This document shows positions 1 to 64,000 of a DNA stretch of 64,000 bases, in pieces. The notes under the pieces were generated by a model. It made no database searches and had not been told where the DNA came from. It was given only the letters and a program-made list of their open reading frames with translations. Each line of letters starts with the position of its first letter. The stretch's first letter is position 1. Position numbers and translations under genes: made by a program. Source of the DNA: Anaerobaca lacustris (GTDB lineage Bacteria > Planctomycetota > Phycisphaerae > Sedimentisphaerales > Anaerobacaceae); assembly GCF_030012215.1 (NCBI RefSeq), contig NZ_JASCXX010000001.1, positions 248,001 to 312,000 of the forward strand. The letters run 5' to 3'.

Positions 1-1
1 G

Positions 2-1393
2 GCTGCTGCTTCAGCGTTCGCTTCCGGCGGTTGTCGGACCGGTGGGTCGAAGCGGCTGGCCGGACCGAATCAGCCGAACATCGTCTTCATCATGGCCGAC
101 GATCTCGGTTATGGCGACCTGGGCTGTTACGGCCAGCAGGTGATCCAGACCCCGAACATCGACCGGATGGCGGCCGAGGGCATGCTCTTCACCGATGCCT
201 ATGCCGGCAGCACCGTCTGCGCGCCGTCGCGCTGCTCGTTGATGACGGGCCTGCACACCGGACACGCCTACGTCCGCGGCAACAAAGAGGCCAAGCCGAT
301 GGGACAATTGCCTTTGCCCGAAGGCACGGTGACGATTCCAAAGCTTCTCCAGGCTCGCGGCTATCGGACGGGGCTGATCGGCAAGTGGGGCCTGGGCGGA
401 CCGGGCAGCAGCGGAGCGCCCAACAATCAGGGCTTCGATTACTTCTTCGGATACCTCTGCCAGAGGCACGCGCACAACTACTATCCGGAGTTCCTTTTCC
501 GCAACGACCAGCGTGTGCCGCTGCCCAACAAGGTTGCGGGCGACCGCGCCGACGGCGCCGGCGTGGCGACGGAGAAAGTCGTGTATTCGCACAACCTGAT
601 TGCGGACGAGGCGCTGCAATTCATCGAAGAAAACCGCCAGGTGCCTTTCTTCCTGTATCTGGCGTTGACCATTCCGCACGCCAACAATGAGGCGGGCCGA
701 GCGGGGATGGAGATTCCCTCGTACGGGCCGTACGCCGACGAGGATTGGCCCGAGCCGCAGAAGGGCCACGCCGCGATGATTACGCGGATGGACGGCGACG
801 TGGGCCGCCTGCTCGATAAGCTCAAGAACCTTGGCATCGATCAGGACACGCTCGTACTGTTCACCAGCGACAACGGTCCGCACGCCGAGGGGGGCGCCGA
901 TCCGGCGTTCTTCTACAGCAGCGGCCCGCTGCGCGGCATCAAACGCGATCTCTACGAGGGTGGGATTCGCGTGCCGTTGATTGCCCGTTGGCCGGGGAAG
1001 ATCGCCGCCGGCTCGGGCACGGACCACGTCTGCGCGTTTTGGGATTTCCTGCCGACCTTCTGCGACGTGGCCGGGGCGGTCCCGCCGGACGATACCGACG
1101 GGTTTTCCATCCTGCCCACGCTGCGAGACAAGCCCGAATACCAGAGAAGGCACGGATATCTCTATTGGGAATTCCACGAGCAAGGCAAGAAGCAGGCGGT
1201 CCGCATGGGCCGCTGGAAAGGCGTGCGTCTGAACGTGGCCAAGGACCCGAACGGGCCGATCGAGCTGTATGACCTGCAAACGGACCTGGGCGAAACGGCG
1301 AACCTCGTCGACGAATACCCTGAGATCGTCACGCAGATTGCCGCTCTGATGGAAGCTGCGCACAGGCCATCGGAGAACTGGCCGTTTCCCTGA
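2..1393 (+). CDS. Type I sulfatase, 5' end cut off by the window
   Basis: The reading frame enters from the left edge, so only the last 463 residues are visible. They show the alkaline-phosphatase-like sulfatase fold: an Asp-Asp metal site in MADDLGYGD, the formylglycine motif C-A-P-S-R (Cys codon at 218-220), a following T-G-L-H-T-G-H stretch and the metal-binding SDNGPH motif. Such enzymes cleave sulfate esters, usually on polysaccharides here, after a maturase converts the Cys to formylglycine; no maturase is in the window. The first visible residues are rich in Ala, Ser and Gly and contain a Gly-Gly-Cys, so export by a Tat or lipoprotein signal is likely but the signal itself is missing. 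The substrate cannot be told from the sequence. Confidence 0.93.
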   Translation, partial: AAASAFASGGCRTGGSKRLAGPNQPNIVFIMADDLGYGDLGCYGQQVIQTPNIDRMAAEGMLFTDAYAGSTVCAPSRCSLMTGLHTGHAYVRGNKEAKPMGQLPLPEGTVTIPKLLQARGYRTGLIGKWGLGGPGSSGAPNNQGFDYFFGYLCQRHAHNYYPEFLFRNDQRVPLPNKVAGDRADGAGVATEKVVYSHNLIADEALQFIEENRQVPFFLYLALTIPHANNEAGRAGMEIPSYGPYADEDWPEPQKGHAAMITRMDGDVGRLLDKLKNLGIDQDTLVLFTSDNGPHAEGGADPAFFYSSGPLRGIKRDLYEGGIRVPLIARWPGKIAAGSGTDHVCAFWDFLPTFCDVAGAVPPDDTDGFSILPTLRDKPEYQRRHGYLYWEFHEQGKKQAVRMGRWKGVRLNVAKDPNGPIELYDLQTDLGETANLVDEYPEIVTQIAALMEAAHRPSENWPFP

Positions 1394-1428
1394 CAGTCAA
1401 CGCCAGGCGTCGACTCGATGGGGTAGGG

Positions 1429-2426
1429 TCAGTTCCGGCAGGAGAGCTGTCTTTCGGGGGTCCTGGACAGGTCGTTGAGCAGATACTTGCGCACGACCAC
1501 GTCCCAGCTCATGTTGTACGCCAGACGGTAGCCTTCGCTGATCATCGTCGTCAATTCCGCATCATTGGCGGGCAGGCGCTCAAGAATTTCTCTCGCCAGA
1601 CGGGCGGCCTCACCGGCTTCGATTTGATCGCGCACATGCCGGTCGATGCCCAGAAGATCTTCGATGTCCCTGTACGAACGGTCCCCCAGATCGGTGTAGT
1701 CCGCCAGCAGGATGTTCCCGACCGGCTTTCCGCCCGTCACGTCGCGAACGAAGCCGGCGCACCCGCAGACGCCGGTGAACACGCAGAGGCTCCCGTACGT
1801 GAGCGGTTCGAGCTGGGCGATGCCGAACGGCTCGTAAATGCTCTGGCCGAATTCGACGTCGCTGCCCTTTCGGATATCGACGAACTCCACGTCGAGCGGG
1901 ACCTTGCTGCCGCAGCAACTGCGATCGAACCCGAATTGATTGATGAAGACGGCCTTGATGTTTCGACTGCGGGCGTTGAACTGTTGGATAGCCGTGTGGA
2001 AGTCGGCCTCCCCGCCCGAAAGATCCGGCCAGCCTTCGCGGTGGGCGACGGGCCAGCCGTACGTCGATTCCATGCGATGGACGTCGCAACTGCGCCGCCG
2101 TGAAACCTCCGTGCTCAGCAGCAGGAAGACCGCCGTTTGTCCCTGTTGCCGCAACGCCTCATCCATCTCGTAGAGAACGCGTAAGTCGCGCCAAAGTCCT
2201 TTGCTGCGGACCAGGCGCGTCACGTGGGTGAACACGTAATCCGGCCGATACCCCAGAAGGTCCTCACTGTAACGCTGAAGCTTGTCCTTGGAGGCGAGCT
2301 TGTCCGAGGCGCCGATCTGATGTGCGGGGATGGGCATGTGAAGAAGCCCTGCAATACGGCGCCGATGCCTCCGACTTTTGCGGCGGCTTCGTGGGTAACG
2401 TGCACCGCGATGCTTTCCCCGGCCAT
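1429..2426 (-). pseudogene. Glycogen-synthase-like glycosyltransferase, internally deleted and frameshifted
   Basis: The gene begins well, with a GGGGAG ribosome site 8 bases before ATG at 2426 and an N-terminus reading AVHVTHEAAAKVGGIGAVL, typical of the start of GT5-type glycogen synthases. After about 26 residues, near base 2345, the homology stops in that frame. It resumes in another frame at the start of the C-terminal domain (from PIPAHQIG, base 2337, to the stop at 1429). The C-terminal part keeps the donor-site motif EPFGIAQLE. The roughly 250-residue N-terminal Rossmann domain expected in a GT-B enzyme is absent. The product would lack the acceptor domain, so this is a decayed gene or an assembly gap closed wrongly. 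The remaining open frame (1429-2451) could still be called as a 340-residue CDS. Confidence 0.72.
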
Positions 2427-2620
2427 GTGAGGTCTCCCCAAGCGTTGGCATACGTCAGAACAAGTGCGCGAATCCACACCTAAAATGTACGCCATGACCC
2501 GCGCGGTGCCAAACGCGACCGCCAAGCGGAAGGCAGCGGCCGGGACGGTCCGAGAAGAGGGGGCACGTCACACGCCTGCACGAGAGTCTCTCGGACAGTC
2601 GCGATGCCTGTAGAGGGGGC

Positions 2621-3121
2621 CTAAGCGAGGCGCGTTCGAAGGTTGCGGATGAGTCCGGAAAGCACCTGGGGCGGGACGTCTGCGAGTTCCGCATCGGCGG
2701 GATCGCCCGTGGCCATTTGACCGAGGATCTCTCTGGCCTTGCGACGATCTGAGGCGATGGTCTCAGCGGTTCGCTGGGCCGCGTCGAGATCGCCGTCCGC
2801 CATTTGACGCAGGTAGCTGATGATGGCCTCAGTCATCCTCTCGTCGCTGACCTGCTGAGTCGAGGAAGAGAGTTGGTCGGCTTCAGGGATGTCCTTCTCC
2901 TGGAGAATGCTCTGTGTCAACTGGAACGTTTCGGCCAGGAGCCGCTTCTGACGCTCCTCTTCGGTCTCATCGATTGGGGCCAGCTTCAGCTCTTCCTCGG
3001 TCTCCATCTGGGGGACATAGACCCTGTTGTGGCACGCCGGACACTTGCCCCATTTGCCGCCGGTGCTGTCCGGGGCATCGATCTTCTTTCCGCAGTGCTC
3101 GCAATGAAACTTGATCGACAT
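2621..3121 (-). CDS. Small zinc-ribbon protein of unknown function
   Basis: This 166-residue protein opens with a zinc ribbon: two C-x2-C knuckles in FHCEHCGKKI and GKCPACHNRV. The rest is acidic and probably helical, with no recognisable domain. The ATG at 3121 has GAGG seven bases upstream and is preferred to the in-frame TTG six bases earlier. It starts 22 bases after the queF stop codon on the same strand, so it is probably co-transcribed with queF, but nothing in the sequence ties it to queuosine synthesis. Short ribbons of this kind followed by a low-complexity tail are common in planctomycete genomes. Function unknown. Confidence 0.8.
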   Translation of the reverse strand: MSIKFHCEHCGKKIDAPDSTGGKWGKCPACHNRVYVPQMETEEELKLAPIDETEEERQKRLLAETFQLTQSILQEKDIPEADQLSSSTQQVSDERMTEAIISYLRQMADGDLDAAQRTAETIASDRRKAREILGQMATGDPADAELADVPPQVLSGLIRNLRTRLA

Positions 3122-3143
3122 TTTCAAACCTCACGTCAAGCGA

Positions 3144-3497
3144 TTAGCTCTGCGCATTGTACTCGGCGACCACGTCGGTCGTGATGCCGCCGCGGGGCGT
3201 GAAACGGGCCGTCACCTTCATCCACCTCGGTTTGCACGCGCCGCTCAGATCATCCAGAACGTCGTTTGTCAATGCTTCATAGAAGATGCCTTTGTTCCGG
3301 TAGCCCTGCAAGTAGAATTTGAGGCTCTTCAATTCGATACAGTGCCTGTCGGGGCAGTATTCGATGAGGATTTCGCCGAAGTCCGGCTGGCCCGTCTTCG
3401 GGCAAACGCTGGTGAATTCCGGGCAGCGGATGGCGATCCGGTAGTTGCGTTCGGGACGCGGGTTGTTGAACAGCTCGATTGTATCGGATTCGCTCAT
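3144..3497 (-). CDS. queF: NADPH-dependent 7-cyano-7-deazaguanine reductase (preQ0 reductase)
   Basis: QueF reduces the nitrile of preQ0 to the aminomethyl group of preQ1 in queuosine synthesis. The 117-residue protein is the short, single-domain form. It shows the catalytic Cys in [13 protein letters not shown], the nearby general-acid Asp in the same motif, and the substrate- and NADPH-binding region [16 protein letters not shown] followed by FYEALTNDV. An AGGGA ribosome site lies eight bases before the ATG at 3497; the longer open frame upstream has no homology. It is divergent from queC-queE, and its own sigma-70 type promoter sits just upstream, giving a leader of about 24 bases. Confidence 0.96.
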
Positions 3498-3527
3498 AAT
3501 CTGATCCCTGCCACGTACTTCACTGTG

Positions 3528-3556
3528 AGTATAGCGTTCGGGTGCGGTCGTGACAA
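3528..3556 (-). promoter_or_regulatory. Predicted sigma-70 promoter of queF
   Basis: Read on the minus strand this is TTGTCA, a 17-base spacer, then TATACT. It lies about 31 bases upstream of the queF start codon. No preQ1 riboswitch fits in the short leader. Confidence 0.7.
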
Positions 3557-3612
3557 GCAAGAATCGAGCCGCAGGATAGAAAACGGACGCTCGCCCGCGT
3601 CGACTGCCGCTT

Positions 3613-3641
3613 TTGACACAGCCGACCGGGTGCGATACCAT
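3613..3641 (+). promoter_or_regulatory. Predicted sigma-70 promoter of queC-queE
   Basis: The plus strand reads TTGACA, a 17-base spacer and TACCAT. Transcription would start near 3648 and leave a leader of about 86 bases before queC. It is back to back with the queF promoter, 57 bases apart. Confidence 0.65.
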
Positions 3642-3733
3642 GATGGTCCGACCGGCAGATCAGGACGCTGCCCGATTCCCCGACGACGGGGCGGCCGCTT
3701 TCCGTCCTGGTGGCGTGGTCCGGAGGGCTGTGT

Positions 3734-4438
3734 GTGCCGCAGAAGAAGGCTGTCGTATTGGCCAGCGGGGGATTGGATTCGACGACCACGCTGGCGATCG
3801 CCCGCAGTGAGGGATATGCCTGTTATGCTCTGACGTTCCTGTACGGGCAGCGTCACCGGCGAGAGACGGAGGCGGCCGAGAAGGTCTGCGCCTCGCTGGG
3901 GGTCGTCGAGCAGCGCGTGGTGAAGATCGACCTGGCGGCCTTCGGCGGTTCGGCTCTGACCGACACCCGTATCGAGGTGCCCAAGGACCGCGATCCACGC
4001 AGCGATGGCATGGAGATCCCCGTGACCTACGTGCCGGCGAGAAACACGATCTTTCTCAGTTATGGCCTCGCATGGGCCGAGGTTCTCGGCGCGTTCGACT
4101 TGTTCATCGGGGTTAACTCGACGGACTACAGCGGATATCCTGACTGCCGGGCGGAATTCGTGGCGGCCTACGAAGCGATGGCCAATCTCGCGACGGCCGC
4201 CGCTGTCGAGGGCAGGGGGCGATACCGGATTCACACGCCGATCATCACGATGACCAAGGCCGAGATCATCCGGACGGGCACGCGGCTGGGCGTCGATTAT
4301 GCGTTGACCCACAGTTGCTACGATCCGGACGCCGAGGGGCGGAGCTGTGGGCGGTGCGACTCGTGCCGATTGCGGCTCAAAGGCTTTGCGGAGGCGGGGT
4401 TGACCGATCCGGTTGTCTACGTTTCGCCCGGTCGATAG
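3734..4438 (+). CDS. queC: 7-cyano-7-deazaguanine synthase
   Basis: QueC uses ATP and ammonia to turn 7-carboxy-7-deazaguanine into preQ0. The N-terminus carries the PP-loop ATP pyrophosphatase motif SGGLDSTT, and the C-terminus the zinc site C-Y-D-P-D...SCGRCDSC with four cysteines. The middle motif [17 protein letters not shown] is typical of the family. A GTG at 3734 is taken as start because GGAGG lies seven bases before it and the PP-loop then falls near residue 13; an in-frame GTG at 3710 has no ribosome site. Length (234 residues) is normal. queE follows after 11 bases. Confidence 0.95.
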
Positions 4439-4449
4439 CAGGACTTCCC

Positions 4450-5148
4450 ATGCGCGTCATCGAGATATTCCATTCCTTGCAGGGCGAGGGAATCCTCAGC
4501 GGGACGCCGAGCGTGTTCGTTCGGCTGGCGGGCTGTCCTCTGCGGTGTCGATGGTGTGACACGAAATACGCGTGGGATTTCTCGGCCGGCGACGAGTACG
4601 GTGTGGACGATCTGGTGGAGGCGGTCAGCAAGCACCCCTGCGACCACGTCGTGATCACCGGGGGCGAGCCGATGGTCGGGCCCGATCTTGCGGCCAGAGA
4701 GGGCCTGGCGGAGTTGACGAGACGCCTGCGAGCCGGACGGATGCACGTGACGATCGAAACGGCGGGGCGGCTCTTCATTGCCGATCTGGCGTGCGACCTG
4801 ATGAGCATCAGTCCGAAGATGGCCAATTCGGTCCCGTCGGAGCCGGCCCTTGCCGTGGCCCACGAAAGGCAACGAACCGATCCTGGAGCCTTGGCCGGAC
4901 TGATCGAGGGCTATCCCTGTCAGCTCAAGTTCGTGGTCGAGGCGGCAGACGACATCGACGAGATTCACCGCCTTCTGGACCGTCTGCCGCCCGTGCCTTC
5001 CAATCGCGTCCTGCTGATGCCCCAAGCCGGAACTCGGGACGAACTTCTGGCGAGGGCCCCGGCGGTCGCACAGTTGTGCCGGGAGACGGGATACCGCTTT
5101 GGGCACCGCCTGCACGTGCTGCTCTGGAGCGACCGTCGGGGTGTGTAG
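4450..5148 (+). CDS. queE: 7-carboxy-7-deazaguanine synthase, radical SAM enzyme
   Basis: QueE is the radical SAM enzyme that contracts the ring of 6-carboxytetrahydropterin to 7-carboxy-7-deazaguanine, the step before QueC. The iron-sulfur motif is C-x3-C-x2-C in GCPLRCRWCDTKYAWD, preceded by the family signature HSLQGEG and followed by VVITGGEPM. The ATG at 4450 has AGGA seven bases upstream; the longer frame upstream overlaps queC and is not coding. It forms an operon with queC. QueD and GTP cyclohydrolase, which feed the pathway, are not in the window. Confidence 0.95.
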   Translation: MRVIEIFHSLQGEGILSGTPSVFVRLAGCPLRCRWCDTKYAWDFSAGDEYGVDDLVEAVSKHPCDHVVITGGEPMVGPDLAAREGLAELTRRLRAGRMHVTIETAGRLFIADLACDLMSISPKMANSVPSEPALAVAHERQRTDPGALAGLIEGYPCQLKFVVEAADDIDEIHRLLDRLPPVPSNRVLLMPQAGTRDELLARAPAVAQLCRETGYRFGHRLHVLLWSDRRGV

Positions 5149-5201
5149 GGGGGCTGTTGTTGGGACCGCCGCCCATTTTTCGCGTTCCGCCCGAATCCCA
5201 G

Positions 5202-5230
5202 TTGACAATTAATCATCAATCATCGATAAT
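5202..5230 (+). promoter_or_regulatory. Strong sigma-70 promoter of tRNA-Leu
   Basis: TTGACA, a 17-base AT-rich spacer and GATAAT end 12 bases before the first base of the tRNA. The stretch 5201-5240 is an AT-rich island of ATTAAT/ATCAAT repeats in a GC-rich sequence. Confidence 0.8.
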
Positions 5231-5242
5231 TAATAACTTGTC

Positions 5243-5327
5243 GCCCGGGTGGCGGAATTTGGCAGACGCGCTAGCTTGAGGGGCTAGTGAGCTTCGGCTC
5301 GTGCTGGTTCGAATCCAGTCCCGGGCA
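5243..5327 (+). tRNA. tRNA-Leu (anticodon GAG)
   Basis: The acceptor stem GCCCGGG pairs with CCCGGGC at 5320-5326, followed by discriminator A at 5327. The anticodon stem CTAGC/GCTAG encloses the loop TTGAGGG with anticodon GAG at 5278-5280. A long variable arm (TGAGCTTCGGCTCG) marks a class II tRNA, and the T arm reads GGTTCGAATCC. CCA is not encoded. It decodes CUC and CUU leucine codons. Confidence 0.96.
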
Positions 5328-5451
5328 TTCCTTCTTGCGACTTTTCGGCGGGTGTGATGATTCATGCGGGCCGGCAATGGCCCTGACCTTTCTGCCTGTC
5401 CCAGGCCGAGAGGATTGCTGCGGTATTCTGCTGTTGCCTGCCCTGGCAGTC

Positions 5452-6249
5452 CTATTCGACCGCGAATTCCTTCTTGCGGGTGTTCATCTGGGCTTTGAGT
5501 CGTGCCAGGATGGACGAGTGCATCTGCGAAACCCGCGATTCGGACAAATCGAGCGTCGCGCCGATTTCCTTCATCGTCATCTCTTCGTAGTAGTACAGCA
5601 CGATGATGAGTCGCTCGGCCCGCGTCAACCCCTTGGTCAGGAGGTTCTTGAGGTCGCGTTTCTGGGCCTCGATGAGGGGGTCCTCACTGCGATTGTCCTT
5701 GATGACGTCGATCTCATAGACGTCCTTCTCCCCATCCCCGTCGCCGCACTTGGTGCTCAGGGAGACGAGACTGGTGGCGTTGGCATCGCGCTGAAGACGG
5801 ATGAACTCGTCCATGTCCAGGTTCAGTTCCTCGGCCAGTTCGTGTTCGTCCGGCTTTCGGCCCAGGTGCATTTCCAGCGCGTGAGTCGCTTTGGCCAACT
5901 GATGGGCCCGGGCACGCACGAGGCGAGGAACCCAGTCCATGCTCCGCAATTCGTCGAGGATCGATCCCTTGACCCGTGGTGCGCAGTACGTCTCGAATTT
6001 CACCCCGCGGGAAGGATCGTAGGCATCGATGGCGTCCATCAGGCCGAATGTGCCGGCGCTGATCAGATCGTCCAGTTCGACCTTATCGGGAAGTTTGCTG
6101 TGAAGTCGTTCGGCGGCGTGCCTGACGAGGTCTCGGTAATGCTCCATGAGCAGGTTGCGATAGCAGTCATGGTGGCTTTCGTGAAACCGCTCCCATACCT
6201 CGTCGATTGTGAGCTTCTTATCGGTCTTCGCCGCTGTGTTCGTCTTCAC
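5452..6249 (-). CDS. fliA: RNA polymerase sigma factor FliA (sigma-28 family)
   Basis: FliA directs RNA polymerase to motility and late flagellar promoters. The 265-residue protein has sigma region 2 at about residues 35-105 (DDLISAGTFGLMDAIDAYDP, then FETYCAPRVKGSILDELR, the FliA/WhiG signature). Region 3 follows, and region 4 at about 208-257 has the helix-turn-helix MKEIGATLDLSESRVSQ. It lies downstream of flhG on the same strand, separated by 126 bases that hold a consensus sigma-28 promoter, which implies positive autoregulation. No anti-sigma factor FlgM is visible nearby. In this phylum such a factor may also serve non-flagellar genes. Confidence 0.93.
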   Translation of the reverse strand: MKTNTAAKTDKKLTIDEVWERFHESHHDCYRNLLMEHYRDLVRHAAERLHSKLPDKVELDDLISAGTFGLMDAIDAYDPSRGVKFETYCAPRVKGSILDELRSMDWVPRLVRARAHQLAKATHALEMHLGRKPDEHELAEELNLDMDEFIRLQRDANATSLVSLSTKCGDGDGEKDVYEIDVIKDNRSEDPLIEAQKRDLKNLLTKGLTRAERLIIVLYYYEEMTMKEIGATLDLSESRVSQMHSSILARLKAQMNTRKKEFAVE

Positions 6250-6351
6250 GAGTCGTCTCCGTTACGTGCTGCAGCCCCAATCCATTCTTGCGAAACCGGT
6301 CGTTGCCCGTTCCTGATCCTGCTTCGGGCAGAGCGCTGCCCACACAGACCA

Positions 6352-6378
6352 TTATCGGCCTCGTAGGCCAAGACTTTA
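6352..6378 (-). promoter_or_regulatory. Consensus sigma-28 (FliA) promoter in front of fliA
   Basis: Read on the minus strand the sequence is TAAAGTCT, eleven bases, GCCGATAA. That is one mismatch from the classical flagellar consensus TAAAGTTT-N11-GCCGATAA. It overlaps the flhG stop codon and lies about 100 bases before the fliA start. Confidence 0.85.
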
Positions 6379-7221
6379 GGTCAGCCACCGAAACACTCTC
6401 CGGAAAAAACTTCCCCCGGCGCCGTTGCTGCAATCGATTCCTCCCAGGCGAGTGGCCATCGCACTGAAGGATGAGGCGATCTGGCTCTTGGGATAAGCCA
6501 ACACGACGGGCTGGCGCGAGCGCACGGCCGCACAGAGGCGTTCGTCCTTGAGCAGAACCCCGGCGTAATAGAGATTGGCCTGGAGAAACCTGGCCGCGAC
6601 ATCAGCGAGACGCTGGTAGGTCCTTTTTCCCTCGGCGAGACTGTGCGCCATATTGACAACGACGCTTATCGGGCCTTCGTATCGTTTTCGGACCAACACC
6701 TTGATCATGCCGTAGGCGTCCGTCATGGCGGTGGCCTCCGGCGTTGTGACCACGAGCACGTGGTCGGCCGCCAGGCAGAAACTGACGACCGAGTTCGAGA
6801 TCCCCGCCGCCGTGTCGACCACGATGGTGTCGCTGCCGTATTGCAGCCTGGAAAGGTGTTCGATCAGCCGGTGCTGCTCCGTTTCGCTGATGTCGGCCAG
6901 TTGGTCCAGGCCGGAGGCCCCGCAGATGACGCGAAGGCCCTGCGGTCCAGGCAAAATGATCTGGTCGATCCGCTTGGAGCCGTTGATCACGTGAGAGATG
7001 TTGTATTTGCTGCGAACGTTCAGCAGCAGGTCGAGGTTGCCCAGCGAGATATCGGCATCGAGCAGAAGGACGCGTTTCTCTGATGCCGCCATGCACAAGG
7101 CCAGATTCGTCGCGATGTTCGTCTTGCCGACCCCGCCCTTGCCGCTGGTGACGGCCAGAACGCGTGCCGACGGCCGGCTGCTGCCGGAGGCCTGTTGTAG
7201 ATTGACTGCGTGGTTCGCCAT
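6376..7221 (-). CDS. flhG: MinD/ParA-type ATPase FlhG
   Basis: FlhG is a MinD-like P-loop ATPase that, with FlhF and the flagellar sigma factor, sets flagellar number and placement. The 281-residue protein has the deviant Walker A motif SGKGGVGKTN near residue 26, a switch motif LLLDADISLGNLDLLL, and the FlhG/YlxH-like stretch VVDTAAGISNSVVSFCLAADHVL. The N-terminus MANHAVNLQQAS resembles the short motif that lets FlhG stimulate FlhF. The ATG at 7221 is used; a TTG at 7248 overlapping the stop of the upstream gene is possible. It sits between the FlgB-like gene and fliA in one transcription direction. FlhF is not in the window. Confidence 0.88.
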   Translation of the reverse strand: MANHAVNLQQASGSSRPSARVLAVTSGKGGVGKTNIATNLALCMAASEKRVLLLDADISLGNLDLLLNVRSKYNISHVINGSKRIDQIILPGPQGLRVICGASGLDQLADISETEQHRLIEHLSRLQYGSDTIVVDTAAGISNSVVSFCLAADHVLVVTTPEATAMTDAYGMIKVLVRKRYEGPISVVVNMAHSLAEGKRTYQRLADVAARFLQANLYYAGVLLKDERLCAAVRSRQPVVLAYPKSQIASSFSAMATRLGGIDCSNGAGGSFFRRVFRWLT

Positions 7222-7244
7222 GATTGCGGGCAGATGTCTCTGGT

Positions 7245-7736
7245 TCAATCCGTGATACCACCGGGAGTCAATGGGTCTTCGTCCGGTCTGTTATGCGTGG
7301 CGATCTCTGCGCCGGGCCACTGGGCCACGCCCAGGGGGGCGCCGCATTTCAGCGCCAGCAACTCCTTGGCGATCTTGCGGTTCAGTGAGTTCTCGAGGAG
7401 CTTGCTGACCTGCAACTGGATGTACTCATCGCAGTTGCGTTCGAGCAGGGCGCGGGCGTCCGGGTCTGGCTGCGGACGGATTTCCATGCTGCTGTTGGGG
7501 CCGAACCGGATATTGGCCGTATCGCAGAACAACAGACGCCGGTTGCGCAGGTGCTCGGCAATGGCGCCGTTGAGCACGCCGACGAACTCCAGCATGGGCA
7601 TATCCTGCGGCACGAAGCCGGGCGTGCGCGTGTTGTGCATATTGCGGTACAGCACGTCGCGCCGCAGTTCCGTGAAACGGATGATCCTCACCAGCAACTC
7701 GGTCAGATTGTCGGGGATAGAAGACAGCAGGTCCAT
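7245..7736 (-). CDS. FlgB-like flagellar rod protein
   Basis: The 163-residue protein matches the proximal rod protein FlgB in its two conserved ends. Near the N-terminus is the rod/hook signature in divergent form, VLYRNMHNTRTPGFVPQD, where flagellar axial proteins usually read N-x-A-N-x-x-T-P-G-Y. At the C-terminus an amphipathic helix LQVSKLLENSLNRKIAKELLALK fits the FlgB core helix. GGAG lies five bases before ATG at 7736. flhG follows within 23 bases, which supports a flagellar role. No other rod, ring or hook gene is next to it, so either the rest of the flagellar set is elsewhere or the protein has been reused. Confidence 0.68.
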   Translation of the reverse strand: MDLLSSIPDNLTELLVRIIRFTELRRDVLYRNMHNTRTPGFVPQDMPMLEFVGVLNGAIAEHLRNRRLLFCDTANIRFGPNSSMEIRPQPDPDARALLERNCDEYIQLQVSKLLENSLNRKIAKELLALKCGAPLGVAQWPGAEIATHNRPDEDPLTPGGITD

Positions 7737-8099
7737 GGGCACTCCTTCTGCGGAACGATCTCACGCGGTCCGAATGGCGCGGCGAGACGACGCCTTGCGG
7801 GCGGAACGAGCAGGGTCCGAACGGGGGATGCCGCCGGGCGCAAACGGGAGAATTGTCGCTGAGGTAAATCTCTGTACCGCGACAGCGAGGGTGTTGCACT
7901 GTATCACTCGCACCGAAACCGTACGCATCATCCTTGATCCTTTCGGTTTTCCTTCACTGTCCGCGAAGCGGCGAACCTCCGCGGCGTCGATCGCGTGCTT
8001 CCAACAAGGCGGCAAGAAGCACGCCGTTATGTTGCCTCAGACGATACGAAATCGTCTCCTCCCCTCCGCAGGGTATTCGTGCCGGCCTGTGGGGCGTGC
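7737..8099. other. Non-coding gap between the FlgB-like gene and the MerR gene
   Basis: About 360 bases separate the two minus-strand genes. Nothing here has convincing coding character. A 56-codon minus-strand frame starting near 7928-7931 has an AGGA before it but low-information sequence. No clear promoter for the FlgB-like gene was found. Confidence 0.4.
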
Positions 8100-8432
8100 T
8101 CAACGCGCCGAGGTCCGGCAGCCCCCCTCGTCGCGCAAACCCCTCACCGTTCTTTCCTCTTCATTGAGCACTCGACGGATCTCGCCAAGACTCATGCTCT
8201 CTCGCAGTTCCATGATACGGGAAAGGCGATCGAAGACGGACTCGTCATACAGCCGATGGCCCCCCTCGGTCCACTCCGCTTCGCGGATGAGCCCCATGAT
8301 CGTGTAGTTGTGGATCGTCTGGCGGGAGAAGGGACTGCACCGCACCAGTTCGCCGATGCGGTAGCGTTTGGCTGGAACCTGCAGCTTGCGACTGGTCTTC
8401 TCCCAACTCATCGGTGTGGCTCGACGATCCAT
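8100..8432 (-). CDS. MerR-family transcriptional regulator
   Basis: The 110-residue protein holds a single MerR-type winged helix-turn-helix. It starts at KRYRIGELVRCSPFSRQTIHNYTIMGLI and continues with WTEGGHRLYDESVFDRLSRIMELRESMSLGEIRRVL, the wing and first helices of the family. There is no effector domain or cysteine cluster after it, only a short basic tail, so it may bind DNA as a dimer without a small ligand. ATG at 8432 is the likely start; ATG at 8411 is possible, and the frame stays open to 8636 without homology. The promoter about 300 bases upstream contains a perfect palindrome that could be its own operator. Confidence 0.85.
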   Translation of the reverse strand: MDRRATPMSWEKTSRKLQVPAKRYRIGELVRCSPFSRQTIHNYTIMGLIREAEWTEGGHRLYDESVFDRLSRIMELRESMSLGEIRRVLNEEERTVRGLRDEGGCRTSAR

Positions 8433-8717
8433 AAACCCTGCTTGCAGCGATACGACGACCCGGTTGGCCCCGATGCGATACAACTCGTTGCGCGCCGGTC
8501 GGCAAAACACATCGACGTCGCTTTCTTGTTGCACAGGGCCATAATTACACCGGACCGAAACAGACACGTCCCGAAGTGAAACGACCGTCCTTACGAGGTG
8601 GCCTCCCACTCCAGGGCGTCCCGATACACACAACACACATTACATCGCCGCCTGCGTCTGATTCGTGCTTCACAGCCGACACGGCAAACGACGGACGGCC
8701 GAACAAGGGCCGAAGAT

Positions 8718-8743
8718 CTTTTACATTTTGCAAAATGTAAAAG
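8718..8743. promoter_or_regulatory. Perfect 26-base palindrome, probable operator
   Basis: The left arm is C-TTTTACATTTTG and the right arm is its exact reverse complement, with no central gap. It covers the -10 element of the minus-strand promoter at 8734-8762, the position expected for a repressor site. It is AT-rich in a GC-rich region and has no T-run or stem-loop context that would make it a terminator. Confidence 0.75.
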
Positions 8744-8762
8744 GCACTTATCGGCCTGTCAA
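8734..8762 (-). promoter_or_regulatory. Predicted sigma-70 promoter of the MerR gene
   Basis: On the minus strand: TTGACA, a 17-base spacer, TACATT. The -10 hexamer lies inside the 26-base palindrome. The leader to the ATG at 8432 would be about 295 bases, unusually long, so the true start may lie further upstream. Confidence 0.6.
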
Positions 8763-9028
8763 CTGGTTTTGGGCTTTTTCGGGAAAAATCTTCCTGGCGG
8801 TGGGTGGCTCCGGCTTGAATCCAGTCGCCTGCAGCGTAGTAAGGTTGTCCGAAGGCCCTATAACGGATGGGGTTCCGTGCATCCGGCTGGTTCACATTGC
8901 CTCTGTCTGACTCCGGATCGGTCGCGGGCGGGCATTTCGGGATTTTTCCGAACAGGGCGTCGGGGATTGGACGATAAGAAGCGGTGTCGGAACGAATGCA
9001 TGATAGGAGTCAGGTTGACGTCTTTGCC

Positions 9029-10102
9029 ATGACGAAACGAACCAACGAATCGAACGGCCACGAGGACGGTCATTCCCGCCCGGCCTCGACGCTGGAACTG
9101 GTGACACCGCTGGCGCGCCAGATCAACAGTCTGGACATCGACCGCATCGCCGATATCTGTGTCACGAAGATCCCCGCGCTGGTCGGGTCCGCCTTTGCGT
9201 CACTCTATGCTCTGGATGAGCCGAACCACATCCTGCATCTGGTGCGCTGCAACCATCCGTTTCCCATCAACAAGATCGTATCGCTGAATCAGGTTCCGCC
9301 GTCGCCCATGGTGGTGGCGGTCAAGAGCAAGGAGCTGATCCTGACGGGCGATATCGACACGTACACAAAGCCGATCATCAAACGGTCCCAACGGGCCTTT
9401 GCGGAGAACTACGCGACCAGCAACTGTGCGATCGTGCCGCTGATCTGTCACGATGGGGTGGTCGGCGTGCTCAATCTGGCCGACAAGGCCGAGCCAGCCG
9501 CCTTCACACAGGAAGATGTCTTCCTGATCGAGCTGTTCGGCCAGTTGATCGGGGCGTCGATCGGGAACATCAAGTTGTTCGAGAGGATACAGCGTCAGGC
9601 CATGCTGGACGGTCTGACCGGCCTGATGAACCATAAGACATTCTATGAATCGCTGGAGCGCGAGCTGTGGCGCTCGCGTCGCTACGGCGGAACGATCTCG
9701 ATGATCATGGCCGATATCGACAATCTCAAGGCCATCAACGACACCTGCGGCCACCGGGCGGGCGACAAGGTCATTCGGGAGATCGGGCGCAGGATCAAGG
9801 AGTGTATTCGCCAGATCGATCTGGCGGCGCGATACGGAGGGGACGAGTTCGCTGTCATCCTGCCGAATACGTTGCTGGAAGAGGCCGTTCTGGTGTCTCA
9901 GCGCATCGTCGACGCTGTCGCCGGCTCTTCGGTATCCTGGCAAGGCGTCCGAATTCCGCTGTCCATCAGCGTCGGCGTGGGCCAGTACGGCGCCGACGCC
10001 AACCCTGAGGATATCACCAGCCGGTCGGATCGAGCCCTCTACAGTGCCAAGCAATCGGGCAAGAACACCGTCTCGGTCTTTCGGTCCTGCGAAGAGACAT
10101 AG
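9029..10102 (+). CDS. GAF-GGDEF diguanylate cyclase
   Basis: This 357-residue cytoplasmic protein has an N-terminal GAF sensor domain (about residues 20-185) and a C-terminal GGDEF domain that makes cyclic di-GMP. The active site is intact: GGDEF at residues 270-274, preceded by the product-inhibition motif R-x-x-D at 261-264 with the standard five-residue spacing. Upstream signatures DGLTGLMNHKTF and MADIDNLKAINDTCGHRAGD are canonical. No membrane segment or phosphodiesterase domain is present. No good ribosome site is seen before ATG 9029, and in-frame starts at 8984 (GTG) and 8996 (ATG) are alternatives. The MshEN-type pilus ATPases encoded further along are plausible cyclic di-GMP readers. 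Confidence 0.92.
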   Translation: MTKRTNESNGHEDGHSRPASTLELVTPLARQINSLDIDRIADICVTKIPALVGSAFASLYALDEPNHILHLVRCNHPFPINKIVSLNQVPPSPMVVAVKSKELILTGDIDTYTKPIIKRSQRAFAENYATSNCAIVPLICHDGVVGVLNLADKAEPAAFTQEDVFLIELFGQLIGASIGNIKLFERIQRQAMLDGLTGLMNHKTFYESLERELWRSRRYGGTISMIMADIDNLKAINDTCGHRAGDKVIREIGRRIKECIRQIDLAARYGGDEFAVILPNTLLEEAVLVSQRIVDAVAGSSVSWQGVRIPLSISVGVGQYGADANPEDITSRSDRALYSAKQSGKNTVSVFRSCEET

Positions 10103-10248
10103 CCGTTCTCCGTCGCGGATCGCAGACCATCCGAGTGGCCGGCAGACAACCGGCGCCGACGGCGAACCGCTCCTTCGATTCGCCGCCGGACCGGACGTGG
10201 TTTAAGCGTCTGTTGACCTGCCTGTATCGCCTTCGTTATGCCAAGAGC

Positions 10249-10701
10249 CTATCGTGTCCAGCAGTTGCTGTAGTGTCCAATGCCGTGGCTCACACTGTAG
10301 TAGGACACATGGGTGTAGCTGCCCCAGTGCCATGACCAGGGCTGGTTCAGGCCCGGACATGGATAGGGAATCGGGCTTGGGCATGGACTTGGCGTAGGAC
10401 ACGGGCTCGGCGTAGGGCACGGGCTCGGCGTGGGACACGGGCTCGGCGTAGGGCACGGGCTCGGTGTAGGGCACGGGCTCGGCGTGGGACACGGGCTTGG
10501 CGTGGGACACGGCTTCGGCGTGGGGCACGGGCTCGGCGTGGGACACGGGCTCGGCATGGGACACGGTTTGGGACATAAGCCCTGGCTCGACGAGTAAGAC
10601 ACACTCACAAAAGAGCTTGAGTAGTGGACCCCGACGTGATACCCCCACGATGTCGTGCTGAGTGCCAGGACGAGCAGGAGCAACAATGCATATCTCTTCA
10701 T
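10249..10701 (-). CDS. Secreted Cys-Pro repeat protein
   Basis: The 150-residue protein has a clean signal peptide ([20 protein letters not shown]). A short Ser/Tyr-rich stretch follows, then eleven tandem hexapeptides at residues 47-112, mostly C-P-T-P-S-P, and a Trp/Tyr/His-rich tail. Each repeat gives one cysteine, so the export product could form many disulfides or be anchored by cross-links. GGAGG lies six bases before ATG 10701. A smaller relative is encoded just upstream on the same strand (10985-11347), with a similar signal peptide and ribosome-site region. I recognise no family and propose no function. Confidence 0.75.
10366..10563 (-). repeat. 18-base tandem repeat coding for C-P-T-P-S-P
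   Basis: Eleven in-frame copies of an 18-base unit, seven of them consecutive copies translating to C-P-T-P-S-P and the outer ones degenerate ([18 protein letters not shown]). Copies differ mainly at synonymous sites. The array should be prone to copy-number change. Confidence 0.9.
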
Positions 10702-10738
10702 ACGATACCTCCCTGTTGACATAGGATGGCTACGACCC

Positions 10739-10793
10739 CTGCGCACGTCTGTCCGTAGGTCTGCGCAGTGGCTGAGTGCGATTCTGCGCACTC
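10739..10793. repeat. Two adjacent inverted repeats upstream of the Cys-Pro repeat gene
   Basis: CTGCGCA at 10739-10745 pairs with TGCGCAG at 10762-10768. GAGTGCG at 10774-10780 pairs with CGCACTC at 10787-10793 across a six-base loop. They lie 38-92 bases before the start codon at 10701, so they may structure its leader, or end transcription from the related gene upstream. There is no T-run. Confidence 0.5.
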
Positions 10794-10984
10794 GGTCAGT
10801 CCGATCTGTACATGCGATCCGATCAGGTGACTGTGGGTCTGCCTGGCGGCGGTCTTGGGACCACGGACCCTGGTCAGCCGACGAGCCTCAGCCGTGGGTC
10901 ATACGACGGGCCCACGGCCGGGCCGAATCTGTGTGTCGTGCTCACACTGCGATCTGCATTTCGTCTTTGGAGTGCCTCGACAGA

Positions 10985-11347
10985 CTACCCCGGACCGAGG
11001 TTGTTCCAGGGTGTCGGGTACCCGTATGACACATCGCGACCGCCGGACGTCTTGTAGCAACCCCACTGCAGGCAGCCGATCTGGCCCTGGGTGGACTTCG
11101 CCCCTTGATAGCTGTCGACCTCGACCTTGCCGAACCCGGGACAGGGGTTGCAGTAAAGCAAGCCCGTCTGCCCTGAGAAACTGCCTCCGATGACGGCCCC
11201 CGGGCTTGGGCAGGGCGTCGGGCAGGGGGTGGGCCTCGGGCTTGGCATTGGCGCCCAAGAGAAGCTGCCCTCGACGTTGCCGATTCCGAATCCCCATGCA
11301 CTGGTGCTCATCGCGAGCACCGCCAGTACCAATGCGCACTTCTTCAT
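10985..11347 (-). CDS. Small secreted Cys/Pro-rich protein
   Basis: A 120-residue exported protein with signal peptide MKKCALVLAVLAMSTSAWG. Next come a short PMPSPRPTPCPTPCPSPG segment and a C-terminal part with paired cysteines (LLYCNPCPG, IGCLQWGCY). GGAGG lies seven bases before ATG 11347, inside the same ACAGGGAGGTA string found before the neighbouring Cys-Pro repeat gene. Signal peptides of both end in S-x-W-G. The two genes therefore look like relatives that diverged by expansion of the C-P-T-P unit. No known domain. Confidence 0.7.
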   Translation of the reverse strand: MKKCALVLAVLAMSTSAWGFGIGNVEGSFSWAPMPSPRPTPCPTPCPSPGAVIGGSFSGQTGLLYCNPCPGFGKVEVDSYQGAKSTQGQIGCLQWGCYKTSGGRDVSYGYPTPWNNLGPG

Positions 11348-11795
11348 CCTTCTACCTCCCTGTAAACAGACATTCCTTTTTCATCAGAGCATTGCCTTCT
11401 CCGGAAGGCCGCTCCGTCCGGACGCACCTAAATCATCCATGCGGGTGCGCATCGATGCAAACCCACTGATCGTGATGGTCGTGCGCGGAGACAGAACGCA
11501 TCTGAGAACAGGAGTGTGGCGGAGAAATGTGGCCCCTTCAGCATCCCTGCCTCCGTGCCCGTGTATCGACTCCAACCGATACACGATCTATTCCTACACT
11601 GCGCAGAGGCCGTTGTCAAGAGAAAACTGGACGTTTTATGCGACAATTCGCCGTTGCTGCCTCCGTGGTCTGCCCCGAGGTCTTCGCATAAGCTTCCCAA
11701 CGCGACGCGATTGTGGTAGCCTGGATGACACGCGTCGCAGGCGTGTCGCTGAGGCGGTCCGTCTGCTGGCGGACAACAAGAAAATGGGGAATGAC
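11348..11795. other. Intergenic region of about 450 bases
   Basis: It separates the minus-strand secreted protein from the plus-strand membrane protein and should hold promoters for both, but no convincing -35/-10 pair was found. An imperfect hairpin (GACACG/CGTGTC) lies near 11725-11745. Confidence 0.35.
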
Positions 11796-12428
11796 ATGAA
11801 CGACAGCTCCATCGCCGAGAATCCAGCGCAGAGCAATGGGGGCAGACCTGATTCCGGGCACGGGGTTCGTCGTCGCAGACGGCGGTTTCGCGTGCGAGTC
11901 GCGATCGCCTTGCTCCTGGGCCTTTGCGGGCTGGCGGTGGTGCGTCAACTGACGCATGTGCCGCCGTCTCCGGACGGGCGCTACGGATGGACGCTTCACT
12001 TTCCGGGCCCGTCTCCTGGGGCGACGTTCAAGACCGCCCCGGGCGATGACATCCGGCGACTGCTCGATTTCCTGCTCATCGATGCGGGAGCAGACTGGCA
12101 TGGTGCCTTGCAGGAGACCGGGACGATTCAGATCGAACTGTCCCACGTCAGCGCCGCGCCGCTGGGCGTTCGGCTGCTGTGGCGGTTCCTGGGCCCCGAA
12201 GGAACACCGGCTCCCGACAAGATGGGTCGCACGCTCCTGACCGTGCAGGTTCGCGTGCCATCGACCGGGCGGCCGGGATACGAGATCGTGCGACTCGGGC
12301 CGCAGGGAACGGAGACCGTAATCGGGGTGTTCGACGAATACCGGAAGGCGGAGGATGCGATCCTTGACAATCTGGCTGACGTGATGGAGGCCGTGCAGGC
12401 CAAGGCCGGCGGCTGGCGGATCGGTTGA
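11796..12428 (+). CDS. Membrane-anchored protein of unknown function
   Basis: The 210-residue protein has a short hydrophilic N-terminus and a strongly basic stretch (VRRRRRRFRVR). One membrane helix follows at about residues 33-50 (VAIALLLGLCGLAVV), so it should sit in the inner membrane with its C-terminal domain outside the cytoplasm. That domain (about 150 residues) reads like a mixed alpha/beta fold; I recognise no family. GGGGA five bases before ATG 11796 favours this start over ATG 11784. The apiosidase-like gene follows after 63 bases. Confidence 0.72.
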   Translation: MNDSSIAENPAQSNGGRPDSGHGVRRRRRRFRVRVAIALLLGLCGLAVVRQLTHVPPSPDGRYGWTLHFPGPSPGATFKTAPGDDIRRLLDFLLIDAGADWHGALQETGTIQIELSHVSAAPLGVRLLWRFLGPEGTPAPDKMGRTLLTVQVRVPSTGRPGYEIVRLGPQGTETVIGVFDEYRKAEDAILDNLADVMEAVQAKAGGWRIG

Positions 12429-12491
12429 TCGCGACAAGGGTGCTGTCGCGAAGGACACAGAGAAGCATGTTCGATAGAAGGAGACCGGCCG

Positions 12492-13901
12492 ATGAAATGC
12501 GTTGCGACGATGAACCTGCATAGCCTAGTGATTGCCGCCTTGGCGGCCTGTGTACTTGTGCCGAATGACAGCCTGCATGCGGGTTCGGTCCCGGCTCGGC
12601 TGCGTGTCGCCGAGTCCGGTCGCTATCTCGAATCCGAAGACGGCAAGCCGTTCTTCTATCTGGGTGACACCGCATGGGAGCTGTTCCACCGTCTCAATCG
12701 AGAAGAGGCGGACCGATACCTGGCCAATCGCGCCGCGAAGGGCTTCACAGTGATCCAGGCGGTGGTGGTGGCTCAACTGGGCGGTCTGACCGACCCGAAT
12801 CCCTGCGGCGCCGTACCCTTTGCCGACAAAGACCCGACGCGGCCCAACGAGGCCTACTTCACGCACGTCGATTACATCGTGAGCAGGGCCAACGAATCCG
12901 GCCTGGTCGTCGGGATGCTGCCGACGTGGGGCAGCTACTGGAAGATCGGTTCGGGCATCTTCAACGCCCAGAACGCCAGGGTGTTTGGACGTTTCCTGGG
13001 CCGGCGCTACAAAGACCAGTCGATCCTCTGGATTCTCGGAGGCGACGAGAACGTTCGCAACGACCACGAGAGGGCGACCGTCGAGGCGATGGCCCTGGGT
13101 CTTCGTGAAGGTGATGGGGGCGCGCACCCGATGACGTACCATCCGCGCGGTCCCGGCCTGTCGTCCGACTATTTCCATCAGGCCCAGTGGCTGGACTTCA
13201 ATATGGTCCAGTCGTCGCACGGGGCGCGGGACCACGACAACGGCCTGTTCGCCGAGCATGACTACGGCTTGACGCCGGTCAAGCCGACCCTCGACGGCGA
13301 GCCACGGTACGAGGGTATCCCTGTGGGTTTTTACAACGCCGGCGTCGACCGCGAGTTTCGGTTCGACGACTACGACGTCCGGCAGGCGGCCTACTGGTCG
13401 CTGCTGGCCGGAGCGTGCGGGCACACCTACGGGCACAACAGCGTCTGGCAGATGTGGCAGCCGGGACGCAAACCGGTGATCTGGGCGTCTACGCCGTGGC
13501 ACGAATCGCTCGACCATCCCGGCGCGACGCAGATGGGGCACGTCCGCCGGCTGTTCGAGTCGCGTCCGTTTCAGAAGCTTGTGCCCGACCAGTCGATGAT
13601 CCTGGACGGACCGACGCACGGAGGCGCCAAAATCCGCGCCGCCCGCGCGACCGACGGCTCGTTCGCCTTCATCTACTCGCCGCGCGGCGAGCCGTTTACA
13701 CTCCGCGTGAATGTGATTCGGACCTCGATGATTCGCCAGACATGGTTCAATCCGCGCGATGGTAGCGCCAGGCCGCTGCACACCACCGATACGCCCGGCT
13801 TCCAGACGTTCGTGCCGCCCACCCGGGGGCGGGGCTGTGACTGGGTGCTCGTCCTCGACGACGCGACCGCGAAGTTCCCGTTGCCCGGCCGGCCGGAGTG
13901 A
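12492..13901 (+). CDS. Secreted apiosidase-like glycoside hydrolase (GH140/DUF4038 type)
   Basis: The 469-residue protein has a signal peptide (LVIAALAACVLVPNDSLHAG). A TIM-barrel domain of the apiosidase/DUF4038 family follows, opening with GRYLESEDGKPFFYLGDTAWELFHRL, a hallmark of the group. Later motifs include MLPTWGSYWK, ILWILGGDEN and YGHNSVWQMWQPGRKPVIWAS. The last 90 residues fit the small beta domain (collagen-binding-like) usually attached. Members cleave apiose- or rhamnogalacturonan-type linkages, but the family is broad and the substrate here is inferred. GGAG lies nine bases before ATG 12492. The methyltransferase gene starts six bases after the stop. Confidence 0.85.
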   Translation: MKCVATMNLHSLVIAALAACVLVPNDSLHAGSVPARLRVAESGRYLESEDGKPFFYLGDTAWELFHRLNREEADRYLANRAAKGFTVIQAVVVAQLGGLTDPNPCGAVPFADKDPTRPNEAYFTHVDYIVSRANESGLVVGMLPTWGSYWKIGSGIFNAQNARVFGRFLGRRYKDQSILWILGGDENVRNDHERATVEAMALGLREGDGGAHPMTYHPRGPGLSSDYFHQAQWLDFNMVQSSHGARDHDNGLFAEHDYGLTPVKPTLDGEPRYEGIPVGFYNAGVDREFRFDDYDVRQAAYWSLLAGACGHTYGHNSVWQMWQPGRKPVIWASTPWHESLDHPGATQMGHVRRLFESRPFQKLVPDQSMILDGPTHGGAKIRAARATDGSFAFIYSPRGEPFTLRVNVIRTSMIRQTWFNPRDGSARPLHTTDTPGFQTFVPPTRGRGCDWVLVLDDATAKFPLPGRPE

Positions 13902-13907
13902 TCGGCC

Positions 13908-14681
13908 ATGTCCGCGATGGACTATGAGCGAGTCGCCCGTTTCTACGACAGCTACGTCCAGACGGACATGGATGTCCCGTTCTTCCTGCGGGAAGCGAAG
14001 AAGGCTGTCGGGCCGGTCCTGGAACTGACAGCCGGCACCGGACGTGTCTCGATTCCCTTGCTGTTGGCCGGCATCGATGTGACGTGCGTGGACAGTTCAC
14101 CGGCCATGCTGGGCGTCCTGCGTGACAAGCTTCGAGCGGAAGAACTCTCGACGGAGGTGATCCAGGCCGATATGTGCGAGCTGTCGCTGAATCGACGGTT
14201 TGATCTGATCTTTGTTCCATTTCATTCGTTCGCCGAAATCACCGATCCGACCCAGCAGCGACAGGCTCTGTCGCGAATCCACGATCATCTGTCGGATGAA
14301 GGGCGGTTCATCTGCACCCTGCGCAATCCGCCGGTGCGATTGCAGTCGGTGACGGGGCGGCGACGCGAGCTGGGCAACTTTCCGCTTCCGGACGGCAATA
14401 TGCTCAGCTTGTCGTCTGTGGAGTACTACGATCCCGTATCCAAATCCGTGAGCGGCAGCCAATTCTATGATGTCCGGCGCTGGGATGGCTGTCTTCTGGC
14501 CAGCATGACTGTGGACCTCCACTTCTGCCTGTACTCGCACTACGACTTCCAATCGCTGGCTGAAGCGGCGGGCTTTGTCCCGGTCCATCTGTACGGGGAC
14601 TACTCCTATGGTCCATTCGAGCCGGAGGTAAGTCCCTTCATGATCTGGGTCCTGCGCAGAGTACGAGCGGAGACAGTGTGA
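13908..14681 (+). CDS. Class I SAM-dependent methyltransferase
   Basis: This 257-residue cytoplasmic protein shows the SAM-binding motif I LELTAGTGRVSIPLL. Next come the acidic motif II in VTCVDSSPAML, a motif III-like VIQADMCELSL, and the post-motif FDLIFVPFHSFAEI. The C-terminal half matches small-molecule methyltransferases with a substrate-binding sheet. The acceptor is unknown. The gene is tightly packed between the apiosidase-like gene (six bases) and the Nudix gene (one base), so the three are probably co-transcribed, though no shared pathway is evident. Confidence 0.88.
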   Translation: MSAMDYERVARFYDSYVQTDMDVPFFLREAKKAVGPVLELTAGTGRVSIPLLLAGIDVTCVDSSPAMLGVLRDKLRAEELSTEVIQADMCELSLNRRFDLIFVPFHSFAEITDPTQQRQALSRIHDHLSDEGRFICTLRNPPVRLQSVTGRRRELGNFPLPDGNMLSLSSVEYYDPVSKSVSGSQFYDVRRWDGCLLASMTVDLHFCLYSHYDFQSLAEAAGFVPVHLYGDYSYGPFEPEVSPFMIWVLRRVRAETV

Positions 14682-14682
14682 C

Positions 14683-15099
14683 ATGGCCAAGCAGAATTAT
14701 CCGGAACCGACGGTCGGGGCGCTGATCTTCAACGGCGAGGGCAAGCTCTTCCTGATGCGTTCGCACAAGTGGCGGGGCAAGTGGGTTGTCCCCGGTGGAC
14801 ACATCGAGCTGGGCGAGACGATGGAACAGGCCCTGCGGCGCGAAATCCGTGAAGAGACCAACCTGGAGATCCGTGACATCGAGTTCATCTGTTTCCAGGA
14901 GTTCATCCACGACGAGCGGTTCTGGCAACGACGGCACTTCATCTTCTTCGATTATGCCTGCCGGACCGATTCAACCGAGGTGGTCCTGAACGACGAGGCG
15001 CAGGACTACGCTTGGATCGATCTCGATCGGGCCATGGCAATGCCGGTCGAACACTACACCGCCGTCGCCATCACCGAGTACCGCAAGAAGCACCGCTGA
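14683..15099 (+). CDS. Nudix hydrolase
   Basis: The 138-residue protein is a single Nudix domain, which hydrolyses nucleoside diphosphates linked to another group. The Nudix box is complete: G-H-I-E-L-G-E, seven residues, then R-E-I-R-E-E-T-N-L, with Asn in place of the usual final Gly. The substrate cannot be predicted. The start ATG 14683 lies one base after the methyltransferase stop. Confidence 0.92.
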   Translation: MAKQNYPEPTVGALIFNGEGKLFLMRSHKWRGKWVVPGGHIELGETMEQALRREIREETNLEIRDIEFICFQEFIHDERFWQRRHFIFFDYACRTDSTEVVLNDEAQDYAWIDLDRAMAMPVEHYTAVAITEYRKKHR

Positions 15100-15144
15100 T
15101 CGGTGCCGACAAACGGCTGAACAGTGCCAGCGACCGATGGTACA

Positions 15145-15276
15145 ATGGACGCTGATGCACGCTGGCTCAGAGGGCTTGGCCCGCTGTTGTTGCACGGCTC
15201 TCTGCTCCTTCTCGTTCTCGCCGTATCCATGTTGGCCACCGGCTACCTCGTCTATGGCCACACGTTCCTCGACTGA
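15145..15276 (+). CDS. Possible 43-residue single-pass membrane protein
   Basis: A short frame encodes a basic N-terminus (WLRGLG) and then one strongly hydrophobic helix (LLLHGSLLLLVLAVSMLATGYLV), with a short tail. The helix and its positive-inside N-terminus look like a real small membrane protein. However, there is no good ribosome site, and a TGGTACAAT extended -10 element overlaps the start. It fills the gap between the Nudix gene and the convergent DUF362 gene. The call is tentative. Confidence 0.3.
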   Translation: MDADARWLRGLGPLLLHGSLLLLVLAVSMLATGYLVYGHTFLD

Positions 15277-15328
15277 TCCGTGCAGGGTTATGACGACAGA
15301 CGGCCGTCGTTGTTCACGGTCAAATCTG

Positions 15329-16291
15329 TCAGGTGGACGACGCGGGTTTGGGCTTACGGGCGAGAAGCCACATCTGGCGCAGCTTGCTTCGCAGAACCCG
15401 CCGGAGGGAGAAGCGGATCGGAATCAGCGTTGTGGGCAGCTCGAAGTCCGAGCAGGACTCTCCGAGCGGATCACCCACCAGTTCGATCCGGTCGAAATCC
15501 AGACCGTCGAGCTGCATCTGGCCGGCCGTGCGGAGGATGGGAACGCGCTCGGGGTCGATGCCGAGCAGTCGGCAACACACCGTTTCACACGAGAGCGGAT
15601 CGGGGCCCCCGATCAGCCAGCCGAGGGGCCTGCTGGTGCCCCCCGACGGCCCCGTTCGCTCCATCGCCACGATGCCGTCGATGAGGGTCACAGCCGGCTG
15701 GAGGAAATAGCAGATGTCGATCAGCAGTTGGCAGAACTTGGCGGGATTGCCGCCGCGACGGTAATGCCACAGGGCCTTGCGCTTGCCGCTGACGCATCCG
15801 AACATGTTCTTGACCGCCAGGGTCACGAGAAGCTGTCCGTGCGCTTTGAGCTTGGGCAGGTTGATGATCGCATCGGCTTCCATCGCCACAGCGCTGAGCC
15901 CCACTCGTGGACCGTGTCTTCCGACCCGTCGCGTCCTGGGCCGGTCCAGTTGCCGGATCGGGACACCCAGTTTCTTCAGTGGCTCGACCAGTTCCAGGGC
16001 TTCGGCACAAATCCGGGCATCTCCCCACCCGGGCGAATCGCCGACAAACGGCCTGGCGCCAAAGTCCTTCAGGAGTCGCGCCACGGCGAGGATCATTTCG
16101 GGATGCGTCTGCGTCGGATCTTGTTTGTGCGACCGCGGCGCGATGAAGTTGGGTTTGATCAGTACGGTGTCACCCGGCTTGACGAAGCGTTCGATGCCTC
16201 CCAGCGAATCGAACCACCGGACGATCGCGCGGGCGACTCGGTCGGGATCGTAGTCGTGACATCGAACGAGGGCAACGGTCTTGTCGGTCAT
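15329..16291 (-). CDS. DUF362 domain protein
   Basis: This 320-residue protein matches DUF362: VLIKPNFIAPRSHK, THPEMILAVARLLKDFG, FVGDSPG, and INLPKLKAHGQLLVTLAVKNMFGCVSGKRKALWH. Many DUF362 proteins carry a C-terminal ferredoxin domain, but none is visible here; the C-terminus is basic instead. The family has no established reaction. It starts seven bases after the stop of the lipoprotein gene upstream, so the two form an operon. Confidence 0.85.
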   Translation of the reverse strand: MTDKTVALVRCHDYDPDRVARAIVRWFDSLGGIERFVKPGDTVLIKPNFIAPRSHKQDPTQTHPEMILAVARLLKDFGARPFVGDSPGWGDARICAEALELVEPLKKLGVPIRQLDRPRTRRVGRHGPRVGLSAVAMEADAIINLPKLKAHGQLLVTLAVKNMFGCVSGKRKALWHYRRGGNPAKFCQLLIDICYFLQPAVTLIDGIVAMERTGPSGGTSRPLGWLIGGPDPLSCETVCCRLLGIDPERVPILRTAGQMQLDGLDFDRIELVGDPLGESCSDFELPTTLIPIRFSLRRVLRSKLRQMWLLARKPKPASST

Positions 16292-16298
16292 AGTCCAC

Positions 16299-17150
16299 TC
16301 AGTCGTTGATCCGCGTGCAGACCAGAATGAAGATGCGGACGGACGGCCTGCGTTGCGGCGGCTTTTTCGTCTCTACGTCGAAAAACAGCACCGGTTCCGG
16401 ACGATTGAAAAACCGTCCGCCCAGGCTGAGGGTTTCGCCCGAATAGCTGTCGGGCGCCAGCACGAGCAGATCACCCGGGGCCATCTGGGCGGCCAACGCC
16501 GCCGAGGCGAAATAGAACTCCCGCCGGGCGCTCTGCGCCCGGAGTTCCGGAATGCCACTGGCCATAGGAAGCGTATAGACCGGATAGGCGATGATCTTTC
16601 GGACGCCCCGGGCGCCCGGGACGGCCTGTTCGCGCAGGCGCAAGACGAGCAGGCCGCGTCCTACCTGGACGGTATGCCTCGCCAGGTTTGTGCCGACGAA
16701 CCAGATCGTGCTGTCCGGGGCGATGTTCGCGACGGGTAGATCCGCCGGTTCGTCGTTGCCGATCACAAGCGAGATGGTCCCGGCGTCCTGCGCCCCGGCC
16801 GTCGCCAGCAGACGCCGAACCTCTTCCCACATCGCGATATGTCCGATCCGCGCCCGAAACGAATTGCCGGCAAAGGCGTTGTAGCTGTTCGTCTGGATCG
16901 GTTTGGCCGACAGCATCTGCCAGACGTCGTCGAGCTTGTCGATGTTCTCGGCCGGCAGGTCCAGGGCGTAGACGTCCAGGTTGACGGTCGCCAGAAACCT
17001 GGCCTGGCGCGCCGGATCGGGCGACTTCGGTGCGATCTCGCCGACCGTGACCTGTTCCCAGATCGGCACCACCGGCTCGGGCGACGGCCCGCAGCCGCCG
17101 AAAACCAAGCCCGACAGAATCGCCATTGCAATGGTTCGCAGGACACGCAT
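16299..17150 (-). CDS. Putative lipoprotein of unknown function
   Basis: The 283-residue protein begins MRVLRTIAMAILSGLVFGGCG, a lipoprotein-type signal with Cys about 20 residues in, so it is probably attached to a membrane. The mature part has no motif I recognise; segments such as ISLVIGNDEPADLP and RPEPVLFFDVET suggest a soluble alpha/beta domain. ATG 17150 is taken as start because it opens the signal sequence; the frame is open to 17198. The DUF362 gene follows directly, and the pair is probably functionally linked. Confidence 0.7.
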   Translation of the reverse strand: MRVLRTIAMAILSGLVFGGCGPSPEPVVPIWEQVTVGEIAPKSPDPARQARFLATVNLDVYALDLPAENIDKLDDVWQMLSAKPIQTNSYNAFAGNSFRARIGHIAMWEEVRRLLATAGAQDAGTISLVIGNDEPADLPVANIAPDSTIWFVGTNLARHTVQVGRGLLVLRLREQAVPGARGVRKIIAYPVYTLPMASGIPELRAQSARREFYFASAALAAQMAPGDLLVLAPDSYSGETLSLGGRFFNRPEPVLFFDVETKKPPQRRPSVRIFILVCTRIND

Positions 17151-17547
17151 CGGCCACAGCGTACCCGCGCGACCGTTCCCTGTCAACGCGTGGGCCATGT
17201 CGCATTTGCAGCCGCCGGACCGGACCGTGGAATGACAGGGCTTGAAATGCGACGCACATTCCGATAAGATGGGCGTAGTGAACTGAGGTTTGAAGGCCGG
17301 CCGGAGATGACTATCATATCCGGGCTTGTCGTTATCATTCTATTGTCGCATATCATACCGCCGGCGCCTTCGCAGACCTCGCTGAGATCGTTCGTTTTGG
17401 CTTGAGGGATTTCGGAGTACCGCCAACACCCCGCACACAACCAGGAAGGTTTCGGCCTAAGATGCGCCCTCTGTCCGGTCGAAGAGAAGGCTGGTGCTGA
17501 ACGTATGGTTATCATCCATTCATCTATTCCAATCAAGGAGCGGTACG
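17151..17547. other. Divergent intergenic region, lipoprotein gene and A2M gene
   Basis: Nearly 400 bases with no credible gene. It contains one plausible plus-strand promoter (17242-17270), listed separately; the rest gives no clear signal. Confidence 0.4.
17242..17270 (+). promoter_or_regulatory. Candidate promoter of the alpha-2-macroglobulin gene
   Basis: TTGAAA, a 17-base spacer and TAAGAT. The implied leader is about 270 bases, which is long, so this is tentative. Confidence 0.35.
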
Positions 17548-20500
17548 ATGGCATGCAAAACGAGATTCACAGGGCTTCTGCTGCTGGGGCTCCTGGCCGG
17601 CGCGGTCCGGGCGGGGGCTGTCGAGGTCATGATGGTCGTCCCGAAGACGCTGTATTCTGGGGCATCGGCGTCCGCCACGATCACAGCGGTCGCCGACCGT
17701 GAATCGGCCGCGGGGCGGGTGGTGGACGTGGGACTCAGGACGCCCGAGGGGGTCGTGAGTCTCGTTGCCGGGGCCACCGACGAGGTGGGGCGGTTCATCG
17801 CTCGATTTGAGGCGCCCGATGTGTCGCCGGGGGCCTACGTCCTGGAGGTTCGTGTCGACGGCGCCGACGACCTTCTGACCAGCCAGGTCCAGATCCGCCG
17901 GATGCCGGTGGTGCTGATCGAGACGGACAAGCCGATCTACAAGCCGGGCCAGACGATCCAGGGCCGCGTTCTGGTGCTGACGAACGAACTGCGTCCGACG
18001 GCGTCCGACGTCTCCGTCCAGATCACCGACGGTAAGGGCGTCAAGATCTTCCGCAAAGAGCTGACGACCAACGCCTTCGGCGTCGCACCGTTCGATCTTG
18101 CCTTGGCGAGCGAATTGAACTATGGCACCTGGAAGATCACCGCCGAGTCCGGCGCCGGCCGGGGGACCATCGACCTGCGGGTCGAGCGGTACGTGCTGCC
18201 GCGATTCGAGGTCAAGCTGGACACGCCGCGCGACTACTTCCGCACCGATGAGAAGATCCCCGGTACCATAACGGCCACGTATTTCTTCGGCAAGCCGGTC
18301 GATGGTGCGGTCGAGATCAGCGCCAGTCGCTACGTCGGCGTGTGGGAGGAGTACACCCGCTACACGGCGCCGCTGGCTGAGGGTCAGGCCCAGTTCTCCT
18401 TGCCGGAGGTGAGATACGTCAGTGGGACGCCGGGAGGCGCGGGCTCGGGCAGCGTACAACTCGACGTCACCGTCACCGATACGTCGGGCCACCAGGAGAA
18501 GACGACCAGGCTGCTGAAGATCGTCTCATCGGGCATCGAGCATCGGCTTATCGCCTCGTCGCGGTCGTTCACGCCCGGTCAGCCGTATGAGGTCCTGCTG
18601 GTGGCTGAGACGCCCGATGGTGTGCCTGTCTCCGTGGCCGGACAACTGATCTGCGAATACTACTCTGAATCAGGCGATCCGCTCTCAAAGGAGGGCCATC
18701 CGCTGGCGTTCGAAGGCTCGACCTGGGTCACGCTGACCGCGCCGCAAAAGGCGTCCTGGGCGTTGCTCAGCAGCACCGTGCGAGGCGACGACGAGAGCGG
18801 CCAGGCGGAGTTGTACGTCTATTCGACGTACTCGCCGAGCGACAGCTTTGTCCATCTGAGCCGCACAGCCCGGGGCACAGTCGGGGCGGGCGAGACCGTC
18901 GCCATCGACGTCTTCCGCACGCATCAGGCGACGGTTTACTATGACGTGTTCGCCAACGGACGCACCGTCTGGTCGGATGCCGTAACCGGCTCGTCGATTC
19001 GTTTCCAGGCCACGCAGCAGATGGTGCCGGCCGCCAGGGTGGTGGCCTATGCGATCAACCCGAACAACGAGATATCGGCCGACACGATCGAATTCGATGT
19101 TGTGATGGACCACTCGGCTTCCTTGAGTCTGGGCCTCAGCGCCGAAGAGGTTGGGCCCGGCGAGCCGGTTCGCCTCTCCGTTCGCTCCGAGATTCAGTCC
19201 ATGATCGGTCTGGCCATCGTCGACGAATCGGTCTATGCGTTGAACGAGGGTCGACTCAATATGCAGGAGGTGTTCAACGAACTTGAGAAGCGTTTCATGG
19301 AGCCGCAGGCGGAGACGCACGATCAGCCCTACAGCTATGGCGCCCGCAACGTGTTCGAGGACGCCGGACTTCAGGTAGTCACTTCACAAGGTCTGGATGT
19401 TCCCGAGGGCCGGCGGATTGGCGGTCTTTGGTGGTGGGTCGATCCGGTCCGGCGCGATGCCGGCGGGGAAAGCCCCACTGCGCCCGACAACGATGCCGGA
19501 CTGGCGGAAGTTGAGCGGGTTCGCCAGTTCTTCCCCGAGACATGGGTGTGGATGCCCGATCTGCTTACCGAGCCGAACGGGGTAGCCGTGCTAAACCTGA
19601 CGGCCCCGGACAGCATCACCACGTGGCGCCTTCACGCCGTCTCGACCTCCGACAACGGCCTCGGCATCGCAGAGTCTTCGCTGCGCGTATTCCAGGAATT
19701 CTTCGGCGAGCCCGATTTGCCGTATGCGGTGACGCGGGGCGAGCAGTTCCCCGTCCGCATTCAGGTCTACAACTATCTCGATGTGCCTCAGGTGGTCCAC
19801 GTGGAGATGATCGACGCCGACTGGTTCGACCTGCTCGACCTCCGCGAGCAGCAGATTCAGGTCAACGCGAATTCCGTCTCTTCGGTTTCGTTTCTCATCC
19901 AGCCGACGAAGCTCGGGCGTCATCCGCTGGAGGTTCGTTTGCGTTCGGTCCTGCGGGCCGATGCCGTGCGCAAGGAAGTCCTCGTCGAACCGCAGGGCAC
20001 GCGTCGCGAGATCGTCACCAACGGTCTGATCCGGGCGGGCGAGACGGTTTCGCTCGAAGCGGACATGCCGCCGTATGCGGTGCCCGACTCGCAGAAGCTT
20101 CTGCTGAGCATTACGCCCAGCCTGGTTGCCCAGAGCATCAGCGGGGTGGACGATCTGCTCGGCATGCCCTACGGCTGTGGCGAGCAGAACATGATCCTCT
20201 TCGCGCCGAACGTCGAGGTCCTGCGGTACCTCAACGCGACGGGCCAGCTCACCCCCGAGGTGCGGGCCAAGGCCGAGCACTTCATTACGGTCGGCTATCA
20301 GCGACAACTGACGTTCCGTCACCAGGACGGGGCGTTCTCGGCCTTCGGTGAAAGCGACGCCGAGGGCAGCCTCTGGCTGACGGCGTTCGTGCTCGGAACG
20401 TTCAGCGCCGCCCGCGAAGTGACCACGATCGATGAAACGATCCTGTCGGACGCGGCCGGGTGGATCGTGTCGCACCATTTGGCCGATGGCTCGTGGGAGC

Positions 20501-21576
20501 CGATCGGGTTTGTCTGTCACAGCGAGATGGTCGGCGGGGTGCAGGGGACCTTCGCCTTGACGGCCTTTGTGACGATCGCGCTGGCTGACTACGGCATGGT
20601 CGCGCCGCACGTGCTGGGAGCGGCAACTCAATATCTGCGCGACAACCTCTCGTCCGTTCAGGACGATGCCTATGCCCTGGCGATTGCGGCTTTGGCCTTT
20701 GCCCGCTTGGGCGACCCCACGGCCGACGTGGCGCTCGACCGCCTGCTGGCGATCGCGATCAGTGAGGCCGATGGACTGTACTGGCGACCTCATTCGGTCG
20801 AGACGACCGGCTACGTGGCGCTGGCGATGATCGAGAGGGAATGGCCTCAGGCGAATGCTGCGATCCAGTGGCTGGCGCTTCAGCGCAATAGTCTCGGCGG
20901 CTACGGAAGCACGCAGGATACCGTTGTGGCGCTCAAGGCCCTGATGATGGCGGCCCGCAGCCAGGGCCGGAGTGTGGACCTGACGGTGACTGCCAGGTCG
21001 GCCGATGGGGACGCACTGGCGCAGTTCGCGGTCAGCTACGAGAATTTCGACGTCCTTCAGACGGCGGAACTGCCGCTTGAGCCGGGTGTGGAGATCGACG
21101 CCGTCGGATCGGGCCAGGTGCGGTTCCAGTTGGTGCGCCGGTTCAACGTCCTGTTGTCAGACGACTCCGTCGAGAAGGACATGACGCTGGAGGTGGTTTA
21201 TGACGCCGATCACGTCGAGGTCGATGACATCGTCAACGTTACGGCGACGGTGCGGTACTTCGGCCGCAAGGACTCCACGGGTATGATGATCGTGGACGTC
21301 GGCGTGCCCACGGGCTTCTCGACCGTTACGGAGTCGCTGGAAGCTCTGGTTGCAGAGAGACTCATCACACGGTACGAGGTGGCGGGACGCAAGGTGATCT
21401 TCTATCTCGATGGTCTGGAACGGGGCGAGCAGCGTACACTGCGTTTTCAGGTCAAGGCCCGCTTCCCGGTGCGCGCAACTATACCTGACAGCCGGGCCTA
21501 TTCCTATTATGAGCCTGACGTGCGTGCCGAGGCATCCGGAAATGAGATCACGGTCGAACTTGCCCCACAGCAGTAA
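17548..21576 (+). CDS. Alpha-2-macroglobulin family protein with thioester, eukaryote-like layout
   Basis: The 1342-residue secreted protein traps proteases. It has a cleavable signal peptide (RFTGLLLLGLLAGAVRAGA) without a lipobox and N-terminal macroglobulin domains (KPIYKPGQTIQGRVLVL). A bait-region-like stretch lies between IVDESVYALNEG and FPETWVW, at about residues 560-665. The thioester motif is PYGCGEQN with Cys at residue 877, within an alpha/alpha toroid domain. A C-terminal receptor-binding-type domain ends in SYYEPDVRAEA. Length and this last domain resemble animal A2M and complement proteins more than the roughly 1500-1650-residue lipoprotein form paired with PBP1C in proteobacteria. 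No pbpC gene is adjacent. AAGGAG lies eight bases before ATG 17548. A bidirectional terminator follows. Confidence 0.93.
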   Translation: MACKTRFTGLLLLGLLAGAVRAGAVEVMMVVPKTLYSGASASATITAVADRESAAGRVVDVGLRTPEGVVSLVAGATDEVGRFIARFEAPDVSPGAYVLEVRVDGADDLLTSQVQIRRMPVVLIETDKPIYKPGQTIQGRVLVLTNELRPTASDVSVQITDGKGVKIFRKELTTNAFGVAPFDLALASELNYGTWKITAESGAGRGTIDLRVERYVLPRFEVKLDTPRDYFRTDEKIPGTITATYFFGKPVDGAVEISASRYVGVWEEYTRYTAPLAEGQAQFSLPEVRYVSGTPGGAGSGSVQLDVTVTDTSGHQEKTTRLLKIVSSGIEHRLIASSRSFTPGQPYEVLLVAETPDGVPVSVAGQLICEYYSESGDPLSKEGHPLAFEGSTWVTLTAPQKASWALLSSTVRGDDESGQAELYVYSTYSPSDSFVHLSRTARGTVGAGETVAIDVFRTHQATVYYDVFANGRTVWSDAVTGSSIRFQATQQMVPAARVVAYAINPNNEISADTIEFDVVMDHSASLSLGLSAEEVGPGEPVRLSVRSEIQSMIGLAIVDESVYALNEGRLNMQEVFNELEKRFMEPQAETHDQPYSYGARNVFEDAGLQVVTSQGLDVPEGRRIGGLWWWVDPVRRDAGGESPTAPDNDAGLAEVERVRQFFPETWVWMPDLLTEPNGVAVLNLTAPDSITTWRLHAVSTSDNGLGIAESSLRVFQEFFGEPDLPYAVTRGEQFPVRIQVYNYLDVPQVVHVEMIDADWFDLLDLREQQIQVNANSVSSVSFLIQPTKLGRHPLEVRLRSVLRADAVRKEVLVEPQGTRREIVTNGLIRAGETVSLEADMPPYAVPDSQKLLLSITPSLVAQSISGVDDLLGMPYGCGEQNMILFAPNVEVLRYLNATGQLTPEVRAKAEHFITVGYQRQLTFRHQDGAFSAFGESDAEGSLWLTAFVLGTFSAAREVTTIDETILSDAAGWIVSHHLADGSWEPIGFVCHSEMVGGVQGTFALTAFVTIALADYGMVAPHVLGAATQYLRDNLSSVQDDAYALAIAALAFARLGDPTADVALDRLLAIAISEADGLYWRPHSVETTGYVALAMIEREWPQANAAIQWLALQRNSLGGYGSTQDTVVALKALMMAARSQGRSVDLTVTARSADGDALAQFAVSYENFDVLQTAELPLEPGVEIDAVGSGQVRFQLVRRFNVLLSDDSVEKDMTLEVVYDADHVEVDDIVNVTATVRYFGRKDSTGMMIVDVGVPTGFSTVTESLEALVAERLITRYEVAGRKVIFYLDGLERGEQRTLRFQVKARFPVRATIPDSRAYSYYEPDVRAEASGNEITVELAPQQ

Positions 21577-21622
21577 GCAAGGACCCCTGCGTTATGTCCA
21601 AGCACACCGCTGCAGGTCACTC

Positions 21623-21664
21623 AAAGCCCCTCCCGGCGGCTCCATCCACCGGGAGGGGTTTGTT
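21623..21664. terminator. Bidirectional terminator between A2M and PEP-CTERM genes
   Basis: CCCCTCCCGG at 21627-21636 pairs perfectly with CCGGGAGGGG at 21649-21658 around a 12-base loop. An AAAG precedes it and TTTGTT follows, so it can stop transcription from both convergent genes. Confidence 0.9.
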
Positions 21665-21689
21665 GCCATGCCGATGCTGCGAATCGGTC

Positions 21690-22415
21690 CTAAAGCGTCC
21701 TACGCCGACGCAGCCAGCCCACCGTGCTTGCGCCGATGGCGCCCAAAAGCAGCGCCCCGGGGGCCGGAATCACCGGCGTACCGCCGCCGGAAACCTTCGC
21801 CCAGAGGGTGGTGGTCGTCACATTGCCCTGGGCTGCGCACGGGCCCCAGACAGGTTCGGGTGTCTCGAACGACGAGATGATGCTTTCAGCATCATCGCCG
21901 AAGCCCAGCAGTTGCAGCTCATAATCCACGTCACCGACCTGGAAGGCGATAGGATCGAACGATGTCGGCAGATAGATTGCGTCCGGGGGCCCGCCATCCA
22001 GGCCGCCGACCGTCTCGGTGATCCCCAGGGTCAGCGACCTGTTCACTGGTCCTGAGCCGAAGTTAAACGACAGGTCCAGATCGACCGACGTGATACCGGT
22101 GCCGTTCCCTATGGGGGTGTTGTAGTGCCGCAATGTCCCCACCGCAAACGGCGAGCCGAGCGTGATGTCGACAGGCGTAGCCTCGGGCGTGAAGCCGAGA
22201 TACGTCTTGCCGTATATGCCCGGGGTTCCCCAAATAATCCGCCGCTCACCTAACACCGTGTCATAGGTGGGGGCAGGGGTCCAGGGAGGGGCCGAGGGCT
22301 GGAGTACTGGATTGCTCCACGTGCCATCGACGCTTTGAAGCGTCGGTGCACCACTGGCGCTGCCGACCATGACGAGCAACGCCACAACCGACAGTATTGC
22401 TGGTAACCGTCTCAT
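21690..22415 (-). CDS. PEP-CTERM exosortase-sorted surface protein, choice-of-anchor K type
   Basis: A 241-residue exported protein with an N-terminal signal (LPAILSVVALLVMVGSASGA) and a C-terminal sorting signal: IPAPGALLLGAIGASTVGWLRRRRTL, that is a PEP-like motif, a membrane helix and an Arg cluster. An exosortase should cleave it. The body (SVDLDLSFNFGSG, then DAIYLPTSFDPIAFQVGDVDYELQLLGF) resembles the choice-of-anchor K beta domain found with several sorting tags. AAGGAG lies seven bases before ATG 22415. Exosortase itself is not in the window. Confidence 0.85.
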   Translation of the reverse strand: MRRLPAILSVVALLVMVGSASGAPTLQSVDGTWSNPVLQPSAPPWTPAPTYDTVLGERRIIWGTPGIYGKTYLGFTPEATPVDITLGSPFAVGTLRHYNTPIGNGTGITSVDLDLSFNFGSGPVNRSLTLGITETVGGLDGGPPDAIYLPTSFDPIAFQVGDVDYELQLLGFGDDAESIISSFETPEPVWGPCAAQGNVTTTTLWAKVSGGGTPVIPAPGALLLGAIGASTVGWLRRRRTL

Positions 22416-22832
22416 CTTGTGTCTCCTTACACTCCGTGTGACTACTTGGAAACCGTTAGCGTACCTCGCAGTTATGGGACCGCCTGACACCTCCTTTCGT
22501 GGGGATTCTCCCACCCACAACGAGACCTTCCTTGCTCCCGTCCGGGCAAACACCGCCCCGAACGGCGTTCGCTCATCCCCACTGCCTCCGAGTACGCTTC
22601 GAGTCTGTGCGTGCACAACCCGACGCGGAAGAAACCAAACATGCGTTTACCACCACCCCATCCGATAGAATTGTACACGCAATATAGGACTCGGTGCAAA
22701 TATTTCTATTGGGGAAAATGCTTATTGTGACGCGGGAGACTTGGGGAAGATGGGGGCTTTGCTTGTCCGGTCTACCCATCGGAGCGTCTCAGCGGCCGCC
22801 CGCCATGCGGCAGATGGTCTGTGCCGCGTCGC
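22416..22832. other. Leader and intergenic region upstream of the PEP-CTERM gene
   Basis: About 417 bases between two minus-strand genes. It contains a candidate minus-strand promoter (22670-22699) and, after it, a leader of about 250 bases with several short inverted repeats (for example GTGGG/CCCAC near 22500-22520). No known riboswitch motif was recognised. Confidence 0.4.
22670..22699 (-). promoter_or_regulatory. Candidate promoter of the PEP-CTERM gene
   Basis: On the minus strand: TTGCAC, an 18-base spacer, TACAAT. Confidence 0.4.
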
Positions 22833-23879
22833 TCACGGGTCCAGGGTGTTCAGCACGTCGTAGAGCGACAGCTCGGCGTAGCCGATCGCGGTGTCGGCGG
22901 CGCCGTAGTAGATCTTCAGGGTGTCCCGCTGGTACAGCAGGCCACACGTGAAGACGACACCGGCGAAGAATCCGGCGCGCTCGTATTCGGTCTGCGGCTC
23001 GAAGATCGGCTCGGCCGAGCGGGCGATCACCTTCCAGGGTTCGCGTGCGTCGAGCAGCACGGCCCCGAGACAATAGCGGTTGGCGCGGTCGGCGCCGTGA
23101 TAGATCTCCAGCCAGCCGTCGGCGATGCGAACCGGCGGCGCACCGGCCCCGAGGCGGGTCTCATCCCAGGCCCCGTCCCGCAGGCCCATCAGATGCCGAT
23201 GCCGGCCCCAGCAGAGCAGGTCGGGCGATTCGGCGATCCACATGTCGTTTCTACCGAACAATGGCGAGTGCGGCCGGTGCAGGGCGTAGTATCGGCCGTC
23301 GATCGCCTCTGGAATGAATGCGACGTCCTTGTTTTCAGGAGCGAAAATGATGCCGTGACGTTGGAACGAGGTGAAATCCAGGGTCGAGGCCAGTGCCGTG
23401 GTGACGCCTAGCGGCGATACGGCGACGTATGTCACGTAGTACGTCCGGCCGATCTGCGTGATTCGCGGGTCCTCGACGCCGAAGCTTTCGTAGACCTCGG
23501 CCGCCGCGATGGCGGGATGCTCGCCGATGGTGAAATGGATCCCGTCGTTGCTGCGGGCCAGCCGCAGGTGCGAGATCGAGGTCAGATAGCTTCGATTGTG
23601 GCGGACGATCAGTCTCGGATCGGAAAAGTCGTTGTCCGGATCGGACCGGGCGAACGATGCCGTGACGATCCTGCCTTGGGCCGGGTCGAGAAACGCGGTC
23701 AGGACAACATCCGGACTGGTCTGGACCGGGCGTTCAGCCACTCGTAGCAGCAGGAGCACCTCGTCGCGATAGCGGGCGACGCCCGCGTTGAAGACACCGA
23801 CGACCTCGAAGCCGTCGAGCGACGGCGCGACGTCCTTCGGAGTGATGATCGGGTTCTCTGACGCGCGCAAGACGGCCAT
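22833..23879 (-). CDS. GH130-family glycoside phosphorylase or hydrolase
   Basis: This 348-residue protein has the five-bladed beta-propeller of GH130, enzymes acting on beta-mannosides, mostly phosphorylases. Motifs visible are the opening ENPIITP, then FNAGVARYRDEVLLLLRV, SFGVEDPRIT with the proposed catalytic Asp, a Tyr/His-rich YYALHRPHSP, and WLEIYHGAD. No signal peptide is present, so it works in the cytoplasm on imported oligosaccharide. A GGGAG lies nine bases before ATG 23879; the open frame continues far upstream (to 24761) but that part is antisense to the CotH gene and not coding. Phosphorylase versus hydrolase cannot be decided by eye. Confidence 0.88.
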   Translation of the reverse strand: MAVLRASENPIITPKDVAPSLDGFEVVGVFNAGVARYRDEVLLLLRVAERPVQTSPDVVLTAFLDPAQGRIVTASFARSDPDNDFSDPRLIVRHNRSYLTSISHLRLARSNDGIHFTIGEHPAIAAAEVYESFGVEDPRITQIGRTYYVTYVAVSPLGVTTALASTLDFTSFQRHGIIFAPENKDVAFIPEAIDGRYYALHRPHSPLFGRNDMWIAESPDLLCWGRHRHLMGLRDGAWDETRLGAGAPPVRIADGWLEIYHGADRANRYCLGAVLLDAREPWKVIARSAEPIFEPQTEYERAGFFAGVVFTCGLLYQRDTLKIYYGAADTAIGYAELSLYDVLNTLDP

Positions 23880-24014
23880 ACTGACGTTCTCCCGGGGCCT
23901 CTCGACGATGCTGCGGCCCAAGCTGTGGTTTTGGTGCGGATCGTAGCAAGTCAGGCCGTCCCTGGCAAGGCGTCGTTCGTCCGGCGGCCAGTAGCCCCAG
24001 AAAGGGAAAGACCA

Positions 24015-24042
24015 TTGAATTTCAGGCCGTGAATGGTAAAAT
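24015..24042 (+). promoter_or_regulatory. Candidate promoter of the CotH/lamin-tail gene
   Basis: TTGAAT, a 16-base spacer and TAAAAT, with the extended -10 bases TGG in front. It lies about 140 bases before the start codon. Confidence 0.45.
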
Positions 24043-24182
24043 GGTACAGGATGTGTATGTTGCGCCTTCACGGCGGGCGGAGTCCTGACCGACATCGGGA
24101 TCGACAAGGGTTCGGGGTCATGATAGAGCCATTGTACCGGTACGCCCGCCATCGTCTGAATCGCCGGGAGTGAGGAATGATT

Positions 24183-27100
24183 ATGATACGCGAGTCCCGC
24201 TCGACCGCCATTTCCACGCTGATTTGCATCTGCCTGTGGTGTGGCTTCGCGTCCACTGCCCCGGCGGCTGGCGGCGCGGGCATTCCCCTGGCCATCAACG
24301 AGTTCATGGCCAGCAACAGCGGCACGTTGGCCGATCCCCAGGGTCAGTACGGCGACTGGGTCGAGATCCATAACTACAGCGATACGTCGATCGACCTGGC
24401 TGGCTTGCATCTGACGGACGATCCGGACAATCCGACAAAGTGGCGGATCCCGGGCGGCGCATCGCATCTGACGAGTATCCCGGCCGGGGGCTACCTGCTC
24501 ATCTGGCTCGACGCCAGCACGGGCGATGCCGGACTGCACGCCTCGTTTGCGCTGGATTCGGACGGCGAAGCCATTGCGCTGTTCGCGCCCGACGGGACGA
24601 CCCTGATCGATGTCGTTACCTTCGGAAAACAGAGGGTCGATGTCTCCTATGGTCGTTCGCCCGACGGTACGGGTCCGTTCGGCTATATGCTCGTCCCGAC
24701 GCCCGGCGCACCCAACAGCGGTCTTTACGAATGCGTTGTAGCCGAACCGCAGTTCAGCCATGGTCGGGGATTCTACGATTGGCCGATTGAGGTGGAGATC
24801 ACGTGCGAGACGCCAGGGGCGACGATCTACTACACCCTCGACGGCAGCGAACCGTACTCACGAACACGCCAGATCCCCTCCGGCAGCGTCTATACCGGCC
24901 CGATCCTCCTGTACAGGACCACCTGCCTGCGGGCCCAGGCGATCAAGCCGGAGTCTCTGCCGAGCGACCCGGTGACGCATACGTACCTGTTTCTGGACGA
25001 TGTGGCGACCCGCTCGCAGTCGGCGGTCCTGGGCCAGGGCTATCCGAGCACGTGGTACGGGTCGTATCCGGCCCACTACGAGATGGCGCCGGCGATCTAC
25101 AACCGTCCTGAGTACGCCGATGTCATGGACGATGCGCTGCTGGCGATTCCAACCCTCTCGATCGTGACCAACAAGGACCATCTCTTCAGCAAGGCCAACG
25201 ATCCTGAGACCGGCGGGATCTACATCTACACCGGTCACGGCAGCACGGGCGGCCAGCGCTGGGAGCGCCCCGTCTCAGCCGAGTTGTTCACCTTCGACGG
25301 CGCCCGCGAGTTCCAGGTCGACTGTGGCATTCGCCTCCAGGGCGGGGAGAGCCGCAATCCGCCGAAGTGCCCCAAGCACAGCTTCAGCCTGCGATTCCGG
25401 GGCAGCTATGGCGCCTCGAAGCTGGATTTCCCGCTGTTTGACGGTGGTCCGGTGGATGCGTTCGATTCGCTGCAACTCCGCGGGTTCTTCAACAACTCGT
25501 GGATTCACTGGTCTCCCGATCAGCGGCAGCGCGCCCAGTACATTCGCGACCAATGGATGCGGGATTCGCTGCTCGACATGGGCCAGGCCGACGCGGGCCG
25601 GGGGTTCTACGTTCATCTCTATCTCAACGGGATTTACTGGGGCCTCTACCTCGTCCAGGAGCGGCCGGTCGCGTCGCACTACGCCGCCTACAACGGCGGC
25701 AACCCCGATCGGATCGACGCGATCAATGGAGGCCAGCCGACCGACGGAACGGGCCAGGCCTGGCAGCAGGCCAAGAGCGTCGCGGCCAGTGGCGACTGGG
25801 CCCGGATCTGTCAAATCATCGACATCGACAATTTCATCGACTTCACGCTCCTGAACCTGTTCGCCGGCAACGTCGATCTGAAGACCAATGGGAACTGGCG
25901 GGCTGCCGGCGGCGGACCCGACAACCAACCGTGGCGCTTCTACAGTTGGGACGCCGAGCAGATCCTCGTGAATCGCAACCAGACCAGCACGAGCCCATCA
26001 TCGGACCCGACCGGCATGTATCGGCCCCTCTCCCAAATCGAGGAGTTTCGTATCCGCTTCGGCGACCGCGTCCACAAGCACCTGTTCAACGACGGGGCCC
26101 TGACAGCCGAACGCAACATCGAGCGATGGGAGAAACGCGCCGACGAAATCGACGTGGCGGTCGTCGCCGAGTCGGCTCGCTGGGGCAGCTATCGCCGCGA
26201 CGTGCACTCCTGGAGTTCAGGGCCTTACCAACTGTACACCCGCAACGACTACTGGATTGCCGAGAGGCAACGGCTCCTGGAGGACTACTTCCCCCGCCGT
26301 AACAGCGTCGCGCTGTCGCAGTTCAGGTCCCTCGGGCTCTATCCCAACATCGAGGCACCGGTCTTCCACGTCAATGGCGTTTACCAGCACGGCGGTCACG
26401 TTGAGAGGACCGTGTGGCTCACGATGCCGTCCAGCGCCTCGACGGTCTGGTATACCCTCGACGGCAGCGACCCGCGCACGCCCGGTTCGACCGGCAGCAA
26501 GGGTGAGGAACTGGTCCTGGTGCCCGAGGACGCGCCCAAACGCGCGTTCGTTCCGACAGCGGACATCGGCGGCGCGTGGCGCACCGATGTGAATTACGAC
26601 GATTCCGGCTGGATCGCCGGCGCCGGCGGCGTCGGCTACGAACGCACTACCGGCTACGAGCATCTCTTCGACATCGACGTAAGCAGCCAGATGTACGGGA
26701 GGAACACAAGCTGCTACATTCGGATTCCGTTCGACGTTACGCCGGAAGGGCTGCAGTTTGCCGGCGGGCTCTACCTCAAGGTCCGGTACGACGACGGGTT
26801 CATCGCCTACCTCAACGGTGTCGAAGTCCAGCGCGTCATGTTCCAGGGGACGCCTGCATGGAACTCGGAGGCGACGGCCAATCATTCCGATCTGGACGCC
26901 GTCGAGTTCGAGACGTTCGATATCTCGAATCATATCAGCCGGCTTGCCCTGGGGCGCAACATGCTGGCGGTCCACGGACTCAACGCCGGCGACACCAGTT
27001 CAGACTTCCTGATCTCCGTCGAGCTGGTCTCGTCCCGGGGCGGCGGCGACGTGCCGAGCGGCGTCTCGCCGTCCGCCATCCGCTATGCCGGCCCCGTGTA

Positions 27101-28166
27101 TCTCGACGCCAGCGCCCTGGTCCGCGCCCGGGCCCAGAACAGCACCTCTTGGAGCGCTCTGAACGAGGCGGTGTATGCGGTTGGGCCCGTGGCTCAGAGC
27201 CTGCGGATCAGCGAGATCATGTACCATCCGCCGAAGACGGGTTCTCCGGACGACCGTGACGCCGAGTACGTCGAACTCGTCAACGTCGGCAGCCAGGCCA
27301 TCAATCTCAATCGCGTCCGGTTCACAGACGGGATCGATTTCACCTTCGGCAGCGTCACTCTGGCGCCGTGGGAGTACGCCGTGATTGTCAAGGACGTTGC
27401 CGTCTTCGAGGCCACGTACGGGGACGGGGCCCGCATCGTCGGGCAGTACGAAGGCCGCCTGGACAATGCGGGCGAACGGATCGAGCTACAGGATGCGCTC
27501 GGACAGACCATCCTCGCGTTCCGATACAAGGACGGATGGTACGATGGGACCGACGGGGGCGGTTATTCCCTGACGGTAATCGATCCCGCGACGGCCGATT
27601 CGGCGGCGCTCGACAAGAAGTCCGCCTGGCGTCCCAGCGCCGAGGTCGGTGGCTCACCCGGCTACGACGACAGCGACCAGACCCCAGCCCCCGCGCCCGA
27701 TCCCGACCCGGTCCCCAGCGTCGAGACGGTCGTCATCAACGAGTTGCTGGCCCATTCGCCGCCCGGCACGCCCGACTGGATCGAGCTTCACAACACAACG
27801 GACCAGGTGATCGACATCGGCGGCTGGTTCCTCAGTGACGATGCGGCCGATCCGACCAAATACGAAATCCCAGCCGGGATCCGGCTTGCGGCTGGCGGCT
27901 ACTTCGTCTTCTACGAGTACGTGCACTTCGGCAACGCGAACGCGCCCGGCTGCCATACGCCGTTCCAGCTCAGTCCGAACGGCGGCACACTCTATCTGCG
28001 TTCACCTTTGCATGGCGCCCCGGCCGACTACCGGCACGAAGTTACGTTTGGTCCGTCCGATCCTGGTGTCACGCTTGGACGCTATCTCAGCACTACGGGC
28101 AGCTACGAATTCGGCGCCCTCCGCGCCGCCACGCCCGGCAAAGCCAACGCCGCCCCCGCCCCATGA
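24183..28166 (+). CDS. Large secreted multidomain protein: lamin-tail domains and CotH kinase-like domain
   Basis: The 1327-residue protein has a signal peptide (STLICICLWCGFASTAPAAG). A first lamin-tail domain at about 35-155 (INEFMASNSG...WVEIHNYSD) is followed by a chitobiase/Ig-like segment near 190-270 (PGATIYYTLDGSEP). A CotH-type domain spans about 310-680, with WRFYSWDAEQIL. A second copy of the YTLDGSDP segment is near 755, then a galactose-binding-like region at about 780-935. Two more lamin-tail domains follow near 1000-1130 and 1185-1320. CotH is an atypical protein kinase in spore-coat systems; in bacteria like this one its target is unknown. GAGG seven bases before ATG 24183 sets the start. 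No C-terminal sorting signal is seen. It may be a cell-surface or matrix protein. Confidence 0.88.
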   Translation: MIRESRSTAISTLICICLWCGFASTAPAAGGAGIPLAINEFMASNSGTLADPQGQYGDWVEIHNYSDTSIDLAGLHLTDDPDNPTKWRIPGGASHLTSIPAGGYLLIWLDASTGDAGLHASFALDSDGEAIALFAPDGTTLIDVVTFGKQRVDVSYGRSPDGTGPFGYMLVPTPGAPNSGLYECVVAEPQFSHGRGFYDWPIEVEITCETPGATIYYTLDGSEPYSRTRQIPSGSVYTGPILLYRTTCLRAQAIKPESLPSDPVTHTYLFLDDVATRSQSAVLGQGYPSTWYGSYPAHYEMAPAIYNRPEYADVMDDALLAIPTLSIVTNKDHLFSKANDPETGGIYIYTGHGSTGGQRWERPVSAELFTFDGAREFQVDCGIRLQGGESRNPPKCPKHSFSLRFRGSYGASKLDFPLFDGGPVDAFDSLQLRGFFNNSWIHWSPDQRQRAQYIRDQWMRDSLLDMGQADAGRGFYVHLYLNGIYWGLYLVQERPVASHYAAYNGGNPDRIDAINGGQPTDGTGQAWQQAKSVAASGDWARICQIIDIDNFIDFTLLNLFAGNVDLKTNGNWRAAGGGPDNQPWRFYSWDAEQILVNRNQTSTSPSSDPTGMYRPLSQIEEFRIRFGDRVHKHLFNDGALTAERNIERWEKRADEIDVAVVAESARWGSYRRDVHSWSSGPYQLYTRNDYWIAERQRLLEDYFPRRNSVALSQFRSLGLYPNIEAPVFHVNGVYQHGGHVERTVWLTMPSSASTVWYTLDGSDPRTPGSTGSKGEELVLVPEDAPKRAFVPTADIGGAWRTDVNYDDSGWIAGAGGVGYERTTGYEHLFDIDVSSQMYGRNTSCYIRIPFDVTPEGLQFAGGLYLKVRYDDGFIAYLNGVEVQRVMFQGTPAWNSEATANHSDLDAVEFETFDISNHISRLALGRNMLAVHGLNAGDTSSDFLISVELVSSRGGGDVPSGVSPSAIRYAGPVYLDASALVRARAQNSTSWSALNEAVYAVGPVAQSLRISEIMYHPPKTGSPDDRDAEYVELVNVGSQAINLNRVRFTDGIDFTFGSVTLAPWEYAVIVKDVAVFEATYGDGARIVGQYEGRLDNAGERIELQDALGQTILAFRYKDGWYDGTDGGGYSLTVIDPATADSAALDKKSAWRPSAEVGGSPGYDDSDQTPAPAPDPDPVPSVETVVINELLAHSPPGTPDWIELHNTTDQVIDIGGWFLSDDAADPTKYEIPAGIRLAAGGYFVFYEYVHFGNANAPGCHTPFQLSPNGGTLYLRSPLHGAPADYRHEVTFGPSDPGVTLGRYLSTTGSYEFGALRAATPGKANAAPAP

Positions 28167-28170
28167 CGGC

Positions 28171-28220
28171 GGAAATCCGAAATACGAAACGCGAAATCCG
28201 AGACAAGCCCGAAATTCGAG
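28171..28220. repeat. Short degenerate CGAAAT-type repeat
   Basis: The AT-richer stretch after the CotH gene repeats GAAATCCG, GAAATACG, GAAATCCG and GAAATTCG at irregular spacing. It lies between convergent genes and has no hairpin. It may be one copy of a dispersed intergenic repeat; other copies would have to be looked for outside the window. Confidence 0.4.
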
Positions 28221-28289
28221 AACTCAAATGCACGAAACGCGGACGCTGCGCCCAAGCCCATCTCCAATTTAGGATTTGGCGCGACCGCG

Positions 28290-29150
28290 TCACTTCTTCT
28301 TCGGATAGGCGTAGTAGAACGTCTCGGCTCGCGAGATGGCGTCGACGTGCCCGTCGAGAAACGCGCAGTTGCCTCGCCCGCGAAGCTTGTCGCCGGTCGG
28401 CGCGTGGTGGAAGCCCGCGACCACATCATAGAACGGCCCGACCCCCTCGGGGCCCGGTATGATCTGACGCAGGTCGCCCCCGGTCTGGCTGATCCAGCTC
28501 TTGACCATTGCGTCGCTGCCGGGGATCATGAACGTGTCGTTGAGCCCGGAGGCGTTGTAGGCTGTATCGACCCGCGCGCTTTCCTCGGTGAACGAAAACG
28601 TCGTCGCAGGGTGTTTGACGTCCGTGTCCTTGCGGACGCCGATCTCCTTGACATCCGAATTGGCGCTGCCCAGATAGGCGTTCATCGTGTAGTTGTACCA
28701 GGGCTCATAGTCTCTGATGCTCGCGCCGTTGGCCATGAAGAACTGATCGTCGCTGTGGCGAACCGCCAGCGTCTTGAAGGTTGGGCAAATGAATGCTCTG
28801 GCGTCGCCGAGGTACCTCGCCAGCATGCCCCCATACTGGGGATTGCTTTTCAGTTCGACGTCGCCGTTGCACCAGCGCAGGTGCAAGTGGTTGCCCGGCA
28901 GACCGGCTTCGACCGGATACCGATCCAGTTGGGAGAAGTAGCACCTCTCCGGCTGGGGGAACTTCCGATCGTGATCGTCGAGGTACATCGCCACCGCCAG
29001 CGTGTAGTTCTTGAGGTTGCCCTTGCAGGCGGCGCCTTGGGCCAGCTCGCGGGCCTTGCCCAGGGCCGGCATCAGGATGGCCATCAGCACGGCAATGACG
29101 GAGATCACAACCAGCAATTCGATCAGCGTGAACGCACTCGACTTCCGCAT
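28290..29150 (-). CDS. Prepilin-type protein with H-X9-DG tail
   Basis: The 286-residue protein starts with a type IV prepilin signal: MRKSSA, cleavage, then FTLIELLVVISVIAVLMAILMPAL with Glu at position 5. The C-terminus has the processing-associated motif H-x9-x-F-L-D-G-H-V (CAFLDGHVDAI), the mark of the large prepilin-like family expanded in planctomycetes. It should be cleaved by a prepilin peptidase and exported by a type II/IV machine such as the one at 38-52 kb. GGAGG lies eight bases before ATG 29150. It sits alone between the CotH protein and alpha-galactosidase; its specific role is unknown. Confidence 0.87.
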   Translation of the reverse strand: MRKSSAFTLIELLVVISVIAVLMAILMPALGKARELAQGAACKGNLKNYTLAVAMYLDDHDRKFPQPERCYFSQLDRYPVEAGLPGNHLHLRWCNGDVELKSNPQYGGMLARYLGDARAFICPTFKTLAVRHSDDQFFMANGASIRDYEPWYNYTMNAYLGSANSDVKEIGVRKDTDVKHPATTFSFTEESARVDTAYNASGLNDTFMIPGSDAMVKSWISQTGGDLRQIIPGPEGVGPFYDVVAGFHHAPTGDKLRGRGNCAFLDGHVDAISRAETFYYAYPKKK

Positions 29151-29338
29151 GACATGGTCCTCCACGTTTTCGGGAAGCGCTTACCCAGACCTACCGTCTC
29201 TTCACACGCTCGTCTGCGGACGAACCCGGCAGGGCACGTCCGTCAGATCGTCGGATCGCGTTGCATCACCTCAGCCACTATTTTACCGGCAGAGGGTACC
29301 CCCTGCAAGAAATATCGGTTTCTGCTGCTCGCATCCGC

Positions 29339-31321
29339 CTATGGGGCGGGGATCAGGCGGACCAGGACGACGCCGTGGCGGGTTACGGTGGCGGTGAAGC
29401 GGCCGTCGAACGTTCCGAGGTCCTTCTGCCGCCACAGGTCTCTCACGACGCGCTTGCCCGCCAGGCCCAGCAGCGACCAATCGACGCTCATCTCGCGGGG
29501 CAGTTGGGTCAGGTTGAACAGGCCCACCGTCAGCGAGCCGTCGGCCATCGGCTTGGCCATGATCAGGGTCTCGTCGTCCTGCACGAGCGGCCTGGCCTGG
29601 ATGCCCAGCGGGTCCTGATCGACGTCGATGACCTCGGCATTGCATAGCACGTTGAGGGTGAATTCATCGAGATACCGCATGTCGCCCGAGTAGAACAGCG
29701 GGGCGGCCATCAGGCACCACATCGACATGTAGCTGTACTGCTCGCTCGGCGTCAGCGTCGTGGGCTTGGGCTCCTCGTCGTGTCGATGCGCGTTGCCGAT
29801 CCGCCCGATCAGGATGTAGTCGGGGTCGTTCCACTGTCCAGGCTTGGCGTACTCGTAGTGCCGGGCGTTGCTCAGGCCGATTTGATAGAACCCCGGCAGC
29901 AGGCTGCCTTGTTCGAGGCCCAGATCGCCGGTGGTGCGCCAGCAGTGTCCGCCGACCTCGCCGCCCCAGGTCCAGACGTCGGCCATGCCGTACTGGCACA
30001 GGTTGAACACGATGTCGCGGTCCAGACTCTTGAGGATATCGCCCATCAACTGAAACGGCCGCTTCATGTGTTCGAGATCCGTGCCGCCGGCGACCGCGCT
30101 ATAGGAGCACCAGTCGTGCTTGAGGAAATCGAAACCCCACTCAGCGAACTTCTCGGCGTCGATCCGCTCGTGCTCGTGGCTGGCGACGTACCCGGCGCAG
30201 GTCCACGGCCCGGGCCCGGTGTAGAGCCCGGCCTTGAGGCCTTTGCCGTGGATGTAATCGACCATGCCCTTGATGTCGGGGAACTTGGCGTTGGGCAGGA
30301 TCGCGCCCCGCGCATCGCGGTAGGGCTCGTCGCCGCGCTTCTTCATCCAGCAGTCGTCGATATTGACGTAGCTGTACCCGTAGTCGGCCATGCCGGAACT
30401 GACCATGACGTCGGCGGCGTTTCGCATGTGCTCTTCGGTCACGTGGTAGTAATGGATGTACCAACTGTTCCAGCCCATCGGCGGGGTCAGGGCCAGCGTG
30501 TCGCCGACGATGATGGCGAAGGTGCGCCGGTCGCTGCCGTGGTCGTTCTTCGCTTCAAGCGTCACGGGGTATTCGCCTCGCTCAACGGGAGCGGCGCCGG
30601 TGATGATCCCTGTGTTCTTGTCCAGGTGTAGCGTGTCGGGCAAATTGGCGGCGCTGAACGCGATCGGTCGCGTGCCTGTGCAGGGGATGCGATAGAGAAA
30701 CGGCCGTCCCGGCCGGCAGCCGTACACCCTCGGCCCGTTGATCTTCGGGGCCGGACCTGGCTTGGGCGTCAGCCGGACCGCCTCCTCGGCGGGCGGTTCC
30801 GGTACGTCGAGCGTCTCAGGTTTCCGTCCGCCGACTGTGAACTCAGCCTCGGCCCAGTTGGCGTGGTCGAAGTCGACGCCGTCACCGCCGGAGCCGACCA
30901 GAAGGATCATCTGCCGGACGCCGACCAGAGAGACGTCGACTCGTTTGGCCGGGTCGTTGCCCGTCATCAGGCCGCTGTCAAACAGCACCTTGCCGTCACC
31001 GAAGACTCGGAAGCGGACGGAGCCGCGCGGACCTGTCGCGTCGTCGACGCCGACGTAGGCGGTGAAACGCTCGGTCTTGCCGTCCAGGGCGATGTGCAGA
31101 ATCGACTCGGCGTGCGTCGCGACGCCGGTAGCAAACGTGCGTCCGCCAATCGACAGCGTCTGGGCCGTGATGCTCCGGTTGACCTGCGGCTTGCCCCAGC
31201 CGGTGGGCATCTTCGTCAGGTCCAGCTCACCTAGCGGCACGATCGCCGCCGATGCGCCCACGGCGCCGAGACAGACCAGAGAACACGCCAGAATCCATTG
31301 TTGCTTTGTACTGGAACGCAT
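29339..31321 (-). CDS. Secreted alpha-galactosidase (GH27) with N-terminal NPCBM domain
   Basis: The 660-residue enzyme removes terminal alpha-linked galactose (or beta-L-arabinopyranose). After a signal peptide (WILACSLVCLGAVGASA) comes an NPCBM carbohydrate-binding domain at about 30-165 (ATGVATHAESILHIALDG). Next is a cadherin/Ig-like linker around 190-275 (PDTLHLDKNTGIITGAAP). The GH27 TIM barrel runs from about 280 to 580, starting LTPPMGWNSWYIHYYHVTE. The nucleophile Asp is in FDFLKHDWCSY, and a C-terminal beta domain closes the protein. GGAGG lies five bases before ATG 31321. It is the only extracellular GH27 in the window and fits a polysaccharide-using lifestyle with the neighbouring hydrolases. 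Confidence 0.92.
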   Translation of the reverse strand: MRSSTKQQWILACSLVCLGAVGASAAIVPLGELDLTKMPTGWGKPQVNRSITAQTLSIGGRTFATGVATHAESILHIALDGKTERFTAYVGVDDATGPRGSVRFRVFGDGKVLFDSGLMTGNDPAKRVDVSLVGVRQMILLVGSGGDGVDFDHANWAEAEFTVGGRKPETLDVPEPPAEEAVRLTPKPGPAPKINGPRVYGCRPGRPFLYRIPCTGTRPIAFSAANLPDTLHLDKNTGIITGAAPVERGEYPVTLEAKNDHGSDRRTFAIIVGDTLALTPPMGWNSWYIHYYHVTEEHMRNAADVMVSSGMADYGYSYVNIDDCWMKKRGDEPYRDARGAILPNAKFPDIKGMVDYIHGKGLKAGLYTGPGPWTCAGYVASHEHERIDAEKFAEWGFDFLKHDWCSYSAVAGGTDLEHMKRPFQLMGDILKSLDRDIVFNLCQYGMADVWTWGGEVGGHCWRTTGDLGLEQGSLLPGFYQIGLSNARHYEYAKPGQWNDPDYILIGRIGNAHRHDEEPKPTTLTPSEQYSYMSMWCLMAAPLFYSGDMRYLDEFTLNVLCNAEVIDVDQDPLGIQARPLVQDDETLIMAKPMADGSLTVGLFNLTQLPREMSVDWSLLGLAGKRVVRDLWRQKDLGTFDGRFTATVTRHGVVLVRLIPAP

Positions 31322-31446
31322 CGTCACCTCCCGTTGTCCTCAATCGGATCTTCGGCGGCCGCATTCAACCGCCCGCCGCATCCTACCACGATTCCGCCTC
31401 CACATCAATCTGCCGCTTCGGCGGGTCCCTGGGTGTCAGCGTTGGC

Positions 31447-33264
31447 TCAGGGCGCCAGGATCTCCATGCCGCAGGGCCCGCAGCGAAAGCGCACCTCGAA
31501 CGCGCGGCCGTCCTCATCCTCGAGGATCAACGGCTCGGCAGCGGCGCCGGATCGCGGTCCGGTGCACAGCTCCAGTTCCAGGCACACACAGTACTTGGTG
31601 GTCAGGACGATGCGGCCGGACAGGTCCAGGCCGGACTCGGCCGCCGGCTCGATGGTTTCGACGCCGTGACGACGATAGAACGCCTCGGCCTTGCGGTTCA
31701 AGACGTTGCCCAGATACGTCAGATGCTTCTCGGGATAAGCGACCGAGTTCTTGCGGATCGCGCCGGTGGGGCGGGGGCGACTGCTCTCTCTCGCCCCCAT
31801 CAACCGCGCGATGAGTTCACGTCGGGCGGCGTTCAACTGCGAGACGGGGAGGAAGCAGACGTTCTTTATCTCCATACGCAGGTCACGACAGACGAACAGT
31901 GTGTTGCCGAGCTTCGTCAGTTGTGTGGTGATTGTCTTGCGGGCGGCCTCTTCGTTCCGGGCCGGCTGGGTGGCGGTTACGATGGCGACGGTTGCCTCGT
32001 TGCCGTCCTCGTCGCGGCCCGACAGCGCCAGTCCTTCGGGCGTCTCGTACAGGTGCATCGTCACCTCAATGCGCCGCTCGGCGGCCTTGTCGGTCAGCTT
32101 GGCACAGAAGAGGCGATCGTAGTTGCGATGGATTCTCCGCCCGGCGCGGATGCCGTGCATCTTCTGCGGGTACACCCTGCGGCCCTCGACGCGATTGACG
32201 AGGGTCCCGGCCAACTGTCGTTGCGTGTCGAAGAAACAAATCCCATCACCGTTGTGCAGGTCGTGGTCGCCGTCGAGGAGGAAGCACGATTTCTCGACGC
32301 CGGCTACCGTTCCGACGAATTCGCCCATTGATTTCGGACTGTCCATCGACGCGACATGCGAACGGCATCCGGCCAGACCGTAGTCGGTGAACCCGCGATT
32401 GAACGTCCTGGCGGGATCGGGCTCGAAGGCCAGTTCGGACAGACCTGCGCTGGTTCGGCGGAGGCCTTTCTCGGCGAGGAGGGCATCGAGTCTGCGGCGG
32501 TAGAAGCCGACGGTGTTGGCGACGTACGGGGCGTCTTTGAGCCGGCCCTCGATCTTGAACGACGTGATCCCGGCGTCGATCAACGCCGCCAGGTGACCGG
32601 ACAGATTCAGGTCTTTCAACGACAGCAGATGGCGGTCCTCGGCAAGGGTCCTGCCGTGTCGGTCCTTGAGGCTGTAACGTCGACGGCAAGGCTGGGCACA
32701 CTGGCCGCGATTGCCGCTGCGTCCGCCGATGGCGTAGCTCATGCAGCACCGCCCGCTGACGCCCACGCACAACGCGCCGTGAATGAAGCACTCCAGTTCG
32801 ATCGTGGTCTGCCGGCGGATTTCGCGGATCTGCTCGAGCGTCAGCTCGCGGGCCAGGATCACGCGCGAAAAGCCGACCGCTTCGAGGAACTGGACCTTCT
32901 CGATCGTTGCGTTGTGCATCTGCGTACTGGCGATCAGCGGAACGGGCGGCAGGTCCAGTTCGAGCAGGCCGACGTCCTGGACGATCAAGCCGTCGATGCC
33001 GATGCGATGGAGTTGGCCGATCATCTTCTCGGCCCGGGCCAGCTCGTCGTCGCTCAGCAGCGTGTTCAGGGCCACATAGACCCGGACGTAATACGGGCGG
33101 GCGAAGTCGATGATCTGCTGGATCGCCGAGATCGTGTTGCTGGCCGCCTCACGGGCGCTGAACTGCGGCGCGCCGACGTAGACGGCATCGGCCCCGCAGC
33201 GAATCGCGGCGATCGCGACCGAGGCGTCGCGGGCTGGGGCTAACAGTTCGATTCCGGCAGACAT
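31447..33264 (-). CDS. U32 family peptidase-like protein
   Basis: The 605-residue protein starts MSAGIELLAPARDASVAIAAI and carries the full U32 signature E-C-F-I-H-G-A-L-C-V-G-V-S-G-R-C-C-M-S with clustered cysteines. YAIGGRSGNRGQCAQPCR follows, and a C-terminal DUF3656-type extension. Relatives of this kind (YhbU, YegQ/TrhP, RlhA) are now known to act in prephenate-dependent hydroxylation of tRNA or rRNA rather than as proteases, so an RNA-modifying role with an iron-sulfur cluster is likely. No strong ribosome site is seen; ATG 33264 fits the family N-terminus. The siroheme-type gene lies 79 bases upstream on the same strand. Confidence 0.88.
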   Translation of the reverse strand: MSAGIELLAPARDASVAIAAIRCGADAVYVGAPQFSAREAASNTISAIQQIIDFARPYYVRVYVALNTLLSDDELARAEKMIGQLHRIGIDGLIVQDVGLLELDLPPVPLIASTQMHNATIEKVQFLEAVGFSRVILARELTLEQIREIRRQTTIELECFIHGALCVGVSGRCCMSYAIGGRSGNRGQCAQPCRRRYSLKDRHGRTLAEDRHLLSLKDLNLSGHLAALIDAGITSFKIEGRLKDAPYVANTVGFYRRRLDALLAEKGLRRTSAGLSELAFEPDPARTFNRGFTDYGLAGCRSHVASMDSPKSMGEFVGTVAGVEKSCFLLDGDHDLHNGDGICFFDTQRQLAGTLVNRVEGRRVYPQKMHGIRAGRRIHRNYDRLFCAKLTDKAAERRIEVTMHLYETPEGLALSGRDEDGNEATVAIVTATQPARNEEAARKTITTQLTKLGNTLFVCRDLRMEIKNVCFLPVSQLNAARRELIARLMGARESSRPRPTGAIRKNSVAYPEKHLTYLGNVLNRKAEAFYRRHGVETIEPAAESGLDLSGRIVLTTKYCVCLELELCTGPRSGAAAEPLILEDEDGRAFEVRFRCGPCGMEILAP

Positions 33265-33343
33265 GGTCGTATGCGATAGGCAATCGTGGGGAACGTCGCT
33301 GGGTCGAAATCGGACATGTGGCGACCGGACATATCGAGGGCCG

Positions 33344-33988
33344 TCAGTTTTTCGTCTGGTGTGACTCGATGCATGCCTGTGTCTTCTCGCGCCAGGCGTC
33401 TGATCCGTTGGCGGTGAAGTAGTCGAACGATTCGTCGTCGACGAGTTCGCCGAGCAGGACTTTGCGGTCGGCGGGGTCTTCGATAACCTCGATGATCCGC
33501 TTTCGGGCCCATTCGAGTTCGGCCAGGAACAGGCCGTGCTGCTCGGTGAAGATTGCCTCGAGCTTCTCGCGGAGATGGCCGGCGTAGGCAGGGCAGTAGC
33601 CGTCGGTGCCGATAGCGATTTGCAGGTCGCCGCGTCGAACGACGGCCGGAACGAAGAAGTCGCACAACGGCGGATCGTCCACGACGTTGCAGAGGATACC
33701 CAACTCCTGACAGTCGTTGTAGACCTGCCGATTGACCTTCTCGTCATTGGTCGCGGCGATTGCGAGCACGGCCTCGGCGATGTACTCCTTGGCGTACTTG
33801 GCGCGGATCAATTGGGCGCCGCGCTCGGTGCACAGTCCGGTCAGCACGTCGCCGGCGTGGTCGGCCACGACGACCAGACGCGCCCCGGCATCGAGCAGAA
33901 CGCCAGCCTTCCGCACGGCCACGGCGCCTCCGCCGACGAGCACGACGCGTCGATCTGTCAGATCCAGAAATATCGGGTATTTTGGCAT
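33344..33988 (-). CDS. Precorrin-2 dehydrogenase / sirohydrochlorin ferrochelatase domain protein
   Basis: The 214-residue protein matches the N-terminal half of CysG and yeast Met8p, which oxidise precorrin-2 with NAD and may insert iron to give siroheme. Visible features are PKYPIFLDLTDRRVVLVGGGAVAVRKAGVLL (NAD-binding GGG motif), AATNDEKVNRQV, CNVVDDPPLCDFFVPAVVRRGDLQIAIGTDG, and a helical dimerisation tail. The catalytic Asp of DDPPLCDF is kept. The methyltransferase half of CysG is absent. A TATAAT element ends 10 bases before the ATG and no ribosome site is present, so the mRNA is probably leaderless. Confidence 0.92.
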   Translation of the reverse strand: MPKYPIFLDLTDRRVVLVGGGAVAVRKAGVLLDAGARLVVVADHAGDVLTGLCTERGAQLIRAKYAKEYIAEAVLAIAATNDEKVNRQVYNDCQELGILCNVVDDPPLCDFFVPAVVRRGDLQIAIGTDGYCPAYAGHLREKLEAIFTEQHGLFLAELEWARKRIIEVIEDPADRKVLLGELVDDESFDYFTANGSDAWREKTQACIESHQTKN

Positions 33989-33998
33989 AGCGCTTTGG

Positions 33999-34004
33999 AT
34001 TATA
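33999..34004 (-). promoter_or_regulatory. -10 element of the precorrin-2 dehydrogenase gene
   Basis: The minus strand reads a perfect TATAAT. The expected -35 region is poor. The transcription start would fall four to five bases before the start codon at 33988. Confidence 0.6.
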
Positions 34005-34071
34005 CCCGTCGCCGATCCGATTCGATATGCATTTTCCGAGCTTTCTCAACAAATCCATTCGGTTTTTTGCG

Positions 34072-34100
34072 TTCGCAACAGTGAGGCGATGTGGTACACT
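34072..34100 (+). promoter_or_regulatory. Predicted promoter of the fumarase-domain/DUF933 operon
   Basis: TTCGCA, a 17-base spacer and TACACT, with an extended -10 (TGG before the hexamer). It lies about 75 bases before the GTG start at 34179. Confidence 0.5.
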
Positions 34101-34178
34101 CACGGCCTGCGATGTCGTTCATCCAATTGTCTGGGTCCGGCTGGCTCGATGCCGAGTGAGTCGGGGAGGTCCGATTCA

Positions 34179-34724
34179 GTGATCGAATTGCGTGCGCCCC
34201 TGGCGGACAACGATGTTCGTCGGCTGAAAGCGGGTGATGAGGTGGTCGTTCGCGGCGTGGTGTATACTGCCCGCGACATGGCCCACAAACGGCTCTGTGC
34301 CGCGCTCGATGATGGGCAGGAGCTTCCGATCGACCTGAAGGGGGCGATCATTTACTTCGTCGGCCCGACGCCGGCGCGGCCGGGGGCGGTGATCGGTGCG
34401 GCCGGACCGACCACGTCGTCGCGGATGGACCCGTTCAGTCCGAAACTGATCGCGCACGGGCTGCGTGCGACGATGGGCAAGGGCTATCGCAGCGACGAAG
34501 TCCGACAGGCGCTGAAAGAGTATGGAGCGGTGCATCTGGCGACGCTCGGGGGCGCCGGGGCACTGCTGAGCAAGCACATTGTTAGTGCTCAGGTCGTCGC
34601 CTACGAGGACCTGGGGACTGAGGCGATTCGCCGGCTGGAGGTGGTTGATTTCCCTGCGGTGGTGGCATATGATGCCGCCGGGGGTAATGTGTACGACATG
34701 ATTCGCGATCGTTCCGGAGTATGA
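34179..34724 (+). CDS. Fumarate hydratase class I beta-domain protein
   Basis: The 181-residue protein matches the C-terminal (beta) domain of iron-sulfur fumarases and the beta subunit of tartrate dehydratases: LKAGDEVVVRGVVYTARDMAHKR, IYFVGPTPARPG, GPTTSSRMDPFSP, MGKGYRSDEVRQAL and a final AGGNVYD. The alpha subunit, which carries the 4Fe-4S cluster, is not encoded next to it. A GTG with GGAGG nine bases upstream is taken as start; ATG 34149 in the same frame is possible. The DUF933 GTPase gene begins one base after the stop. The reaction (fumarate, tartrate or another dehydratase) cannot be set without the partner. Confidence 0.85.
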   Translation: MIELRAPLADNDVRRLKAGDEVVVRGVVYTARDMAHKRLCAALDDGQELPIDLKGAIIYFVGPTPARPGAVIGAAGPTTSSRMDPFSPKLIAHGLRATMGKGYRSDEVRQALKEYGAVHLATLGGAGALLSKHIVSAQVVAYEDLGTEAIRRLEVVDFPAVVAYDAAGGNVYDMIRDRSGV

Positions 34725-34725
34725 G

Positions 34726-35784
34726 ATGAAGGCAGCGTTGCTTGGGCTGATGCAGTCCGGCAAGAGTACGATCTTTTCGGCCATCAGCGGCAAGGCGGTC
34801 CCCCCGATGGGGGCCACGGCGATTGAGGAGGCGATCGTTTCGGTCCCCGACGCCCGGCTTGACTGGCTCGAAACGCTCTACAAACCCAAGAAGACGGTCC
34901 AGGCGACCATTGACGTGTTGGATCTGCCGGGTTTCAGCTTCACCGATGAGCACGGTCGCGCTGCGGCCCGACGGCTGATCGGGCAGATTCGCACGGCCGA
35001 CATGCTGGTCCTGGTCGTTCGGGCGTTCGAGAACCCGAGCGTCGCGGCGTACCGCAACAGCGTCGACTGGAAGCGCGATTGGGCCGAGTTGCAGACCGAA
35101 CTGCTGCTGAGCGACCTGGAACTGGTCACCACGCGGGTCGAGAAGCTGGAGAAACAGGTTCACAAGCCCACCAAGACGCAGGCGCAGGACAAGGCCGAGT
35201 TGGCCCTCCAGTTGCGGTTGCAGGAGGCGATCGAGGCCGAGCAGCCGATCAGCTCTGTGATCCATACCGACGAGGAGCGGGCCATCGTCAAATCGCTGGG
35301 CTTCCTGACGCTCAAGCCGATGGCGGTCGTCGTCAATGTCGGTGAGGACCAGGCCGGCGACGCGATCCCGGTGGATGGACCGATCTCGGCGGTGACGATG
35401 TGCGCCAAACTCGAACACGAGCTAGCTCAGTTGGACGCCGAGAGCCGAAAGACCTTCATGGCCGATCTGGGGATTGCCGAATCGGCAGCCGAGAAGTTCG
35501 TTCAAATGTGCTATTCCACGCTGGGCCTGGTCAGTTTTCTTACGGTAGGCCCCGACGAGGTGCGGGCTTGGCCGATCAAGGACGGGACCGTGGCCGTGGA
35601 GGCCGCCGGTAAGATCCACAGCGACATCAAGCGGGGGTTCATTCGGGCCGAAACGATGGCCTACACGGACCTGAAGGAGCTGGGTGATGAAAAGGCGGTC
35701 AAGGCAGCCGGGAAGATGCGTCTGGAAGGCAAGGAATACGTCATCAAAGACGGCGATATCATCAATTTCCGCTTCAACGTATAG
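34726..35784 (+). CDS. Divergent YchF/DUF933-family GTPase with TGS domain
   Basis: The 352-residue protein resembles YchF/OLA1, an Obg-family ATPase that associates with ribosomes. The P-loop reads G-L-M-Q-S-G-K-S-T where YchF has G-L-P-N-V-G-K-S-T. The G3 motif is DLPGFSFTDEHGR, and the base-recognition motif is NVGE as in YchF, which favours ATP. A coiled-coil hairpin lies at about 120-175, and the C-terminal TGS/DUF933 domain ends EYVIKDGDIINFRFNV. The altered P-loop suggests a paralogue rather than the housekeeping YchF. GGAG lies nine bases before ATG 34726, and the gene is translationally close to the fumarase-domain gene. Confidence 0.87.
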   Translation: MKAALLGLMQSGKSTIFSAISGKAVPPMGATAIEEAIVSVPDARLDWLETLYKPKKTVQATIDVLDLPGFSFTDEHGRAAARRLIGQIRTADMLVLVVRAFENPSVAAYRNSVDWKRDWAELQTELLLSDLELVTTRVEKLEKQVHKPTKTQAQDKAELALQLRLQEAIEAEQPISSVIHTDEERAIVKSLGFLTLKPMAVVVNVGEDQAGDAIPVDGPISAVTMCAKLEHELAQLDAESRKTFMADLGIAESAAEKFVQMCYSTLGLVSFLTVGPDEVRAWPIKDGTVAVEAAGKIHSDIKRGFIRAETMAYTDLKELGDEKAVKAAGKMRLEGKEYVIKDGDIINFRFNV

Positions 35785-35828
35785 CCTATCGACAGACAGA
35801 TTCGATTCAGACGGGAGCCAGGCACAGA

Positions 35829-36863
35829 ATGAGAGCAGCGGTATTGACGGGCGTTCGCAAGATGGAGGTCAGGGAGGTTCCCGATCCGAAGATCGAGAAG
35901 GGGACCGATGTCCTGCTGAAGATTGAAAAGGTGGGGGTCTGCGGCTCGGACGTCCACTACTTTGAGACGGGACGGATCGGCTCGCAGGTCGTGCAGTTCC
36001 CGTACATCGTCGGCCACGAGTGCGCCGCGACGGTGGCCAAGGTCGGGCCCGACGTGAAGGGCCTGAAAGTGGGCCAGGAGGTGGTGGTCGAGCCGGCGGT
36101 GTCCTGCCACGCGTGCGAGCAGTGCAGGGCGGGCCGCGAAAACACGTGTTTCCATCTGCGTTTTCTCGGCACGCCGGGGCAGGGCAACGGGTGTCTGTCG
36201 GAGTATATCGTGATGCCCGAGGAGTGCTGTCTGCCGACGGACGGGAGAATCTCCATCGAGCAGGGGGTGCTCTGCGAGCCGCTGGCGATTGCGGTCTATG
36301 CGGTCAAGCAGTCGCATCCGGCCGGGGGGGCCGATGTGGCGATCCTCGGGGCCGGGCCGATCGGGTTGTCCTGCCTGGTCAGCGCCAAGGCGGCAGGCGT
36401 CGGCGATTGCTATATGACCGAGAAGATCGACGAGCGCGTCGAGATCGCCCGGCGGGCCGGGGCTACGTGGGTCGGCAATCCGCTCAAGGAGGATGTGGTG
36501 GCGTCGATCCTCAAGGACAAGCCGCTCGGGATGGATATCGTGTATGAGTGTGCGGGCCAGCAGGAGACGATCGACCATGCGGTCGATCTGCTCAAGCCGG
36601 GCGGCAAGCTCCTGTTGATCGGTATTCCGCGTGAGGATCGTATTTCCTTGTCCATCGACAAAATCCGCCGCAAGGAGGTAACGATCGTCAACGTGCGCCG
36701 TCAGAACAGGTGTACCCACGAGGCGATGGATCTGGTCGCGTCGGGGGCGGTCGACGTCGATTTCATGGTGACCCATCGGTTCGGGCTCGATCGCATCCAG
36801 GAGGCCTTCGAACTGGTCGCCGCATACGAAGACGGCGTTGTCAAGGTGATGATCGAGATGTGA
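35829..36863 (+). CDS. Zinc-dependent sorbitol/threonine dehydrogenase-like protein (MDR family)
   Basis: The 344-residue enzyme is a medium-chain NAD(P)-dependent alcohol dehydrogenase. It has the catalytic zinc Cys in KVGVCGSDVHYFETG, the His-Glu pair in GHECAATV, and the structural zinc site C-H-A-C-E-Q-C...C (CHACEQCRAGRENTC). The Rossmann motif is GAGPIGLSCLVSAKAAG. Polyol dehydrogenases of the sorbitol/xylitol branch share the GSDVHY motif, so a sugar alcohol is the likely substrate. It starts 44 bases after the DUF933 gene with GGGAG upstream. Confidence 0.9.
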   Translation: MRAAVLTGVRKMEVREVPDPKIEKGTDVLLKIEKVGVCGSDVHYFETGRIGSQVVQFPYIVGHECAATVAKVGPDVKGLKVGQEVVVEPAVSCHACEQCRAGRENTCFHLRFLGTPGQGNGCLSEYIVMPEECCLPTDGRISIEQGVLCEPLAIAVYAVKQSHPAGGADVAILGAGPIGLSCLVSAKAAGVGDCYMTEKIDERVEIARRAGATWVGNPLKEDVVASILKDKPLGMDIVYECAGQQETIDHAVDLLKPGGKLLLIGIPREDRISLSIDKIRRKEVTIVNVRRQNRCTHEAMDLVASGAVDVDFMVTHRFGLDRIQEAFELVAAYEDGVVKVMIEM

Positions 36864-36911
36864 TCGTCGCGGCGCCGGCGCGCCGGGGGATGGAGACAGG
36901 GGTGCTCTTTG

Positions 36912-36938
36912 CGGCGTCCCGCGTATGCAGGGACGCCG
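36912..36938 (+). terminator. Candidate hairpin after the dehydrogenase gene
   Basis: CGGCGTCCC pairs perfectly with GGGACGCCG over nine bases around a nine-base loop. There is no T-run after it, so it may only be a structured spacer between the dehydrogenase gene and cinA. Confidence 0.4.
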
Positions 36939-36973
36939 GGGGTTGTCGTGTCCGGGAGGGCTTTGGAGGTTCA

Positions 36974-38224
36974 ATGGTCGATCGGGTCAAGCAGGCGTGT
37001 ATCGTCAGTGTGGGCAACGAGCTTCTCAGCGGCCATACGGTCGATACAAACGCCGCCTACATCGCTCGACAGTTGCGTTCGATCGGGATTCCGACGATCA
37101 GTTCGCACATGGTGGCCGACCTGCAATCGACGATTGTCCAGGCGCTGCGGCTGGCCGCTGAGGAGGCCGATATCGTGATCGTCACCGGCGGTCTGGGGCC
37201 GACTGACGACGACCTGACGCGAGAGGGTTTTTCCGAGTTTCTCGGGGTCGAACTGGAACTTCGAGAGGACCTGCTTGTCAGATTGGGTGAGTATTTCCAG
37301 CGGCGTGGTGTGCCGATGGTCCGCAAGAACGCCCTCCAGGCCCGCATCCCGAAGGGGGCTCAGGTCGTGCCCAATGAGTGGGGCACGGCACCGGGGATCC
37401 TCGCTGAAAAGGACGGGAAGGTCTTCTTCGCACTTCCCGGGGTCCCGCGGGAGATGGAGCGCATGCTGGCGGCATCGGTTCTTCCCAGGCTGCGGGCGAT
37501 GGCGTCGTCCCAGGCGATGGCGGTGCGGAAGCTCAAGTGCTTCGGCGCCGGAGAATCGGCGATCGCCGAGATGATTGGCGATGCGATGGACCGGGACCGC
37601 AATCCGCTGGTGAACTGTACGGCTCACATGGGGGTGATCACGCTCGAAATCGTCGCCACATCGCAGACCGTTGCCGAGGCCGAGAGACTGGCTCAAGGCC
37701 AGGAAGCCGCGCTGCGCGAGATTCTCGGACTGCTGGTCTACGGGGTAGGCGAAGAGACCCTGGCCGAGGTGGTCGGCCGGCAGTTGCAGCGACTGGGAAA
37801 GACGCTGGCGGTCGCCGAGTCCTGCACGGGCGGTCTGCTCGCCAAGCTGATCACGGATATCCCCGGGGCCAGCGGGTACTTCACACGCGGGTGGGTCACC
37901 TACAGCAACCAGGCCAAGGTTGAGGAGCTGGGCGTGCCGCGGGAGCTGATCGAGCGGTATGGTGCGGTCAGCGAGTCGGTTGCTGAGGCGATGGCCCGGG
38001 GGGCGCGTCGCAAGGCCCGCGCCGACTTCGCCATCGGCATCACCGGAATCGCGGGACCGGACGGCGGGACCGACGAGAAACCTGTCGGTTTGGTGTGCAT
38101 TTGCGTGGACGTGGAAGGGCAGGTGGAGGTGGTGCGGGAGGTGTTCCCCTGGGAACGCTCCTTCGTGCGACTGCGTGCCGCACAGACGGCGCTGGAGATG
38201 CTGCGACGTGGATTCAGCCGTTGA
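36974..38224 (+). CDS. cinA: CinA family protein (molybdopterin-binding domain plus nicotinamide-nucleotide amidase)
   Basis: The 416-residue protein has both CinA domains. The N-terminal MoaB/MogA-like domain reads VSVGNELLSGHTVDTNAAYIARQL and IVTGGLGPTDDDLTREG, and in known enzymes acts as an ADP-ribose pyrophosphatase. The C-terminal PncC domain, from about 255, reads LAVAESCTGGLLAKLITDIPGASGYF and GITGIAGPDGGTDEKPVGLV, and deamidates nicotinamide mononucleotide. It recycles pyridine nucleotides and, in some bacteria, is linked to competence. GGAGG lies four bases before ATG 36974. The pilB promoter overlaps its stop codon. Confidence 0.94.
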   Translation: MVDRVKQACIVSVGNELLSGHTVDTNAAYIARQLRSIGIPTISSHMVADLQSTIVQALRLAAEEADIVIVTGGLGPTDDDLTREGFSEFLGVELELREDLLVRLGEYFQRRGVPMVRKNALQARIPKGAQVVPNEWGTAPGILAEKDGKVFFALPGVPREMERMLAASVLPRLRAMASSQAMAVRKLKCFGAGESAIAEMIGDAMDRDRNPLVNCTAHMGVITLEIVATSQTVAEAERLAQGQEAALREILGLLVYGVGEETLAEVVGRQLQRLGKTLAVAESCTGGLLAKLITDIPGASGYFTRGWVTYSNQAKVEELGVPRELIERYGAVSESVAEAMARGARRKARADFAIGITGIAGPDGGTDEKPVGLVCICVDVEGQVEVVREVFPWERSFVRLRAAQTALEMLRRGFSR

Positions 38225-38249
38225 CTTAGCCGGTTCAAAGTGCTATAAT
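38221..38249 (+). promoter_or_regulatory. Strong sigma-70 promoter of pilB-pilT
   Basis: TTGACT, a 17-base spacer and a perfect TATAAT. The -35 hexamer overlaps the cinA stop codon. Transcription would start about 30 bases before pilB. Confidence 0.8.
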
Positions 38250-38285
38250 CAGTAGGGACCAATAGATACAGCACGTGAGGTTTTT

Positions 38286-40025
38286 ATGACCAAAAAACGC
38301 AGGCACTTAGGGGAAATCCTCTATAAGGCGGGGCTCGTCAAGAAAGAGGCCCTGATCGATGCCATCAAGACCGGCAAGTCGAACAACAAGCGGCTCGGCC
38401 AGGTTTTGCTCGATCTGAAGCTGATTGACGAAGAGACCCTCGCCAAGGCCCTGGCCAAACAGTTCGGCCTGAAGTACGTCGATCTGGACCAGATCACGAT
38501 CCCCTCCGATGCGGTGAAGATCGTTCCGGAAGACCTGATCCGCCGCCACGGCATTCTGCCCCTGAGCGTTGCCAACGGTCGTCTGAAGCTGATTATCGGC
38601 GATCCGATGGATCTGGACATGATGGATTCCGTTCGGTTGCGGCTGAACACCGAGCTTGAGTGCTACCTTGCCAGTCCGAAGAAGATCCGGTCGTACATTG
38701 ACGGGTCGCTCGAACAGGAGGTCGAGACGGAGGAGGATGACCGGCTCAAGCATAGCATCGACGCCACGGCGGCGGAACTGGCTGAAGTCGGCAGCGAACT
38801 GGCGGCTGAGGCGTTGCGGGCCCAGGCGGCCGACGCCGATGACGATGGACCGATCATCCGACTGGTGAATCTGATCATCGACACGGCGTATCGCATGCGG
38901 GCCAGTGATATTCACGTGGAGCCGATGGCGGACCGCGTCCGCATCCGGTATCGCGTCGACGGGGTTTGCCTCGAAAAAGACAACATCCCCAAGAACATGC
39001 AGCCGGCCCTGGTCACGCGTCTGAAGATTCTCTCCGGCATGGACATTGCGGAAAAACGGCTTCCCCAGGACGGTCGTATCAAGCGGAATATTGAAGGCCA
39101 GGACATCGATTTCCGTGTCTCGAGCCTTCCGGGAAACCACGGGCCCAGCGTCGTTCTTCGTATTCTGCGGCCCGATGCGGTCAACATCGGAATCGAGTCG
39201 CTGGGGTTCGAGCAGGACAATTATGAGACGTTCCAGCGGATCATCAAGCGCCCGAACGGCATCTTCCTGGTGACCGGTCCGACCGGTAGCGGCAAGACCA
39301 CAACTCTGTATGCCGCCTTGCAGGAACTCAATAAGCCCGATAAGAAGATCATCACGGCTGAAGACCCGGTGGAATACAACTTCGCGGGCATGAACCAGTG
39401 CCAGGTCAAGACGGAGATCGGCCTGACGTTCGACAAGCTCCTTCGTTCCATGTTGCGTCAGGCGCCGAATATCATCCTCGTCGGCGAAATCCGCGATAGC
39501 GAAGTGGCCGACATCGCTATTCAGGCGGCCCTGACGGGACACCTGGTGTTCAGCACGCTGCACACCAATGATGCGTGCGGTGCAATCACGCGTCTGATCG
39601 ATATGGGGGTCAAGCCGTTCCTGGTGGCCAGTTCGATTCAGGCGATTATGGCCCAGCGTCTGGTTCGCGTGATCTGCAAGAAGTGCCGGACGATCGACGA
39701 GAACCCGAATCCGCACTTCCTGCGGCTCCTCGACATCGATCCGGAGGAGGTGAAAAAGAACCCTGTCTACAAGGGCGCCGGTTGCAGCGTATGCCAGAAC
39801 ACCGGCTACAAGGGCCGGCTCGGCATCTTCGAGATGCTCGAAATGAACGCGGAGATGCGGGAACTGGCGTTCAAACGCGCACCGACGACGGAACTGCGGA
39901 AGGCCGCCAGGGCGGGCGGGATGCGTACGCTGACGTATGATGGGAAGCTGAAGATTTTCAAGGGGATTACCACGGCCGAGGAGGTCTCGCGAATTGCCCA
40001 AGCCGAAGGCGTGGTGGAAGAGTAG
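38286..40025 (+). CDS. pilB: Type IV pilus assembly ATPase PilB/GspE with MshEN domain
   Basis: The 579-residue hexameric ATPase powers pilus extension. Its N-terminal MshEN domain has two 24-residue motifs, H7-G30 and R36-Q59, separated by five residues as in cyclic di-GMP-binding MshE. The second motif (RLG...ALAKQ) is fully canonical. The ATPase core shows Walker A TGPTGSGKTTTLY, an Asp box ITAEDPVEY, Walker B ILVGEIRD, a His box LVFSTLHTND, and the tetracysteine zinc site CKKC...CSVC. GAGG lies six bases before ATG 38286. pilT follows after 27 bases, so extension and retraction motors are in one transcript. Confidence 0.94.
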   Translation: MTKKRRHLGEILYKAGLVKKEALIDAIKTGKSNNKRLGQVLLDLKLIDEETLAKALAKQFGLKYVDLDQITIPSDAVKIVPEDLIRRHGILPLSVANGRLKLIIGDPMDLDMMDSVRLRLNTELECYLASPKKIRSYIDGSLEQEVETEEDDRLKHSIDATAAELAEVGSELAAEALRAQAADADDDGPIIRLVNLIIDTAYRMRASDIHVEPMADRVRIRYRVDGVCLEKDNIPKNMQPALVTRLKILSGMDIAEKRLPQDGRIKRNIEGQDIDFRVSSLPGNHGPSVVLRILRPDAVNIGIESLGFEQDNYETFQRIIKRPNGIFLVTGPTGSGKTTTLYAALQELNKPDKKIITAEDPVEYNFAGMNQCQVKTEIGLTFDKLLRSMLRQAPNIILVGEIRDSEVADIAIQAALTGHLVFSTLHTNDACGAITRLIDMGVKPFLVASSIQAIMAQRLVRVICKKCRTIDENPNPHFLRLLDIDPEEVKKNPVYKGAGCSVCQNTGYKGRLGIFEMLEMNAEMRELAFKRAPTTELRKAARAGGMRTLTYDGKLKIFKGITTAEEVSRIAQAEGVVEE

Positions 40026-40052
40026 CAATATCATTTACCAGAGGATCACCTG

Positions 40053-41204
40053 ATGGCAACAGTGAACATGGATCGGCTATTGCAGGCGTGCGTCTCCCAG
40101 GGAGCGTCGGACATTCACATCACGGTCGGACGTCCCCCGGTGCTTCGCATCGACGGGCATCTTCGCTCGCTCGAGACCAAGGTGCTTGAGCCGGATGATA
40201 CGGTGGCGCTGATGAAAAGCATCACTCCGGAGCGGTGTGAGCAGGAACTGCAGGAAGAGGGAGGAACCGACTTCGGTTTTGCGTTTGGGGATGCCGCCCG
40301 GTTCCGCGTCGCCGTATTCAAGCAGAAGGGCAATGTTTCCATCGTTTTGCGTCAGATCCCCAACAAGATCCTGACCTTCGAGCAGCTTGGCCTGCCGAAG
40401 ATCTGTGCGGCCTTGTGCCGTCGTCCTCGCGGGCTGTTCCTGGTGACGGGCCCGACGGGCAGCGGCAAGACGACCACTCTGGCTACGATGATCAACTACA
40501 TCAATGAGAATTTCGACCGGCACATCGTTACGGTGGAAGACCCGATCGAATACTATCAGCCCCATAAAAAGTCGGTTATCAATCAGCGAGAGGTCGGTGT
40601 CGATGTGCCCAGCTTCGCCGAGGCGCTGCGTCGCGTGCTCCGTCAGGACCCCGACGTAATTCTCGTCGGCGAATTGCGCGACCTTGAGACGATCGAGGCG
40701 GCCGTTCGTGCTGCGGAAACGGGCCACTTGGTGTTTAGCACGGTCCATACAACCAGCGCCGCGGGCACCATCAACCGTCTTATCGACGTGTTTCCAGTGA
40801 ACCAGCAGGCGCAGATCCGGATCCAGTTGGCGGGCAATCTGCTCGCGGTGTTGAGCCAGGCCCTGTGCCCCCTCGCTACGGGCCGTGGTCGCATCGCAGC
40901 GTACGAGTTCCTCGTCGTGACCCCCGCTATCGCCAACCTGATTCGCGAAAACAAGACCTACCGAATCGATTCCAGTATTCAGACGGGCAAGAAACTGGGC
41001 ATGCAATTGCTCGACGAGCACCTCTGGAATCTCTACGACAGCGGGAAGATCAGCCTCGAAGAGATGCTGGATAAGGGGCGTCAGCCGGGCGCGCTGCAGG
41101 AAAAGGCACTGGCCAAGATCGCGGGAGCGAGGGGCAAGATGAAGAAGAAAGCCAGCGAGGCCGCCAAGGAACTGGAGGATATGGGGCCGATCTTCAAGAC
41201 GTAA
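40053..41204 (+). CDS. pilT: Twitching motility retraction ATPase PilT
   Basis: The 383-residue hexameric ATPase drives pilus retraction. Motifs are Walker A TGPTGSGKTTTLATM, Asp box VTVEDPIEY, Walker B ILVGELRDLET, His box LVFSTVHTTSA and the PilT signature near the C-terminus in the form AIANLIRE. It lacks the tetracysteine site of PilB, as expected, and carries an extra basic tail. GAGG lies eight bases before ATG 40053. Its presence next to pilB suggests a true retractable pilus rather than only a secretion pseudopilus. Confidence 0.95.
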   Translation: MATVNMDRLLQACVSQGASDIHITVGRPPVLRIDGHLRSLETKVLEPDDTVALMKSITPERCEQELQEEGGTDFGFAFGDAARFRVAVFKQKGNVSIVLRQIPNKILTFEQLGLPKICAALCRRPRGLFLVTGPTGSGKTTTLATMINYINENFDRHIVTVEDPIEYYQPHKKSVINQREVGVDVPSFAEALRRVLRQDPDVILVGELRDLETIEAAVRAAETGHLVFSTVHTTSAAGTINRLIDVFPVNQQAQIRIQLAGNLLAVLSQALCPLATGRGRIAAYEFLVVTPAIANLIRENKTYRIDSSIQTGKKLGMQLLDEHLWNLYDSGKISLEEMLDKGRQPGALQEKALAKIAGARGKMKKKASEAAKELEDMGPIFKT

Positions 41205-41364
41205 CGACCGAGGCGGGCGTAGGCGTCGTCGATCACCGAGTGGAAACGGGGGGTATGCGAACACATCGCAGCAGGGTGTTGGCTGCGCGATGTTCTGGGG
41301 ATCTGGGCGAGCTTGTCTGTCTGTCGCCATGTCTCGTTAACCAGGTGTCCAGGCTCTAATTTTT

Positions 41365-41393
41365 TTGAAAATAGCTATTTACTTTGCTATAAT
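41365..41393 (+). promoter_or_regulatory. Strong sigma-70 promoter of the gspE-gspF-pseudopilin operon
   Basis: TTGAAA, a 17-base AT-rich spacer and a perfect TATAAT. Transcription would begin about 35 bases before gspE. Confidence 0.8.
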
Positions 41394-41434
41394 CGATGCG
41401 TACAGAAGGATAGAGTCTTTGAGGGCTTCGAACG

Positions 41435-43201
41435 ATGGGCAAGAGCAAAACAGCAATCAAGCTTCCTCCGGTCGAGCAATTGCGTGGCCGGCCTCTGGGT
41501 CGAATCCTGATGAAGATGGGTGTCCTCAGCAGAGACAAGGTCCACGAGTGCCTGACGATCCAGAAGCAGAGGGGCGGGGGAGTCCGGATCGGCGAGATCT
41601 TCATTGAGCTTGGTCTGGTGGATGAGACGCAGTTGCAGGCCGCCCTGGCGGCCAAGCGGGGGATGGAGTACATCAGCATCGACGGGCTGGAAATCCCTGA
41701 GGATGTGATCAAGAAGGTGCCTGCCCAGACCGCCACAAGCTATCATATTGTTCCGATTGAGTACAATAAGGCAAGGAATGAATTGGTCGTTGTGCTCGAT
41801 AACGTGGACAACTTTCGCGCCACGGACGACCTTCGGACGCTGATGGGGTACACCATCAGCGCGAAGATGACCGACCAGGCAGCGCTGGAGAGCGCGCTGA
41901 GCAAGTACTACGGGGCGGAGGAAGATGAGAACATCACGGAGTTGATCGATGAGATTCAGTCGGACGCCTTTCTGGCGGAGTTTGACGGCCGCAATCAGAG
42001 TATCGACCTGGATGAGCTGAAGGAACTGTCCGAGTCGAATCCCGTCAAGAAGCTGCTGAACCTCGTTCTGTTGCAGGCCATCCGCGACAAGGCATCCGAC
42101 ATCCATTTCGAGCCGTTCGAAGACGAATACAAAATGCGCTATCGTATCGACGGCGTTTTGTACGAGATGATCCCGCCTCCGAAGTACATCGCGGCGGCTT
42201 TGAGCTCGCGTATCAAGGTTATGGCGAGTCTGGACATCGCCGAGCGGCGCTTGCCGCAGGACGGACGCATCTCGCTTTCCGTCGGGGGCAACCCGATCGA
42301 CCTTCGCGTCAGCGTGCTGCCGACGATGTTCGGCGAGAGCGTCGTGCTTCGTGTTCTGGACCGCAGCCAGGTGAGCTTCGATCTGGAGAAGCTGGGGTTC
42401 CAGCCCCAGGACCTGAAGGTCACGCGGCAACTCATCCACAGGCCCAACGGGATCGTCATCGTGACCGGGCCGACGGGGTCGGGCAAGACCACCACTTTGT
42501 ATTCGGCCCTGAGTGAATTGAACACGATCGACCGGAAGATCATCACGACGGAAGACCCGGTCGAATACGACCTCGACGGACTCGTTCAAGTCCAGATGAA
42601 ACCCGACATCGGGTTGACCTTTGCCCGGTGTCTGCGTTCGATTCTGCGACAGGACCCGGACATCGTGCTCGTCGGTGAGATTCGCGACCACGAAACGGCG
42701 GAAATCGCGGCCCAGGCCTCGCTGACAGGCCACCTGGTGTTCACGACGCTGCACACCAACGACGCGCCGAGTTCGGTCGCGCGTCTGCTGGACCTGGGCG
42801 TCGAGCCGTTCTTGATCACGGCGACGATCGAGGGTGTGGTGGCCCAGCGTCTCGTGCGGCGAATCTGTACGAAGTGCAAGACCTCCTACGAGCCGGATGA
42901 GGCCCAGTTGAGAGAGATGAGCCTGACGGAAGAGGAGGTCGCCGGCAGAACGTTCTACTACGGACGGGGTTGCAGCAAGTGCAACGGAACGGGCTACAGG
43001 GGGCGGACCGGCATCTACGAGATCATGATGTTCAACGATGAGATCCGCGACCTGATCATGAACCGTGCATCGACCAACGTTTTGCGCGTGGCGGCACAGA
43101 AGGGGGGCATGCGACCGTTGCGTGACAACGGTCTGATTGCTGTATTCGATGGAATCACCACGATCGATGAGGTCACGAAGGAGACGATCACGGAGAGCTA
43201 A
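41435..43201 (+). CDS. gspE: Second assembly ATPase, GspE/PilB family, with MshEN domain
   Basis: A 588-residue paralogue of the upstream PilB. It again has a tandem MshEN-type N-terminus (residues 20-43 and 51-74), but with a seven-residue spacer and Pro or Lys at two positions usually Arg or Gln. The core has Walker A TGPTGSGKTTTLY, TTEDPVEYD, Walker B IVLVGEIRDHET, LVFTTLHTND and the tetracysteine CTKC...CSKC. Placed at the head of the gspF and pseudopilin genes, it is the likely motor of a type II secretion-like pseudopilus. GAGGG lies nine bases before ATG 41435. Confidence 0.92.
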   Translation: MGKSKTAIKLPPVEQLRGRPLGRILMKMGVLSRDKVHECLTIQKQRGGGVRIGEIFIELGLVDETQLQAALAAKRGMEYISIDGLEIPEDVIKKVPAQTATSYHIVPIEYNKARNELVVVLDNVDNFRATDDLRTLMGYTISAKMTDQAALESALSKYYGAEEDENITELIDEIQSDAFLAEFDGRNQSIDLDELKELSESNPVKKLLNLVLLQAIRDKASDIHFEPFEDEYKMRYRIDGVLYEMIPPPKYIAAALSSRIKVMASLDIAERRLPQDGRISLSVGGNPIDLRVSVLPTMFGESVVLRVLDRSQVSFDLEKLGFQPQDLKVTRQLIHRPNGIVIVTGPTGSGKTTTLYSALSELNTIDRKIITTEDPVEYDLDGLVQVQMKPDIGLTFARCLRSILRQDPDIVLVGEIRDHETAEIAAQASLTGHLVFTTLHTNDAPSSVARLLDLGVEPFLITATIEGVVAQRLVRRICTKCKTSYEPDEAQLREMSLTEEEVAGRTFYYGRGCSKCNGTGYRGRTGIYEIMMFNDEIRDLIMNRASTNVLRVAAQKGGMRPLRDNGLIAVFDGITTIDEVTKETITES

Positions 43202-43252
43202 GTGGCTTGCCGGGTTTGGCTCCGGATGGACGTGTGGAAATGAGGTAGGAAG

Positions 43253-44503
43253 ATGCCGGTCTTTCAATATGTAGCGTTGGACTCCCAGGGTGTTGAGATC
43301 AAGGATGAGATCGAGGCCCTCAGCGAGAAGGAAGCCATCAGCAAGATCCGCAACATGGGGTACTTCCCCACGCGGGTCAAGTCGAAGGCGGCGACCAGGC
43401 AGGTGGGCAAAGCGGCGGCCAAGCCGCGGAGTCGGCGCGGAGCCAGGGCGAAGGTGAAGGTCAAGTACGTGACGGAGTTCGCTCGGCAGCTTTCGACGCT
43501 TCAGGACGCGGGCCTGCCGATCCTTCGGTCGCTTCGCATTCTGGAAGAGCAGCAGAAATCGGGTGCGTTCAAGCGAATCATCGGCTATGTGGCGGACGAC
43601 ATCGAGGGCGGCTCGACGCTGTCGGAGGCGATGGGCAAATACGGGCGGTGCTTCGATCGTCTGTTCGTGAACATGGTGGCCGCCGGTGAGTCCGGTGGTG
43701 TGCTCGACCTGATTCTCGCGCGTATCGCCGACTTCAAGGAAAAGGCGATCCGCCTGAAGGGCCGCGTCAAGAGCGCCATGATCTACCCGATCGTGGTGCT
43801 TGCGGCGGCGTTCCTGATCGTGCTGGGCCTGATGATGTTCGTGATTCCGCAGTTCAGCTCGGTGCTGGAAGAGATGGTCGGCGGCAAACTGAACCCGGTC
43901 ACGACGACGGTGCTGGGGATCAGCGGATGGATTGCCTTCCGGTATGGCTGGGCCTGGATGATTGGGGTGCCGATCGCCACCATCATTGCCATTCAGTTTG
44001 CCCGCCGGTTCCAGCCGGTACGCTACGTCCTGGACGGCGTCAACCTGCGGCTGCCCGTGATCGGCCAGTTGTCCAGCAAGGTGTCGATCACCCGATGGAC
44101 CCGGACCCTTGGAACGTTGATCAGCGCCGGCGTGCCGATTCTCGACGCGATCAACGTGACGCGAGAAACGGCCGGCAACGAAGTCTACGCCAAGCTGTTG
44201 GGCAATATCCACAACTCCATCCGCCAGGGGGACACCTTTGCGGCGCCCCTTCGCCAATCCAAGACCATCGATATGCTCGTCAGCAACATGGTGGCGGTAG
44301 GGGAAGAAACCGGAGACCTGGACAAGATGCTGCTGAAGGTGGCCGACAACTACGACGAGCAGGTCGACGTGCTCGTCGGCGGCCTGATGTCCATGCTCGA
44401 GCCGATCATGATCATCGTGCTCGGCAGCATTGTCATGGTGATCGTGCTGGCGGTGTTCCTGCCGATGATTCAGGTCATCACCAGCTTAAGTGCCGCCGGC
44501 TGA
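43253..44503 (+). CDS. gspF: Type II secretion/pilus inner-membrane platform protein GspF/PilC
   Basis: The 416-residue polytopic membrane protein is the platform on which the ATPase turns. Two copies of the F domain are seen: FARQLSTLQDAGLPILRSLRILEEQ near residue 80 and WTRTLGTLISAGVPILDAINVTRE near 283. Three membrane helices follow the usual places (about 178-205, 226-246 and 380-405). The N-terminal MPVFQYVALDSQGVEIKDEIEA is typical. It is the only platform gene in the window, so both ATPases may share it. Confidence 0.93.
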   Translation: MPVFQYVALDSQGVEIKDEIEALSEKEAISKIRNMGYFPTRVKSKAATRQVGKAAAKPRSRRGARAKVKVKYVTEFARQLSTLQDAGLPILRSLRILEEQQKSGAFKRIIGYVADDIEGGSTLSEAMGKYGRCFDRLFVNMVAAGESGGVLDLILARIADFKEKAIRLKGRVKSAMIYPIVVLAAAFLIVLGLMMFVIPQFSSVLEEMVGGKLNPVTTTVLGISGWIAFRYGWAWMIGVPIATIIAIQFARRFQPVRYVLDGVNLRLPVIGQLSSKVSITRWTRTLGTLISAGVPILDAINVTRETAGNEVYAKLLGNIHNSIRQGDTFAAPLRQSKTIDMLVSNMVAVGEETGDLDKMLLKVADNYDEQVDVLVGGLMSMLEPIMIIVLGSIVMVIVLAVFLPMIQVITSLSAAG

Positions 44504-44555
44504 CCGGCCCCACCGATGAGATTGAAGCAATCATGGATCTTACAAGGAGAATGAA

Positions 44556-45440
44556 ATGAAACCAGTCGCCAACCCAGCCAGAACGCATCGAGCGTTCACG
44601 ATCGTCGAGCTGCTGACCGTGATGAGCATCATCGTCGTCCTGATCGGCCTGCTCGTTCCGGCCTTGAACAAGGTCCGGCAGTATGCCACGGGCGTCCGAC
44701 AGATGGCGCAGCTCCAAAGCATCGCTGTGGGCATTGAATTGTTCAGCAACGAATTCAGCGGGTATCCGGATTCGGGGGCGCTCGATTCGGATGGGGCGGC
44801 CTATTGCGGCGCGATGAAGCTGTCGGAAGCCATCATGGGCAGGGACCTGCTCGGCGTCCACTCGAACTCGGCCTTCCGACGCAGCGGCCTGGACAGCACG
44901 GGCAGTCTGCAACTGTATCCTCCGAATCCCTCGGCGTCCAACCTCTCGGCGAGAAAGGGGCCGTACCTGCAGGCGGAGAACGCCAATGCCTATCGGCTCG
45001 AATCGATTTACGGGAGCAATGTCGGTTCGTTCCTTCCGTCGGTCTTCGTTCTCTGCGACGTGTTCGAGCGGAACATGGCCTCGGGGCAGAAGACGGGCAT
45101 GCCGATTTTGTACTACAAGGCCAACACGGCCAACAACCTCCATGACCCGAACGTGGCGTCTTCCATGACGGCCACGGACAGCCGAGGGAACATCTACAAT
45201 TACTACGACAATCAGGCCCTCATCGCTCTGGGCAAGCCCTGGGAGTCGTCGGGCGCTGGTCAGACTCCCCACAATCTGGCAGACCCGCTGCGGTTCTACC
45301 GAAATACGCGCAGCGAGAAGATCATTACTACGGCCCGGCCGTACAGGCCCGATTCGTACATCCTGATCTCCGCCGGCCCGGACGGCGAATACGGCACCGC
45401 CGACGATATCTGCAACTTCTCCTGGAAGTACAGGGAGTAG
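44556..45440 (+). CDS. Pseudopilin with GspG-like C-terminal loop (copy 1)
   Basis: The 294-residue protein has a prepilin leader HRA, cleavage, FTIVELLTVMSIIVVLIGLLVPAL with Glu at +5. The C-terminus SYILISAGPDGEYGTADDI matches the calcium-binding loop of the major pseudopilin GspG in layout, though the protein is twice the usual GspG length. It is a clear relative of the next gene (shared motifs KLSEAIMGRDLLG, RKGPYL/RRSRYL and the same tail). AAGGAG lies six bases before ATG 44556. Confidence 0.88.
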   Translation: MKPVANPARTHRAFTIVELLTVMSIIVVLIGLLVPALNKVRQYATGVRQMAQLQSIAVGIELFSNEFSGYPDSGALDSDGAAYCGAMKLSEAIMGRDLLGVHSNSAFRRSGLDSTGSLQLYPPNPSASNLSARKGPYLQAENANAYRLESIYGSNVGSFLPSVFVLCDVFERNMASGQKTGMPILYYKANTANNLHDPNVASSMTATDSRGNIYNYYDNQALIALGKPWESSGAGQTPHNLADPLRFYRNTRSEKIITTARPYRPDSYILISAGPDGEYGTADDICNFSWKYRE

Positions 45441-45554
45441 CGTTCGATGGGCCGACACCCCTGGGCCCGCTGCCGAGGCGGCATTCGTTGCGACCGCCGG
45501 TGCGAGTCGAGAGGGTCATCTGACAGGAACCGTCGGTATTGAAAGAGGACGATC

Positions 45555-46493
45555 GTGAAAGCCAAAAGGTCAGGTTTGACACTCGTGGAAATTCTCGTGG
45601 TCGTGGGCGTGATCGCCATTCTCGCGGGGATGCTTCTGCCGGCCGTCAGCATGGTCAGGAAAACGGCGCGAGAGGCCAAGCAGAAGGTGCAGTTCACCGC
45701 CATCGATCTTGCCCTGGCGACCTTCAAGAACGACCATGGCGACTATCCGCCCTCCGACCGCTACTCGTGGCTGGCCGATACGCAACAGACGGAGAATTCT
45801 TCCGGCGCCCAGAAACTCGCCGAAGCCCTGCTCGGTTGGGATCTGCTGGGTTTCCATCCGGATTCGGGCTGGCGCGCCGATGGGACGAACCGATGGCCGT
45901 ACCGCGTTGGGACGACGACCCATGCGGCCGGGACCTATTTCCTCTACGATCGAACGGTCGAGCACGACATGAACAAGAGGAGGTCCCGTTATCTGGATAT
46001 CGACACGTCCAATGCCGTGCGACTGGGCATTACAGGTGCACATGACGGGTTGTTCAATCTCGGGGCGGTCGGCGGACCGTTGGCCTCGGCGGCCGGGACC
46101 TTCGTTCTGGGCGATGCCTTCGGCAAGGGAAAAGAGGTGGTGCTGCCCGACGGTACGCGAAGAAGGGCCGGCTTGCCCGTGCTCTACTACCGTGCCAATT
46201 CCTCCGCCAGGATGCGAGAGGACGTCTACGACAGCCGCGACAACGATAACCTGGTTTACGCCAAAGAGCAGACGGACCTCGCGCAGCGAGGGACCCCGCC
46301 CGTCCGGGCCACGGGAGCCCACTGGAATCCCCTGGCCGGAACGGTGACGACGTTCTATGACTACATTACCGATTGGCGGGCCTCGACGACGGCCTTCCAC
46401 GTCCCCCACAAGCCCGATTCTTATATCCTGATCTCTGCGGGCAACGACGGGTTCTATGGCACGGACGACGACATCTGTAATTTCTCGCGATAG
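45555..46493 (+). CDS. Pseudopilin with GspG-like C-terminal loop (copy 2)
   Basis: The 312-residue protein begins with GTG (GAGG six bases upstream) and a leader KRSG, cleavage, LTLVEILVVVGVIAILAGMLLPAV. Like the preceding gene it contains KLAEALLGWDLLGFHPDSGW and ends SYILISAGNDGFYGTDDDI. It probably arose by duplication of its neighbour. Which of the three G-like proteins forms the main filament cannot be read from sequence. Confidence 0.88.
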   Translation: MKAKRSGLTLVEILVVVGVIAILAGMLLPAVSMVRKTAREAKQKVQFTAIDLALATFKNDHGDYPPSDRYSWLADTQQTENSSGAQKLAEALLGWDLLGFHPDSGWRADGTNRWPYRVGTTTHAAGTYFLYDRTVEHDMNKRRSRYLDIDTSNAVRLGITGAHDGLFNLGAVGGPLASAAGTFVLGDAFGKGKEVVLPDGTRRRAGLPVLYYRANSSARMREDVYDSRDNDNLVYAKEQTDLAQRGTPPVRATGAHWNPLAGTVTTFYDYITDWRASTTAFHVPHKPDSYILISAGNDGFYGTDDDICNFSR

Positions 46494-46529
46494 GTCCGCC
46501 GCCCGTTTCGCCGGCGGCGCCTTTGCGCT

Positions 46530-47012
46530 ATGACGAATGCAAGACGACATTTCGGATTGAGTCTCATTGAGATGCTGGTGGTCGTGGCCATCGTTGTGTT
46601 GGTGGCCTCTCTGGCGGTTACGCTGACACTCCGGATGACCAACCAGGCGAAGGAACGGGAGCTGTCGAGCATCTTCGCACTGCTCAAGACGGCGTTGCAG
46701 GACTATTACGAAGAAACAGGCGCGTTCCCGGTGCAGCCTGAATTGGACTTTGCCAATGCCGACGCACACATGGAACGGCTGTACGAGCGGCTGATGGCCG
46801 AGCCGGCTTCGCGCCGTGTGCTGACTCATCTGGCGGGTTTGCCCGCCAAGAGCGATCGGTCCGGCAGGGACGATGTGGCCCGGATTCGCGACCCATGGGG
46901 AACCGTGCTCGATTATCGATATGGACCGGACGACGATTTTCCCGAGTTGCTCTCCGCCGGGCCGGATCGGCAGTTCGGGACCGAGGACGACATCAGCAGT
47001 CGGACCGGTTGA
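46530..47012 (+). CDS. GspG-like pseudopilin
   Basis: At 160 residues this is closest to the standard GspG size. Leader RRHFG, cleavage, LSLIEMLVVVAIVVLVASLAV; a typical helix with ALQDYYEETGAFPVQPE; then RIRDPWGTVLDYRYG and the calcium-loop-like ELLSAGPDRQFGTEDDI. The D-P-W-G and SAG-D patterns are the GspG family hallmarks. No clear ribosome site precedes ATG 46530. Confidence 0.88.
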   Translation: MTNARRHFGLSLIEMLVVVAIVVLVASLAVTLTLRMTNQAKERELSSIFALLKTALQDYYEETGAFPVQPELDFANADAHMERLYERLMAEPASRRVLTHLAGLPAKSDRSGRDDVARIRDPWGTVLDYRYGPDDDFPELLSAGPDRQFGTEDDISSRTG

Positions 47013-47101
47013 CGCAGCGACGCGTGAGAAGGGCACTTTGTTGACGCCGGCGAGCCGCAAAAGGTGTCTGCCTGGAAGAGGCAGACAGGGGCACGCTCGA
47101 T

Positions 47102-47968
47102 ATGAAACCGAAGCTTATGGATTGCCGAGCACACAACAAGAGCGGATTGACGCTGATCGAGATGACGTTGGTGATCGCGACCATCGTGCTGTTGGCGGGT
47201 TTCGGTCTCCCGGCTGTGCGGGCCCTGGTCAAGTCATTCGAGTCCCAGAGCGGCGCCCGGAGCATGATCGGTGCGGCCCTGGGTTCGGCGCGCGCGATGG
47301 CGGTGCGGAATCAGAGGTATACCGGCGTGCGATTCCAGAAATTGTGCCGCTCGAAAGACCCATCGGACCCGCTGAGCGGTCTGATGGACGCGCCGCAGTA
47401 CATGATCTTCATCGTGCACGAGGAGCCGAAGGACATGGGGGGGCTGGCGGTCGGTTTCCGGGCGGTGGAAGGCCTGGAACCGGTGAAGCTGCCCGAGAGC
47501 ATCGGCGTCATGGACATCAGCCGGATCGCCTCGGATGGTGACATCGACGAGGCCCACGAGCTGAACGACGCGTTGACGTTCTCGATCATCTTCTCGCCCT
47601 CGGGCAAGCTGCTGTTGCGTGAGGTTCGTGTGCGCAACCGAGACGGTTACGTGCTTCCAAGCAATGAAAGCGGTTCGAGCAAGGTGTCGCTGGACCAGGT
47701 TTTCAACTCGGCTGTCAACATCACGACGTACGGACGGGGGATGTTCCTTCAGGACGACTATTCCGTGCGCAATCCATCGCCCGGCAACGCGGTGGACTAT
47801 GGGCTGGGCAAGGAGATGAGCCGCACCGGTTTCGTCGTATACGATCGTCAGCGGTTCGCCGATTCGTTCCGCAGGAAAGTTGCCTGGTCCGAGTATCTGT
47901 CGAAGCTGTCGGGCGACGAGGTGGTTTACGTGAGCCCGCACACAGGGACGTTGGTTTTATCCGAGTGA
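47102..47968 (+). CDS. GspH-like minor pseudopilin
   Basis: The 288-residue protein has leader HNKSG, cleavage, LTLIEMTLVIATIVLLAGFGLPAV, followed by ARSMIGAALGSARAMAVRNQRYTGVRF, a pattern seen in GspH/FimT proteins, and a beta-rich C-terminal domain. It is longer than enteric GspH (about 170 residues). ATG 47102 is used; ATG 47117 is an alternative. The next gene begins ten bases after its stop. Confidence 0.82.
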   Translation: MKPKLMDCRAHNKSGLTLIEMTLVIATIVLLAGFGLPAVRALVKSFESQSGARSMIGAALGSARAMAVRNQRYTGVRFQKLCRSKDPSDPLSGLMDAPQYMIFIVHEEPKDMGGLAVGFRAVEGLEPVKLPESIGVMDISRIASDGDIDEAHELNDALTFSIIFSPSGKLLLREVRVRNRDGYVLPSNESGSSKVSLDQVFNSAVNITTYGRGMFLQDDYSVRNPSPGNAVDYGLGKEMSRTGFVVYDRQRFADSFRRKVAWSEYLSKLSGDEVVYVSPHTGTLVLSE

Positions 47969-47977
47969 TTGAGCGAT

Positions 47978-48757
47978 ATGGATAAGAGACCGCGACAACA
48001 TGGTTTCAGTCTCCTGGAGACGCTGCTGGCCGTCAGCACCCTGGCTGTCGGAATGGTGTTCATTGCCGGCACCTTCATGGGGGGCATCTACTTCACCTCG
48101 TTGTCGACGGAGCGGACCATTGCATCGGTGGCGGCCGATGAGGCCTTTGTGAAGGTGCGCCTGTATGGTCTGGACCTGGATGATCCGAATCTCAAGACCG
48201 ACGAGTTCATTGCCTACGATGAGCTGACGGCGATCCCGACCTTTGAGTTTCTCTACCCGTCGATCAACGGCGATGGTGTCGGGCAGTATTCCTGGACGGC
48301 CCTTTGCCGGCGCATGGACGGCGACAGTCGTCTGGTTCAGGTCACGGTCTTCGTCTGCCGCCACGCCGGGGCCGAGGCCAGGTATTGGGTGCCCGCCTCG
48401 GGCGGCTCGGCGACGTTCGAGCCGGGGCTTCTGCCTCGACCGCTGCGCATCACGGTCGTCCGGGAGACAGGTTCCGCCAGTGACGAGGTGTCGATTCCTC
48501 AGGTCGTCGGCTCCGGCGGGATCGACGAGAATGCGTTTGCCGGCGAGGGAGCCGTGCTTCTGGACGATGAGACGGGGCAGGTGTATCGAGTGCTCCAGCG
48601 GTACCGGGAGCCGTCGAACCGAGTCCAGCTCGACCGACCCTGGACCGGGCCCGATATCGGGGCCTCGACGGGAGCGGACGTTTGGGTCGTTCCGCGACCG
48701 GTCGCGGGTGGACGAAATCCTCTCGTGCGAGTCTTCCAGCAAGTCGTGAGGTTTTAG
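47978..48757 (+). CDS. GspI-like minor pseudopilin
   Basis: The 259-residue protein has leader RPRQHG, cleavage, FSLLETLLAVSTLAVGMVFIAGTF. F-S-L-L-E is the usual GspI/PilV type motif. The rest is beta-rich without cysteines in a recognisable pattern. ATG 47978 is preferred to the TTG at 47969. It lies between the H-like and J-like genes, the normal order of type II secretion operons. Confidence 0.8.
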   Translation: MDKRPRQHGFSLLETLLAVSTLAVGMVFIAGTFMGGIYFTSLSTERTIASVAADEAFVKVRLYGLDLDDPNLKTDEFIAYDELTAIPTFEFLYPSINGDGVGQYSWTALCRRMDGDSRLVQVTVFVCRHAGAEARYWVPASGGSATFEPGLLPRPLRITVVRETGSASDEVSIPQVVGSGGIDENAFAGEGAVLLDDETGQVYRVLQRYREPSNRVQLDRPWTGPDIGASTGADVWVVPRPVAGGRNPLVRVFQQVVRF

Positions 48758-48766
48758 AGCGATAGG

Positions 48767-49834
48767 ATGCGAAAAGCCTTTACATTGATCGAACTGGTGG
48801 TGGCGCTGGGCATTCTGGCGGTGGTCCTGTCGTTCGCGGGCGTGATTTTCCGTGTGAGCATCGATTCACACCGGATCGCCCTGGCAAACGCGGAGATCAT
48901 GCAGAAGCTGCGCGTGATCGCCGAGCAGCTCGATACCGACTTTCGAGGGCTCCGCCGAGACGGTGACATCTTCATCATCTGGGACGCGGCGCGCAAGTCC
49001 GAGTACAGGGGCGCCAACGCCAACGATCCGGCGGCGTTCGAACGCTTCGACCGGATGATGTTCTTCACAACCGGGGACTTCCAGGCGTACAAGGCCGATC
49101 CTCCCGTCCGGGGCAACGTGGCGAGGGTATGCTACAGTCTGGTCAGCCGCCCGGCCGACAATGCGGCTGGACGCCTCAAGCCACAACGGCAGGAGCCGGT
49201 CAATCGAATGCTGGCGCGAACGGTGCACGTTCTCGTGCCTGCGGCCGCTGCCGCCGACAGGCTCGATACGCGGTCTTTCACGGATGAGCAATGGCGCGAA
49301 TGGAGCAGCAGTCTCGAATACGACAACATCTCGCTGCAGGAATGGATGCAGATCCCTCGGGCCGAGAAGATCGACATTCTCTCGGTGATCGGCGACGTTA
49401 CGATTGCCGGCGACACCCAGAGCACGACGAGCGAGGCCGCCCGCGGCGTGGTGATCGATCTGACGCAGCCCGACCCTGTGCACGCGCTGCTGTGCGAAGG
49501 GGTGGGGCAGTTTGCCGTCCAGGGATGGAGCGACGCCGAGCAACGGTGGATCCCGCAGGTCAACCCGAACGGCGATGAGCGTCTGGAGGACGATTCCGAC
49601 TTCCTGCTGGAGGGCGGCGATCTTCATCCCGAGCACAAGCCGGGCGTCTGGTATCCGCACGGCGCGCTGACGCTGCGGAACATCACGTATCCCGCCTCGC
49701 AGATCGACGAGACGCATCTTCACGAAGTTCCCGGTCTGGGACGCGCGCTGAAATTCACCTTCACCCTGTACGACTCGAAAGGGGTTCTCGCGAGCGGCAG
49801 GACGTTCACGCACATTGTCTATCTGGACAACTGA
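48767..49834 (+). CDS. GspJ-like minor pseudopilin
   Basis: The 355-residue protein starts with a very short leader MRKA, cleavage, FTLIELVVALGILAVVLSFAGVIF, then the GspJ-type helix IMQKLRVIAEQLDTDFRGLRRDGDIF. It is longer than typical GspJ (about 200 residues), with an extra beta region. Its stop codon overlaps the ATG of the K-like gene (TGATG), so the two are translationally coupled. Confidence 0.83.
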   Translation: MRKAFTLIELVVALGILAVVLSFAGVIFRVSIDSHRIALANAEIMQKLRVIAEQLDTDFRGLRRDGDIFIIWDAARKSEYRGANANDPAAFERFDRMMFFTTGDFQAYKADPPVRGNVARVCYSLVSRPADNAAGRLKPQRQEPVNRMLARTVHVLVPAAAAADRLDTRSFTDEQWREWSSSLEYDNISLQEWMQIPRAEKIDILSVIGDVTIAGDTQSTTSEAARGVVIDLTQPDPVHALLCEGVGQFAVQGWSDAEQRWIPQVNPNGDERLEDDSDFLLEGGDLHPEHKPGVWYPHGALTLRNITYPASQIDETHLHEVPGLGRALKFTFTLYDSKGVLASGRTFTHIVYLDN

Positions 49835-52383
49835 TGGGATTACGGATGGCGGCACGGACTGGACAATCATCGGCGGGCTCTCCTCATGGCTCGGCGCTCA
49901 TCCTCACCGTGGTTCTCACGAGCCTCCTGGCCATCGTGGGCGTGCTGTTCATTATGACGGCGCGGATCGATCGGATGGCCACGTCGGCGGCCATGGAGAA
50001 TCAGCAGCTCAGCCTGGCGGTCGATACGGTCGTGGCCCAGATCAGCGAGATTCTGGCGGCCGATACGCCCGGCGTTTCGGACCGCTCGGTGTACTACGAT
50101 TTTCCGGATGTCAACAACCCGTGGCTGGCGGAGCTGGAGCCGTATCGATCCGGCTCCAACTACTACTGGCGGCAGATCAGCCGCGTTTCCGACGTCAACG
50201 AGGCCGATGTCCGAGATGTGCGCATCCGCGTCATGGGAAATCGTGACGTCATCGACGTCAACATGACCGGGACCAATGCCGACGCCGACGGGGACGGCGT
50301 GGGAGACGCCCGGTGGTTCGAGGTGCCCGGCATCATGTCGAGCAGGGGCCGGCCGATCTACGCCGCCGTGCGAATCATCGACAACGCCGGCATGCTGAAT
50401 CTCAACACCGGCTACTGGTTCGACCCGACCCGTTCCGACCCCAACAGCATCGACGGAAGCAGCGTGCAGCAGATCAATGTGGTGGCTCTGGCAGGGGGGC
50501 GTGGAGCTACGCAGGCGGACTTCCAGAGCTATGCCGCATCGCTTCTGGCCGAACGAAGGATCGATCCCACCGAGGATCTGGCCGGCTATGAGGATCGTGT
50601 GATCTGGAGCTATGGACGCCCGGACGCGAGCAACCCGTACCGGCTGTTCGATCTGTCGGATGAACTGGAGTTGCGATACCGTTTTCTGCTGAATCATTCC
50701 GGCGTCAACGCCCGCGCCGAGGCATGGGGACGATTCCAAGCCAACACGATCTCCACGCCCGTGGATTCCGCCGGCCAGGCGCTCGACCGATGGTTTGCGC
50801 GGGTCCGCGACGGCGGAGCGCTCGATCCCAACTACACGTATCGGCACATGGCCACCACGTACAACATGGATCGGATTCTCACACCCCGGCCTATCGAGGT
50901 TGGCTCCGTGACGTTGCGGAAGAAGGTCAACGTCAATACCTCCGACGAGAACACCATTCGTGACGCGATCGTTACGGCGCTGACTGCCGGTGGCCGGGAT
51001 CCGATGGTGATCAGTGCCGAGGCGGCCCAGATCGCGGCGAACCTGCGTGACTTCATCGACGACGACGATGAGGTCACGGCGATCGCCGGCCCCGGCACTT
51101 CGGGTGCGTTCTACTACGGTTTCGAGAGGCCCTGCATCTATATTTCCGAAGTCGCCTACCGCGGTGTCACAGGCGCGACGGGACTGGTCCATGCCTCGAC
51201 CGCCATCGAGCTTCACAAGCCCTATTTCGAGGACAGAGACCCCCAGGCCGGCCAATGGCGGCTCTTGATCGCCGACGACGAAGGGTCCAGGGAAGTGCCG
51301 ATCGAGTGGTCCGGGACGCGGCGATTCCACGTGATCCTGAACGAGGACCCAATGGCCGAGCTGTTCGATGACGGCGCCTTCTCCGATCCGGCGGAGCCGG
51401 ACGATGCGCTCCAGCGGTATGGGTACCGCCCCAATGCCTACCGCGCTCCCACCGCCCAGATCGATACCGATGGTTTCGGCGAGGGGGCCAGGATCTCGCT
51501 CCAGCGATGGGTGCGCCAGACCGATACCTGGATCACGGTCGATCACATGAGAGTGGGGACCGGCTGGATGGTTCCCGACCAGGGGGCCCGCAGTTTCCAG
51601 CGCGACGTCTCGCCGGGCAAGGGTGTTCGTCGCCTGTGGAGCCCCGCGGTGACGGCCCCGCCCGGACTGGGGCATGCGATCGGCAACTTCGTGGACCCAG
51701 ATGAAGGCGTCATTCAGGCCCATCCGGCCAACCGGCCTCTGAAGAACATCGGTGAGATTGGAATGATCTTTGCCACCAGCGCCTACGGCGTGACGCCGAC
51801 GGACACGGCGACGGGCGTTCTGGTCGATCTGGCCAAGGCGAGCTATGCCGAGTTGCTGAACTACCTGACCGTGATCGATCCTGCCGAACACGGTTTGCCG
51901 CCCGACGAGACGCGCATCATGGGACGGATCAACATCAACACGGCGCCCTGGTTCGCGATCGCCCAATTGCCGTGGATTCAGTACCAGGCCTCGGGCGAGC
52001 CGACCTTTGTACGGGCCCTGGCGATCGTGGACCATCGGGAGCGATACGGCGCCTTTCGCAGCGTCGGGGGGCTGCTGCAGATTCCCGAGATGCAGCAGTT
52101 GGGTTACGACGGGTTGGACAACCTGCACCAGGACAACCCGCGCGGGCCCGACCTGACGCCCGACAACGTTCGCGACGATCTGGAGGAGCGCGATCTGCTG
52201 TTTACGCGAATCAGCGACCTGGTGACGGTGCGCAGCGACGTGTTCACGGCGTACATCGTGGTCCGGATCGGCGTCAACGGGCCGCAGAAGCGAATGATGG
52301 CGATCCTCGACAGAAGTCAGACGAGCGAAGCGAATCCGCACGTGAGAGTCGTTGCACTGTACCCGGTGCCCGATCCGCGGTAG
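49834..52383 (+). CDS. GspK-like minor pseudopilin, extra-long
   Basis: The 849-residue protein caps the pseudopilin series. A leader ending SPHG is followed by SALILTVVLTSLLAIVGVLFIMTARI, which fits GspK: a small residue in place of the usual Glu at +5. It has repeated SAM-like helical segments, including KVNVNTSDENTI and GRININTAPWFAIAQLPWIQ. The N-I-N-T-A/P patterns are typical of GspK helix-hairpin-helix repeats. It is more than twice the length of enteric GspK (about 330). In known systems K sits at the tip with I and J. The operon appears to end here; the inositol monophosphatase gene converges four bases later. Confidence 0.85.
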   Translation: MGLRMAARTGQSSAGSPHGSALILTVVLTSLLAIVGVLFIMTARIDRMATSAAMENQQLSLAVDTVVAQISEILAADTPGVSDRSVYYDFPDVNNPWLAELEPYRSGSNYYWRQISRVSDVNEADVRDVRIRVMGNRDVIDVNMTGTNADADGDGVGDARWFEVPGIMSSRGRPIYAAVRIIDNAGMLNLNTGYWFDPTRSDPNSIDGSSVQQINVVALAGGRGATQADFQSYAASLLAERRIDPTEDLAGYEDRVIWSYGRPDASNPYRLFDLSDELELRYRFLLNHSGVNARAEAWGRFQANTISTPVDSAGQALDRWFARVRDGGALDPNYTYRHMATTYNMDRILTPRPIEVGSVTLRKKVNVNTSDENTIRDAIVTALTAGGRDPMVISAEAAQIAANLRDFIDDDDEVTAIAGPGTSGAFYYGFERPCIYISEVAYRGVTGATGLVHASTAIELHKPYFEDRDPQAGQWRLLIADDEGSREVPIEWSGTRRFHVILNEDPMAELFDDGAFSDPAEPDDALQRYGYRPNAYRAPTAQIDTDGFGEGARISLQRWVRQTDTWITVDHMRVGTGWMVPDQGARSFQRDVSPGKGVRRLWSPAVTAPPGLGHAIGNFVDPDEGVIQAHPANRPLKNIGEIGMIFATSAYGVTPTDTATGVLVDLAKASYAELLNYLTVIDPAEHGLPPDETRIMGRININTAPWFAIAQLPWIQYQASGEPTFVRALAIVDHRERYGAFRSVGGLLQIPEMQQLGYDGLDNLHQDNPRGPDLTPDNVRDDLEERDLLFTRISDLVTVRSDVFTAYIVVRIGVNGPQKRMMAILDRSQTSEANPHVRVVALYPVPDPR

Positions 52384-52387
52384 GCTC

Positions 52388-53203
52388 TTACGCCCCGATC
52401 CACGCGACGAGTTTTGGATGCACCTTCCGGTTGGCGGCCAGCACGTCCATCGGCCGGCCCTCGTAACCGTCCAGATCGATCGGGAACAGCGATTGCCCCT
52501 TCCAATCGGTAACGATCGCACCGGCGGCTTCGGCGATCAGGACGCCGGCCGCCACGTCCCACAGCTTCGGCGTACAGACGACCGTGCCCACCAGCCCTCC
52601 GGCGGCGACATAGGCCAGTTGCAGGGCCGTCGTTCCGAAGTTGCGAAAGCGCGACGTGTGGATGATCTGCCCCACCCAGAGCGGAAGCGGATCGCCGAAG
52701 TGGCTGTCGAGACCGACGCTGCTCGTCGGCGCCATATCGTCTTCGCCGGCCTCGATGCGTCGGCCGTTGAGCTGGGCCTCCCCGCCTTGCACTGCGGCGT
52801 ACATCGAGTCAGTTGCCGGGTCGAACACGACGCCGACGATGGGGCGGCCCTGGTGGAAGACGCCGATGCTGACTGTGAAGATCGGGATCCCATGGGCGAA
52901 GTTGTTGGTGCCGTCGATCGGATCGATCACCCACCAGATCGACGGCTCGCCGCGCGGGGCGCGTTTGAAGATCGCGCCCGGTTCGCCTTCTTCGCCGATG
53001 AAACCATGGTCGGGAAAGCTCTCCTTGATGCGATCGACGATGATCTGCTGGCAACGGCGGTCGGCTTCGGTGACCAGTTCCGTCTCATTCTTCAGTGTGG
53101 CCTTGACATAATTGATCTCTTCCATCGCCCGCTGCCCGGCAAGGCGAGCGGCGACGACGGCGGTCTCGAGTATCTGGCTCAACGCCTGCTGTTCCAAGCA
53201 CAT
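52388..53203 (-). CDS. Inositol monophosphatase family protein
   Basis: The 271-residue enzyme is a magnesium-dependent sugar or inositol phosphatase. The metal-site motifs are GFIGEEG, WWVIDPIDGTNNFAHGIP and KLWDVAAGVLIAEAAGA. The family covers inositol-1-phosphatase, histidinol-phosphatase, 3'-phosphoadenosine-5'-phosphate phosphatase and fructose bisphosphatase, and sequence alone does not choose among them. It has no neighbour that would. Confidence 0.93.
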   Translation of the reverse strand: MCLEQQALSQILETAVVAARLAGQRAMEEINYVKATLKNETELVTEADRRCQQIIVDRIKESFPDHGFIGEEGEPGAIFKRAPRGEPSIWWVIDPIDGTNNFAHGIPIFTVSIGVFHQGRPIVGVVFDPATDSMYAAVQGGEAQLNGRRIEAGEDDMAPTSSVGLDSHFGDPLPLWVGQIIHTSRFRNFGTTALQLAYVAAGGLVGTVVCTPKLWDVAAGVLIAEAAGAIVTDWKGQSLFPIDLDGYEGRPMDVLAANRKVHPKLVAWIGA

Positions 53204-53226
53204 ATCGGGTCACCTATTCGTTCTCG

Positions 53227-53255
53227 TTGACAGGAGTATCGCGACCCCATATCAT
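53227..53255 (+). promoter_or_regulatory. Strong sigma-70 promoter of the DUF2752-serA operon
   Basis: TTGACA, a 17-base spacer and TATCAT. The -10 element ends nine bases before the ATG of the DUF2752 gene, so the transcript has almost no leader. Confidence 0.75.
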
Positions 53256-53264
53256 ATCTGAGTT

Positions 53265-53738
53265 ATGCTGACACGCCAACGGGCAAATGTCGCCAAATTC
53301 ACTCGCCTCGCCTCGGCGTCGGAACGTCGTGTGGCGCTGGCGGTTTCCTTGTCGATCTTCGCATTCTTCGCCGGACTGTGGGCGCTTCAAAGGGTGGGCT
53401 TCGATTTCGGAACGCTCTTCAATCCGTGCGGCTTCAAACAGCGAACGGGCTGGCCCTGTCCGGCTTGCGGCATGACCACCGCCGTTCTTGCCTTCGCGCG
53501 CGGCCGATTGTTGGATGCATTTTACATTCAGCCGTCCGCCGCCTTTCTGTGCAGTGTCCTGGCGCTGACGGCATTTTTGACTTTGCTGACGGCGACCTTT
53601 GGGGTATATTTCAACGCCTTCGACCGTCTCTTGCACGAGATGAAGGTGGTTTACTGGATTGCCGTTTTGCTTGTGATTCTGGCTGCCGGCTGGGCGGTAA
53701 CGCTGGCCCGGGCCTTCGTGGCGCAGAATTCTGGTTAG
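53265..53738 (+). CDS. DUF2752 membrane protein
   Basis: The 157-residue protein has about three membrane helices and the DUF2752 signature NPCGFKQRTGWPCPACGMTTA, with three conserved cysteines between the first two helices. The family is widespread and uncharacterised. It has no ribosome site and no later Met before the signature, and the promoter lies right at the start codon, so it is probably translated from a leaderless mRNA. serA follows after 35 bases and may be co-transcribed. Confidence 0.85.
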   Translation: MLTRQRANVAKFTRLASASERRVALAVSLSIFAFFAGLWALQRVGFDFGTLFNPCGFKQRTGWPCPACGMTTAVLAFARGRLLDAFYIQPSAAFLCSVLALTAFLTLLTATFGVYFNAFDRLLHEMKVVYWIAVLLVILAAGWAVTLARAFVAQNSG

Positions 53739-53773
53739 CCGTATGGTCAATGGGGAGTCACGGGAGTGCCATT

Positions 53774-55360
53774 ATGTGGAAAGTGCTGATCACGGACAAA
53801 CTGGCCCAGGAGGGGATCGACATCATCAACGCTGCGGAAGGTTTCGAGGCCGTGGTCAAGACCGGCATCAGCGAGGACGAGCTGGCCTCGATCATCGGTG
53901 AATACGATGGGCTGATCATTCGCAGCGGGAGCAAAGTCACCGCCAAGGTCCTGGCCAATCCGGGCAAGCTCAAAGGGGTTGCACGGGCCGGCGTGGGCGT
54001 CGACAACATCGACGTCAAGGAGGCGACGCGCAAGGGCATCCTCGTGATGAACACGCCGGGGGGCAACACGCTCAGTGCCGCCGAGCACACGATGGCCTTG
54101 ATGCTGGCGATGAGCCGGAACGTCGTGCCGGCCTGCAACAGCCTCAAAGCGGGGGCCTGGGACCGCAAGAAGTACACTGGCAACCAGCTCAACCACAAGG
54201 TCCTGGGCTTGATTGGTCTGGGACGCATCGGCATGGCCGTGGCCCAGATGGCCCGTGGATTCAACATGAAGGTGCTTGGATACGACCCGCTGGCGGCGCC
54301 GAAAGACGCCGAACAGCAGGGGGTCGAGGTGACCGACGATATCGAGCGGATTTTCAAGGAATCCGACTTTATCAGCCTGCACGTGCCGAGAAACGAGCAG
54401 ACGCTGAATATGATCGGGACCAAACAGTTCGAAATGATGAAACCGACGGTGCGTCTGGTCAACTGCGCCCGCGGCGGCATCATCAACGAAGAGGCTCTCT
54501 ACGATGCCTTGGCGTCCAAGCGGATCGCCGCGGCGGCTCTCGACGTGTTTTCGAGCGAGCCTCCGGAGAACATCCGATTCGCCGAGCTGGACAACTGTCT
54601 GGTGACCCCACACTTGGGCGCCAGTACGGAGGAAGCGCAGGTGGAAGTGGCGGTTGAGGCCGCCGAAATTCTGCTCGATGCCATCAAGGGCGGGCCGATC
54701 AAAAACGCGCTCAACGCGCCTTCGACGGGCGGAGCGATGCCGCCGATGGTGAGCCGCTACGCCGAGCTGGCACGCCGCGTCGGGGCGCTGCTCAGCACGA
54801 TCGCGCCGGGCAACATCAAGGGTATCGAAGTCCAGTATCGTGGCGCCATCGCGGCGATGGACGTCGAACCGGTGACGCTCGGCTTCCTGATGGGGTTGCT
54901 GCAGCAGCATTTCGAGATGCCGTTGAACATGGTCAACACGCCCGTGCTGGCGAAGGAACGCGGCATCAGCATCGACGAGACCAAGAACGCCGAAGCCAAA
55001 GACGTGGCATCGAGCTTCAGTGCGAAGGTTGTCACAACAAAAGGTACTCGTGCTGTGACGGGCTCTGTTTTTGGCGAGCGACTGCTGCGCATCATCGAGA
55101 TCGACGGCTTCAATATCGAGATGACGCCGCAGGGGGCGGTGCTGGTTATCTTCAACGACGACAAACCGGGTGTCATCGGCGCGGTCGGCACCGTGTGCGG
55201 CAAGCATGGCATCAACATCGGGACGATGGGCGTCGGCCAGAAGCTGGAAGAGCACAAGGCCATCCTGGCGGTCAGTCTCGACAAGGAGCCGGACGCCGAG
55301 GCTGTTGCGGAATTGGGCAAACTCGACTTCGTCAATGAGATCTACGTCTGCACGCTCTAA
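53774..55360 (+). CDS. serA: D-3-phosphoglycerate dehydrogenase
   Basis: SerA oxidises 3-phosphoglycerate to phosphohydroxypyruvate, the first step to serine. The 528-residue form has the NAD-binding motif GLIGLGRIGMAVA, catalytic Arg in NCARGGIINEEAL, catalytic His in VTPHLGAS, an intervening ASB domain, and a C-terminal ACT domain from about 455 (GAVLVIFNDDKPGVIGAVG). The ACT domain allows serine feedback. GGGAG lies seven bases before ATG 53774; the open frame upstream overlaps DUF2752 and is not used. Confidence 0.96.
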   Translation: MWKVLITDKLAQEGIDIINAAEGFEAVVKTGISEDELASIIGEYDGLIIRSGSKVTAKVLANPGKLKGVARAGVGVDNIDVKEATRKGILVMNTPGGNTLSAAEHTMALMLAMSRNVVPACNSLKAGAWDRKKYTGNQLNHKVLGLIGLGRIGMAVAQMARGFNMKVLGYDPLAAPKDAEQQGVEVTDDIERIFKESDFISLHVPRNEQTLNMIGTKQFEMMKPTVRLVNCARGGIINEEALYDALASKRIAAAALDVFSSEPPENIRFAELDNCLVTPHLGASTEEAQVEVAVEAAEILLDAIKGGPIKNALNAPSTGGAMPPMVSRYAELARRVGALLSTIAPGNIKGIEVQYRGAIAAMDVEPVTLGFLMGLLQQHFEMPLNMVNTPVLAKERGISIDETKNAEAKDVASSFSAKVVTTKGTRAVTGSVFGERLLRIIEIDGFNIEMTPQGAVLVIFNDDKPGVIGAVGTVCGKHGINIGTMGVGQKLEEHKAILAVSLDKEPDAEAVAELGKLDFVNEIYVCTL

Positions 55361-55396
55361 TCATCTCCGGTGGACGCTGCGAGGCGAACGGACAGA

Positions 55397-56773
55397 ATGG
55401 CCCAGGAACTCATCATCAGCGTCAGTGGGATGCGAGGGATCGTCGGCGAGAACCTCACGGCGGCCATCGCCGCCGAATACGGCTGCGCCTTTGGCAGTTT
55501 TCTGAAAGACAACGCCGGTGCAGACAGGTCGCGATCGGCCGTCTGCATCGGCCGTGATTCGCGCACCAGTGGACAGATGCTTGCTTCGGCGGTCATGGCG
55601 GGCCTGTGCTCGGTCGGCATCGATGCGGTCGATCTGGGGCTGGTGACGACCCCCGGCGTGGGCATCATGCTGCGCCATCTCGGTTGCGCCGGCGGCATGA
55701 TGATCACGGCGTCGCACAATCCGCTTCCCTACAACGGAATCAAGCTTCTTCTTGGCAACGGCATGGCGCCGCCGCCCGATACGGCGGTGCAGATTCGTCA
55801 ACGCTTCTTCGACAAGCGGTTTGCGTTCGTCGGCTCGCCGCAGTGCGGACGGGTGGTCGCCAATTCCGAAGCAGATCGCATCCACATCGAAAAGGTCCTG
55901 GCGGTTGTCTCGTCACAACAGATTGCGCGCCGCCGGTACAAGATCGTGCTCGACAGCGTCAACGGCGCCGGGGCGCCCGTCGCAAAGAAGCTGCTGGCCG
56001 AACTGGGTTGCGAGGTCGTCGCGATGAACGATGAGCCGACGGGGCTTTTTGCGCACGAGCCCGAGCCCATCGCCGCCAACCTGGGCAGCCTCTGTGATCG
56101 TGTCAGGCAGGCAGAGGCCGACGCGGGCTTCGCACAGGACCCCGACGCCGATCGGCTGGCGATTGTCGATGAGAACGGTGTCTACATTGGCGAGGAGTAC
56201 ACTCTGGCGCTGGCCGCCAGGCATGTCTACTCGGTCCGTTCAGGTGTGGCGGCCGCGAATCTTTCCACCTCGCGCATGATCGACGATGTGGCCGGGGCGG
56301 CCGGTGGACGCGTCATTCGCACGCCCGTGGGCGAGGCCAATGTTGCGAATGCCATGCTCGAAAACGATTGTGTCATCGGCGGGGAAGGCAATGGCGGGGT
56401 GATCGACTTGCGCGTCGGACCGATTCGCGACAGCCTCGTGGCGATGGCGCTGGTGCTGCAACTGATGGCCGAGACGGGCAAGACGGCCAGCCAACTGGTG
56501 CAGGAGATCGGCGGATACGTCATGCAGAAGGACAAGTTCGCCGCCGACGCCTCCCAGGCACAGCGGATCATCGATCTGACGAAGCAGCGGTTTCCTGATG
56601 CGGTGCTGAATGCGTCCGATGGGTGCCGTTTCGATTTCGACGATGGCTGGGTGCACCTGCGGACGAGCAACACCGAGCCCGTGATGCGACTGATCGTCGA
56701 AGCCAACGACGAAGCGGCGGCAAGGCGGTACATTGACACGGTCTCGGAGATTCGCGAGTCCGTACTGGGGTAG
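55397..56773 (+). CDS. glmM: Phosphoglucosamine mutase / phosphohexomutase
   Basis: The 458-residue enzyme belongs to the alpha-D-phosphohexomutases. It has the opening SGMRGIVGENLT, the phosphoserine loop MMITASHNPLPYNGIK, the magnesium site DPDADRLAIV, the sugar loop GEGNGGVID and the phosphate-binding RTSNTEPVMRLI. GlmM converts glucosamine-6-phosphate to glucosamine-1-phosphate for cell-wall precursors. The phosphomannomutase branch is similar, so the substrate is not certain. ATG 55397 is chosen because it opens the conserved N-terminus. The cation efflux gene follows four bases after the stop. Confidence 0.85.
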   Translation: MAQELIISVSGMRGIVGENLTAAIAAEYGCAFGSFLKDNAGADRSRSAVCIGRDSRTSGQMLASAVMAGLCSVGIDAVDLGLVTTPGVGIMLRHLGCAGGMMITASHNPLPYNGIKLLLGNGMAPPPDTAVQIRQRFFDKRFAFVGSPQCGRVVANSEADRIHIEKVLAVVSSQQIARRRYKIVLDSVNGAGAPVAKKLLAELGCEVVAMNDEPTGLFAHEPEPIAANLGSLCDRVRQAEADAGFAQDPDADRLAIVDENGVYIGEEYTLALAARHVYSVRSGVAAANLSTSRMIDDVAGAAGGRVIRTPVGEANVANAMLENDCVIGGEGNGGVIDLRVGPIRDSLVAMALVLQLMAETGKTASQLVQEIGGYVMQKDKFAADASQAQRIIDLTKQRFPDAVLNASDGCRFDFDDGWVHLRTSNTEPVMRLIVEANDEAAARRYIDTVSEIRESVLG

Positions 56774-56777
56774 ACCG

Positions 56778-57692
56778 GTGGCAGCCGACAGCAAGAACGA
56801 CGAGGCCGTCGCGCAGACTCGGTGGGTGACCTGTCTGGGCATGGGAGTGAACGTCGCGCTGTCGGCCATCAAGGTCGCCGTCGGTCTGGGCTTTGCCTCT
56901 CTCGCCCTGGTCGCCGACGGCATCCACTCGCTCAGTGATCTGGTCACCGACCTGGCGGTCCTGCTTGGATTGTATCTGGGGGCTCGAAAGCCCGACACGA
57001 CGCACCCCTATGGGCATGGTCGGCTGGAGACGTTCTCTGCGGTTCTGGTTGCCGTCGTGCTGATCGGCGTCGGCGGGACCATGATCTACTACGCGACCGT
57101 GGCGATCGCCAGAAATGAAGTAGCCGTGCCCCATTGGCCGGTTCTCGCCGTGGCGGTCCTGTCGATCCTGGCGAAGGAGACCCTCTATCGGATTACGAAG
57201 CGAGTTGCTGTAAAGTCACACAGCACGGCGCTTTATGCCAATGCCTGGCACCACCGCAGCGATGCCCTCAGTTCGGTGGCCGTGTTGGTCGGCTACGGGG
57301 TGCTGTACCTCGGGTTCGATCACGGCGATCAAGTGGCGGCCATGGCTGTCGGACTGATGATCATCCTTGTGGGTGTCAAGATCGTCGGCGATTCCCTTCG
57401 CGAACTGACGGAAGGCGCGGTCGACCCGCAGACGGTCGCGCAGGTCATGAAGGTAATCGACGGACACGAAGAGATTCGCCAGTGGCACCGGTTGAGAAGT
57501 CGTCGCGTCGGACGGGAACTGTTCCTCGACGTGCACATCCTGGTCGATCCGGACCTGAACGTGGCTGCTGCGCACGAGATCTCCGAGCGGCTGGAAAAAG
57601 CCCTCGATGAGGAGATATCCTGTCCGGTCAATCTCACGGTGCACATCGAGCCCGACCTGCCGGCCTTTCGAAAACAGGGTTGGCGGGAGTAG
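56778..57692 (+). CDS. Cation diffusion facilitator (CDF) family efflux protein
   Basis: The 304-residue inner-membrane protein exports divalent metals against protons. It has about six membrane helices with the metal-site residues in ALVADGIHSLSDLVTD and in YANAWHHRSDALSSVAVL (the second reads H-x3-D, typical of zinc, iron or manganese carriers). A C-terminal cytoplasmic ferredoxin-like domain follows at about 215-300. The start is GTG 56778 with GGGG seven bases upstream. The metal cannot be fixed from sequence. Confidence 0.92.
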   Translation: MAADSKNDEAVAQTRWVTCLGMGVNVALSAIKVAVGLGFASLALVADGIHSLSDLVTDLAVLLGLYLGARKPDTTHPYGHGRLETFSAVLVAVVLIGVGGTMIYYATVAIARNEVAVPHWPVLAVAVLSILAKETLYRITKRVAVKSHSTALYANAWHHRSDALSSVAVLVGYGVLYLGFDHGDQVAAMAVGLMIILVGVKIVGDSLRELTEGAVDPQTVAQVMKVIDGHEEIRQWHRLRSRRVGRELFLDVHILVDPDLNVAAAHEISERLEKALDEEISCPVNLTVHIEPDLPAFRKQGWRE

Positions 57693-57742
57693 GGAATCGA
57701 GACGGACCGACATATATACTTTCTGGTCTTCTGGAAAAACTA

Positions 57743-57772
57743 TTGCGAGCGGGGGGGCCTGTGTCGTACAAT
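57743..57772 (+). promoter_or_regulatory. Candidate promoter of the acetyl-CoA synthetase operon
   Basis: TTGCGA, an 18-base spacer and TACAAT, about 50 bases before the first gene. Confidence 0.5.
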
Positions 57773-57821
57773 CTCCTGCTTTTCAGGGGATCATGTAGTT
57801 CAAGAAAGGACATTCCATACG

Positions 57822-59921
57822 ATGAGTCTTGAAAGTTTCTTCGCCCCGAAATCCGTCGCCGTCGTTGGGGCCTCACGGCAGAAGGGCAAGGTCGGGTACG
57901 AGATTCTGGTCAACATGATCTCATCCGGCTTTGAGGGGAAGATCTGGCCCGTCAACCGGAGCACCGACTCGGTGGAGGGGCTCAAATGCTACCCCGACCT
58001 GACGAGCATAGGGGAGACGCCGGAACTGGTGATTGTCATCGTTCCGGCGAAGTTCGTTTTAGGGGTGATGGAAGAGTGCGCCACGATCGGCACCAAGGCC
58101 GTGATCATCATCACTGCCGGCTTCAAGGAGATCGGAGAAGAAGGCAAGAAGCTCGAAGACGAAGTCGTGCGGGTGGCGCGCCGGTCGGGCATTCGGATCA
58201 TCGGCCCGAACTGTCTGGGGGTGACCGTGACGGCCTCCAAGCTGAACGCCAGCTTCGGCGGGGATCTTCCCGACGTTGGCGGGATCGGCTATCTGTCTCA
58301 ATCCGGTGCACTGCTGGCGGCCATTCTGGACATCGCCAAGGCCAACGGCATCGGCTTCAGCAGCCTGTTCAGCATCGGCAACAAGGCAGACGTCGATGAA
58401 CTCGATCTGATCGAGGCTCTGGCGAAGGACCCCAACACGACCGTCATCGCCGGGTATCTCGAGAACATCAAAGACGGAAACGCGTTCGTGCATGCCGCCG
58501 AGCAGATCTCCCACGAGAAGCCGATCCTTCTGATGAAGTCGGGCGGGACCTCGGCCGGCGCCAAGGCCGCGTCGTCGCACACCGGCTCGCTGGCGGGCAG
58601 TGAAGTGGCGTATGAAGCCATGTTCACGCGGGCCGGCATCATTCGCTGCGAGTCCATCACGGAGCAGTTCGACTTCGCCCAGGCGTTTGCCAACCAGCCG
58701 CTGCCCAAAGGGCCCGGCGTGGTGGTCCTGACGAACGCCGGCGGCGCCGGCATCATGGCGGCCGACGCCATCGAACGCGAAGGGCTGACCTTCGCCAAGC
58801 TGAGTCCCGCGACGATCGAGAAACTGAAGACGAAACTGCCGGCGGCGGCGAATTTCCACAACCCCGTGGATGTCCTCGGCGACGCGCTGGCAGATCGCTA
58901 TGAGTTCGCACTGGATGTGCTTCTCGATGATCCAAGCGTGGAAACGGTGCTGGTTCTTCTGACGCCGCAGGCCATGACCGAGGCGCAGGAGACGGCTGAG
59001 GCGATCGCCAGAGTGTCCCGTCTCAAGCCGGACAAGCCGATCCTTGCCTGTTTCATGGGGGCCAGCAAGGTGGAGGAAGGCGTGAAAGTCTTTCGTGAGG
59101 CGAAGATCCCCCAGTACGAGTCGCCGGAAGACGCCGTGGCCACGATCAAGGCAATGGCCGACTATGTCCGGTGGCGCGCCCGCCCGAAGCGCGTCGTGAG
59201 GCTTTTCCCGGTCAACCGCCGCAAGGTCGAGAGCATCATCGAACGGCATTTGCGCCATGGGGCCCGCGAGATCGGCGAATCGGAATCGAAGGAAATCCTC
59301 GAGGCCTATGGCTTCGCGACGCCGAGTGGCTCGATTGCCACCACGGCCGATCAGGCGGCCAACATCGCCGAGCAACTCGGCTATCCGGTCGTGCTGAAGA
59401 TCTGGTCGCCCGACATCGTGCACAAGTCCGACGTCGGCGGGGTCAAGATCGGACTCAAGAGCGCTCAGGAGGTCAAGGACGCGTTCGATCTGATGATGTA
59501 CCGTATCCCGAAGAAGGTGCCCGATGCCCATATTCTTGGGGTGTTGGTTCAGGAGATGTGCGCCAGCGGTCGTGAGGTGATCCTGGGCATGCATCGCGAC
59601 CCCCACTTCGGTCCGCTGATGATGTTCGGTATGGGCGGCGTCATGGTCGAGGTCCTCAAGGACGTCGCGTTCTACCTGGCGCCCCTGACGGGTGACGAGG
59701 CCCGGCAGATGCTGGTCAACACGAAAACCTATCAACTCCTCAAAGGCGTTCGAGGCCAGGAGGGAGTGGATATTGAAGCGATTGCCGAGGGGCTCCAGAG
59801 GCTCAGCCAGTTGGTGACGGAGTTCCCGCAGATTCAGGAGATGGACATCAATCCGTACGTTGTGGGCCTTCCGGGGACCACGCCGATAGCCGTAGACGCC
59901 CGAATTAGTGTAGAGAAGTGA
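57822..59921 (+). CDS. Acetate-CoA ligase (ADP-forming), fused alpha and beta parts
   Basis: The 699-residue enzyme interconverts acetyl-CoA (or another acyl-CoA), ADP and phosphate with acid, CoA and ATP. The N-terminal CoA-binding domain starts FFAPKSVAVVGAS, followed by two ligase-CoA domains. The phosphorylated His is H253 in ASSHTGSLAGS. The C-terminal ATP-grasp beta part starts near residue 470, with IWSPDIVHKSDVGGVKIGL and the final EMDINPYVV. It allows ATP production from acetyl-CoA during fermentation, or acetate activation. The next two genes, a CoA-transferase/acetyltransferase and a deacetylase, follow with gaps of one and nine bases. Confidence 0.93.
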   Translation: MSLESFFAPKSVAVVGASRQKGKVGYEILVNMISSGFEGKIWPVNRSTDSVEGLKCYPDLTSIGETPELVIVIVPAKFVLGVMEECATIGTKAVIIITAGFKEIGEEGKKLEDEVVRVARRSGIRIIGPNCLGVTVTASKLNASFGGDLPDVGGIGYLSQSGALLAAILDIAKANGIGFSSLFSIGNKADVDELDLIEALAKDPNTTVIAGYLENIKDGNAFVHAAEQISHEKPILLMKSGGTSAGAKAASSHTGSLAGSEVAYEAMFTRAGIIRCESITEQFDFAQAFANQPLPKGPGVVVLTNAGGAGIMAADAIEREGLTFAKLSPATIEKLKTKLPAAANFHNPVDVLGDALADRYEFALDVLLDDPSVETVLVLLTPQAMTEAQETAEAIARVSRLKPDKPILACFMGASKVEEGVKVFREAKIPQYESPEDAVATIKAMADYVRWRARPKRVVRLFPVNRRKVESIIERHLRHGAREIGESESKEILEAYGFATPSGSIATTADQAANIAEQLGYPVVLKIWSPDIVHKSDVGGVKIGLKSAQEVKDAFDLMMYRIPKKVPDAHILGVLVQEMCASGREVILGMHRDPHFGPLMMFGMGGVMVEVLKDVAFYLAPLTGDEARQMLVNTKTYQLLKGVRGQEGVDIEAIAEGLQRLSQLVTEFPQIQEMDINPYVVGLPGTTPIAVDARISVEK

Positions 59922-59922
59922 C

Positions 59923-61794
59923 ATGCAAGCGATTGATTGGCAAGCGAAGTACAAGGACAAAGTCAAGACCGCTCCGGCGGCGATGAAACTGATCAAATCC
60001 GGCCACAGCATCTTCATCGGGACCGGTTGCGCTCAGCCGCAGCATCTGGTCCACGCCCTGGTGGAGCACAGCGACCACATCTACGACGCCCACATTGTGC
60101 ACCTGCTGACGATGGGAGATGCGCCCTACGTGGACGACAAGTTCCGCGAGAAGTTCAAGATGAACAGCTTCTTCATCGCCGACAACGTGCGACACGCCCT
60201 TGACCGGGGGGTGGGCGACTACACGCCGATTTTCCTGTCGGAGATTCCCGCTGAATTCGAATCGGGTCGCATCCCGATCGACGTGGCGCTGATCTCGGTC
60301 GCTCCTCCTGACGCCAACGGCCTGTGCAGCCTGGGGGTCTCGGTCGACATCGTGCAGTCGGCGGCCGCCAACGCCCGCTACGTCATTGCGCAGGTCAACA
60401 GCCACATGCCGCGCACGCATGGCAACAGCTTCCTGCACGTCAACACCATCGACGTCCTGGTCCCCCACGATGAGCCGATCATCGAGATCCCGATCGAAGA
60501 GCCTGACGAGACGCTGCGCCGCATCGGGCAGAACGTCGCCCACCTCGTCGAAGACGGCAGCACCATCGAGTGCGGCATCGGACGCATCCCCCAGGCCTTG
60601 GCCGAGTATCTCGTGTACAAGAAGGACCTCGGTGTCCATACCGAGATGTTCAGCGACTGGATCCTCGAGTTGATCGAATGCGGCGCGATCACCTGTGCGA
60701 AGAAATCACTCAATCGCGGCAAAATCGTCGCGAGCTTCTGCATGGGCTCCAAGAAACTGTACGACTACATCGACAACAATCCGTTCTTTGAATTCTACCC
60801 CACCGAATACGTCAATGACGTCAACGTCATTAGCCAGCATGACAAGATGGTGGGAATCAACGTCGGGCTGGAGATCGACCTGACGGGGCAGGTTTGCGCC
60901 GATTCTCTCGGGTACAAGTTCTACAGTGGCATCGGCGGGCAGGTGGACTTCATTCGCGGCTCGGCCCGGAGTCGCGGGGGCAAGGCGGTGATCGCCATGC
61001 CGTCGACGGCCAAGAACGGCGAGATCTCTCGCATCGTGCCCAACCTGACGGAAGGGGCCGGCGTCGTCACCACCCGCGCCGACGTCCACTATGTCGTGAC
61101 CGAGTATGGAATCGCCTATCTGCATGGCAAGAGCATTCGGCAGCGGGTTCTCGATCTGATCAACATCGCCCATCCGAAGTTCCGCAAGGGCCTGATGCAG
61201 GCGGCGAAAGCCAGGAATTACATCTACCAGGACCAGATCGAGATGTCGTGGGACCAGGTCAACTATCCCGAGGAGCTGGAGCATTACGCCACCCTGCGGG
61301 ATGGCACGGAGATCTTCTTCCGGCCGATCAAGCCGATCGACGAGCCGGCGTTGTCCGAGATGCTCTACTCGCTCAGCGAGCAGTCGGTTCGCACCCGCTA
61401 CATGACTCGCACGATGGCCTTTCCGCACAAAGACGTGCAGCAGTTGACGAACATCGACTACAAGGGCGACATCGCCATCGTCGGGATCGTCCCGGGGATT
61501 GGTGGTGACGACATCGTCGCGATCACCCAATACTACCTCGACCCAAAGACCATGGCGGCCGAAGTGGCCTTTCTCGTGCAGGACGAGTGGCAGCAGAAGG
61601 GCATGGGCACGTTCCTGTTGGACTACATCGCGCAGGTGGCCAGGCAGCGCGGCGTCAAACGCTTCTATGCGAAGGTCCTGCCGGATAACAAGCCGATGTT
61701 GGCCGTCTTCCAGAACTCGGGATACAAAGTCAATGTGGAATTCGACGGGGACGTCTACAACGTCTCGTACGATCTGACCAAAGAGCGGTCATAG
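59923..61794 (+). CDS. Acetyl-CoA hydrolase/transferase fused to a GNAT acetyltransferase
   Basis: The 623-residue protein joins two enzymes. Residues 1 to about 440 are a class I CoA-transferase of the acetyl-CoA hydrolase/4-hydroxybutyrate CoA-transferase family. The likely nucleophile is E241 in GVHTEMFSD, and the oxyanion-loop motif FYSGIGGQVDFIRGSA lies 95 residues later, the expected spacing. Residues from about 450 form a GNAT domain with acetyl-CoA motif QDEWQQKGMGTFLL and ARQRGVKRFYAKVLPDN. The GNAT half resembles protein acetyltransferases. Placed between an ADP-forming acetyl-CoA synthetase and a deacetylase, it could acetylate and control its neighbour. Confidence 0.92.
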   Translation: MQAIDWQAKYKDKVKTAPAAMKLIKSGHSIFIGTGCAQPQHLVHALVEHSDHIYDAHIVHLLTMGDAPYVDDKFREKFKMNSFFIADNVRHALDRGVGDYTPIFLSEIPAEFESGRIPIDVALISVAPPDANGLCSLGVSVDIVQSAAANARYVIAQVNSHMPRTHGNSFLHVNTIDVLVPHDEPIIEIPIEEPDETLRRIGQNVAHLVEDGSTIECGIGRIPQALAEYLVYKKDLGVHTEMFSDWILELIECGAITCAKKSLNRGKIVASFCMGSKKLYDYIDNNPFFEFYPTEYVNDVNVISQHDKMVGINVGLEIDLTGQVCADSLGYKFYSGIGGQVDFIRGSARSRGGKAVIAMPSTAKNGEISRIVPNLTEGAGVVTTRADVHYVVTEYGIAYLHGKSIRQRVLDLINIAHPKFRKGLMQAAKARNYIYQDQIEMSWDQVNYPEELEHYATLRDGTEIFFRPIKPIDEPALSEMLYSLSEQSVRTRYMTRTMAFPHKDVQQLTNIDYKGDIAIVGIVPGIGGDDIVAITQYYLDPKTMAAEVAFLVQDEWQQKGMGTFLLDYIAQVARQRGVKRFYAKVLPDNKPMLAVFQNSGYKVNVEFDGDVYNVSYDLTKERS

Positions 61795-61803
61795 GAAATC
61801 GCC

Positions 61804-62940
61804 TTGTCCGGACGAAGAACTGCTTTCATTCACTCCGAGCAGATCGAGCAATACAGGTATCCGGAGGGTTGCCCCTTTCGGACCGAACGCGCCGGGATGC
61901 TGCGGAAGACCCTGGTCTCGATGGGACTGCTCTCCGGGCCGGGGATCCGTGAAGTGGCCCCTCGGCCCGCCGACCCGCAGGTTCTCACGCGGTTCCATTC
62001 CGCTCGCTACCTCCAGGCCCTGAAGCAGGCGGACCAGGGGCAGTGGGACATCGAGGCGCTGCACATGGGCATCGGCACGGAGGACGTGCCGATCTTTCGC
62101 GGCATGTACGACTATGCAGTGCTCGCGGCGGGCGCCACGCTTGTCGGCGCCGAACTGATCCTTTCGGGCGAGGTTGACGTCGCGTTCAATCCGTCGGGGG
62201 GGTATCACCATGCGTTCCCCGAGAAAGCGGCGGGTTTCTGCTACATCAATGACAACGCCATCACCTGTTCGGTCTTAGCCGAGGCGGGCAAGCGGGTCCT
62301 CTTTCTGGACATCGACGTGCACTGCGGAGACGGCGTCGCCTACGCCTTCCATGACCGTTCGGATGTCATGACGATCTCTCTCCACGAGAATCCCAGGATG
62401 CTCTTTCCCGGGACGGGATTCGAAGACGAAATCGGCGAGGGTAAGGGTCGGGGCTATTGCGTCAATCTCCCGCTGCCTGTGGGGACGTACGATCGTGCCT
62501 ACCTGTATGCGTTCGAGTCCGTCGTGATGCCGCTGATCGGCGCCTTCGATCCCGATGTGATCGTTTTCGAACTCGGGGCCGATGCGTTGGCCGGTGACCC
62601 GCTCGCCCATCTTCATCTGACCAACAACACCTACGCGGAAATCATCAAACGCCTGCTGAGCTTCGACAAGCCGATCCTCGCCACCGGAGGGGGTGGCTAC
62701 AGCGTCGAAAACACTATCCGCGCCTGGGCCCTGGCTTGGACGGTCTTCACCGGTGACGACGATGACTTTGGCCTCGGCGCCCTGATGGGCGGCGTGATGA
62801 TGGAGAGCACCGACTGGCAGGGGGGGTTCCGGGACAGGCAACTGGTCGTCACGGACGAACAAAGACGGGCCGTTATCCCGGCACTGGATGCTTCCATCGA
62901 TCTGATCAAGGCCAAGGTCTTCCCCATTCACGGCCTCTGA
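61804..62940 (+). CDS. Histone deacetylase family protein (AcuC-like)
   Basis: The 378-residue zinc-dependent deacetylase has the active-site pair in NPSGGYHHAFPEKAAGFCYIND. The metal Asp-His pair is in FLDIDVHCGDGVAYAF, the third metal Asp in FELGADALAGDPLAHL, and the glycine loop in ILATGGGGYSVENT. AcuC of Bacillus removes acetyl groups from acetyl-CoA synthetase, and this gene sits in the same kind of place, so protein deacetylation is the best guess. The start is TTG 61804 with AGGA seven bases before it. A bidirectional terminator closes the operon. Confidence 0.93.
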   Translation: MSGRRTAFIHSEQIEQYRYPEGCPFRTERAGMLRKTLVSMGLLSGPGIREVAPRPADPQVLTRFHSARYLQALKQADQGQWDIEALHMGIGTEDVPIFRGMYDYAVLAAGATLVGAELILSGEVDVAFNPSGGYHHAFPEKAAGFCYINDNAITCSVLAEAGKRVLFLDIDVHCGDGVAYAFHDRSDVMTISLHENPRMLFPGTGFEDEIGEGKGRGYCVNLPLPVGTYDRAYLYAFESVVMPLIGAFDPDVIVFELGADALAGDPLAHLHLTNNTYAEIIKRLLSFDKPILATGGGGYSVENTIRAWALAWTVFTGDDDDFGLGALMGGVMMESTDWQGGFRDRQLVVTDEQRRAVIPALDASIDLIKAKVFPIHGL

Positions 62941-62957
62941 TCGGCCTGTCCAACGAA

Positions 62958-62984
62958 AAAGACCCGGGACGAGCCCGGGTCTTT
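62958..62984. terminator. Bidirectional terminator
   Basis: AAAGACCCGGG pairs with CCCGGGTCTTT around a five-base loop. It lies between the deacetylase gene and the convergent transporter gene and has an A-run on one side and T-run on the other. Confidence 0.93.
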
Positions 62985-63006
62985 CAATGACTGCCAGTAT
63001 GGAAGG

Positions 63007-64000
63007 CTATGCCTTCCTGAAGGTTCCGTCGAGTTCGCCCTTGATCTCCGCCTTGACGGCCGGTTCGGAGACGGCGATGGGCTTGAGTGTCGCTGCGACG
63101 GCTGCGGCCGCCAGGCAGGCGATGCCGGCGGGAATGAAAGCCCACATCCAGGCCTGTGCGTTGCCCATCAAACCGCCCAGCCGCGGACCGACCAGGCCGC
63201 CGACGCCGTAGGCCATAAAGACCCACGGATAGTTCTCGCCTACGCTCTTGTTGCCGAACAGGTCGGCCGTCGCCGCCGGGAACAATGCGAAATTGCCGCC
63301 GAAGTTGAAGCCAATGACCGCGGCGCCGAGGTAAAGGCCGATCTCGTTGCCTCCGATGAAGTAGAACAGGATCATCATGACACCCTGGAGGGCGTTCATC
63401 AGCACGATCGAGTTTCTTCTGCCAAGTCGGTCCGACGCCGCGCCCCAGATGATTCGGCCCAGTCCATTGAGCAGGGCATAGAACAGGCCCATCGCCGTGC
63501 CGGCGATGATTGTGGCCTGGGTCGGTTCGACGCCCGCCTTGCCGAGCGCCTCCTCCCCGAACAGCCCGATGATACCGATGACCATCAGCCCGGCACCGGC
63601 GCCGAACGTGAAGTTGGCGAACAGGATCCAGAACTGCCGAGTCTTGGCCATCTGGCGTGGCCTCAGGTTGACTCCGCCTTCACTGCCCTTGCCCGTGGTC
63701 GGCGGCGTCCAGCCCTGCGGCAACCAGCCGGCCGGCGGGTTGACCATAACGAGTGAGCCGAGACCGACCAGGACGGCGAAGAGCACCCCGTAGAGCTTGA
63801 ACACGTCGCTGACGTCCCAGCCGGCGCCATAGAGGCCGGCCCAGCCGGGTGTCAGGTCGATGGGCCCGAATTTGAACCCCTGGGTCAGCTTCACCCAGAT
63901 CAGCGCGCCGAATCCAAACCCCGCCACGGCGAGCCCCATGATCAGGCCCTTCTTGTCGGGAAACCACTTCGCCAGCGCGGCGATCGGGCAGACATACGCC
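63007..64000 (-). CDS. MFS transporter of the oxalate/formate antiporter type, N-terminus outside the window
   Basis: The last 331 residues are visible; the frame runs off the right edge. The first part, KWFPDKKGLIMGLAVAGFGFGALIW, is the conserved loop and helix of OFA-family MFS carriers. A cytoplasmic loop follows, and a second six-helix bundle with GRIIWGAASDRLGRRNSIVLMN (the MFS motif A) and ENYPWVFMAYGVGGLVGPRLGG. OFA carriers exchange organic acids such as oxalate and formate; the substrate here is unknown, but it neighbours an acetate-type operon. It ends convergently at the shared terminator. Confidence 0.88.
   Translation of the reverse strand, partial: AYVCPIAALAKWFPDKKGLIMGLAVAGFGFGALIWVKLTQGFKFGPIDLTPGWAGLYGAGWDVSDVFKLYGVLFAVLVGLGSLVMVNPPAGWLPQGWTPPTTGKGSEGGVNLRPRQMAKTRQFWILFANFTFGAGAGLMVIGIIGLFGEEALGKAGVEPTQATIIAGTAMGLFYALLNGLGRIIWGAASDRLGRRNSIVLMNALQGVMMILFYFIGGNEIGLYLGAAVIGFNFGGNFALFPAATADLFGNKSVGENYPWVFMAYGVGGLVGPRLGGLMGNAQAWMWAFIPAGIACLAAAAVAATLKPIAVSEPAVKAEIKGELDGTFRKA

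Follow-up and report, generated by a model that had tools for sequence, protein, structure and literature searches.

How a planctomycete comes to encode an alpha-macroglobulin of animal type, and what such a protein would do there, is the question raised by one gene in a 64,000-nucleotide stretch of the Anaerobaca lacustris genome (contig NZ_JASCXX010000001.1, positions 248,001 to 312,000; here, the window). An earlier note, made from the letters alone, had described the product as a eukaryote-type alpha-2-macroglobulin (A2M) in a bacterium, possibly a secreted protease trap and distinct from the usual bacterial lipoprotein. The features that it named, a length of 1342 residues, the thioester motif GCGEQN, the sequence FPETWVW (residues 662 to 668) and a C-terminal end YYEPDVRAEA, were all located in a single open reading frame (Table 1).

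The animal character of the protein follows from its domain order, its closest listed matches and its placement in a phylogeny. Pfam recovered MG2, MG3, BRD, A2M and receptor-binding (MG8) domains in that order, all above the cut-offs, while bMG10 reached only an E value of 0.014 (16 bits vs a cut-off of 26.2). The receptor-binding family PF07677 has no match in any of 14 control genomes. The best listed matches among solved sequences are human A2M (6.5e-124) and CD109 (1.7e-122), and the genome itself holds one match each to PF00207 and PF07678. Read by eye, the N-terminus MACKTRFTGLLLLGLLAGAVRAGA-VEV resembles a signal peptide: it contains an AxA site and lacks a lipobox cysteine, in line with the cleavable signal proposed earlier, and no transmembrane or cytoplasmic part was seen beyond it. 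The only cysteines are residues 3, 369, 877 and 990, the first of them within the signal.

Table 1. Positions of the macroglobulin gene and its features in the window
Feature	Residues	Position	Strand	Basis
Animal-type alpha-macroglobulin gene (stop included)	1-1342	17548..21576	+	ORF, Pfam domains, relatives
Ribosome-binding-site-like AAGGAG, 7 bases before ATG		17535..17540	+	read by eye
Probable cleavable signal peptide, without lipobox	1-24	17548..17619	+	by eye
MG2 domain	124-207	17917..18168	+	PF01835, 5.8e-17
MG3 domain	214-270	18187..18357	+	PF17791, 1.2e-13
A2M_BRD region	441-565	18868..19242	+	PF07703, 2e-21
Bait-like variable stretch	601-657	19348..19518	+	identity drop, indels, low pLDDT; bounds by eye
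A2M / MG7 domain match	665-754	19540..19809	+	PF00207, 1.7e-26; start falls within FPETWVW
Thioester domain (TED)	860-1132	20125..20943	+	PF07678 (TED_complement), 8.5e-72; structure match
Thioester motif GCGEQN (Cys877, Gln880)	876-881	20173..20190	+	sequence, alignment
His991, column of the C3, A2ML1 and CD109 His (human A2M: Asn)	991	20518..20520	+	alignment
Receptor-binding-like domain (MG8)	1243-1329	21274..21534	+	PF07677 (A2M_recep), 3.4e-17

Half models predict an A2M/C3 fold in the native arrangement. The C-half model (pLDDT 86.2) matches native human A2M with a Z score of 43.1 and an rmsd of 3.3 over 667 residues, vs an rmsd of only 13.5 to 15.3 for activated forms; TEP1 (Z 42.9), A2ML1 (Z 42.5) and bovine C3 (Z 41.4) fit comparably. 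Chains of C5, CD109, C4, C3 and A2M are the best matches of the N-half model (pLDDT 79.9; Z 25 to 28). Bacterial A2M structures are absent from the best 50 matches listed for either half model, which was not used as evidence. Human A2M, A2ML1 and CD109 share with the protein the domain order, GCGEQN, the position of the bait and the MG8/receptor domain, at 32 to 35% identity over the C-terminal half and with a predicted likeness of native-state fold at Z 39.8 to 43.1. Unlike these three, it has only four cysteines and would be secreted by a bacterium. Complement C3 and TEP1 have the thioester domain and the modelled fold in common with it, and human C3 is 32% identical over the C-terminal half.

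With human sequences heading the listed matches, a recent acquisition from an animal or an assembly contamination has to be weighed. The gene sits on a 391.7-kb contig, its GC3 (0.808) lies within the range of 12 other genes in the window (0.73 to 0.86), and its neighbors are common to its genus relatives, all of which disfavors contamination. The family occurs in all six same-genus genomes listed, its own included, and in 19 of the 148 genomes of the order at 59 to 100% identity, some of these matches being fragments. Relatives also occur in named archaeal strains, and the C-terminal half is 57% identical to a Methanolobus protein vs 35% to human A2M. The size of the contig, its GC3 value, the synteny and the occurrence throughout the genus led us to reject contamination and a pseudogene, together with recent transfer from an animal, which is not supported and, like contamination, seems to us exceedingly improbable.

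Far from being a lone oddity, the gene, whose animal type the earlier description had rightly recognized, belongs to a prokaryotic family. We found 68 related loci (27 in Planctomycetota, 30 in Methanosarcinales, including four named Methanolobus strains, and the rest in Omnitrophota, Acidobacteriota and Hydrogenedentota), picked by two peptide patterns other than GCGEQN. Since the scan detects only relatives that hold either pattern, the 68 loci are no census; they include fragments, and a few genomes perhaps contribute two pieces of one gene. GCGEQN is present in 65 of them, and the remaining three stop short of the motif position. In the phylum to which Methanolobus belongs, 25 of 294 genomes have a PF07677 match. 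A loose lipobox pattern fits 25 of 29 archaeal relatives, unlike the window protein. C-terminal tails occur in 10 of 13 group A loci and 6 of 6 group B loci inspected, and one relative (L105) has a LamG-like, lectin-like N-terminal domain; tails and lectin-like domain together hint that these proteins may be anchored to the surface instead of acting as free traps.

We placed the protein in a tree of C-terminal halves with four human sequences (A2M, A2ML1, CD109 and C3) as the animal rows; TEP1, C4, C5 and Xenopus A2M were left out, and treekit flagged long branches and rows of odd composition. The human rows and the GCGEQN-type prokaryotes are united against group C and the E. coli-type sequences with support of 100/98, or 93/98 after removal of four long rows. 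A topology that joins group A, to which the window protein belongs, with the five E. coli-type rows was rejected at p-AU 0.0022, and the outcome that would have refuted the earlier reading, a position within the pbpC-linked clade, was not obtained. Within this set of sequences, the GCGEQN prokaryotes and the animal proteins have each other as nearest relatives. Support for the GCGEQN prokaryotes as one side is only 66/73 (60/83 without the four long rows), and a quick tree nests the animals among them with support of 87. Human C3 is 28% identical to human A2M over this half, below the value between C3 and the window protein. A possible animal origin of bacterial A2M was reportedly raised in the title of a 2004 paper by Budd and co-workers.

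The difference from the bacterial types was upheld in other respects as well. YfhM of E. coli, a type I A2M, belongs to the same superfamily and has a CxEQ motif, but it is only 16% identical over the C-terminal half, carries YGCLEQT, has 1653 residues and a pbpC neighbor and falls in a separate clade; bacterial type I A2M is described as a lipoprotein (PMC3328433). Here, no lipobox was seen by eye, and no penicillin-binding-protein domain was found in the twelve open reading frames scanned between 11 and 32 kb, flanking ones included, as expected from the reported lack of a pbpC partner. Type II A2M (MagD) is described as lacking CxEQ and as encoded in a six-gene mag operon (PMC5764988), unlike the window protein, which has CxEQ and whose gene is flanked on both sides by genes on the opposite strand. 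One publication lists Methanolobus psychrophilus WP_015053894.1 among archaeal A2M homologs with CxEQ and describes it as a close relative of the bacterial proteins that reached archaea by transfer from bacteria (PMC8416519). It probably belongs to our archaeal group; in contrast to that placement, our Methanolobus proteins group with the human and planctomycete sequences, apart from the E. coli type. The CAGE assembly (PMC12485934) shares A2M-like sandwich domains, but the word "thioester" is absent from its main text, and it was set aside.

What the protein does is suggested by the conservation of its thioester site and the variability of its bait. Because tree rows were picked for GC.EQ, Cys and Gln are invariant by construction; residue 881, by comparison, is Asn in every one of the 40 GCGEQN-type prokaryotes and the four human rows and Thr in 9/9 group C and 5/5 E. 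coli-type rows. The His991 column holds His in 39 of the 40 GCGEQN prokaryotes (L104, with Leu, is the sole exception) and three of the four human rows, in two of nine group C rows and in none of the five E. coli-type rows, which have a gap; the loop around it (residues 989 to 999) has pLDDT below 50. The bait stretch is 60% identical to that of L097, vs 83 to 96% in other segments, and 63% to that of L098, where other segments span 57 to 95% with MG1 lowest; against L108, the nearest relative, it is 89% identical and as conserved as the rest of the protein. In A1 it contains indels, and residues 628 to 665 have pLDDT below 50 in the N-half model. MG1 is about as variable, and the stretch gives no sign of positive selection (dN/dS 0.11 to 0.32); dN/dS of the TED is 0.08 to 0.17.

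We consider it rather likely that the protein is a secreted, non-lipidated alpha-macroglobulin of animal type, native to the planctomycete lineage, that acts as a covalent protease trap. Export, thioester formation, cleavage and trapping are all inferred. A protease would cut the exposed bait stretch ahead of MG7, whereupon the CUB-TED-MG8 unit would rearrange and uncover the Cys877-Gln880 thioester; His991 could then convert it to a reactive acyl-imidazole, and the resulting covalent bond would block the protease. In the account given in PMC9156758, a nearby His yields an acyl-imidazole that accepts hydroxyls, and the His of C3, C4B and A2ML1 allows hydroxyl targets. A2ML1 is described as a monomer that requires covalent binding. 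With only four cysteines, there are few candidates for inter-subunit bonds and a disulfide-linked tetramer like that of human A2M seems improbable; by analogy with A2ML1, the protein is probably a monomer dependent on the covalent bond, though it might form non-covalent oligomers.

The same His, together with the lectin-like domain of L105 and the equally good fit of TEP1 to the C-half model, would also suit a complement- or TEP-like tag whose thioester bonds nearby cells, phages or glycans and so marks or coats them instead of a protease. Yet A2ML1, a protease inhibitor, carries this His, and unlike complement C3, C4 and C5, the protein has no anaphylatoxin or C345C-type Pfam match up to an E value of 1, in a search where HMMER's filters drop weak matches. 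A comparison of 27 stretches found no specific partner gene conserved across genera. Clear synteny in these stretches exists only inside the window's genus and inside Methanolobus; what recurs across genera is GH130 (window genus, L093 and L095), upstream beta-helix proteins (L088, L090 and L093), GntP permeases (L089 and L139) and some transporter ATPases, next to other matches of low identity. We rate such a tag as unlikely. Less probable again is a folded but inactive relative, for instance a structural protein or an adhesin in which the motif has survived: tails and the lectin-like domain in related loci would fit it, but GCGEQN in every one of the 65 loci that reach its position, the low TED dN/dS and the retained His do not.

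Relatives in group C bring in a further reading, in which the protein would mainly signal proteolysis at the envelope. Four of 12 group C loci inspected lie directly behind a Pfam-confirmed sigma-70/ECF-like gene, and zf-HC2 domains stand at the N-termini of L064 and L067; the four sigma-linked relatives are perhaps protease-sensing anti-sigma factors. Beside the window gene, no sigma gene was found among the scanned open reading frames, and no transmembrane or cytoplasmic part beyond the signal was seen by eye in its product. We therefore regard a damage sensor as slightly more improbable still than an inactive relative, and a covalent trap remains our preferred reading.

Outside the window, the same superfamily includes 28 loci, spread over 20 Planctomycetota genomes, in which a TGA stands precisely where the thioester cysteine would be encoded. 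An RNA fold follows the TGA in these loci and not in cysteine homologs, the 9-60 interval giving the strongest signal of those tried; a single fixed-register helix common to all 28 was not found, the best registers being about half paired. Either tRNA-Sec or SelB is present in 19 of the 20 genomes. Because searches at an E value of 0.001 match 14 of 14 controls, stricter limits were applied (the SelB cut-off and 65 bits for tRNA-Sec, set after seeing the gap from 54.5 to 67.5); these limits are likewise passed by seven of 10 comparison genomes that have no TGA locus, which makes the presence of the machinery poor proof by itself. As judged from these sequence features, the TGA-bearing relatives are very likely selenoester macroglobulins, with selenocysteine at the thioester position. 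A joint scenario, in which the prokaryotic superfamily is older than the animal one, the GCGEQN lineage of the window gene gave rise to A2M, CD109/TEP and complement by transfer into an early animal ancestor, and other lines in the same phylum replaced the thioester cysteine with selenocysteine, is tentative and, in our view, rather doubtful.

If correctly read, the TGA-bearing proteins would be the first selenoester macroglobulins and a chemically new version of the thioester switch. The family of the window gene also occurs in methane-making and methane-eating archaea, and with kin in bacteria and methane-cycling archaea, named strains among them, it makes the question of origin testable from the prokaryotic side. 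For studies of how complement arose, the family offers an outgroup from prokaryotes, and it also provides a model of the thioester switch that is small and almost free of cysteines.

Six Pfam domains (MG2, MG3, A2M_BRD, A2M, TED_complement, and A2M_recep) lie above cut-off and in animal order within the macroglobulin encoded by the window, bearing out an earlier note that had read it as an animal-like protein of 1342 residues with a GCGEQN thioester motif. The bacterial MG10 model falls below its own cut-off, NCBIfam returned only a RimP model (13.6 bits; cut-off, 150), and human A2M, CD109, and A2ML1 are the top matches in the search of solved sequences. A good ribosome-binding site precedes the start. 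By eye, the N terminus looks like a signal peptide without a lipobox, in keeping with the cleavable signal, unlike that of bacterial lipoprotein A2M, proposed in the same note. Its claim that a pbpC partner is missing also held, as no penicillin-binding protein was found among the scanned neighboring ORFs, and a Pfam profile search found no second A2M in the genome. On both sides, the next genes that have homologs in the genus are on the opposite strand, and the A2M gene is thus probably its own transcription unit. The scanned neighbors carry DUF362, NUDIX, methyltransferase, apiosidase, GH130, CotH/LTD, and alpha-galactosidase domains, and the others have no known domain. A 58% identical counterpart of the 123-residue ORF adjoins the A2M of the genus relative L083, and the neighboring probable surface protein and LTD/CotH protein are retained in the genus relatives L083 to L085, the latter close to A2M.

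Features of the window and of related loci
Feature	Location	Strand	Remark
Window macroglobulin	window 17548-21576	+	
123-aa ORF	window 17183-17554	-	directly before A2M, opposite strand; no Pfam match
Probable PEP-CTERM-type surface protein	window 21690-22616	-	VIPAPGALLLGAIGASTVGWLRRRR end, by eye
1329-aa protein	window 24177-28166	+	three LTD (lamin tail) stretches, CHB_HEX_C_1, CotH kinase domains
E. coli-type A2M	L101:310-5709	+	YGCLEQT
Animal-type A2M	L101:7773-12167	+	GCGEQN
Group A macroglobulin	L105:7269-12122	+	N-terminal LamG-type lectin domain (PF13385, 1.4e-16)
Group C macroglobulin	L064:2088-7562	-	N-terminal zf-HC2 finger
Group C macroglobulin	L067:832-6108	-	
Sigma-type gene, neighboring	L067:6072-6737	-	
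Sigma-70/ECF-type locus entry	L078:293-1015	+	
Sigma-70/ECF-type locus entry	L079:5626-6300	-	
Sigma-70/ECF-type locus entry	L080:252-833	+	
TGA	L190:4462-4464	+	at thioester cysteine
TGA	L193:4362-4364	+	at thioester cysteine

Two bacterial A2M types have been described (PMC3328433, PMC5764988), and a list of archaeal homologs calls a Methanolobus psychrophilus protein close to bacterial A2M (PMC8416519). We searched the literature for macroglobulin with Planctomycetes, Methanolobus, archaea, methanogen, or metazoan horizontal transfer, and for bacterial alpha-2-macroglobulin; among the papers listed, no title or abstract opening describes a planctomycete group of animal type, with most subscription papers outside reach. 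Over its C half, the window protein shares 57% identity with a Methanolobus protein (L109), 35% with human A2M, 34% with CD109, 32% each with A2ML1 and human C3, 28 to 31% with two planctomycete proteins of the GCFEQT type (group C), and 16% with E. coli yfhM. Human C3 and human A2M share 28% over the same half.

A maximum-likelihood tree of the C half alone (58 rows, with four human sequences as all of the animal rows) unites the human sequences and 40 GCGEQN prokaryotes on one branch (100/98), leaving nine rows of group C and five of the E. coli type outside it. This branch stands at 93/98 once four rows are dropped (E. coli, C3, and two long ones from group C), with a program warning that long branches meet in the reduced tree. 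Among these rows, which were chosen by the GC.EQ motif, position 881 holds N in human and GCGEQN-type sequences and T in those of group C or the E. coli type. The placement that the earlier note had set against its own reading, inside the pbpC-linked clade, was tested: with p-AU 0.0022, the data reject a tree that joins the window's group (group A) to the E. coli type. All 14 archaeal rows fall into a single clade (100/100), with the window's group plus Hydrogenedentota (98/96) next to it, a pattern that fits one transfer from bacteria to Methanosarcinales. The GCGEQN prokaryotes may be sister to the animal proteins or contain them: they form one side at 66/73 in the 58-row tree and 60/83 in the reduced tree, and a quick tree nests animals inside them (87). 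With animals represented by human sequences only, the simpler rooting would derive the animal proteins from prokaryotes, since the outlying group C and E. coli type are both prokaryotic.

The genomes compared are mostly metagenome assemblies. The window protein has a match at E 0.001 in 47 of the 148 genomes of its order. Identity is 59 to 100% in 19 of these (own genome included; some matches are fragments) and at most 36% in the remaining 28; every one of the six same-genus genomes listed belongs to the 19. In a class sample, the C half has a match at 1e-30 in 13/248 genomes, with at least 65% identity in five. The receptor domain (PF07677) occurs in 44/392 genomes of the phylum, 0/14 controls, and 25/294 genomes of the phylum of Methanolobus. 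From named prokaryote genomes, a scan built on an alignment of ten sequences gathered 68 related loci (27 Planctomycetota, 30 Methanosarcinales, 6 Omnitrophota, 3 Acidobacteriota, 1 Hydrogenedentota, and 1 unassigned). GCGEQN is in frame in 65, and L151, L163, and L164 stop short of the motif position. Four of the archaeal records are named Methanolobus strains with titles lacking "MAG." One Sedimentisphaerales genome (L101) carries an E. coli-type and an animal-type A2M gene on the same strand, about 2 kb apart.

Of 12 group C loci inspected, four (L067, L078, L079, and L080) were scanned with Pfam for a sigma gene, and each of these has a sigma-70/ECF-type gene directly upstream. The macroglobulins of L064 and L067 begin with a zf-HC2 finger, which Pfam did not find in L079 or L063; by eye, the N terminus of L079 includes a hydrophobic segment. 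It is plausible that the group C ectodomain would serve as a protease-sensing anti-sigma factor; no paper among the literature matches listed combines macroglobulin with anti-sigma factor.

PF07677 also led to a probable selenocysteine (Sec) variant. Of 60 places in the phylum, 32 lie in open frames of 260 to 610 residues, and 30 were analyzed (G055 and G133 were left out). In 28 loci (L184, L185, and L187 to L212) from 20 Planctomycetota genomes, the frame opens at a TGA that stands precisely in place of the thioester cysteine, giving GU(F/M/C)EQ on read-through; the exceptions are L186, where the frame enters from elsewhere, and L213, near a contig start. Upstream of the TGA, at least 1000 codons lack an in-frame stop in 19/28 loci, the contig start cuts the frame in L205, L209, and L211, and an in-frame stop lies 762 to 950 codons away in L207, L208, and L212 and 304 to 338 codons away in L199, L203, and L204. 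The downstream frame spans 441 to 509 codons. Read through, four of five tested loci match six macroglobulin Pfam domains (the bait-region domain of L193 below cut-off), and L185 has no MG3 match. The RNA that lies 9 to 60 bases from the TGA has a better fold than its shuffled versions (mean z, -2.46; n = 28), in contrast to the equivalent stretch in Cys homologs (+0.37 in 12 GCFEQT and +0.22 in 63 GCGEQN; P = 8e-6 and 2e-10). Two longer windows concur (P of 5e-4 or lower), and stretch 45 to 96 gave no clear difference (P = 0.68 and 0.06). Of the 20 genomes, 14 have tRNA-Sec of at least 65 bits, 17 have SelB above cut-off, and 19 have one or the other; the remaining genome, G131, has a contig-end SelB fragment below cut-off. 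These thresholds are also passed by 7/10 comparison genomes, and the window's own genome is below them (best tRNA-Sec, 43.2 bits; SelB, 200 bits). Sec and Cys rows interleave in a quick tree, with five changes, three forced for the Sec label. We regard the 28 loci as probable selenoester macroglobulins. The main texts of two prokaryotic selenoprotein reviews, deep-Sep, and a planctomycete genome paper with selenoproteins (PMC13188914, PMC9312934, PMC12013277, PMC4807772) contain neither "macroglobulin" nor "thioester," and titles and abstract openings of the matches listed gave no report of a selenocysteine macroglobulin. In L203 and L204 (both from genome G011), the frame reaches back only about 305 to 315 codons from the TGA, and an ATG and a hydrophobic segment closely follow the stop; these are perhaps shorter, secreted half-macroglobulins.

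Judged by sequence, address differs among the relatives of the window protein. A loose lipobox pattern fits 25/29 archaeal relatives. By eye, the C-terminal ends of 13 group A loci comprise seven with dockerin-like repeats, three with about 215 other residues, and three bare, and dockerin-like ends occur in all six proteins of another set of relatives (group B) and in the Hydrogenedentota protein. Such tails follow the receptor-binding domain in L099, L136, L161, L144, L145, L155, and L119 (by eye); the end of the window protein is bare, without these repeats.

The thioester motif and His991 column of the window protein match, on sequence grounds, those of a working protein, and the column holds His in 39/40 GCGEQN prokaryote rows. 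The thioester domain of another GCGEQN macroglobulin, L104, has Leu in this column, His one residue before, and altered surrounding sequence. In C3, C4B, and A2ML1, this His yields an acyl-imidazole that also accepts hydroxyls (PMC9156758). The main rival to a protease trap would be a C3/TEP-like surface tag. The C-half model (pLDDT 86.2) fits native, not activated, A2M, TEP1, A2ML1, and C3, and the N-half model (pLDDT 79.9) agrees with the MG ring seen in complement and A2M proteins. The bait stretch has very low model confidence and many indels in alignment. It is the least conserved segment against the relative L097 (60% identity), second lowest after MG1 (57%) against L098 (63%), and ordinary among segments against L108 (89%). 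Because the protein has just four cysteines, there would be little room for a disulfide tetramer. Our best reading is that the window protein would act as a secreted, monomeric, covalent protease trap.
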